Assembly (NCBI GenBank): GCA_944393295.1
Contig: CALXZR010000132.1
Span: 1 to 33,029 of the forward strand
Length of the DNA stretch: 33,029 bases
Source: an uncultured Clostridia bacterium
Lineage (GTDB): Bacteria; Bacillota_A; Clostridia; TANB77; CAG-508
Direction of reading: 5' to 3'
The first letter of the stretch is position 1. Every line of letters starts with the position of its first letter. The notes under the pieces were generated by a model that did no database searches, was not told the origin of the DNA, and saw only the letters and a list, made by a program, of their open reading frames with translations. Made by a program: the position numbers and the translations under genes. This document shows positions 1 through 33,029 of this stretch, piece after piece.

Positions 1-509
1 GTTAAAAGTATTGCTACAGCTACAGCTGTAATTGCACTCCATTGCCAACTTTTATCTAAAATTTTAGTAATTGCCCATACTGCTGTAATAGGAGCTTTTA
101 ATAAAAGTTGCAAGCCCATTGCTACAAGCATTTCTATTTGTGTAATATCATTTGTTGTTCTTGTAATTAAACTACTTGTTGAAAACTGCTTTACTTCGTG
201 CATTGCTAAATTTTCTACTTTATCAAAAAGCTTTTTTCTAACTTTCATTGATAAAGTTGCAGAAATTGTTGCTGCTATATAGCCTACTATAATAGCAGAA
301 ACTAAACTTCCTAATGCACAAGCCAGCATATAAGCACCATTTCTTAATATATCGTTCATTTGACTGCCTTCGCTTTGCACTAAAACAGTTATTTCAGACA
401 TATAATCCGGCATTTTAAGCTCTAACCAAACTTGACCAAAAATAAGTAATAAACATATTACTGCCATTAAAGCTTCTTTTTTTCCTAAAGTCTTAAATAA
501 TTTAAACAT
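1..509 (-). CDS. ABC exporter half-transporter (permease N-terminal part), partial
   Basis: An open frame runs from an ATG at 507-509 to the window edge, giving about 169 residues. A strong ribosome site (AGAGGAGGAA) lies just upstream. The protein starts with a basic stretch (MFKLFKTLGKKE), a first membrane helix near residues 13-30, the KMPDYMSEI segment common in Firmicute type I exporters, and a second helix near 57-80. Then comes MKVRKKLFDKVENL, followed by SSLITRTTNDITQIE around 115-130, the coupling-helix region of ABC_membrane domains. The nucleotide-binding domain lies outside the window. Such proteins usually work as heterodimers exporting drugs, peptides or lipids; the substrate cannot be read here. 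It has its own promoter at 576-604. I am confident of the family, not of the substrate. Confidence 0.88.
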   Translation of the reverse strand, partial: MFKLFKTLGKKEALMAVICLLLIFGQVWLELKMPDYMSEITVLVQSEGSQMNDILRNGAYMLACALGSLVSAIIVGYIAATISATLSMKVRKKLFDKVENLAMHEVKQFSTSSLITRTTNDITQIEMLVAMGLQLLLKAPITAVWAITKILDKSWQWSAITAVAVAILL

Positions 510-575
510 TATGTAAAAATTTCCTCCTCTTTAATAAAATATTAATTTTTCCATTCACATATGATTTGTTTAATA

Positions 576-604
576 ATTTTATCATATATAAAACTTTGAA
601 ACAA
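576..604 (-). promoter_or_regulatory. promoter of the ABC exporter gene
   Basis: On the minus strand TTGTTT (599-604) and TAAAAT (576-581) are separated by 17 bases and lie about 70 bases upstream of the ATG at 509. The -35 box is imperfect. Confidence 0.5.
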
Positions 605-617
605 CCTGATTTTTTAC

Positions 618-649
618 AAATATAAAGAGGTTAGAAACTTATTCTAACC
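618..649 (-). terminator. terminator-like hairpin after the GshF-like gene
   Basis: An 8-bp stem (GGTTAGAA at 629-636 with TTCTAACC at 642-649, 5-base loop) lies just past the stop codon at 676. On the minus strand it is followed by a mixed U-rich run (CTCTTTATATTTG) rather than a clean U-tract, so termination may be partial. Confidence 0.5.
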
Positions 650-675
650 CCCACAACATTTAAATATTATACTAC

Positions 676-2451
676 TTATTTTTCAGCTTTACAAGTCTTT
701 TCTGGTAATAAATTTAATAATTTTAAAATTGCAATTCCTATTTTTTCTCCTTCACCCTCATAAGGCCATTCATTTATTGAATATCCTGGGTTGTCATTTA
801 TCTCGATTATAGAATATTCTTCTTTATTAACATCATCTATAATTATATCTACACCACAAATCTTTGCATCAAAAGCTCTAGCGGCTTTTTCTGCCACTTT
901 TTTGAAATAGCTTGGCATAAAATCTGTCATGTCTATACTTTCTCCACCTGTTGAACAATTTGAATTTGTTCTTAAAAATACTCTTTTATTTTTTGGTAAT
1001 ACTGTTTCAAAATTATAACCTTGAAGTTTTAAATATTCTACAACAGGTTCATCCATTTTTACTGGCGTTCCTGTTAGGAAATGCCAAGGTTCTTTATTTT
1101 TAGCTTCAATAAGCTCTTTTATTGTAGATACTCCATCACCTACAACACTAGCAATTCTTCTGTGAGCAACACTTAAGCATTTACCATCTACTACTAAAAA
1201 TCTATATTCCATTCCCTTTACATATTCTTCAATAAGAACATTATTATCAAATTCAAAAGCATAATCCACAGCATTTAAAATTTGTTTCTTACTTGCTGGC
1301 TTTGCAAATACAGTAATACCAGTTCCGTAGTTAGTATTTCTTGGTTTTACTACTAAAGAGTTATTGTAAAAAGGTGCTAATAGAGCTTCTTTATCTTCCT
1401 TTTCCATATCTTTTTCAAGCAATATTGCATTAGGTACACATAAGCCATGCTCTTGCATTATTTCTTTTGAAGTAAATTTATCATCTGTAATAATTGGAAA
1501 AATATAAGTATCTCTGTCTGTTTTATTTCCTTCTATTACAAATTCTTCTTTTCCTTTTGTTTTGAATTGTACTATGCTTTTTGCCTCATTTTGTACTTCA
1601 TAATCTATACCTTGGGAAATTGCATCTTTTATTAAAACTACTGATTCTGCTACCAGCTTTTTATATTTTTGCATACAATATCTTGCATTATGTCCTTCTT
1701 CTGCATGCTCTTTTGCTATTTTAATTATTTCTTCTTTATCCAAATTTATTTCATCTGAATTTTTATTTTTTAGTTTCTCTTTTATTTCTGCTAATCCATT
1801 TTGTAATCTTAACGAATATTTATTATTTATTTTTTCTAAAAATTTAATTTCTTCTTTTATATTTTTAGAAACATCTTCTTCCAAACATCCGAAAGCAAAC
1901 CCTACTAAAAATGCACAATCTGCTTCTGAAATTCCATTTTTGTTTAAAAGATTTAAATTTATATTTGAAATTTGAAGACTTGCTTTTCTAGCTTTAACTT
2001 TACATTCTCCATAAAACTTTTCAATTAAAGTAGCTTTTTCTAAAAATTGCTCTTTAATCTTTAAATATGCTTCCTCCAAAGTAGCTGGCAATTTCGAATT
2101 TATTTCTTTCATTTGTTCATAAAATTCTTCATCTATATCTATTGTAATTTTTGCATAAGTTTCCTCTGCACGTTCCTTCCAATTACTAGAAGGCCAAATA
2201 TATTCTTGGATTTTGTAAAGTTCTTCTATAACAACATTCATTATTTCTTCAAATTTGTTATAAGCCTCTGCAATACTATTTTCCATAGGTGTACTTATTT
2301 CTAAAATTGCATCATCTTCGTCTGATGAAATAAACATATTTGTATCCTTGCTTCCAAAAGCCTTTGGAAAGCTTTTCTGTGATTTACTATTTCTATTATT
2401 TATTCTTAATGCTTCTCTCTCAATTTTTATACTATATTTTTCAAGTTTCAT
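676..2451 (-). CDS. GshF-family ATP-grasp ligase with a shortened glutamate-cysteine-ligase-like half
   Basis: A 591-residue protein. The C-terminal half matches the glutathione-synthetase ATP-grasp part of bifunctional GshF: VVKPRNTNYGTGITVF (367-382), LIEEYVKGMEYRFLVVDGK (406-424), VVGDGVSTIKELIEAKN (436-452), LRTNSNCSTGGESIDMTD (493-510), CGVDIIIDD (532-540) and IIEINDNPG (548-556). Residues 8-88 resemble the start of GshA/GshF ligase (IEREALR, FPKAFGS, SSDEDDAILEISTP, IWPSSN). Full GshF proteins are about 750-780 residues. Most of the missing length is in the ligase half, and I cannot find the conserved SGVHYNFS-type metal site or the EVR motif. It may therefore join different substrates from glutathione synthesis. 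It lies 34 bases after a GNAT-like gene, probably in one transcript. The fold is secure; the substrate is unknown. Confidence 0.75.
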   Translation of the reverse strand: MKLEKYSIKIEREALRINNRNSKSQKSFPKAFGSKDTNMFISSDEDDAILEISTPMENSIAEAYNKFEEIMNVVIEELYKIQEYIWPSSNWKERAEETYAKITIDIDEEFYEQMKEINSKLPATLEEAYLKIKEQFLEKATLIEKFYGECKVKARKASLQISNINLNLLNKNGISEADCAFLVGFAFGCLEEDVSKNIKEEIKFLEKINNKYSLRLQNGLAEIKEKLKNKNSDEINLDKEEIIKIAKEHAEEGHNARYCMQKYKKLVAESVVLIKDAISQGIDYEVQNEAKSIVQFKTKGKEEFVIEGNKTDRDTYIFPIITDDKFTSKEIMQEHGLCVPNAILLEKDMEKEDKEALLAPFYNNSLVVKPRNTNYGTGITVFAKPASKKQILNAVDYAFEFDNNVLIEEYVKGMEYRFLVVDGKCLSVAHRRIASVVGDGVSTIKELIEAKNKEPWHFLTGTPVKMDEPVVEYLKLQGYNFETVLPKNKRVFLRTNSNCSTGGESIDMTDFMPSYFKKVAEKAARAFDAKICGVDIIIDDVNKEEYSIIEINDNPGYSINEWPYEGEGEKIGIAILKLLNLLPEKTCKAEK

Positions 2452-2485
2452 ATCAATCTCTCTCTTCTATAAATTATATTCTATT

Positions 2486-3496
2486 TTAAGCATGTACAAA
2501 CTCAAACTCTACACCAGCAAGTGCTGGCATTCTTCTATTTCCCATAGCTGTATTTCCAACTGCTAACTCTATATTTAAAGCGTTTATTGGAGCTATTTGA
2601 TGGTAGCATACTATATTTTCATTTGCCTTTGTAGTATATTGTTTTATTTCTGTAGTTGCTTTTTCTAATACTAAGCTTAAATCTGAAAACAATTCATTAT
2701 TTTTACAATTTAAATAAGAAAATAAAATATTTGAATTATCTAATTGTTTTGAAGCATTTAAATCTACTTCAACAATAAAAGTTGGTGCTTCTGTAAGGTT
2801 ACCTTCCATATTTATAATTTCATAGTAACCTGGCATACTTAAATTAATGTTTATTCCTTCTGATTGTAACTCTCGAACAGCAGAGCTAATTGCTTTTAAA
2901 CTATTTTGATTTCTACAATCTATTTCTGAAATAAGTCTTATATTTTCTGTTTTGTTAATTTCGTATGCAGCTCTTATAGCAGATTTAAATAATTCTCTTC
3001 CAATTCCTTTTACTCTATTTCCAAAAATATCAACTACATTTTGCTTTGTTAAAACGCCTGTAATAGTTAGAACAGTTTCATCCTTAGTAGGAAAATATGG
3101 ATTCTTTAAAATAGATTTATTTCTTTCTATTTTTACTGTAGTTGCTCCAACAATTTCTTCTTCTAAGCCATTTGACTGAGTAGCAAGTATTACAGGATAT
3201 TTGTATACATTTTGCATTATTTGTTTTATGTTTGGTATATGCATAAAATCTTTATTTCCTGTAAAGTTTCTATCGTAGAAATATGCTAATTCAAAAATTT
3301 TATCAAATAATTTTGTTTTTTCTTTTATGCTTTGAAATAAATAAAAATTGATATCGAAAGCATTTTTATTTTTGTTTCTAAACTTTTTTGTTGTTTCCTC
3401 CATTTCTTTATTATAATATTTGAACGCATTAACTTTTAAGCGATTTATGTTTGCATAAACCTGCGTTCGGGGTTTCACTTTTTTCTTCTTTCTCAT
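2486..3496 (-). CDS. GNAT-like acyltransferase, partner of the GshF-like ligase
   Basis: A 336-residue protein with a very basic N-terminus (RKKKKVKPR). Residues 114-205 look like a GNAT core: strands around EIVGATTVKIER and ETVLTITGVLT, the acyl-CoA loop pattern RVKGIGREL (161-169) followed by helix FKSAIRAAYEI, then EIDCRNQNSLKAI (191-203), the usual D-x-N-x-x-S motif B. The N-terminal 100 and C-terminal 100 residues match nothing I recognise. It starts at an ATG with AGGAG 8 bases upstream and has a promoter at 3608-3636 with a long leader. Its neighbour is an ATP-grasp ligase, which suggests, but does not show, that the two build or cap a small peptide. It could instead be a regulatory or protein acetyltransferase. 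Confidence 0.5.
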   Translation of the reverse strand: MRKKKKVKPRTQVYANINRLKVNAFKYYNKEMEETTKKFRNKNKNAFDINFYLFQSIKEKTKLFDKIFELAYFYDRNFTGNKDFMHIPNIKQIMQNVYKYPVILATQSNGLEEEIVGATTVKIERNKSILKNPYFPTKDETVLTITGVLTKQNVVDIFGNRVKGIGRELFKSAIRAAYEINKTENIRLISEIDCRNQNSLKAISSAVRELQSEGININLSMPGYYEIINMEGNLTEAPTFIVEVDLNASKQLDNSNILFSYLNCKNNELFSDLSLVLEKATTEIKQYTTKANENIVCYHQIAPINALNIELAVGNTAMGNRRMPALAGVEFEFVHA

Positions 3497-3556
3497 AAAA
3501 AAGACTCCTGTTTTAAATTTTGTAAGTAGCCAAACTAGTATCTTAATAATACATAT

Positions 3557-3588
3557 AAAACTTTAAAAATAGGCATTTTTAAAATTTT
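3557..3588 (-). other. AT-rich hairpin in the leader of the GNAT-like gene
   Basis: TTTAAAAAT (3562-3570) and ATTTTTAAA (3575-3583) form a perfect 9-bp stem around AGGC. One mismatch is followed by four more A-T pairs. It sits between the predicted transcription start and the ATG. It could be an operator or a leader structure; no U-tract follows it. Confidence 0.35.
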
Positions 3589-3607
3589 AGGCTATCCTAC
3601 AAAATGT

Positions 3608-3636
3608 ATCATACTGTGTTTTTGCAAAAAAATCAA
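3608..3636 (-). promoter_or_regulatory. promoter of the GNAT/GshF-like pair
   Basis: TTGATT (3631-3636) and TATGAT (3608-3613) are separated by exactly 17 bases. The predicted leader is about 105 bases. Confidence 0.55.
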
Positions 3637-3766
3637 TTCGAATTATAGGCTAATTTTTATCAAATTTTTCCAATTTTTCAAACTTTATCATTTTGGTATA
3701 ATCTTTTTCTTTGAAAATAATTAGTTTTAATCGTTTTATTTCGTTTTTTCTATGCTTTATAATTTT

Positions 3767-3801
3767 AAAAGCACCAGAAATGCTTCTATTCTGGTGTTTT
3801 T
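3767..3801 (-). terminator. terminator of the XRE/SecB-like operon
   Basis: CACCAGAA (3772-3779) pairs with TTCTGGTG (3789-3796). Flanking A and T runs extend the stem to about 13 bp, and on the minus strand the hairpin runs into TTTTAAAATT. It lies 50 bases past the stop of the SecB-like gene. The A/T flanks would also allow some plus-strand activity. Confidence 0.7.
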
Positions 3802-3850
3802 GTGAGTTTTTAGATAATTCTTAAGAGTTTATTAAGATTAAAATTAGTGT

Positions 3851-4252
3851 TTATTGTTCAACGAAATTTACCATTGGAAGAATAACATTAGGTACAGAAC
3901 TTAATGCTGTATTCGCAGTAATAAAGGCTCTCATCTCTTGATATAATACCGCTGCTCCATTAATCGATAACCTTTTTTTCATTTCATCTTCTGTTATTCC
4001 TTTATTGAAAATAAAAGTTCCCCTCATACACAAATTAATTTTTCCTAATTCAACTTTATTTTCATCACATATACTTATATTGCTTTGTAATTCTATTCCA
4101 ACAACAATATTATTTTCTTTTTCTTCTGGTTTCATTTGTCTATAATCTAACTTACCTTCAAACTTCAAATTTTCATTCGGTAAAATCTTTCTATTAACAA
4201 TAAAATTATATTCTTTTACATATTTATCAATCATCTGCATATTTATCTTCAT
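3851..4252 (-). CDS. SecB-like chaperone
   Basis: A 133-residue protein. The second half reads like SecB: a beta-rich centre (NNIVVGIELQSNISI, GKINLCMRGTFIF), then GAAVLYQEMRAFITANTALS (99-118) and NVILPMVNF (122-130), matching SecB's 'lyPylRe.is.l...g.fPp..L.pvnF' ending. Firmicutes usually lack the classical SecB/SecA export route. SecB-like proteins in such genomes are known in toxin-antitoxin-chaperone (TAC) modules, where they protect an unstable antitoxin. Here the gene starts 7 bases after an XRE gene, with AGGATAGG as ribosome site, so the two are surely co-transcribed. Its client is inferred to be that XRE protein. A general holdase role is the alternative. Confidence 0.68.
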   Translation of the reverse strand: MKINMQMIDKYVKEYNFIVNRKILPNENLKFEGKLDYRQMKPEEKENNIVVGIELQSNISICDENKVELGKINLCMRGTFIFNKGITEDEMKKRLSINGAAVLYQEMRAFITANTALSSVPNVILPMVNFVEQ

Positions 4253-4259
4253 TTTTTAC

Positions 4260-4700
4260 CTATCCTATCTTATAATTTTGTTTTGTATCTTCTTCTATTA
4301 CTTCATCATATTTTATTAATTTCAAATAATCTTTATTTTCCATTTGATATTTATAAACTATATTTAATTTTTTATTTTTATAGTTTTCTTTTTCTATTAA
4401 ATTAGTTCTTATTTTTTGTAAAATTTCTAAAAATATATTAGAGTTTTTTTCTAAGGAGTAAGAAATTTTTAAAAGCATCTTAAATGTTGCATTATAATTT
4501 CCGCTCTCAAGCTTTGATATCATTGTTTGATTCATATTTAATTTTTCAGCTAATTCTTTTTGTGTTAAATTGTTCTTTTTCCTATAATTAATTAATTCTT
4601 TGGCTATCTCTACTAATACATCTGTATAGTCTAATAATTCATTTATTTCCGTTGACTCTTTAATATCTACACTATATGAATCAAATAAATTACTTTTCAT
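4260..4700 (-). CDS. XRE-family HTH regulator, antitoxin-like
   Basis: A 146-residue protein when started at the ATG at 4700, which has AAAGGGG 9 bases upstream; a longer TTG start at 4736 has no ribosome site. The middle holds a clear HTH_3 domain (AKELINYRKKNNLTQKELAE, then MNQTMISKLESGNYNATFKM, about residues 32-80), similar to HigA-type antitoxins. A lysine- and tyrosine-rich tail of about 50 residues follows (ending DTKQNYKIG). In TAC modules such a tail is the chaperone-addiction segment; here that is inference. The promoter carries a palindrome at the expected start of transcription, suggesting self-repression. No toxin gene sits beside it: upstream is a HAD phosphatase with its own ribosome site, downstream the SecB-like gene. 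Confidence 0.8.
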   Translation of the reverse strand: MKSNLFDSYSVDIKESTEINELLDYTDVLVEIAKELINYRKKNNLTQKELAEKLNMNQTMISKLESGNYNATFKMLLKISYSLEKNSNIFLEILQKIRTNLIEKENYKNKKLNIVYKYQMENKDYLKLIKYDEVIEEDTKQNYKIG

Positions 4701-4737
4701 ATTATTTTTCCCCTTTATTAGTATATTAAATCTCAAT

Positions 4738-4753
4738 ATTACTTATAAGTAAT
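4738..4753. promoter_or_regulatory. palindromic operator of the XRE/SecB-like operon
   Basis: ATTACTTATAAGTAAT is a perfect 16-bp palindrome placed 8 bases downstream of the -10 box, over the expected transcription start. It is a natural site for a dimeric XRE repressor. Confidence 0.65.
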
Positions 4754-4760
4754 TTTTTGT

Positions 4761-4789
4761 AGTATAATACTTTTTCTTTAAAAAATCAA
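4761..4789 (-). promoter_or_regulatory. promoter of the XRE/SecB-like operon
   Basis: TTGATT (4784-4789) and TATACT (4761-4766) are separated by 17 bases. The box pair sits directly upstream of the palindrome at 4738-4753. Confidence 0.7.
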
Positions 4790-4843
4790 CTACTTTTTAT
4801 TAATTTATAAAAAATTAATTATTTTAAATTCTTTATAATCAAA

Positions 4844-5647
4844 TTATTTAATGTTTATTTCAATAATCTTCTCTAGAAATACAGCAATTCCGTCTTTGTC
4901 ATTAGATAGAGTTATCTCTTTTGCTTTCTTTTTAACCTCTTCTAGTGCATTTCCCATTGCGACTCCTATTCCAACCTTACTAATTACTGGTAAATCATTT
5001 GTACTATCTCCAAAAAATACAGTTTCACTTATATCTATATTTAATTTTGAACATAATGTTTCTAAAGCTTTAAATTTATCAGTTACATTAGAATTTATTG
5101 ATATCCACTTATTTGCTCTATTATTATCTGTATCTAACATTTCAAATACATTAAGATTACTGAAATTTTCTCTTACAAATTCTTTTCCTTCTTGTATTTC
5201 TTTATCACTTTTAAGAAAAACATTCATTCTTGATATTGTTTCTTTTATTTCTTCAATGCTATTTATTGAAACTCTATAATCTATATCTTTTTCTGGTGTT
5301 CCTTTGTATATATAGTATTTATCTAGTGTACAATAGTCTATTTCTTGTGCAATATCTTTAAATTTATTTGTAATTTTATTTGCAGTTTCTCTATCAATAC
5401 TGCTTCTGGTAATTCCATTTTTATTTTTCACATCATAAATGTAAGCACCATTATTTATAATTAGGTAATTAAACATATTAATATCGCATACACTATTTAT
5501 ACTAGATAAGTTTCTCGCAGTTACTCCTACAATAATATAGCCATTATTTTTACATTTAAATAATACATTTTTTGTTCTCTTAGTAATTTGTTTGTCGCTT
5601 GTTAAAAGAGTGCCATCAAAATCCATAGATATTAGTTTATATTTCAT
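4844..5647 (-). CDS. Cof-type HAD-IIB hydrolase (sugar/nucleotide phosphatase)
   Basis: A 267-residue protein, the usual length of the Cof/YidA group. Motif I is MDFDGTLL (D9 nucleophile, D11), motif II is GVTARN (T43), the lysine motif III lies near KFKALETL (about 190-197), and motif IV is FFGDSTNDLPVI (D214, N217, D218). The C2 cap lies between motifs II and III and sets the substrate, usually a sugar phosphate or flavin/nucleotide phosphate; it cannot be read here. The start is supported by TTGGAG 8 bases upstream of the ATG. It sits between the FRG gene and the XRE operon with no evident functional link. Confidence 0.9.
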   Translation of the reverse strand: MKYKLISMDFDGTLLTSDKQITKRTKNVLFKCKNNGYIIVGVTARNLSSINSVCDINMFNYLIINNGAYIYDVKNKNGITRSSIDRETANKITNKFKDIAQEIDYCTLDKYYIYKGTPEKDIDYRVSINSIEEIKETISRMNVFLKSDKEIQEGKEFVRENFSNLNVFEMLDTDNNRANKWISINSNVTDKFKALETLCSKLNIDISETVFFGDSTNDLPVISKVGIGVAMGNALEEVKKKAKEITLSNDKDGIAVFLEKIIEINIK

Positions 5648-5710
5648 ATTTTTTCTCCAATCTATATATGATTTTTATTTATATTTGCTCTTAAAACATA
5701 ATATATTTTA

Positions 5711-6676
5711 TTATTTAGCTTTATATATTAATCTTGAAACTATATTATAATTATTTTTTTGAAGTTCTTTATAATAAATTTCTTTCTCTCTATTTCCAAT
5801 TTTTATAACAGGATATGCAACAATTCTTATTTTACCTTTCAATTTATTTTTTATATCCTCTATATTTAAATTATTTTCTATACAAAACTCTTCTACTACA
5901 TTTTTAGATATTTTCTGTGATAGTTTTATTTTAGTTGCTATATTTGAAACTAATTCATTTGGAAATAATATACATTGTTTTTCATAGCAAAATTGTTTTC
6001 TTATCAATTCATTATATTTTTTATTGTGTTTAAATTTAACACTTGAAAACATATAATCTATATTTTCATTTTCTTTTATTTCAAAACCAAGTGCATTTTG
6101 AATAGCTGGTCTTCTAAAAGGTTGTATTCCTTCAAAATGAAATCTACTATTTTTATTTAAAGTTCCATTTTCAAACATATAAGCTGTTGGAAACACTTTT
6201 AAAACTCCAATCCCTTCTTCTTGTACAGAATAATTTTCATCACAATTATTTGTTGCAAAAAAGGCTGCAACTAAAATATTAGAAGTTATATCTATTAAAT
6301 TTGTATTTAATCCATAATGTTGAGCTAATGCTATAAAATCTACATCTGCATCACTATTTAAATCGTCGATAATTCTAGGAAAATTTTTTAAAGTACTTTC
6401 AAATTGTTTTATTTTTAATTTAGATATTAATATATCTGTGCTATCATTTGTTCTATACATACTTGGAAGAATTGACGGATATATTTTTTTCTCTCCTCTA
6501 AAAAAATTTGGCTGCATAATACTACTATCTCTTAAAGCAAATATTTTTCCATCTATTTCAATAGCATTGAATCTATTTACTCTAACTGCAATTTTTCCAT
6601 TTAATATGTTTTCTATTGGAAAACTTGGATCTGCATATTTAATTGCTTCTAATATATTATCAAATATTTCTTGCAT
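5711..6676 (-). CDS. FRG-domain protein
   Basis: A 321-residue cytoplasmic protein with the FRG signature: FFRGEKKIYPSILPSMYR (58-75), ALAQHYGLNTNLIDIT (116-131) and VAAFFATNN (136-144). FRG domains are named after the F-R-G motif; they are common in accessory and defence islands and are often fused to toxic or nuclease domains. Here the C-terminal half (about 170-321) has no domain I recognise. GAGGTAACT precedes the ATG at 6676. A possible extended -10 (TGC-TATAAA, box at 6714-6719) lies upstream but lacks a good -35. No partner gene is evident: DUF2442 upstream is separated by a terminator, and the HAD gene 63 bases downstream is a housekeeping type. Confidence 0.8.
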   Translation of the reverse strand: MQEIFDNILEAIKYADPSFPIENILNGKIAVRVNRFNAIEIDGKIFALRDSSIMQPNFFRGEKKIYPSILPSMYRTNDSTDILISKLKIKQFESTLKNFPRIIDDLNSDADVDFIALAQHYGLNTNLIDITSNILVAAFFATNNCDENYSVQEEGIGVLKVFPTAYMFENGTLNKNSRFHFEGIQPFRRPAIQNALGFEIKENENIDYMFSSVKFKHNKKYNELIRKQFCYEKQCILFPNELVSNIATKIKLSQKISKNVVEEFCIENNLNIEDIKNKLKGKIRIVAYPVIKIGNREKEIYYKELQKNNYNIVSRLIYKAK

Positions 6677-6807
6677 AGTTACCTCAAAAATAGTTTCACA
6701 TGTATCTTATTCATTTATAGCATTTAGTTATATAACATTCTTTAGTCTATTTATATACGTTGATATTATAATATATATTTATTAAAAGCAAGTATCATTT
6801 CAAAATA

Positions 6808-6849
6808 AAAAAATAAAACTTCTCCACTTTTATATGAAGAAGTTTATAT
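6808..6849 (-). repeat. 42-bp direct repeat, copy 1 (terminator of the HipA/HIRAN cassette)
   Basis: These 42 bases are identical to 8831-8872. On the minus-strand RNA they form a 10-bp stem (AAACTTCTTC with GGAGAAGTTT, one U-G wobble, 10-base loop) followed by UUUUAUUUUUU, so the repeat is an intrinsic terminator. This copy starts four bases after the DUF2442 stop codon. Confidence 0.9.
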
Positions 6850-6852
6850 CTA

Positions 6853-7092
6853 TTAAAATTCATTTTTACTTAAATTGTATAATTCATCTGGGCAAATATC
6901 AGCTCCATTTTCCCATCTAATTAATAAACCACTTATTTTTACTTTTTTAAATTCATTAATATCTTTTAGTTTCTCAAAAGCTTTTTTGTTTAGATATGGT
7001 TTTACATCAAAAACTTTCCTTTCACCATTATCGAATTCTACTAATAACATATAATCTTCTTTTGGTAATACATTTGTAGCTTTTGGTCTCAT
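6853..7092 (-). CDS. DUF2442 protein
   Basis: A 79-residue protein. The order MLLVEFDNGERKVFDVKPYL (15-34), then FEKLKDINEFKKVKI and LLIRWENGADICPDELY (56-72), is that of DUF2442, a small family often encoded beside DUF4160 genes in toxin-antitoxin-like pairs. No DUF4160 gene is seen here. The start has TTGGAGTG 6-7 bases upstream of the ATG. It is the last gene of the cassette, 54 bases after the HIRAN gene and directly before the terminator repeat. Its role is unknown; a regulatory or antitoxin role is only a guess from family context. Confidence 0.8.
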   Translation of the reverse strand: MRPKATNVLPKEDYMLLVEFDNGERKVFDVKPYLNKKAFEKLKDINEFKKVKISGLLIRWENGADICPDELYNLSKNEF

Positions 7093-7146
7093 AAAATCAC
7101 TCCAAGCTTCTATTAATTCTTAACTATTTACTAAATTCTATTTCTA

Positions 7147-7830
7147 TTAATTAACGCAATTTAATATTAATCTTACTCTTATACATTCATCACAATTATC
7201 ATAATTATTATTTTTATTAATAATTTTGCATGAATATTTTCTTTTCTGTTTTAAAAACAAGCTAATCTCTTTAGAATAATATTTTGGTACAAATCCAACA
7301 AATTCATCTTTAATCAACATTTTTATAGCATACCTATCAAATTCATTTTTCTCATCTGGATATAAAATAACTTCATCTCCAATATTTATATCATTATGGT
7401 ATTCTCTTATACAATGATATCTTGTTCCCGCAATAAAAAAATCTCTTACTAAATTTGGTTCTTTTAAATTAACAATTGGATCAATAAATTCTAGTGTATC
7501 TAATGGTGTTTTTGCACCGCTTCTTTTCAACAATTCAAATTCATTATACTCTGCCATATTGTATCTTTTTAAAATCTCATCTATATCAACTCTATTCTTA
7601 CTAGGTATTCTGCTTGAAAATACGGGAAACATATTTTCATTTGTATATTTTTTATCTATTTTTGGAAAAGCAAGTAATAATTTAAAGCCTTCTTTTTGAG
7701 CTTGTTTTGCTGCGTTTGTATATTTAAACTCAAACTTTCCATTTCTTTTTAATAAGCCTACTACTGTCTTACTTCTAGTTTTTGGATTTTGCCAAACTAA
7801 ATATATATAATCTTTGTTAAAAAATCTCAT
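7147..7830 (-). CDS. HipA-N-like/HIRAN fusion protein
   Basis: A 227-residue protein from the ATG at 7830, which follows GTGGGTGA and lies 4 bases past the kinase frame's stop; an ATG at 7854 would give 8 more residues. The first 115 residues resemble the N-subdomain of HipA: LVWQNP, VVGLLKRNGKFEFKY, FKLLLAFP, MFPVFSSRIP, EFELLKRSGAKTPLDTLEF. Residues 130-197 are a HIRAN domain: RDFFIAGTRYHC, GDEVILYPDEKNEFDRYAIK, EFVGFVPKYYSKEISLFL. HIRAN domains bind DNA ends or stalled forks in helicases such as HLTF. The kinase encoded immediately upstream lacks a HipA N-subdomain, so the pair looks like a HipA divided into two proteins. In known HipBST systems the separate N-subdomain protein (HipS) acts as antitoxin; that role is inferred here. 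Confidence 0.75.
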   Translation of the reverse strand: MRFFNKDYIYLVWQNPKTRSKTVVGLLKRNGKFEFKYTNAAKQAQKEGFKLLLAFPKIDKKYTNENMFPVFSSRIPSKNRVDIDEILKRYNMAEYNEFELLKRSGAKTPLDTLEFIDPIVNLKEPNLVRDFFIAGTRYHCIREYHNDINIGDEVILYPDEKNEFDRYAIKMLIKDEFVGFVPKYYSKEISLFLKQKRKYSCKIINKNNNYDNCDECIRVRLILNCVN

Positions 7831-7834
7831 CTTA

Positions 7835-8738
7835 TCACCCACTTTTATAAACATTTCTTAAATCTTCAATTTTAATATTTAAGAATTTTTTTATCAATCT
7901 TTTTCTATTATATGAAATACCTTCAATTTGATTTACTAACTCATTAATTTTATTTTCGTCTAACACTTTTAAAACAAATTCTACAAACTCTTTTGTTTCT
8001 TGATAATAATTGCTATACAAATATTTAATAACATCTATATGCATAGGTCTTTTTTTATCTTTTTCATTAATTTTAATCATACTTTTTGACTTTGTTCTAA
8101 CTAAGCTTTCTAAAGGCAAAATATCTTTCTTAAAATATCTTTCTATATCTTCTTCATATATATGCACATAAAGCTGAACCATTATCATATAAAGGAGCTA
8201 TTTCTATATCGTTATCTTCCTTTCTTATAATAGCCCAATTATTTGAATGTCTATCTGTATTGCCAATTATATAATCGAAAATTAAAACTTTTAGAAATTC
8301 TTTTTCCAATCTTTTGTTGTTTAAAGAGTTTAGTATCATTTTTATTGAATAGTATATTTTATTTTGTTCATCATATAATGTTTTTTCATTATATTTAGGA
8401 TATTTTTTAGTAATTAAAGATACAGCTTCTTCCATTTGTTTATTTATATTGTAACTTAAACACCCTAGTTCATTTTGATATACTCCAATATCTATATGTG
8501 CATTTTTTATTCCTATTGTATTAGCTATTAATTCTGCTAATTTTTCAGAAAAATTTTCGTAAGAATTAAATTCTTCATAATCACCATTTTCTGTTTTTCT
8601 TCTTGTTTTCTTTACATATTTAAACCAACCTTGTTTATTTGGATTTTTAGGATTTATTAGCCATACTTTTTTTCCTTTTCCAGAACCAACTATTCTATCT
8701 TCACGTTCCCATTTATCAAAATTTTCTATATTTATCAC
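7835..8738 (-). pseudogene. HipA-like kinase gene, split by a frameshift
   Basis: Two overlapping frames (8738 to 8154, 194 residues; 8188 to 7835, 117 residues) form one HipA/CtkA-like kinase of about 300 residues. The first frame carries the probable ATP lysine (GWFKYVKK), helix SEKLAELIA, the catalytic loop FDYIIGNTDRHSNNW (154-168) and the metal motif PLYDNGSAL (182-190), then stops after CAYI. The second frame continues as YEEDIERYFKKDILPLESLV without loss of sense. The break lies on (AT)4 at 8156-8163; one more AT unit would restore a single frame. The first frame opens with GTG inside the ribosome-site-like AGAGGTG, and an AUA three codons later is better spaced. It may be a broken gene, a phase-variable one, or a sequence error. 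HipA kinases inactivate tRNA synthetases or other translation targets. Confidence 0.72.
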
Positions 8739-8788
8739 CTCTTTTATGTCTTTAGTTCCTTATAAATCCAAATAATTTATCTATAAAT

Positions 8789-8817
8789 ATAATAGCATAT
8801 TGAAAATTTATTTTCAA
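8789..8817 (-). promoter_or_regulatory. promoter of the HipA/HIRAN cassette
   Basis: TTGAAA (8812-8817) and TATTAT (8789-8794) are separated by 17 bases with a TG dinucleotide before the -10. It lies inside the two 42-bp repeats, so the cassette carries its own promoter. Confidence 0.75.
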
Positions 8818-8830
8818 CTTAATATTTACT

Positions 8831-8872
8831 AAAAAATAAAACTTCTCCACTTTTATATGAAGAAGTTTATAT
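8831..8872 (-). repeat. 42-bp direct repeat, copy 2 (terminator of the polysaccharide operon)
   Basis: Identical to 6808-6849. It lies 27 bases past the stop codon of the LCP gene and would end the long polysaccharide transcript. The bases on either side of the two copies are unrelated, so identity stops sharply at the repeat ends. Confidence 0.9.
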
Positions 8873-8899
8873 GTTCATTGATTTTAATTTTATTAAATA

Positions 8900-9916
8900 C
8901 TAATTATTTCCATACAAATACTTTATAAAATCTTGTTTACATTTTTCGTAGCTACTTGGAACGAAATAGTATATTCCACCTATGTATTGCCCTGATGCAT
9001 CTTCTAATGAAGGCACTTGTGCTGAAGTTATATTTCCTAAATACTCATTTTTGTACTTTAATACATCTGGAATATAACTTGAATATTTAACAACATCTAT
9101 ATTAGTTTTTACGTAAGGTAAAAATTCATCTATTATTTTATTAATTTCTGTTACACTTTTTTGTGAAATAACTTGTAATAGTGTTGTAATTACAGTTCTT
9201 TGTCTTTCTGCTCTTGCAAAATCATTGTTACCTACATATCTATTTCCACAGTGAGTTAATACTTGAATACCATTTAAATGAACTTTTCCAGATGAAGTTA
9301 GTTTACTATTATCTTTATTAAATTTTTGGGCTTGTGCATCTACTCCTCTATTTATATAGTCTTTTTCGGCTTCACTTATCTCTAAATCTATACCCCCTAC
9401 TAAATCAACAACATTTACCACAGCCTCCCAGCTTACTGTTACATATTCTGAAATATTCAATCCAAAATTTTCATTAATTGTTTTTATTGATAGTTGTTCT
9501 TGACCATAAGCAAAAGCATGGTTTATTTTTGTTTTTCCATATCCTGGAACATTTACATATGTATCTCTTGGAATTGAAACTAAACTGATACTTTTTGTTG
9601 TTGGATTGATTGTAGCTATTATAATGCAATCACTTCTACCATTATCATAAGTATCTTCTATATTTCTAGAATCAGAACCAAAGATTGCAATTGTTTTAAT
9701 CTCATCAAATTCTTCTTGCGTAATATCTACACCCTCTATAGAATTTATATCATTAATTAGATTTTGATTTCCACTTAAATCTGAAACATTTAAATCTTCA
9801 TAATTAATTTTATTTAACTTATCTTTTACAAATACAAAAGCTATTATTCCTATTATAATTAATAGTATTAAAATTATAGCTAATACAATTAAAAAGATTT
9901 TTAAACTTTTTTTCAT
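8900..9916 (-). CDS. LytR-CpsA-Psr (LCP) family cell-wall polymer ligase
   Basis: A 338-residue protein with a basic start, one membrane helix (about 7-30) and an extracellular LCP domain. Seen motifs: IAIFGSDSR (77-84), SIPRDTYVNVPGYGKTKINH (114-133), LVGGIDLEI (172-180) and DFARAERQR (232-240), which supply the aspartate and arginines that hold the polyprenyl pyrophosphate head. The usual ALAYARxR stretch is altered to VLTHCGNR. LCP enzymes move polysaccharide or teichoic acid from the lipid carrier to peptidoglycan. As last gene of the polysaccharide operon it probably attaches this locus's product. AGGAG precedes the ATG, and the acyltransferase gene ends 29 bases upstream. Confidence 0.93.
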   Translation of the reverse strand: MKKSLKIFLIVLAIILILLIIIGIIAFVFVKDKLNKINYEDLNVSDLSGNQNLINDINSIEGVDITQEEFDEIKTIAIFGSDSRNIEDTYDNGRSDCIIIATINPTTKSISLVSIPRDTYVNVPGYGKTKINHAFAYGQEQLSIKTINENFGLNISEYVTVSWEAVVNVVDLVGGIDLEISEAEKDYINRGVDAQAQKFNKDNSKLTSSGKVHLNGIQVLTHCGNRYVGNNDFARAERQRTVITTLLQVISQKSVTEINKIIDEFLPYVKTNIDVVKYSSYIPDVLKYKNEYLGNITSAQVPSLEDASGQYIGGIYYFVPSSYEKCKQDFIKYLYGNN

Positions 9917-9945
9917 TTCTAATACTCCTATCCCTATAATATAAA

Positions 9946-11037
9946 TTATATATTTACATATTTATTATATATTTTTTTACATTTTATTGCAACTTTTTCA
10001 TATTTTTTATCTATATATTTCTTAATGTTTCTTTCAAATATTAATATTCTAATTTTATCGATAAGTAAACAAATAATAAAAATTAATAAACATTTTAAAA
10101 TAGCATGAATAAAAATATTATCATTTAAATACATTTTATTTGGATAAAATATATTCCAGAAATAATCTCTAACAATTTCGTTATCATGAATTAAATATAT
10201 TCCTAATGTAGAAGAAGCTATCCAATTTATTATTTTAGATTCTATATGTATATTTTTAAATAATATAAAAATAAAAATAGCTCCTATAATACTTAAGAAT
10301 GAATACTCACTTCCAAAATAACATGCATTTTTTATTAGTATATCTAATTTCAAAAAATATCCTAATATATCTATAAAAATAACTGACAAGATTAACATAC
10401 CTAAATTTAATATAATTCCTATATAGTTATTATATTTTTTCTTAAATTCAATATTATAAACCCTTATATACGCACCTATAAAATACATAACTAAAAAGTT
10501 ATCTATTGGGCTAAAATACCATGCTCTATTTGTAAAAGTTGGTATTATACTATATATAACAAATAATAATATAATCATTTTTTTAAATGTTTTTTTATCA
10601 AGTCTTTCTATTAAAGAATTTAAAAAAGGAATTAATAAATATAATATAATATAGTATATTATAAACCAATTTCCCCAAAAAAATGGAAATATGCTTTTTA
10701 ATAATATTTTAAAATCGATTTTAATAACACCAATTCCACAAAATACTAATGTTATTAAAATAGAATAAAATATCATTTCTAAAATTAATAATATAATCTT
10801 CTTGTAATTTACTTTAGATTTTACCATAAAATATCCAGTAATAATTAAAAAAATATTACAAGCCATTTTTCCACCAATTTGTAAAAGTTGAACAAATACA
10901 ACATTAGCAGACAAATTGTTATATGTAAAATCTCCCCATTCTCCATGAATAGAATAATGATGTAAAATTATCAAAAATATACAAATTATTCGTAATAATT
11001 CTAAACTAGAATTTCTTTTTAATACATTATCTTTCAT
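9946..11037 (-). CDS. membrane acyltransferase (Acyl_transf_3 family)
   Basis: A 363-residue polytopic protein with about ten hydrophobic helices. The N-terminus has the family's LELLRIICIFLIILHHYSIHG, with the conserved R and HH that form the catalytic entrance. FFWGNWFIIYYIILYLLIPF in the middle and STLGIYLIHDNEIVRDYFW near 283-301 also fit. These enzymes O-acetylate or otherwise acylate sugars of surface polysaccharides across the membrane. The start overlaps the end of the flippase gene by 11 bases, indicating coupled translation. It is one of two such enzymes in the locus, so the polymer probably carries two acyl decorations. Confidence 0.88.
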   Translation of the reverse strand: MKDNVLKRNSSLELLRIICIFLIILHHYSIHGEWGDFTYNNLSANVVFVQLLQIGGKMACNIFLIITGYFMVKSKVNYKKIILLILEMIFYSILITLVFCGIGVIKIDFKILLKSIFPFFWGNWFIIYYIILYLLIPFLNSLIERLDKKTFKKMIILLFVIYSIIPTFTNRAWYFSPIDNFLVMYFIGAYIRVYNIEFKKKYNNYIGIILNLGMLILSVIFIDILGYFLKLDILIKNACYFGSEYSFLSIIGAIFIFILFKNIHIESKIINWIASSTLGIYLIHDNEIVRDYFWNIFYPNKMYLNDNIFIHAILKCLLIFIICLLIDKIRILIFERNIKKYIDKKYEKVAIKCKKIYNKYVNI

Positions 11038-12589
11038 TTAATATATCTCCGTTTTTAAATATCTTTTTTGTTAATTTACTTAAAATATCCTTTAATAAGT
11101 TCTTGAAATATTTGAATTCATCATTTTTTCTAAAAACAATATAAAATATTATATTCGGTATAGTAATACATATAAAAAGCTTTACTAATAAAAGTATAAT
11201 TAAATTATCAACTTTTATAAAATAACATATATAATAAACTATTAGTCCAACTAAAATTGTAAATAGTGTATATTTCAAATATTCTTTAAAATAATATATT
11301 GGATTTATATTAAATCCATCTTTAAATAAAACTAAAGCTTCAATCCATACACAAAAAATTAAGGAACTTATTATTGTACCTAAAAATACACCTACAACAC
11401 CGTATTTTTGAACTAAAATAATAGAAATTACTAAATTAGATATAGCCTCTAAAACTGATTTATATCTATCTTTATAAAAAATTCCTTTTGCCTCACGATA
11501 TGTAACTACTGGTCTTCTCATACCTGTTATATAAAAAACTGTTACAATCATTAATGTTGTAAGTTCTGAAAATAGATAATCTGCCCCAAGCCATAAAGTT
11601 ATAAATGTACTCAATAAAGTCATTAAGCATATTGAAGAAAAATAAAAAATCCAAAAAGTCATAAAATTCATTCTTTTAAAAATATTATATTGATATTCTT
11701 CATTTTTACTAGCACATAAATTTCCTATACTTGCAGCCAATGAATTATATATTTGGTCTGTTATTATTTTCAATGCTTGTGTTATAAGTGAATAATTTGA
11801 ATATATTCCTGTAGCTACCAATCCGAGAAATTTAGATATTATTATACTATCCGTAGAACTTACAACTATACTACCAATTTTATTCATCATCATTGCTTTT
11901 GTGTTTTTTACAATATCTTTCTTTACATCGTTAGTTATAGGACTAATCTTTTTATCTTTTAAATATGGATACATTTTATTTGCTTTTTTAGAAATAAGAA
12001 TATTCTCTATAACAGTAAATAATATTTGTGTCAATAAATATAATATATAATTTTTAGTAATTAATATGACTATAATTTGTAAAATATTCATCATTACATA
12101 ACAAGTATATCGATATATTGTTGCTATATATCTATTTTGATCTGCTATTATTAGTGTTCTTTTATATGAATAAAAATATGAAAAAGCTGTATTAATAACA
12201 AATAAAATATATATTAATTCTATATTATCAATATCAGGTATTTCTTTTATAAAAAAAGATAAAAAAGGTGTTAATAAAGCTCCTATAAATAGTATTGCAA
12301 ATCCTACAATTCTATAAATCTTTTTAAACAGAGACATTATGCTCTTTATTTGTTCTTTATCTTTTTTAGCTAATGGTTCATATAAACTAAATGTAATTGC
12401 TGTTCCAAAACCTAACTCAGCTAAAGATAACATAGATAAAATATTGGTAAATAAACCATTTAAGCCTAAATATTCACTAGTAAATATTTTTACAAAAATA
12501 ATTCTACTAATAAAATTTGATAAAATTCCTACAAACTGTCCTATAAAAGCTACAACAATATTTTGAATTCCTACTTTAACTCTTGACAT
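11027..12589 (-). CDS. wzx: Wzx-type polysaccharide flippase
   Basis: About 520 residues with some 12-14 membrane helices. The N-terminus (GIQNIVVAFIGQFVGILSNFISRIIFVKIF, then EYLGLNGLFTNILSMLSLAELGFGTAI) is the standard MOP-superfamily polysaccharide exporter pattern of Firmicute loci. It would move the undecaprenyl-linked repeat unit across the membrane before polymerisation. I place the start at the ATG at 12589, behind AGGATAGGGTGA, which overlaps the stop of the glycosyltransferase upstream; a GTG two codons earlier is possible. The gene sits between GT2 and an acyltransferase gene, where a flippase is expected. Confidence 0.9.
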   Translation of the reverse strand: MSRVKVGIQNIVVAFIGQFVGILSNFISRIIFVKIFTSEYLGLNGLFTNILSMLSLAELGFGTAITFSLYEPLAKKDKEQIKSIMSLFKKIYRIVGFAILFIGALLTPFLSFFIKEIPDIDNIELIYILFVINTAFSYFYSYKRTLIIADQNRYIATIYRYTCYVMMNILQIIVILITKNYILYLLTQILFTVIENILISKKANKMYPYLKDKKISPITNDVKKDIVKNTKAMMMNKIGSIVVSSTDSIIISKFLGLVATGIYSNYSLITQALKIITDQIYNSLAASIGNLCASKNEEYQYNIFKRMNFMTFWIFYFSSICLMTLLSTFITLWLGADYLFSELTTLMIVTVFYITGMRRPVVTYREAKGIFYKDRYKSVLEAISNLVISIILVQKYGVVGVFLGTIISSLIFCVWIEALVLFKDGFNINPIYYFKEYLKYTLFTILVGLIVYYICYFIKVDNLIILLLVKLFICITIPNIIFYIVFRKNDEFKYFKNLLKDILSKLTKKIFKNGDILNER

Positions 12590-12596
12590 ATTCACC

Positions 12597-13758
12597 CTAT
12601 CCTATATTTTTTATTTTAACATTTAACATCATGTATATTGATATTAGTTTCCATAAATTATAATCATTTCTATCATAAGCATTTTTTAATAATTTAAAAT
12701 CTTTGTTATATTCTACAAAGCTATCTGTTTTTATACTTTCCAATAGTTTTTTTGCCATTACAAATATACTTTTTCTTAACTTTTGTGGTAATTTTCTTGT
12801 TCTATAATATAATACAGGACCAAATTCATACAATAAAATTTGAAATAAAGCATTATCATCTTCTATTCCTATACTTCTATCAAATTCTACTAATTTTTTA
12901 ATAAGAAAAAACTGGTCTAAAGATTTAACACTCTGTTTACTCCATATTTTTTTAGAAGCATTATTTTGGTGGATATTATAATAATATAAATCTTCATTAA
13001 TGTATTCAAATTGCTGACATTTTCTCATTAATACAATTCTAGTAATAGCATCTTCATACCAAAAGCCAATAGGAAATCTAAAATTTTCCCATAAATTTCT
13101 TTTTATTATTCCTCCCCAAATAAATCCTTTAAATTCTAATATTCTTAATCCCATATTTCCTTTAATTGATATATCTTCATGTTTTTCTTTTCCTAATAAG
13201 TTTCCGATTTTCTCCGTCAAAATTTATGAAATTACATTTTACGATATCAGCATTTTTTTCGTATGCTCTATTCATTAAACTTTCTACATAATTTTCTGAA
13301 ATCTTATCATCATTATCTATAAAGCCAAAATACTTTCCACTTGCATTATTAATACCGGTATTTCTTGCGGAACTGATACCACCATTCTCTTGCGAAATAA
13401 TTTTTATAAAATTATATTTTTTTTGATAGTCTTCTAGAATATTTATTGAATTATCTTTTGAACCATCATTTATACAAACAACTTCATAGTTAAATTTTGT
13501 TTTTTGATTTACTATTGAATCTAAACAAGTACTTAAATATTTTTCAGAATTATATACAGGAACTATTATAGATAAATCAAGTTTTAAATCTATTTCTTTA
13601 TTTACAATATCACTCTTGTTAAATAGAGCGTCTCTTGGCTTATAATTCTCACTAATAATATCTGTAGCAGTTTCTTCATCTAACTTTATTGAAGGAAATT
13701 TTAATACTTGAGTTAATTTACCTATTACTTTTTCAAGTATTTTCAATATTTTTTTCAT
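12597..13758 (-). pseudogene. GT2 glycosyltransferase, split by a frameshift
   Basis: Two frames overlapping at 13177-13220 together form one GT-A glycosyltransferase of about 385 residues. The first (193 residues) has LDLSIIVPVYNSEKYLSTCL, EVVCINDGSKDNS, GGISSARNTGI and FGFIDNDDKIS, the nucleotide-sugar and metal sites, then ends RKLIRKRKT. The second continues from KHEDISIKGN through GFWYEDAITRIVLMR (acceptor-side ED motif) to the C-terminus. Removing one A from the A5 run at 13182-13186 (minus-strand AAAAA) rejoins them as RKHEDIS. The second frame has only a TTG to start from and no clear ribosome site, so it is not an independent gene. This may be decay, on/off variation at a short homopolymer, or a sequencing error. 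Confidence 0.8.
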
Positions 13759-14884
13759 TTTGAACTTGTCCTTTCTCTTTTTGTTTTTTTATATCAGCTA
13801 TTATAAAAATTATTGGTGCAGTTACTGCTTCGTGTCTAACCCAAGAACCAAAATCCGGTTCAAAAGTTGCTGATGCTAATATAAATCCTATAAATATAAA
13901 TAATGCATAATTCTTATATTTTTCATTTGTTCTTATACTTTTTAAAGCTCTAATAAGAAAATAAGTAATTAATATTTGATATATAACAAAAGCGAAATAC
14001 TTAACTCCTAATGAACATAATTCTATTGGTATTAACATTCTTATAATCATTAATAAATAATCAATAATAAATAATACTAAATTAGTCGAAGATCCTGGAA
14101 TAATAGTAGTCATATTAGAAGTTGCTTCTCCTACTCTAAGTCTTACTCTTAACAATTCAGAATATTGTTCTGGTAAAATTATCTTAGCAATATTTAACAA
14201 TATGTAATAAGCTAGACCAATAAATGCTATTAATAATAAAATATCTTGAAATTTAACTTTTTTCTTGTTTATAATAAAAATATTGCATAAAAAATATACA
14301 CATATAGTAAAGAAAATTATTAATAAATAATATAACCTATAAGTTACTGCAGAAAATAAAATAACTAATAATGATAAGATAAACTTCTTTTTTATGCTAA
14401 TATTACTCGATATTATAATATAATAAATAACTATAAAATATAGCATTTGTATAGGCTCTTTAGCTAAATTAAAATTAAAAATATTCGAAACTAAAATAGT
14501 CAGTATTACAAGCAATCCTTGACCTAAACTTAATTCTTTTTTTATACCTAATAATATAACCAACAAAATTAAATTCCAAATAATTGTTATATATATTTCA
14601 AATTGTATATAAGTATTAAAGTTAAATATATTAATGATTTTAAAAAAAGTAGACGCATTTGTTGTTGCCATTGACTCTTCAGAAGAAATGCTAAATTTTA
14701 AATGTTCAGAATTTATTATATCTTCTAACATTTCATGACCAATACTAGCATCAACTAGGCTTTCTTTCATGACTGTATATCTTACTACTTTTGCAACTAT
14801 AACTAAAAAAAAGTAAAATATTATTATGAAAGCTCTTTTTATAACAAGATTTTTTTTGTCATAAACTATCCTCATATATTGCAT
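13733..14884 (-). CDS. Wzy-like polysaccharide polymerase candidate
   Basis: A 383-residue protein with about ten membrane helices and little similarity at its loops, as usual for Wzy. A long extracytoplasmic segment follows the first helix (about residues 38-75), and another lies near 245-265 (RVRLRVGEATSNMTTIIPGS). Near the end there is EPDFGSWVRHEAVTAP, a motif I associate with polymerase-like proteins of Firmicute capsule loci. Wzy joins lipid-linked repeat units on the outer face of the membrane. The assignment rests mainly on topology, this motif, and being the only unassigned polytopic protein in a locus that has Wzx. The gene overlaps both neighbours by 26 bases. Confidence 0.62.
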   Translation of the reverse strand: MQYMRIVYDKKNLVIKRAFIIIFYFFLVIVAKVVRYTVMKESLVDASIGHEMLEDIINSEHLKFSISSEESMATTNASTFFKIINIFNFNTYIQFEIYITIIWNLILLVILLGIKKELSLGQGLLVILTILVSNIFNFNLAKEPIQMLYFIVIYYIIISSNISIKKKFILSLLVILFSAVTYRLYYLLIIFFTICVYFLCNIFIINKKKVKFQDILLLIAFIGLAYYILLNIAKIILPEQYSELLRVRLRVGEATSNMTTIIPGSSTNLVLFIIDYLLMIIRMLIPIELCSLGVKYFAFVIYQILITYFLIRALKSIRTNEKYKNYALFIFIGFILASATFEPDFGSWVRHEAVTAPIIFIIADIKKQKEKGQVQNEKNIENT

Positions 14885-16013
14885 CCTTTCTTATATAGAA
14901 GTCTTCTAAAAACTTAGCTGTATCTTCTATATCATATCCTTTGTTTATTATTTCTTTATAATTATCTGTTCTACTTGAATTAACTTTCAATATTTCACTA
15001 GCCCAATATTGTGGTGATTTATTTAGCTCTATATATTCTAATGAGTTACTAACTTTAGCTTCTAATGGTACTACATTTTTTGAAGTAAAACATTTTAATC
15101 CATTAGCTTGAGCTTCAATTAATACTAATCCTAATCCTTCATATAATGATGGGAATACAAAAATATCCATTGCACTCATATATTCGTTTACGTTGAATTT
15201 AAATCCTTCAAATATAACATTTTTTTGCAAACCCAATTTAGATACCTTCTTATATATTTCTTCTTCCTTTTTTCCTTTTCCTATTAAAATTAATTTTGAA
15301 TTACTATTTTGAAGATATATTTCATAAAAAATATCTATTAAAAACTTATGATTTTTTTGAGTAGTAAATCTTCCTACATGACCTATTACTAAATCCTCAT
15401 CTGATATATTTAATTCCTTTCTTATTTTATTTCTATCATTTATATTAAATTTGAACTTTTTTAAATCTACAGCATTATGTATTATATGAAAATTTTTTCC
15501 ATTAATTATTTTTTTTCCAAAAAGCCATTCTCCAGCTAATTTACTACAAGCAAAATAATCAGTTGCATAATACTTTAATGGTATCTTTAAAATATCACCT
15601 AATAATTTTTTTATTGGATTTTTAGTTTGAAAATCTATATTATGAGAATGCGCAATTCTTATTGGAATTTTATATTGTTTAGCGACTTTTAAAACTAAAT
15701 AATTTTTACTCGAAGAATGTAAATGTACTATTTTATAATTATTATGTTTAGAAAAGAATTCATTTAATTTTAATTTATATTTTCTAAAATCCATTATATT
15801 TCTTATCCATATTCCATCTAATTTGTATACATTACATCCTAATTTTATAAGTTCATTTTCTTCTTTTGTATAATTTTCACCATCATCTAATAATAAAAAA
15901 TCAATTTGCAACTTATCTCTATTCATATGCTTTATATTTTCAATTACAAAAGTCTGTATGCCACCTCTAAGCATTCTATCCACAAAATATAACACATTTA
16001 TTTTTTCTTCCAT
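14859..16013 (-). CDS. GT4-family glycosyltransferase
   Basis: A 384-residue GT-B enzyme. The N-domain has the start loop VDRMLRGGIQTFV (11-23) and VHLHSSSKN; IRIAHSHNIDF and the linker HNAVDLKKF follow. The C-domain carries IGHVGRFTTQKNHKFLIDIF and VFPSLYEGLGLVLIEAQANG, the E-x7-E donor-site motif. This is the EpsF/capsular GT1/GT4 type that adds a sugar from a nucleotide donor in a retaining reaction. The ATG shares one base with the stop of the upstream iron-sulfur gene (TAATG), indicating coupled translation. The sugar added cannot be told from the sequence. Confidence 0.92.
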   Translation of the reverse strand: MEEKINVLYFVDRMLRGGIQTFVIENIKHMNRDKLQIDFLLLDDGENYTKEENELIKLGCNVYKLDGIWIRNIMDFRKYKLKLNEFFSKHNNYKIVHLHSSSKNYLVLKVAKQYKIPIRIAHSHNIDFQTKNPIKKLLGDILKIPLKYYATDYFACSKLAGEWLFGKKIINGKNFHIIHNAVDLKKFKFNINDRNKIRKELNISDEDLVIGHVGRFTTQKNHKFLIDIFYEIYLQNSNSKLILIGKGKKEEEIYKKVSKLGLQKNVIFEGFKFNVNEYMSAMDIFVFPSLYEGLGLVLIEAQANGLKCFTSKNVVPLEAKVSNSLEYIELNKSPQYWASEILKVNSSRTDNYKEIINKGYDIEDTAKFLEDFYIRKDAIYEDSL

Positions 16014-17212
16014 TAATCTCTTTTCCTTATTTTCTTACCTATACTTAAAATTTTCTTATATAATCCTGTTTTTAATAAAATCTTTCTTGCATTTCTTTCT
16101 AGCTTTACTTTAAAATTATCTGGAAAATATTTTTTAAACAATTCTTCATCTGATAAACTATTAGCATCTTTAAAAAATTGATTTCTATTTGTATTATATT
16201 TAACCGGTTGAAACATTGCTAAAAATCCATCTGTTGCTTGCTTTACATCAATTTCCTTAATTTTATTGCTTTCTGAAATGTTTTTTATCACTTCTTCACC
16301 TTTTTTTGAATTCGTTAATATTCTTGTGGTTCCTTTATCATCATCAAAATCTTTATCATATTTTTCTACCTCAAAACAATCCCAAATAGTTATATCACTT
16401 TCTCTATTTATTTTTTTGAATTTACATTCATAGCAAGATGGTCTATCGCATATATTTGAAAAAAAAGCTCTCAAATATGGATCAGAATCTACACCTTGAT
16501 GATATTCTTGCTTTTTGTCATTATTTTTATTATAAATACTAAAATTAGAATATTTATATCCATAATATTTATCTCTAAACAATATGGTTTTTATATCTTT
16601 ATATTGTTTTTTTCTTAAATTTAAATATTTTTTCCATATTAGTGGAGAAGGTACTGCTCTACAAACAACATCAACTAAAATTAAATTATCATAATCTTTT
16701 TGCAAATAGTTTTTCAAACCTTCAATTTCACAAGATGTTCCACTATAACAAACATATCTATTTTTTTCTAAATTATCTTTTACTTCTTTAAAAGTTGCCT
16801 TTGGATTACTTTGAACATATTTACTATTCCTGAATCTATAAAGTTCTTCTTTTTTATCTATACCTTTATGAATTACATTATAATTTTCATCAAATACTGC
16901 TCCATAAACTATTCCATTATGTTCTAATATATATTCTGAAATAGCTGTAAAAGCTCCTCCTGATGTACTTTGTCTACGCACATTATCATCTTTATGTTGA
17001 AAAATGTAGGCATGTTTTTTCTTTTCATTTTCTTTATAATTTTTTACTGGACATACTTTCTCACATAATCCACAATTAATACATATATTTTTGTCTACAT
17101 TTGGATATAAAAAACCTTCTTCATCCTCTTTCATCTTTATACATTTTTTTGGACAGATACTTGCACAAGCTGTACATCCTGAACATTCAGATTTTTTCTT
17201 TATCTCTATCAT
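16013..17212 (-). CDS. FrhB-like iron-sulfur flavoprotein of a polysaccharide locus
   Basis: A 399-residue protein of the coenzyme F420 hydrogenase/dehydrogenase beta-subunit family. It begins with a two-cluster ferredoxin domain (CSGCTACASICPKKC at 10-24 and CINCGLCEKVCP at 44-55). Next come RRQSTSGGAFTAISEYIL (79-96), CYSGTSCEIEGLKNYL and CDRPSCYECKFK. The name comes from methanogens, but in Firmicutes and Bacteroidota such genes are found repeatedly next to pyruvyl transferases in surface-polysaccharide loci. The exact reaction there is unsettled; a redox step on a sugar or pyruvyl group is plausible. AAAGGAG precedes the start. The pyruvyl transferase lies two genes upstream. Confidence 0.85.
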   Translation of the reverse strand: MIEIKKKSECSGCTACASICPKKCIKMKEDEEGFLYPNVDKNICINCGLCEKVCPVKNYKENEKKKHAYIFQHKDDNVRRQSTSGGAFTAISEYILEHNGIVYGAVFDENYNVIHKGIDKKEELYRFRNSKYVQSNPKATFKEVKDNLEKNRYVCYSGTSCEIEGLKNYLQKDYDNLILVDVVCRAVPSPLIWKKYLNLRKKQYKDIKTILFRDKYYGYKYSNFSIYNKNNDKKQEYHQGVDSDPYLRAFFSNICDRPSCYECKFKKINRESDITIWDCFEVEKYDKDFDDDKGTTRILTNSKKGEEVIKNISESNKIKEIDVKQATDGFLAMFQPVKYNTNRNQFFKDANSLSDEELFKKYFPDNFKVKLERNARKILLKTGLYKKILSIGKKIRKRD

Positions 17213-17288
17213 AATGTAACTCCTTTTATAAAAGTTCTATTTTTATTAATTATAATATTTTATAGTTTTAATTTAATAAATTATAAAT

Positions 17289-18242
17289 TTATTGAAAATA
17301 TTTTATTTTTTCTGTAAATGCAATCACCTTATTAGAAAGTTTTTGCAAAATTAAAGCTGATATATAAGTAACTATTATTACGCATAACGAACTTAATATA
17401 AAATGCTTTTCATTTACCAATCTTACAGGACCTACAACAAATATATAGTGACATATATAAACATAATAACTAATACTATCTAGGTGATTTATAAAAGAAA
17501 AATTTGAAATTTTGCAATTATTTACTATCTTTTTTATTAATAATATTATTAATAAAGCAAGAATCATATGTGTAATGCTTACAATTATTTGATTATATAA
17601 AATAGTTTGATCAAATAACTGTCTTCCTAACACACGAATAGCAATAATAGCAAATATCATAATCATTCCTAAAAAATTATTAAAAGATATTTCTTTTTTA
17701 TTCTTATATATATATCCAAAAATGTATGTACACATATATAACAATATTTGTCCCAAATTAATATTAATATAACAAATAAACATTGATATTAATACAAGTA
17801 GTATAATTATAGTATAATTTTTATATTTTAATTTTGATAATATTGGTGTTATCAGATAGCAAAACATAATTACAGTCATAAACCATAAATGTTCCAATCC
17901 TATTCCTGTACCAAATATTTTTTGCAAATTAAACAAATGAATAAAGATGTATTTAAATTCAAATATTTCATCATATGCATATATCATAAATACTGGAATT
18001 AAAAAAATATATATTGGAATCATTAATTTTATAAATCTTTTACAATACCATTTAATTGGATTATCAATTTTTTTGTTACCATATAAATATCCTGATAAAA
18101 ATAAAAATATATACACACCAACATTAAAGAACTGAGATGTAAAAACTATATATTTATTATTTGTTTCTTGTACTAAATGGCATAATATTATCCATAAGCA
18201 TGAAATTATTCTTATAATTTGTAATGAAACATCTTTTTTCAT
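17289..18242 (-). CDS. membrane acyltransferase (Acyl_transf_3 family), second copy
   Basis: A 317-residue polytopic protein. It shows the family's LQIIRIISCLWIILCHLVQE (residues 7-26; here one H, where the other copy has HH), VGVYIFLFLSGYLYG, GLEHLWFMTVIMFCYLITP and a late ISYYVYICHYIF. It is distinct in sequence from the copy at 9946-11037, so the two probably act on different positions or with different acyl groups. Its start lies 15 bases after the pyruvyl transferase stop, and 76 bases separate it from the iron-sulfur gene. Donor and acceptor are unknown. Confidence 0.85.
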   Translation of the reverse strand: MKKDVSLQIIRIISCLWIILCHLVQETNNKYIVFTSQFFNVGVYIFLFLSGYLYGNKKIDNPIKWYCKRFIKLMIPIYIFLIPVFMIYAYDEIFEFKYIFIHLFNLQKIFGTGIGLEHLWFMTVIMFCYLITPILSKLKYKNYTIIILLVLISMFICYININLGQILLYMCTYIFGYIYKNKKEISFNNFLGMIMIFAIIAIRVLGRQLFDQTILYNQIIVSITHMILALLIILLIKKIVNNCKISNFSFINHLDSISYYVYICHYIFVVGPVRLVNEKHFILSSLCVIIVTYISALILQKLSNKVIAFTEKIKYFQ

Positions 18243-18257
18243 ATTATCTACTCATAC

Positions 18258-19421
18258 CTACCTAATCGCATTTTTTAAAAACTCTTTTGATGCATTTCTG
18301 AATTTTTCTAATTCAATATTAACGGTATTAAAATCAATTTCTTTTTTTAATTCTTTCTCAATATTTTCGTTTCCAATTAATAATCTTTCCTTTAACTTAA
18401 CAATTTCTAATAATGAATCTAATCTAGAATTTGTAGAAATCTTTGATTTATTATTATACCTTCTAAAAGTAAAAAACTTTACATTATTAATTAAAGAAAA
18501 AACAGTTCCATGAAATGAATCTGTACAAACATATTCTGCATTTCTTATTAAATTTAAAAATTCTGATGGTCCTACATCATATGGTATATAATCTGCAAAA
18601 ATATCACTATATTTTACATATTCGTCAGCATGATTTAAAGAAACTATTTTACATCCTGTTTTTTCTCTTAACCTTTCAGCAAATTTTCTATGTTCCACAT
18701 TCTTACCTAAAAAATAGCATAAAATATATTTTTCTTTAATCAATCTATCTTTTGATTGAATAGCCATCCATTCATCCTTATTAAACAACAGTGTTGGATC
18801 ACAAACAAGTTCTGCTTTTCTACCTGTTAACTCTTCTATTATTTGTACTCCTGTTTTTTCTCTAGTTGATAAAAAATTTATTCTATTTAAGAACTGCTTA
18901 TATTTATTTTCATATTTTTTTGGAACTTTAGAAAAACCAAAACTAGTAGAGTAAGATATTTTATTAATTTTTTCTGGAACAAAACTCAAAGTATAATAAT
19001 CAGCTACTACATTTACTGGTAACCATAATTGATCACTTCCCACTAATACACTAGTATAGTTTTTTTCACACATTTCTGTCAATTCATTATATGTTTCATA
19101 AGGCTTCGTCAAATTAAAATTTGATATAAACTCATCATACTTCTTATCTCTAATCTTAATATTATTTCCTAAATCTTTATTCAATTTCTTATCGAGCTTT
19201 AACTTTAACATTCCAAATTTTGTTTTTATAAAAGAAAAATTTAAAATTTGTCCTAAATAATATTTTTTCTTTCCATTTTTAAAATCAATATTTTTATCTA
19301 TATTGATTGTTTCATTTTCAATTCCCATATCATCTAGAATTTTTTGTGTTGCGTACGCTTGTAACATACTTCCATAATTATGTTTAAAGTAACATGAAAC
19401 AATTCCAACTTTTCTATTCAT
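18258..19421 (-). CDS. polysaccharide pyruvyl transferase family protein
   Basis: A 387-residue protein with NYGSMLQAYATQKIL (15-29), VGSDQLWLP (127-135), STREKTGVQII and CTDSFHGTVFSL (299-310), which together mark PF04230. These enzymes transfer pyruvate from phosphoenolpyruvate to make ketal groups on a sugar, adding negative charge. Many members in glycan loci are not tested and some may act as sugar transferases. The gene starts 5 bases after the GT4 gene with GGGGGAA upstream. Its co-occurrence with the FrhB-like gene is a familiar pairing. Confidence 0.9.
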   Translation of the reverse strand: MNRKVGIVSCYFKHNYGSMLQAYATQKILDDMGIENETINIDKNIDFKNGKKKYYLGQILNFSFIKTKFGMLKLKLDKKLNKDLGNNIKIRDKKYDEFISNFNLTKPYETYNELTEMCEKNYTSVLVGSDQLWLPVNVVADYYTLSFVPEKINKISYSTSFGFSKVPKKYENKYKQFLNRINFLSTREKTGVQIIEELTGRKAELVCDPTLLFNKDEWMAIQSKDRLIKEKYILCYFLGKNVEHRKFAERLREKTGCKIVSLNHADEYVKYSDIFADYIPYDVGPSEFLNLIRNAEYVCTDSFHGTVFSLINNVKFFTFRRYNNKSKISTNSRLDSLLEIVKLKERLLIGNENIEKELKKEIDFNTVNIELEKFRNASKEFLKNAIR

Positions 19422-19426
19422 TTAAA

Positions 19427-20509
19427 TTATTCCCCCATATAAAATTTTAAATAATCATTAGTCATTACAGTCATATTATAATTCTGTATTATATCATTAT
19501 TAGCCTTTATCGTTAACGTAGCAAATTTATTATTATCGCTATTTTTTATAGACTTAATTATATTTTTAAATTCAATACTTTTTTTACAGATAAATCCGTT
19601 TTCTCCATTTTGTATAACATCTCTATTTCCAATGCAATCACTTACTATACAAATTTTTTGCATATACATTGCTTCTAATAAAGAAATTGGTAATCCTTCC
19701 CAAAGTGATGTTAAAATAAATATATCATTTTCATTCAAAATTTTTAAAACTTCTTTTCTTTTTTTCCAACCAGTTACTTCAATATTCTTGCTTGTTAATT
19801 CAGACTTTAATTCTCCATCACCTATCCAAGTAAATCGCAAATCTGGAAAATTACTTGCAATTTCATTAAATAGTTTTGGATTTTTTTGATATCCAGCTCT
19901 TCCTACTGTGCAAATCTTTAAGTTATTAAAATCTATTTCTTTTTTTCTTAATCCCATTGTTTCTTCTTTTAATTTATTTATATCAATACCATTATTAATC
20001 CATATTGAATTTTTTGTTAATTTTAATGCTTCCTCATATTCACCTTTTGAACACCCTATAATAGTACAATTTTTTAATGTAAAAATTTTTTCTATTAGCC
20101 AATATATAATTCTTTTTAGTTTAGAACTATCTTGCATAAGAAAAGAAAAACCATGTGGGTTATATAAAACCTTTCTTTTTCTACAATTTGTAGCTAGTCT
20201 TCCTAAAATACCAGCTTTTGATGAATGTAAATGAATAATATCTGGTTGCTCTTTTTCTATAACATTTCTAATTTCTTTTAGAGATTTTATATCCTTTTTT
20301 AAATTTATACTTCTTGTAAAATTTTTAATTTCTACAAACTGTATTCTATTTGAAAAATATTTTTTAAAATCTTCTGGTGTTTCATTTCTAATACCATATG
20401 CTATAATTATATCCATATCTTTTTCTGTATTATTAACTAAATCTACTAAAAAAGAGAAAATTCCTCCACCAAAAGCTTCAACTATATGTAAAATTTTTTT
20501 TCTTTGCAT
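19427..20509 (-). CDS. GT4-family glycosyltransferase, first gene of the polysaccharide operon
   Basis: A 360-residue GT-B enzyme: LHIVEAFGGGIFSFLVDLVN (7-26), IIHLHSSKAGILGRL, LYNPHGFSFLM and WINNGIDINKL in the N-domain and linker; CTVGRAGYQKNPKLFNEIA, FTWIGDGEL and LTSLWEGLPISLLEAMYMQ in the C-domain. The pattern resembles EpsD/WbnK-type transferases that act on the first lipid-linked sugar. GAGAGGGA precedes the ATG and a good promoter lies at 20540-20569. The operon thus starts anew here after the terminator of the phosphoglycosyl transferase gene. Confidence 0.92.
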   Translation of the reverse strand: MQRKKILHIVEAFGGGIFSFLVDLVNNTEKDMDIIIAYGIRNETPEDFKKYFSNRIQFVEIKNFTRSINLKKDIKSLKEIRNVIEKEQPDIIHLHSSKAGILGRLATNCRKRKVLYNPHGFSFLMQDSSKLKRIIYWLIEKIFTLKNCTIIGCSKGEYEEALKLTKNSIWINNGIDINKLKEETMGLRKKEIDFNNLKICTVGRAGYQKNPKLFNEIASNFPDLRFTWIGDGELKSELTSKNIEVTGWKKRKEVLKILNENDIFILTSLWEGLPISLLEAMYMQKICIVSDCIGNRDVIQNGENGFICKKSIEFKNIIKSIKNSDNNKFATLTIKANNDIIQNYNMTVMTNDYLKFYMGE

Positions 20510-20539
20510 ATTCCCTCTCTTATAATATTTTACTTTAAA

Positions 20540-20569
20540 AGTATATCATTAATCGTACTTTTATTTCAA
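20540..20569 (-). promoter_or_regulatory. promoter of the main polysaccharide operon
   Basis: TTGAAA (20564-20569) and TATACT (20540-20545) are separated by 18 bases, 31 bases upstream of the first ATG. No other clear promoter was seen inside the operon down to 8900. Confidence 0.7.
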
Positions 20570-20624
20570 TATTTATAAATTCTTTTAATCTAATTGTTAC
20601 AAAAATTTTATTATTTTAATTTAC

Positions 20625-20656
20625 AAAAAAACCTTGCTTCTTTAAAGAAGCAAGGT
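20625..20656 (-). terminator. terminator of the tandem phosphoglycosyl transferase gene
   Basis: ACCTTGCTTCTTT (20631-20643) and AAAGAAGCAAGGT (20644-20656) form a perfect 26-bp palindrome, followed on the minus strand by six or more U. It starts 10 bases past the stop codon. Confidence 0.9.
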
Positions 20657-20666
20657 CTTCACTTAT

Positions 20667-22034
20667 TTATGCTGCTCCTTCTTTTTTTACTACAGAAATA
20701 ACAGTTTTAAGTAAAATTTCTATATCCTTTGGAACTGAAAATTCGTCATTATATTGTAAATCAAATTTCATTCTTTCTTCAAAGGTTGTATTGCTTCTTC
20801 CATTTATTTGCCATAATCCAGTAATACCAGGTTTTGTTTTTATGATATCTTTATAAAAAACTCCCATATCTTCTTTTTCCCTTGGTAAATATGGTCTAGG
20901 ACCAACTAAACTCATATCACCTTTTAAAACATTTATCAATTGTGGCAATTCATCTATACTTGTTTTTCTTAAAAACTTTCCTAACTTTGTAATTCTAGGA
21001 TCATTTTTTAATTTCTTAGTTAAATTATATTCTTCTCTTGCTTTTTCATCTTTTTTTAGAAGCTCATATAACTTTTCATCTGCATCTACAACCATAGTTC
21101 TAAATTTATATAGCTTAAAAGCTTTTCCGTTTTTTCCAATTCTGTCTTGCGTAAAAAACAAAGGTCCTTTATCATTGCAAACAATACTAGCAATTGCAAC
21201 GATAGCTGTTACTGGTAATAATAAAATTGTTCCAACAAGCCCTCCGCAAATATCAATCAATCTTTTTACAAATAAAGTTAAGTTTTTAGCGATTGAACCT
21301 GCTAAATCGTTAACTTGTGTTCCAACACCACTATATGTATCTCTATTTCTTAAAGTAACAAGCATTGTAATTAATGCAATTTTTACATCTAACAAGAAAT
21401 TTTTTCTATAATGATATCTAAGATCCATATCCATTCTGTCTACAAAATCCATGCTTGTCCTTCCAGAAATTTGGCTAATTCCAGTAATTCCTGGTTTGTG
21501 TTGAATTATATATGTATAATATGTACCCATTTCTTCTTGTTCTTCTGGAAGATATGGTCTAGGTCCTACTATGCTCATCTGACCAAAAAATACATTAATC
21601 ATTTGAGGTAGTTCATCTAAGCCTGTCCTTCTTAAGAAAGCTCCTGTTTTTGTAATTCTTGGGTCATCTTTTAATTTTTTATATTTTTTAAATTCTTCTC
21701 TTTTCTTTTCATTTTCTTTTAAAATATTTGCAAGTTCTTCGTCTGCATTTACATTCATTGTTCTGAATTTATACATTTTAAAGATTTTTCCATTTTTTCC
21801 GATTCTGTTTTGTGTATAGAAAATAGGTCCATTATCTTTATTTATGGCATTTTTTATTGCAACAAATATTGTTAATGGCACTAATAGTATTAACCCCAAA
21901 ATTGATACAAAAATTTCAAATACTCTTTTTACAAATGCAACTAATATTTGTTTTATCTTTACTAGTAATCTTTTTATTATATTTGTATGTAATGTTTTTA
22001 CATCGAATTGAATGGTTAGTTGCTCTTCTTCCAT
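20667..22034 (-). CDS. tandem (two-module) phosphoglycosyl transferase
   Basis: 455 residues from the ATG at 22034, which has AGGGGGT upstream (a TTG at 22073 has none). It holds two complete bacterial sugar-transferase (PF02397, PglC-like) modules, about residues 35-225 and 255-455. Each has a membrane-entering helix after a KR pair (FVKRVFEIFVSILG; FVKRLIDICGGLVG), IGKNGKxFKxYKFRTM, the catalytic Asp-Glu pair (LDELPQ with D140/E141; IDELPQ with D361/E362), SIVGPRPYLP/SLVGPRPYLP and a PGITG ending. Single-module enzymes are about 200-230 residues and start polysaccharide assembly by moving a sugar phosphate onto undecaprenyl phosphate. The two modules are clearly paralogous but diverged, for example SQISGR versus WQINGR. 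The gene has its own promoters and terminator. Confidence 0.93.
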   Translation of the reverse strand: MEEEQLTIQFDVKTLHTNIIKRLLVKIKQILVAFVKRVFEIFVSILGLILLVPLTIFVAIKNAINKDNGPIFYTQNRIGKNGKIFKMYKFRTMNVNADEELANILKENEKKREEFKKYKKLKDDPRITKTGAFLRRTGLDELPQMINVFFGQMSIVGPRPYLPEEQEEMGTYYTYIIQHKPGITGISQISGRTSMDFVDRMDMDLRYHYRKNFLLDVKIALITMLVTLRNRDTYSGVGTQVNDLAGSIAKNLTLFVKRLIDICGGLVGTILLLPVTAIVAIASIVCNDKGPLFFTQDRIGKNGKAFKLYKFRTMVVDADEKLYELLKKDEKAREEYNLTKKLKNDPRITKLGKFLRKTSIDELPQLINVLKGDMSLVGPRPYLPREKEDMGVFYKDIIKTKPGITGLWQINGRSNTTFEERMKFDLQYNDEFSVPKDIEILLKTVISVVKKEGAA

Positions 22035-22113
22035 TCTTATATTACCCCCTAAAAAATAAATCTTATAATGCAAAATTATTTACATAACATTTGTATTCAT
22101 AAAGACATTTACG

Positions 22114-22142
22114 ATTATAGCACATTTCTAGAGTAAATTCAA
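22114..22142 (-). promoter_or_regulatory. proximal promoter of the tandem phosphoglycosyl transferase gene
   Basis: TTGAAT (22137-22142), 17 bases, then TGC-TATAAT (22114-22119): a consensus extended -10. It is about 80 bases upstream of the chosen ATG. Confidence 0.8.
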
Positions 22143-22300
22143 TATATTTTTTGAAATTTATGTAAACTTTTTAAAATTATCTATATATCCAGAGTAGTAC
22201 TACAATATACAATTAATAGCTATAATAAAAAGTAGCTAAAATTATATTACTTTTAAATAATTTAATAATATAAAATTCAGCCACCCTAAATTTCTTAATT

Positions 22301-22329
22301 ATGATACCATAATTGGCAATAAAAATCAA
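22301..22329 (-). promoter_or_regulatory. distal promoter upstream of the tandem phosphoglycosyl transferase gene
   Basis: TTGATT (22324-22329), 17 bases, then TATCAT (22301-22306), preceded by TGG. It would give a leader of about 260 bases. Confidence 0.5.
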
Positions 22330-22376
22330 ACCTTTTTTATTTTTGTATTAATTTTTTTACAATTGTTATTTAATTT

Positions 22377-24308
22377 TTATATTTCTATTCTTGCAATGAA
22401 TAAATCTGCCATAATTTTTATTTCAAATTTTCCCTTATGTAGTTCTACAAAATCTCTGCATATTGAAAGTCCTAACCCATTTCCAGAGGTATTTCTTGAT
22501 TTATCTCCCCTTACAAATCTTTCCATCAATTCTTCTGGGCTTATATTTAAAGCCTCCTTTGATGTATTTTTTATCTCGAATTCTAATTTTTTTCTTTCCT
22601 TTTGTTTATCGTACTCTTCCCAGTTTAAACTAACATATACTCTTGTATTTTCTAAAGAATATTTATATACATTTTGATAAAGATTTTGAAGTGCTCTCCA
22701 CATTTTCTTACTATCTAATTCTACTATCATTTTATCCTCTTGAATGCTTGAGACTAGACTCAAATTTTTTTCTTCAAATTTTTCAGCAAATTCTCCATTT
22801 GCCTGTCTTACCATTTCTGCAAAATTCAATTTTTCTAAATTTACTGTTTCATTTCCAGAAGAAAGTTTTGAAACTTCTATTAAATCTTCTGTTAAATCTT
22901 TCAACTTATTTGCTTTCCTTTCTAATATTTCTATATATTTCTCAGCTTTTTCATTTTTTATTTTCTCTTTTTTTAGTAATTTTACATAATTTATAATTGA
23001 AGTTAGTGGAGTTTTTAAATCATGTGATACGTTTGTTATTAAATCCGTTTTTATTTTTTCAGATTTTAGCTTTTCGTTTACTGTTGCTTTTATGCTAGTT
23101 TGTATATTACTCAAATTAGTTTCTAGTTCTTTATATTTTCTAGTTCTTTTTTCAAAAAAAGTATTATAATTTCCTTCTAACATTTGATTTACATTTTCAT
23201 TTATTTCTATGAGTTCAATTTGCATCTTCATAATATATAGCATATATATAATAGTTAATAAATTAACTATTAAAACATCTAAAGTTTGATTTCTTATAAA
23301 ATATATAACTACTAATAAAGTTATTGCAATACATAAAGTTAAGCTTATCGATAAACGTTTTTTATTCTTTAGAATTTTTATAAATATAATATTTCTTTTT
23401 ATACCTCTAAATTTTATACTATATGCCAAACTCAAAATAGCTTCAAATATGCAAAAATATGTTAGCAAATATATAAGCCATTTGTTTTTCTCGAACCATT
23501 GAAATATAAGGCTGTTCTGATCAAATAGCAAATTATAAGATACTAAAAGTGCAATGCAAATTATTAATATATTTTCTTCTACATAAAATCTTTTAAAATA
23601 TATTTTACTATTTTCTTTTAAATTTTTACATAAGTTTACTAATAGTCCTATGCTACTCCCTAAACAAATTAAAATAAATATTATCCATTGTACTATATAA
23701 TTATTAAAACTTTCATATTCCTTTTTCATATTGTTTAAATAATCTGGATTATCTAAATTATTTAGTCCTACATAAACATCTAATTTTTCAAATTTTTCTT
23801 GGTCTGCATGAAATTTATAATAGGTTAGATTATCTAAGTTTGTTACTGGTAACTCATTTAAGGAGCAACTATAATATACCTTATATTTTAAAAAGTCATC
23901 TATTGAAGTAGAAGTATTACCTAAAGTAGTTTGGCTTCCATCTTTAAATTCAATATCTATTATATATTCTAAATTAGTATCTATTCTATTATAAAAAGGA
24001 AAACTGCTTTCACTAATTTCATAATTTTCTGAATTTTTATGTTGTAAACTTTCTGAGTCTTCTATAAAATTAAAGGAATTTGCATTAAAAGTAATTCCAT
24101 ACTCTAAAGAATTTTCTAATACTTCTATTTCAGCTTTAAACTGATCTTTAAATACATCTGTTTTTAGAAAATCCTTTACGTAGAAAGCTTGAACACCATA
24201 TCTATAGACTATTGGAAAGATTTTATAATATATAAATAGAATTAATATTGTAACAATAACAAATAATATTGTTTTTTTAAATATAACTTTAAATTCTTCT
24301 TTTTTCAT
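22377..24308 (-). CDS. sensor histidine kinase
   Basis: A 643-residue membrane kinase. One helix (about 11-30) is followed by a 170-residue outer domain, then about six helices between 205 and 370 and a coiled-coil-like linker. The HisKA box is NVSHDLKTPLTSI with His429; the ATPase domain has NLYQNVYKYS (N-box, 542-551) and SGNGLGLSICRDFVELHKG (G-box, 608-626). It ends soon after. The arrangement resembles kinases of VanS/multi-helix type in Clostridia. The ATG at 24308 has no ribosome site in the normal position: AGGAG lies about 28 bases upstream with a small palindrome between. It is the last gene of the GT-C/regulator/kinase operon; the stimulus is unknown. Confidence 0.93.
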   Translation of the reverse strand: MKKEEFKVIFKKTILFVIVTILILFIYYKIFPIVYRYGVQAFYVKDFLKTDVFKDQFKAEIEVLENSLEYGITFNANSFNFIEDSESLQHKNSENYEISESSFPFYNRIDTNLEYIIDIEFKDGSQTTLGNTSTSIDDFLKYKVYYSCSLNELPVTNLDNLTYYKFHADQEKFEKLDVYVGLNNLDNPDYLNNMKKEYESFNNYIVQWIIFILICLGSSIGLLVNLCKNLKENSKIYFKRFYVEENILIICIALLVSYNLLFDQNSLIFQWFEKNKWLIYLLTYFCIFEAILSLAYSIKFRGIKRNIIFIKILKNKKRLSISLTLCIAITLLVVIYFIRNQTLDVLIVNLLTIIYMLYIMKMQIELIEINENVNQMLEGNYNTFFEKRTRKYKELETNLSNIQTSIKATVNEKLKSEKIKTDLITNVSHDLKTPLTSIINYVKLLKKEKIKNEKAEKYIEILERKANKLKDLTEDLIEVSKLSSGNETVNLEKLNFAEMVRQANGEFAEKFEEKNLSLVSSIQEDKMIVELDSKKMWRALQNLYQNVYKYSLENTRVYVSLNWEEYDKQKERKKLEFEIKNTSKEALNISPEELMERFVRGDKSRNTSGNGLGLSICRDFVELHKGKFEIKIMADLFIARIEI

Positions 24309-24346
24309 TTTTATTTACACTAATTAAATTAGCAATCTCCTTTTGT

Positions 24347-25039
24347 TTAATTTTGTATATTTTCTATTTTATATCCTAAGCCCCATACTGCTTTTAAATA
24401 TCGTGGCTCTTTAGTATTTACTTCAATTTTATCTCTTATATGGCTTATATGAACTACTACCTTTTTTTCGTATCCATCAAAAGGCTCTTTCCACACATTT
24501 TCATAAATTTGCTTTATCGAAAAAACTTGTCCTTTATTTTTTGCTAAAAATAGTAATAAATTATACTCTATTGGTGTTAATTTAATTTGCTCTCCGTCTA
24601 ATGTAACCTCTTTTGTTTTATTGTTTATAATCAGTCCATCTATTACTATGCTATCTTCTTCTACTAAGTTTGCAAATTTCGTATATCTTCTTAAATTTGA
24701 TTTTACTCTTGCTACTAATTCAAGTGGTTCAAAAGGTTTTGTAATGTAATCATCTGCTCCTGCATTTAAACCTGTTATCTTGTCTAAGCTTTGTGATTTT
24801 GCAGAAATAAAAATAATTGGCATAGTGCTTATTTTTCTAATTTCTCTTGCTAAAGTTATTCCATCTACTTTTGGCATCATTATATCTAAAAGTGCAAGAT
24901 GAATTTCTTTAGTTTTTATAGCTTGCAAAGCTTCTTTACCATCTAAACATAAAGTTACATTATATCCCTCTTCTTCTAAATAAATTTTAATAGCATCAGC
25001 AATTTCTTTTTCATCATCAGCAACTAAAATATTATACAT
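24347..25039 (-). CDS. OmpR/VanR-like response regulator
   Basis: 230 residues. The receiver domain has the acidic pair VADDE (residues 6-10), phospho-acceptor D52 in LLDIMMPKVDG, FISAKS and the conserved K101 in DYITKPFEP. The C-terminal winged helix has KLTPIEYNLLLFLAKNKGQVFS and VVVHISHIRDKIE, ending YLKAVWGLGYKIE. It is the partner of the kinase encoded 38 bases downstream. AGAGGGG precedes the ATG. Candidate target: the direct repeat at 26649-26666 upstream of its own operon. Confidence 0.95.
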   Translation of the reverse strand: MYNILVADDEKEIADAIKIYLEEEGYNVTLCLDGKEALQAIKTKEIHLALLDIMMPKVDGITLAREIRKISTMPIIFISAKSQSLDKITGLNAGADDYITKPFEPLELVARVKSNLRRYTKFANLVEEDSIVIDGLIINNKTKEVTLDGEQIKLTPIEYNLLLFLAKNKGQVFSIKQIYENVWKEPFDGYEKKVVVHISHIRDKIEVNTKEPRYLKAVWGLGYKIENIQN

Positions 25040-25057
25040 TTAAAATCCCCTCTTATT

Positions 25058-26563
25058 TTAAATTTCTATTTCATAAATTTCTGCAGCATTTAATTTCTGC
25101 AAATATTCTTCATTTTTAAAATCTTTATCAAATTTATTCTTATCTACTCCTTCATTACAAATTAAAAAGAAGTGTTTTTCGTTTTCAATTATTTCTTTGA
25201 ATTTTTCTATATCTTCGTAATTGATAATAACAGATTTTTCGGACAAAGTAAATAAGTATATATCGTCTAAAAACCTATTATTTTTTGTATTAAATACATA
25301 TACAATTGGTAATTTTTTCTCCTCTACCTTTTGTGCTATATGGTTATATTTGCTATAACTATATTCGAATTTTGTTCTAGCTACAAATGGCAAATAGCAC
25401 ATTATTAGGAATAAAAAGCATTCTAAAAACAATGTATCTTTATTAGTCCAAAATTGTTTTAAATATATTTTTATATAATATATAGAGCTTATTATAGTTA
25501 CAGAGTATATTGGTATTAAATATCTATTTTCAGTATATGGTGCATTTTTGCTAACTACTAAAAAATAAAATATTAATGGATACAAAAGAAATTTTATTAA
25601 ATTCCTTGCTGAGGATATTTGAGCCTTTCTTGCTTTTTTCTTTGATATTGCCACAATTAAAAATATAAATGTTGGTAGCAAATAATAATAAAAGTCTTTA
25701 TTTGCAATCCATATAAATACAGCAAGTTTTTTATAAGTTTCAAATGCATTAGTATTTTTCTCAATTCCTCTATTCCCATAAAGTATATGTTGTGTTGCAT
25801 AAGGCCAAATTAGGAGGTATATAAAAGCAGATAATATACATGCAAGATTATACTTTTTTAAATCTTCAAATCTTTTGTTTTTTATGCATAAAAAGCAATA
25901 TACTAAGTAAAGCCCAAAAACATATATAAAGTAATAATAATGTGTTAATCCACCAATTAATAAAAAAGGAATTAGCTTTAAGAAATCTTTTACTTTTGCG
26001 TTTTTATTTTTGTATAGTTTAATGTGCATATATGTAATTATTAATATATTTAAATTACATAATTCATACATTCTAATATACAAGCAACTATTTAATGCTA
26101 TACCAGAAAAAGCATTTACAAAGGATACTGCTAAAGCATAATATGGATTTTGAAATAGTTCTTTGCTAATTAAATATACAAATATAGTAGAAATTGCAAA
26201 AAATAAAATATTTAAAGCTATACCTGTCCATTTAGTAAAATTGTCAATAGTAAAAGTAGCTACTATTCTAAGTAAAAAATAATAAAATGGCGGATGTACA
26301 TCATTTATTTGATTTTCTATTACTTGTTTAAAATTAAATATTTCATTTTTATTTACTGTTAGATAATCTAAGTAATATTCTTTTGAATGCCACGTATTTA
26401 AGAAATCTTTATTATCTGCTATATTCAAATTGTTATAATTCATAAGTCCATAAGAATATGCTTCATCCATATGAAAATATTCTTTTTGGAAGCCTAAATA
26501 AATTCTAGCGATTATTCCTATAAAAATTATTAAAACTAATATTATAATTATATTTCTTTTCAT
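25058..26563 (-). CDS. GT-C membrane glycosyltransferase (GT39/PMT-like)
   Basis: About 501 residues with 10-12 membrane helices and a soluble C-terminal domain of about 80 residues. The first outer loop has YFHMDEAYSYG, with the acidic pair typical of GT-C active sites. NDVHPPFYYFLLRIV (about 89-103) and SCLYIRMYELCNLNIL (about 160-175) are further signatures of this group. Such enzymes take a sugar from a polyprenyl phosphate carrier and place it on lipid, wall polymer or protein outside the cell. I chose the ATG at 26563; an ATG two codons earlier almost touches the AGAGAAG site. It is the first gene of an operon with a two-component system 18 bases downstream, suggesting signal-controlled surface modification. 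Confidence 0.85.
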   Translation of the reverse strand: MKRNIIIILVLIIFIGIIARIYLGFQKEYFHMDEAYSYGLMNYNNLNIADNKDFLNTWHSKEYYLDYLTVNKNEIFNFKQVIENQINDVHPPFYYFLLRIVATFTIDNFTKWTGIALNILFFAISTIFVYLISKELFQNPYYALAVSFVNAFSGIALNSCLYIRMYELCNLNILIITYMHIKLYKNKNAKVKDFLKLIPFLLIGGLTHYYYFIYVFGLYLVYCFLCIKNKRFEDLKKYNLACILSAFIYLLIWPYATQHILYGNRGIEKNTNAFETYKKLAVFIWIANKDFYYYLLPTFIFLIVAISKKKARKAQISSARNLIKFLLYPLIFYFLVVSKNAPYTENRYLIPIYSVTIISSIYYIKIYLKQFWTNKDTLFLECFLFLIMCYLPFVARTKFEYSYSKYNHIAQKVEEKKLPIVYVFNTKNNRFLDDIYLFTLSEKSVIINYEDIEKFKEIIENEKHFFLICNEGVDKNKFDKDFKNEEYLQKLNAAEIYEIEI

Positions 26564-26648
26564 ATTCATCTTCTCTTTATATATATTTATTAAAGTTTTA
26601 GCTTGTAGCTATACTAACATATAAAAATAAAGATAAAAGATATAAAAA

Positions 26649-26666
26649 GGTTAAGATTTGGTAAAG
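26649..26666 (-). promoter_or_regulatory. candidate response-regulator site upstream of the GT-C operon
   Basis: On the minus strand CTTTACC and CTTAACC are direct repeats with an 11-base period, the usual layout of OmpR/PhoB-family half-sites. They lie upstream of an otherwise weak promoter region. Binding by the regulator at 24347 is inferred. Confidence 0.4.
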
Positions 26667-26674
26667 TTTTTAGA

Positions 26675-26709
26675 TAAAAAAACTGCTAGCTAAAATCAGC
26701 TAGCAGTTT
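26675..26709 (-). terminator. terminator of the RloA/RloB operon
   Basis: AAACTGCTAGCT (26680-26691) pairs with AGCTAGCAGTTT (26698-26709) around a 6-base loop. A U-run follows on the minus strand. It starts 7 bases past the RloB stop codon. Confidence 0.9.
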
Positions 26710-26716
26710 AAATGTT

Positions 26717-27388
26717 TTAAATATATTCTCTTAAATATTCAAAAATTTTATAAACTTCTGTTGACGGATTTCTTTTACTTGGTGGGAGAAATTCATCATA
26801 GTTTTCACTTATTTCTTTTGAATTTTTTATTCCTTGCTCTAGATATGGAAGTAGCTTTTGATAATTATCTACATTGTTTTTATTATAAACTCCTAATTGC
26901 TTACTTTCAAAAAATTCTCTTACTTTTTTCAAACAAGTATCTTTGTTTAATTCGGATTCATACTTTACAAAATTTAATAAAATCCAGTATTCAAAGTTTG
27001 GCAAGTTCCAAATTGCATGATATCTTATATTGAAATTTCTTCTATTTAATTTATCACATTCATATTTCACTCTATCAAAGCTGTCATCAGAATAATCGTC
27101 TTTATCGTAAACAATCCATACATGTTTCGGTGTTATTTCAGAATTATTTACTTCATTTATAGCATCTTGCAATAAATCTGTTGTTCCTTTTCCTTTGCCT
27201 TTTGGAATAACTTTTATTTTATCTGGAAATTTCTTATTTATTTCTTTTGCAAATTCATCAAAATAGTTTGGTTCTGTTTCTGTTCCTTCACTTATTATTA
27301 AATGATGTTCTGCTGTTACTTGCTTTTTTGCATCCCTTCTTGGTTCTGCCCATTGTTTATCTATATCTGATTTTTTTATTCTTTTCAA
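26717..27388 (-). CDS. rloB: RloB-like TOPRIM-type defence protein
   Basis: 223 residues. The sequence shows IISEGTETEPNYFDEF (31-46, conserved E34), HVWIVYDKDDY (89-99, with D95/D97/D98) and NLPNFEYWILLNF (128-140), the RloB (PF13707) pattern, related to TOPRIM nuclease folds. It is a partner of RloA-type ATPases; the AbiLi/AbiLii phage-abortion pair has the same composition. The start is TTG: GGGAGGAA overlaps the RloA stop codon, the TTG follows 11 bases later, and no other start codon occurs before the conserved region. The effector action is thought to be nucleic-acid cleavage, not demonstrated here. Confidence 0.88.
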   Translation of the reverse strand: MKRIKKSDIDKQWAEPRRDAKKQVTAEHHLIISEGTETEPNYFDEFAKEINKKFPDKIKVIPKGKGKGTTDLLQDAINEVNNSEITPKHVWIVYDKDDYSDDSFDRVKYECDKLNRRNFNIRYHAIWNLPNFEYWILLNFVKYESELNKDTCLKKVREFFESKQLGVYNKNNVDNYQKLLPYLEQGIKNSKEISENYDEFLPPSKRNPSTEVYKIFEYLREYI

Positions 27389-27394
27389 AAAGTT

Positions 27395-28630
27395 TTATTC
27401 CTCCCAATTTAGAATTCTCTTTAAATATGGATCTGCTCCATATCTTCCTTCAATATATTGTTTATTGTAAGCACTTTGGATTTTTATTCTTTCACCTTTT
27501 TCATCTCTTATGTCATATAAACAATAAATTTCGCTGGCATTTTCTTCGTTCTTACAAGCAAACCATATTTCATCTCTTCTAAATACATCTCTATTCATTG
27601 TTGTTAAATCATGTGAAGAAAATATTAGCTGTGCATTTTTGTTGTTTATATTTTTATTTTTGAATAACTTTATAGTATATTCAATTAATTTAGGATGCAA
27701 TTTAGAACTTAGTTCATCTATAATTGCTACTCCTCCTCTAGCTAATATATCTATTATAAAAGGTAATAAATTAAATAATTTCTTAGTTCCTTCTGATTCC
27801 TGTTTTAAGTTTAGTTCATAATTATTATGTTTTAAAATAAGTTTAATCTTATTAGCACTTTCTTCATTTTCTGAAGGTACTTTCTCTATTCTATAATCTG
27901 AAACATCTATATCCATATTCTCTAATAATTTTAATATTCTGTTTTTATACTTACCATCTTCTAATATTCTAACATTCATTTTATTTTCAATATTACTGTT
28001 AGCATAATTTAAAGCTAATACATTCTCAAACCAATTCATAGTTGATTCTACAATTTCTATATTAGTAAAAATACTTAAATTAGACAAATATGGCACTTCT
28101 TCATTTACTTGAATAGATACTTTTTCTTTTTTTAATACATCTCCAAGATCTATTTCATTGTTTTTACGTTCAAAAATTTTTGTTGGTTTTTTTGTTCCAA
28201 AATCTCTAATGTACAAATATTCCTCTATTATTTTATTGTTTAATAAAGATATTCCATATTTAAATTCTGTCTTTTCATTTCCAAAAAGAACTTCAAATTC
28301 TGTTGGATTATTTTTGGATTCTTCATTAAACAAATATGGTGAATACTCAATTAAAAAAGAAAATAATGGATTTGATAATTTTTCTTTATTATTAAGTTTA
28401 AAAAATAATTTAGGTCTAATAATTATTGAAACAAGAAAAACAAGAGCCTCTAACACACCAGATTTTCCACCTCCATTTGGTCCGTATAAAACAGCTACAG
28501 GTAAAATTTTTTCTCCTTTTGTATCACATAATAAACTCTCTTCAAATTCGTTTGTATTTACAGCACGCATATCTAAAATAGTTTCATCTTTATAAGATTT
28601 AAAATTTTTAAATTTAAAATAATATAACAT
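27395..28630 (-). CDS. rloA: RloA-like AAA/ABC-type ATPase
   Basis: 411 residues, the OLD/RloA type. A strand-rich start (LYYFKFKNFKSYKDE) precedes the Walker A GPNGGGKS (50-57). A variable middle follows, then the signature-like QESEGTKKLFNLLP (277-290), Walker B VAIIDELSSKLHP (301-313) and the H-loop IFSSHDLTTM (336-345). It ends ADPYLKRILNWEE, characteristic of RloA proteins. It probably senses infection and licenses RloB; the trigger is unknown. GAGGGAAAA precedes the ATG and a near-consensus promoter lies at 28680-28708. With the terminator behind rloB this makes a self-contained two-gene defence unit. Confidence 0.9.
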   Translation of the reverse strand: MLYYFKFKNFKSYKDETILDMRAVNTNEFEESLLCDTKGEKILPVAVLYGPNGGGKSGVLEALVFLVSIIIRPKLFFKLNNKEKLSNPLFSFLIEYSPYLFNEESKNNPTEFEVLFGNEKTEFKYGISLLNNKIIEEYLYIRDFGTKKPTKIFERKNNEIDLGDVLKKEKVSIQVNEEVPYLSNLSIFTNIEIVESTMNWFENVLALNYANSNIENKMNVRILEDGKYKNRILKLLENMDIDVSDYRIEKVPSENEESANKIKLILKHNNYELNLKQESEGTKKLFNLLPFIIDILARGGVAIIDELSSKLHPKLIEYTIKLFKNKNINNKNAQLIFSSHDLTTMNRDVFRRDEIWFACKNEENASEIYCLYDIRDEKGERIKIQSAYNKQYIEGRYGADPYLKRILNWEE

Positions 28631-28679
28631 TATATTTTCCCTCTTTCTATTTACCTCTATATTATTCTACTTTTAATAT

Positions 28680-28708
28680 ATAATACCATTATTAACAGAT
28701 TTAGTCAA
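28680..28708 (-). promoter_or_regulatory. promoter of the RloA/RloB operon
   Basis: TTGACT (28703-28708) and TATTAT (28680-28685) are separated by 17 bases, about 50 bases upstream of the rloA ATG. Confidence 0.8.
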
Positions 28709-28777
28709 GTTATTATTTGCTTTAAGATGTTTTTTTCTGTATTTTGCATAATAAATCTGTTTTTAGCATTTTTTGTC

Positions 28778-28825
28778 AAAAAAATACACCTTTGCTTAGT
28801 TTATATATATTCTAAGCAAGGTGTA
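28778..28825 (-). terminator. terminator of the 68-residue gene
   Basis: TACACCTTTGCTTAG (28785-28799) pairs with CTAAGCAAGGTGTA (28812-28825), with one bulged base. Seven U follow on the minus strand. Confidence 0.88.
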
Positions 28826-28835
28826 CATGTTTTTA

Positions 28836-29042
28836 TTATATAAAGAAAAAAAATCCTTTTACTTTATTTACAATTTTTGAAAAAAATCCTTCATTTCTTA
28901 AAGCTAAAGCTTTTATGTTTTGCTTTTCCTTACTAGAATCATAGTGATAAAGCAAATCGTAATATGCTTTTCTAAAAGCTTCTATATTTTCCTTTTCTTT
29001 ATTAAGTTCATCTTTGTTTAAATCTGTATTTAAATTTGCCAT
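28836..29042 (-). CDS. small protein of unknown function, 68 residues
   Basis: Not recognised. It is a highly charged helical protein (NKDELNKEKENIEAFRKAYY, then SSKEKQNIKALALRNEG) that ends in a basic, aromatic tail, FFSKIVNKVKGFFFFI, which could lie as an amphipathic helix on the membrane. GAGGAA lies 9 bases upstream of the ATG, with a good promoter and a strong terminator, so it is very likely a real, singly transcribed gene. It lies between the RloA/RloB unit and the ECF sigma operon but is transcribed separately from both. Confidence 0.7.
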   Translation of the reverse strand: MANLNTDLNKDELNKEKENIEAFRKAYYDLLYHYDSSKEKQNIKALALRNEGFFSKIVNKVKGFFFFI

Positions 29043-29056
29043 TACATATTCCTCTG

Positions 29057-29084
29057 TATATACTTTTTCTAAAAAGAGTATATC
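29057..29084. promoter_or_regulatory. imperfect inverted repeat over the -10 of the 68-residue gene
   Basis: TATATACTTTTT and AAAAAGAGTATAT face each other around two bases, with a two-base insertion in one arm. The right arm covers the -10 box, as an operator would. Part of the symmetry may come simply from A/T runs. Confidence 0.3.
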
Positions 29085-29104
29085 ATAACTTTAAGCATTT
29101 TCAA
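29077..29104 (-). promoter_or_regulatory. promoter of the 68-residue gene
   Basis: TTGAAA (29099-29104) and TATACT (29077-29082) are separated by 16 bases, about 35 bases upstream of the ATG. Confidence 0.65.
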
Positions 29105-29112
29105 ATACAAAA

Positions 29113-29760
29113 TCAATTTTTAATCAATTTGTTACAATGTTTCTTAGTAAATTTAAATAATATTACTATTGCTACAATTACAATTGTGCTAATACAACAT
29201 ATTTTTATAATATTGCTGGTTTTAGCAATTTCTTCATTTACTGATGTAAAATTATTTTTTGTTGCAGATATTTTTTCTATTTCTTCGTTAGTTTGGGTTT
29301 CTTTTTGCAAAGCTTCTGGATGCTCTTTTTTATATTCTTCAAATTTTTCTAAAAACTTATCATAATTTTTTGGGGTATCTGCTATGTAATCTACTACATA
29401 GTTTCCATATTCATCCTCACTCATCTCAACAAAAATCATAGAAAAAACTTTTTCATTATAGTTTTGCATAATTGCGTTTTCTTTCCATTTTGAATCTTCT
29501 AAATATGGAGTAATCATTACCTGTGCAAAAGAAGAAATTTTCTCTTCCTTATCTCCAAAATCTCCTATTGTTTGTATTTGATAATCTTTAATTCTAACTT
29601 CCTCTGGTACAGTATTTTCTTTAAATGAATCCATATATTTACATATTTTTTCTTTAGTTAAATCTATTTTTTCATAGCTACCGATACTCGCATAAACTAA
29701 ATTTATATTAGAAAAGAGTACAGCTACTAGTATTAAACCTAACAATATTTTATTTTTCAT
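29113..29760 (-). CDS. secreted, membrane-anchored protein of unknown function in the ECF sigma operon
   Basis: 215 residues: signal peptide about 1-25 (KNKILLGLILVAVLFSNINLVYA), an outer domain about 26-180, a C-terminal membrane helix about 184-203 (IIKICCISTIVIVAIVILF) and a short basic cytoplasmic tail. The outer part reads as a small folded domain followed by a Glu/Lys/Thr-rich stalk. I recognise no family. The ATG shares one base with the stop of the DUF4179-like gene (TAATG) and follows AGGAGGGAG, so it belongs to the sigma-factor operon. It may be a sensor accessory or an effector of the regulon. Confidence 0.8.
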   Translation of the reverse strand: MKNKILLGLILVAVLFSNINLVYASIGSYEKIDLTKEKICKYMDSFKENTVPEEVRIKDYQIQTIGDFGDKEEKISSFAQVMITPYLEDSKWKENAIMQNYNEKVFSMIFVEMSEDEYGNYVVDYIADTPKNYDKFLEKFEEYKKEHPEALQKETQTNEEIEKISATKNNFTSVNEEIAKTSNIIKICCISTIVIVAIVILFKFTKKHCNKLIKN

Positions 29761-31073
29761 TATACTCCCTCCTTATTTAATATAATTTCAAAATCATTTC
29801 CATTATGTTTAATGTGCAGAGTAATCTCATCTGTTAAATCATACTTGGTTAAATCAAAGTTTCCATATAATTTTAATACTCCAGTTTGGCTATTATAGCT
29901 ATTACCTCTAGTTTCTCTGTTTGTTTGTATTGTTTCAAATTTTTCTCCTTTATTGTTTGTAATATACCACTCAACATTATAATATTTTTCTCTAAAACTT
30001 GCTTGTTTTTCTCTTATAGCTTGTATTTCTGGTGAATATTCTCTTAAAGCACCTAAATAATTTAAAATCTCATCTGTACATAACTCTTCATTTTCACCAC
30101 TTTTATATAAAATATTATAAAATTTTTGCTCCTCGCTTGACAATTCACTAGAATCTGGATAATCTACATTTTCAAGCTTTGTATTTAGCTGAATTTCTGT
30201 TCCTGTCTCAGTTATAATGGCTTTTGCTAGTTCATATTTCTCATTTTCTGTAGATTTTTGCTTATAAGAAATTTCTTCTCTATTATATATTTGCTCTGGT
30301 ACATCTAAAGAGAATTTCCAATTTCCTAAGAGATTAATTTCTTCATCTCCAAAGCTAGTTTCATTTTTTGAAATTTTTATATTATTCATCTCTATATTTA
30401 GTTTTTTACATTTTGGATATGTTGAATTTTCTCCTGTATAAATTGCATATACAATATTTATCTTATTTCCATCTCTACTTTCTATAAAAGTTCCTACTCC
30501 ACTATTTATAAATTGTTCTGCAGTTGCTGTATCTGCATTATAACTTAAGTTTTTTTCTTTGCAGAAATTGTTAAAGATTTCTGTATCTAAGCAATACAAA
30601 ACATTATTATTTTCATCTGATATTATTAAATCTGGAAAATTCATTTCTACAATTTCTTCTGTAGAAATTATTTCTTTAGCTTTGCTAGAAAGCTCTACTT
30701 CGAAACTTATACTTAAATTGTAATTGTCCATTGTAAAATCTTTTACTTTAACTTTAGTTTCTAAATCTTCTATTTTTCTACCAGTTTCCATATTTTCTAT
30801 TACAGAATTAGCTGCCAAAGGTTCATCTTCTTGTTTCTGTATATAGCCTTCTTCAATTGCTCTGCCAAATCCATTTCCCGTTCCATATTTATTTTCATAA
30901 ATTTTTGTTGAAATTTCTTGTGCAAAAGCAATTCCAGTTATAGATAAACTACATATTGCAAACATAAATGTACTTTGTAAAATATTTTCTAATTTTGTTT
31001 TTCTTTTTTCTATTTTTTTAAATTTTTCTACTGCAATTTTATCTTGCAATTTCTTCAAAGTATCCTCTTCCAT
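29760..31073 (-). CDS. DUF4179-like membrane protein, probable anti-sigma factor
   Basis: 437 residues. A short cytoplasmic N-terminus (about 1-28, with a basic KKIEKRKTK stretch) is followed by one membrane helix (about 30-51, STFMFAICSLSITGIAFA) and a large outer part. Residues 80-260 resemble the DUF4179 extracellular domain (VKVKDFTMDNYNLSISFEVE, NFPDLIISDENNNVLY, NKINIVYAIYTG, LLGNWKFSLDVP). Proteins of this form directly after an ECF sigma gene usually hold the sigma factor at the membrane. Its start lies one base after the sigma gene's stop. The short cytoplasmic part as the sigma-binding segment is inferred. No zinc-binding HxxxCxxC motif is present. Confidence 0.8.
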   Translation of the reverse strand: MEEDTLKKLQDKIAVEKFKKIEKRKTKLENILQSTFMFAICSLSITGIAFAQEISTKIYENKYGTGNGFGRAIEEGYIQKQEDEPLAANSVIENMETGRKIEDLETKVKVKDFTMDNYNLSISFEVELSSKAKEIISTEEIVEMNFPDLIISDENNNVLYCLDTEIFNNFCKEKNLSYNADTATAEQFINSGVGTFIESRDGNKINIVYAIYTGENSTYPKCKKLNIEMNNIKISKNETSFGDEEINLLGNWKFSLDVPEQIYNREEISYKQKSTENEKYELAKAIITETGTEIQLNTKLENVDYPDSSELSSEEQKFYNILYKSGENEELCTDEILNYLGALREYSPEIQAIREKQASFREKYYNVEWYITNNKGEKFETIQTNRETRGNSYNSQTGVLKLYGNFDLTKYDLTDEITLHIKHNGNDFEIILNKEGV

Positions 31074-31074
31074 A

Positions 31075-31611
31075 CTAAAAACCTCCTATCTTTAAAATTT
31101 TTTTCATTTTTTCTCTAGTCCTATGTAATTTTGTTTTTACATTACTAGTACTTAAATTCAATTCTTTTGCAATTTGTTTTATCTTTTTCTCTTCGTAATA
31201 ATATTTTGTAAATATTTTATATTCTTGCTCTCCAATCATTTTCAGCTGTTCTAATATAAATATATTTATTTCACTAGCTTCTAAGTCATCTTCTATTTTT
31301 TTCAAAGGTAATATATTTTCCTGCAATTCCTCATTTCTCTCTTGTTTTAAATTTTCATGATATTTTTTATATACAATATTTCTAGTAATACCAGCTATAT
31401 ATGGACTAAACTTTTCATTTATTTTTAGTTTTTCTTGATTTTTCCAAACTATAAAAAAAACATCAGAAACAAGTTCTTCTTCATCTTCTTTGCTAAGTTT
31501 AGCAGTATTTCTTACTATTGTTAGTACATAACTATAAAAGTCTTTTACTACTTTTTCCATATCTAATTTGCCATGTACTATATACTTTTTTATTGCATTT
31601 TCCTTGCTCAT
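31075..31611 (-). CDS. ECF-type RNA polymerase sigma factor
   Basis: 178 residues. Region 2 is EKVVKDFYSYVLTIVRNTAK, EEELVSDVFFIVWKN and KFSPYIAGITRNIVYKKY (about 19-84). Region 4 is MIGEQEYKIFTKYYYEEKKI followed by the helix-turn-helix IAKELNLSTSNVKTKLHRTREKMKK (about 147-171). This is the sigma-70 ECF layout with no extra domains. AAAGGAG precedes the ATG. A TGCAACC motif (31670-31676), like an ECF -35 element, lies about 60 bases upstream and suggests self-activation. It heads a three-gene operon with its likely anti-sigma factor. Confidence 0.95.
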   Translation of the reverse strand: MSKENAIKKYIVHGKLDMEKVVKDFYSYVLTIVRNTAKLSKEDEEELVSDVFFIVWKNQEKLKINEKFSPYIAGITRNIVYKKYHENLKQERNEELQENILPLKKIEDDLEASEINIFILEQLKMIGEQEYKIFTKYYYEEKKIKQIAKELNLSTSNVKTKLHRTREKMKKILKIGGF

Positions 31612-31669
31612 ATTTTTCTCCTTTATAAGATATACCTTACACTTATATATTTCCTAAAAATAGTAAAAA

Positions 31670-31676
31670 GGTTGCA
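31670..31676 (-). promoter_or_regulatory. candidate ECF-type -35 element upstream of the sigma operon
   Basis: TGCAACC followed by a T-rich run resembles the AAC-containing -35 elements of ECF promoters. The expected CGT-type -10 is not clear, so support is only partial. The motif lies just beyond the terminator at 31673-31706 and slightly overlaps its U-tract. Confidence 0.4.
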
Positions 31677-31706
31677 AAAAAATAAAAAGTCCAAAGGACT
31701 TTTTAT
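31673..31706 (-). terminator. terminator of the 340-residue membrane protein gene
   Basis: ATAAAAAGTCC (31682-31692) pairs with GGACTTTTTAT (31696-31706) around AAA. A long U-run follows on the minus strand. Confidence 0.85.
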
Positions 31707-31749
31707 CTTCTAAAAAATTATCTGAAAATTCTACTTTATATGCCATATT

Positions 31750-32772
31750 TTACAACAATTCTTTTTTATTTTTCTTTTTTCCATAAAGTTCTTTCATTTG
31801 TTTAATGTTTTCTTTTGTATAACCTACTGCTACATTTGGATTTTTAGAATAAATTGTATTCCAAATTTCATCAAAAGCTTCTTTTTTAGCCTTTGTGATA
31901 AATTCAACAGTAGCAATATTGTGTACTTTTCCATCATTTGTCATTACTTTTATTGATTTAGAAGTTCTTATTCCATTAGTTCTTTGTTCAAATACATACA
32001 TCCAAACAATATCTTTATATTCTATAACTTTAAACTTTCCACCAAAATTTACTATAAAACTGTTTGTTAAGCATAGGTTTGCTTTTTCATAGTAAAATGC
32101 TGATGGATCATTCATTTCATCATCTAATTTTTCACGTTCAGTTTCGTCCATTTTCTTTATAGCATTGCTAAATGTAGCTTTTTCAATTATTACAAGTATA
32201 ACAGCAACTATTCCAATTACTCCTACTATTAAACCTATCATTACTAGCATATTGCTAGTTTCTGTATATTCTGCTGTTGTATCTAAATAAATATCTCCAA
32301 AATAGTTTTCAAATTCTGCCTCTGGTATTTGATATTCTTCCTCTAAGCCTTCGTTGTAAGCTTCTAAAGCATATTGTTTAATATCGCTTGGTATTGTTCT
32401 TGTAATACCTTCTATTTGTATAGGATTTTCATAAATATCTTCTTTATTTAATTCTTCAAATTTTGATGGACTCATATATGTAATATATAAAAATTCTCCA
32501 TCAGTTATTATATAATATCTATTTACTCCATCTGTGTCTTCTGCAAATGCATAAGGTATTTCAGCAACACTAACATAAGATTTTTTACCCTCTCTATCTG
32601 TGCTTAATATTGTAGTGTTTAGGTCTTGTTTTTCTGCATCTACTTTTTCGTCCAATTTTTGAGAAGCTATAAAGCATCCAACTGCAACAACAATAACTAA
32701 GATCCATATTATTAAGTTCCTATTTTTCCTTTTTGTAGCTTTTTGCATACTTTCGTTTCTAAATTGATTCAT
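31750..32772 (-). CDS. membrane protein of unknown function, two helices
   Basis: 340 residues: a basic cytoplasmic start, membrane helix about 22-40 (LIIWILVIVVAVGCFIASQ), an outer domain about 41-172 with a strand pattern (KSYVSVAEIPYAFAE, NRYYIITDGEFLYITYMS), a second helix about 173-197 (MLVMIGLIVGVIGIVAVILVI), and a cytoplasmic C-terminal domain. The last part (FYYEKANLCLTNSFIVNFGG, FKVIEYKDIVWMYVFEQRTN, SIKVMTNDGKVHNIAT) looks like the PH-like strands seen in DUF6709-type proteins; I hold that match loosely. AAAGGGG lies upstream of the ATG. It is flanked by its own terminator and is not part of the sigma operon. Confidence 0.75.
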   Translation of the reverse strand: MNQFRNESMQKATKRKNRNLIIWILVIVVAVGCFIASQKLDEKVDAEKQDLNTTILSTDREGKKSYVSVAEIPYAFAEDTDGVNRYYIITDGEFLYITYMSPSKFEELNKEDIYENPIQIEGITRTIPSDIKQYALEAYNEGLEEEYQIPEAEFENYFGDIYLDTTAEYTETSNMLVMIGLIVGVIGIVAVILVIIEKATFSNAIKKMDETEREKLDDEMNDPSAFYYEKANLCLTNSFIVNFGGKFKVIEYKDIVWMYVFEQRTNGIRTSKSIKVMTNDGKVHNIATVEFITKAKKEAFDEIWNTIYSKNPNVAVGYTKENIKQMKELYGKKKNKKELL

Positions 32773-32862
32773 GTTCTATTCCCCTTTATAAAAAATTAAA
32801 ATAATTGGTATGCATTTATATTAACATATAATAAAAAAAATTAATATACTTTTTAAATATTT

Positions 32863-33029
32863 TTATCTTGCATCTTGGTCTTGTTTTAAGTAATTTTTTA
32901 AGCCTGGAATATGACCACCTTTAGCATTTAGTCCATTTTTAACTTCTTCTGCTAATTTTTCCATTGATATTTCTTCATAGCAATTATGTTCATAAGAAAA
33001 TAAAAAAGCTTTTCTTTTATCTTTTGGCA
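32863..33029 (-). CDS. 3' end of an unrecognised gene, partial
   Basis: The last 54 codons of a frame entering from the window edge end at TAA (32863-32865). Visible residues include RKAFLFSYEHNCYEEISMEK and KGGHIPGLKNYLKQDQDAR. I do not recognise the family. Codon use and lack of stops agree with coding. It ends 90 bases before the next gene's start, with no clear terminator between. Confidence 0.5.
   Translation of the reverse strand, partial: PKDKRKAFLFSYEHNCYEEISMEKLAEEVKNGLNAKGGHIPGLKNYLKQDQDAR

Follow-up and report, generated by a model that had tools for sequence, protein, structure and literature searches.

A hipIN-type kinase toxin-antitoxin module between identical terminators, in a probably rearranged operon-end setting of a Clostridia bacterium

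Among the described toxin-antitoxin systems, two are close to the locus analysed here. The first is hipIN, clade XI of the HipA family in the classification of Gerdes et al. 2021 (PMC8262856), where a size of 279-321 aa is given for the kinases HipG, HipI, HipJ and HipM together. The authors of that paper propose HipN as the putative neutraliser of the kinase and HIRAN as a possible sensor of phage DNA ends; along the lines suggested there, HipN would restrain the HipI kinase, and the sensing of phage DNA ends by HIRAN would lead to kinase activation and from there to abortive infection. The second is dhiTA, a DUF4160/DUF2442 pair whose DhiA antitoxin carries the DUF2442 domain, as described in PMC8198452. 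Here we examine a stretch of 33,029 nucleotides (hereafter the window) from an uncultured Clostridia bacterium, in which genes of both kinds lie between two identical terminators.

Read along the direction of transcription on the minus strand, the locus comprises the LCP gene, terminator copy 2, a promoter-like site, the kinase, a HipS-like protein with HIRAN, DUF2442, terminator copy 1, an FRG-domain gene and a HAD hydrolase. LCP (LytR-CpsA-Psr; 8900..9916, minus strand as are all features below; PF03816, 1.1e-34) is a glycopolymer transferase and the last gene of a polysaccharide operon. The N-terminal part of a hipI-type kinase (8154..8738, residues 1-194) matches HipA_C in Pfam (5.3e-11) and the PADLOC profile PDC-M03A (5.1e-64), and includes the stretches GSGKG, NTDRHSNN and YDNG. 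At its end the reading frame is broken by a frameshift, and the C-terminal part is found in another frame (7835..8188), with a match to positions 180-289 of the 293 of PDC-M03A (5.3e-27) and to no Pfam family. It is followed by a hipN-type gene (7147..7854), whose product combines HipS-like Couple_hipA (PF13657, 9e-8) and HIRAN (PF08797, 1.6e-8) domains and matches PDC-M03B (5.2e-79). By these domain and profile matches, we assign the kinase and HipS-HIRAN genes to a hipIN module (PADLOC PDC-M03). The gene content named in the original prediction, kinase, HIRAN and DUF2442 inside the bracket, was accordingly recovered by HipA_C, Couple_hipA plus HIRAN and DUF2442 matches, with the amendment that the kinase frame is broken. 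Since a near-identical, full-length kinase of 301 aa exists elsewhere (P0241; 99.5% and 97.3% identical to the N- and C-terminal pieces, respectively), the break is peculiar to this strain or to its assembly.

The two terminators are an exact 42-bp direct repeat, with copy 1 at the end of the cassette (6808-6849) and copy 2 at the end of the LCP operon (8831-8872), where the sequence to its left aligns to the 3′ region of LCP in a close relative (L002, see below). On the minus strand, the coding strand of the genes, each 42-mer forms a 12-pair stem with a 6-base loop followed by a T tract, and with folding energies of -14.3 kcal/mol (z -5.3) for copy 1 and -13.1 kcal/mol (z -3.9) for copy 2, both are good intrinsic terminators. 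At up to 3 mismatches, the 30-base hairpin occurs twice in the window and never in 100 dinucleotide shuffles. The pair is also the sole direct repeat in the window to pass our scan (16-base seed, score of at least 22, 200-6000 bp apart, mostly outside ORFs and not of low complexity), and every one of the 13 same-strand 30-mers that recur exactly and contain at least 3 G/C belongs to it. No recombinase gene was found between the repeats among ORFs of at least 70 aa, and the window has no tRNA genes; neither it nor L002 has an Rfam match at the gathering score. In these respects the original prediction stands: the identity over 42 bases ends abruptly at the bounds given above, the repeat doubles as a terminator, the bracket is non-random and a recombinase is absent from its interior. 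Its claim of exactly one promoter between the copies is not established, for promoter-like sites are as frequent in shuffles (mean 43.6) as in the window (40). The site reported here (8789..8817), a consensus match with an extended -10, was chosen on the strength of its alignment to a comparable site of the relative (L002 6328-6356).

A scan of genome_contigs by LCP alignment returned 2 loci from 50 candidate stretches, with LCP proteins 83% and 29% identical to that of the window. The former locus, L002, lies in a 1.7-Mb MAG (G001), the sole close relative found, and has the order hipI (intact, 295 aa), hipN, LCP, a single terminator and the HAD gene; both genomes have hipIN here, to one side of the LCP-terminator unit in the window and to the other in L002, with the PDC-M03A and PDC-M03B genes side by side in each. 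Three blocks align: the promoter-hipI-hipN block (window 8832-7159 with L002 6314-7976, 82% nucleotide identity), LCP with its terminator (9921-8831 with 7995-9081, 84%) and copy 1 (6866-6803 with 9027-9086, 84%). At the protein level, the N- and C-terminal parts of the kinase are 80% and 66% identical and HipN is 82% identical, as against 83% for LCP, 74% for the HAD hydrolase, 84% for the protein encoded at 2486-3496 and 88% for a GshAB-like protein, such that hipIN divergence falls within the range of its neighbours, the C-terminal part of the kinase excepted. The kinase-HIRAN pair probably predates the duplication proposed below, because it sits at the same locus in the relative with neighbour-like divergence. 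The flanking genes are syntenic on the relative's contig (C10) and the intervening glycan genes differ. Checked for an empty site, the relative indeed has a single terminator but is not empty, hipIN lying upstream of LCP.

Around the single L002 terminator, one flank aligns with the sequence to the left of copy 2 and the other with that to the right of copy 1; on this right side, copy 1 has 5 more bases in common with L002 than copy 2 does. In both genomes a terminator precedes the hipIN block, and the start of the block coincides with the T tract of that terminator or lies no more than about a dozen bases from it; the hairpin concerned in L002 differs from that of the window. Neither the spacer between copy 1 and FRG nor that between FRG and HAD gave a signal against the L002 terminator-HAD spacer (765 and 861 of 1000 shuffles, respectively, reach the score). 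The next-closest LCP among 96 genomes is 56% identical, and neither HAD nor GshAB was found near LCP in 14 stretches from 13 of these genomes, some of them cut by contig ends; with neither gene nearby, the LCP loci of such distant relatives are uninformative for this site. In two of the more distant genomes (L012, L018) LCP directly follows a flippase-like gene, a point in favour of the window's arrangement, with LCP closing the operon, as the ancestral one, in which case the L002 order would be derived.

The DUF2442 gene (6853..7092; PF10387, 7.5e-17) is antitoxin-like (DhiA-type) and has a distribution of its own: PF10387 is present in 26 of 96 genomes and absent from G001, and the protein is up to 78% identical to those of DUF2442 loci in other genomes. 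We fetched 20 such loci. Of 12 with a nucleotide match to the window, half have matches that begin 13-37 bp upstream of the gene. ORFs were inspected in seven loci, and in six of these a DUF4160-like frame lies just upstream of DUF2442, the exception being L128, where the upstream ORF matched no Pfam family. The frame is of 88 aa in five, and all three upstream 88-aa ORFs tested with Pfam are DUF4160; in L130 the upstream ORF is listed at 119 aa, and its last 88 codons were used in the comparison. Aligned to the hipN-DUF2442 spacer of the window, the DUF4160 genes of the six loci gave scores reached by 0 (L129), 1 (L132), 1 (L130), 6 (L134), 8 (L127) and 104 (L140) of 500 mononucleotide shuffles, uncorrected for the six comparisons. 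L129, L132, L130 and L127 align over a common internal segment, and L134 and L140 elsewhere. This segment (7101..7132; score 41 in the best local alignment, to the L129 gene) is a probable relic of a DUF4160 (DhiT-type) toxin gene, and the DUF2442 gene looks like an antitoxin left over from a DUF4160-DUF2442 pair of the dhiTA type.

We posit, with a probability of roughly 55%, that the glycan operon underwent a duplication of its LCP-terminator end, either in tandem or via exchange of the glycan locus, and that the redundant LCP was then lost, with hipIN not having brought the terminator along. The ancestral locus would have had promoter-hipI-hipN and the LCP gene with the terminator already in place. 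The LCP-terminator end would then have been duplicated, in tandem or through an exchange of the glycan locus with its junction in the T tract that immediately precedes the hipIN promoter, and the LCP copy behind hipN would have been lost. A dhiTA-type pair may then have come into the vacated slot and lost its toxin gene, giving the present order LCP-terminator-promoter-hipI-hipN-DUF2442-terminator. A duplicated LCP-terminator unit with one LCP lost accounts for the presence of two terminators and for the gene order of either genome. Such an event would be recent, because the copies are exactly identical while a short indel and different flanks set the L002 terminator apart from them. The same identity counts against duplication insofar as it requires either a recent event or gene conversion; so do the single close relative, which leaves the ancestral order without polarisation, the flippase-LCP adjacency in L012 and L018, by which the L002 order would be the derived one, and the extra match in the right flank of copy 1, which comes to 5 bases only. 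Between hipN and DUF2442, three LCP comparisons gave no signal of a remnant (533, 317 and 163 of 1000 shuffles reach the score), and since the slot keeps no trace of LCP, we infer rather than observe the loss of the second copy. The duplication, its order and its mechanism are likewise deduced, whereas the comparison directly shows the two gene orders, the relative's one terminator and lack of DUF2442, and the similar divergence of hipIN and the genes around it.

The original prediction had the module entering next to the operon terminator and copying it as an attachment-like site. In this form, with the whole hipIN-DUF2442 cassette duplicating a terminator that served as attachment-like or homologous-exchange site, we consider insertion unlikely. 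It would account for exact 42-bp copies at both ends and a single one in the relative, and would agree with LCP at the operon end if that is the older state, as well as with a second hairpin-bracketed module one gene away in the relative (see below). However, the relative's hipIN is already at the locus, on the other side of LCP and with neighbour-like divergence, which would need a separate explanation, and DUF2442 is of separate origin. The bracket lacks a recombinase gene, and the 24-mer core of the 42-mer has no exact match in genome_contigs or viral_contigs. The entry proposed in the original prediction is therefore not supported, and the terminator was probably not the site of a new hipIN insertion.

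Insertion also draws on the fact that hipIN is phage cargo elsewhere, which is not in itself evidence for the route it took into the window. In phage phiCDKH02, hipIN is next to an integrase gene. Six loci were found in IMG/VR, in five of which the kinase adjoins hipN: three phage contigs (L004, L007, L008) carry hipIN in the interval from the terminase large subunit gene to the portal gene, which holds at most two further ORFs, another (L005) has a portal gene after hipIN, on the side that was resolved, and the tested neighbours in L006 proved to be a helicase fragment and a methyltransferase. Searches with hipN gave five plasmid records with partial matches and two phages. Among the 96 relatives, 23 have a match, only that of G001 spanning nearly the whole protein, and 8 of 391 genomes of the class have one at E <= 1e-25. 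Our literature search on HipA in phage morons returned no papers. In four further loci (L043, L044, L152, L153), the kinase homology is split over two frames near residue 90, with the N-terminal part only partly matched in L152, and the adjoining HipS-like frame lacks HIRAN and spans about 124 aa, truncated in L044 by the end of the contig.

Two further accounts would do without any duplication. A general-purpose repeated terminator could have been used independently behind two transcripts, as both copies are well formed and rightly placed. This we hold very unlikely: the whole G001 genome contains a single match to the stem pattern derived from the L002 terminator, and among 417 hairpins in 1.10 Mb of it only 2 similar pairs lie within 6 kb, namely the second-bracket pair described below and another on contig C13, flanked by two gene starts that resemble each other. 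Nor does the window's 24-mer core match in G001 at up to 3 mismatches; in this one relative, the terminator is not a dispersed repeat. Alternatively, two strains may have been joined at the 42-mer during assembly, a reading to which the kinase frameshift, seen in the window and not in the near-identical protein elsewhere, would lend itself. We regard such an artefact as highly improbable, given that 90%-identity clusters place hipN on 9 contigs (longest 77 kb) and LCP on 4 (longest 89 kb), figures that reflect cluster membership only.

The relative displays a second bracket, built on a different hairpin (L002 10054-10082 and 11762-11790, 1 base of 29 differing), these two being the only matches to it in G001 at up to 3 mismatches. 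It encloses a 92-aa ORF with no family match and a SocA/Panacea-domain antitoxin-like gene. Its distance from the first site, about 1 kb or one gene, is suggestive but was noted post hoc, and the window has one copy of this hairpin with 2 mismatches (3770-3798), after an HTH gene and a weakly SecB-like gene. Two brackets built on different hairpins, one in each of these related genomes and one on either side of the shared HAD gene, suggest that this locus may be predisposed to events of this kind. It is a distinctly unlikely generalisation that defence and toxin-antitoxin modules are gained here together with a duplicate of the resident terminator, free of recombinases (e.g., by T-tract joining), each being insulated by terminators on both sides. 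Across about 1.17 Mb of contigs from eight other genomes we found one similar hairpin pair (G078, 301 bp apart, with no ORF in the interval). In G001, the direct-repeat scan produced four entries, namely the hairpin pair on C10, two entries on C13 and, close to the end of C11, a repeat pair of 150 bp. For the other genomes, the matches listed also included an exact 31-bp hairpin pair in G072, 593 bp apart (L193 7363 and 7956; G072 C3 67363 and 67956) and just after an ORF that by eye resembles a tyrosine recombinase, and 30-bp repeat arrays in G078 and G068 that are CRISPR-like by spacing. Judged from titles and abstract starts, our literature searches on terminators as integration or cassette sites yielded nothing recognised as describing such a case.

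Outside the bracket, between copy 1 and HAD, lies the FRG-domain gene (5711..6676; PF08867, 1.9e-16; PADLOC PDC-S15, 1.2e-17), whose product has no match in the 1.10 Mb of G001 searched. The HAD hydrolase (4844..5647) is the conserved right neighbour, being the next gene after the single terminator in L002. At 3851-4736, the site where L002 carries its Panacea-type module, the window has the HTH gene and then the weakly SecB-like gene, the latter with a PD-T4-9_C match (6.6e-8). Farther away, an AbiLi/AbiLii-like pair (26717-28630) is flanked on both sides by genes syntenic in the relative; neither of its proteins matched in the 1.10 Mb of G001 searched.

More generally, direct repeats around a defence cassette, an apparent signature of insertion, can come from the rearranged end of a neighbouring operon, and only a syntenic relative reveals this. 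The locus is a small test case for how toxin-antitoxin modules accumulate and decay between operons, as with the DUF2442 gene and its probable trace of a toxin gene. The module family itself is already known, and it is the anatomy of the locus that is unusual. Compared with dhiTA as presented in PMC8198452, the window shares the DUF2442 gene and a short upstream stretch that resembles the DUF4160 genes of other genomes; it differs in having no intact DUF4160 gene between hipN and DUF2442, such that the adjacent DUF4160 and DUF2442 genes of that system are not seen here. Of the PADLOC candidate system PDC-M03 both components, M03A and M03B, are matched, with the difference that the kinase is split over two frames; a role in defence is putative. 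With a HipA-type kinase gene upstream of a HipS-like+HIRAN gene, the window resembles hipIN as described in PMC8262856. The short kinase of that system has full-length counterparts of 295 aa in L002 and 301 aa in P0241; in the window its frame is broken, an extra DUF2442 gene lies downstream and identical terminators bracket the whole. The bracketed unit is a known type of kinase toxin-antitoxin module, a candidate anti-phage system, in an unusual and probably rearranged setting.
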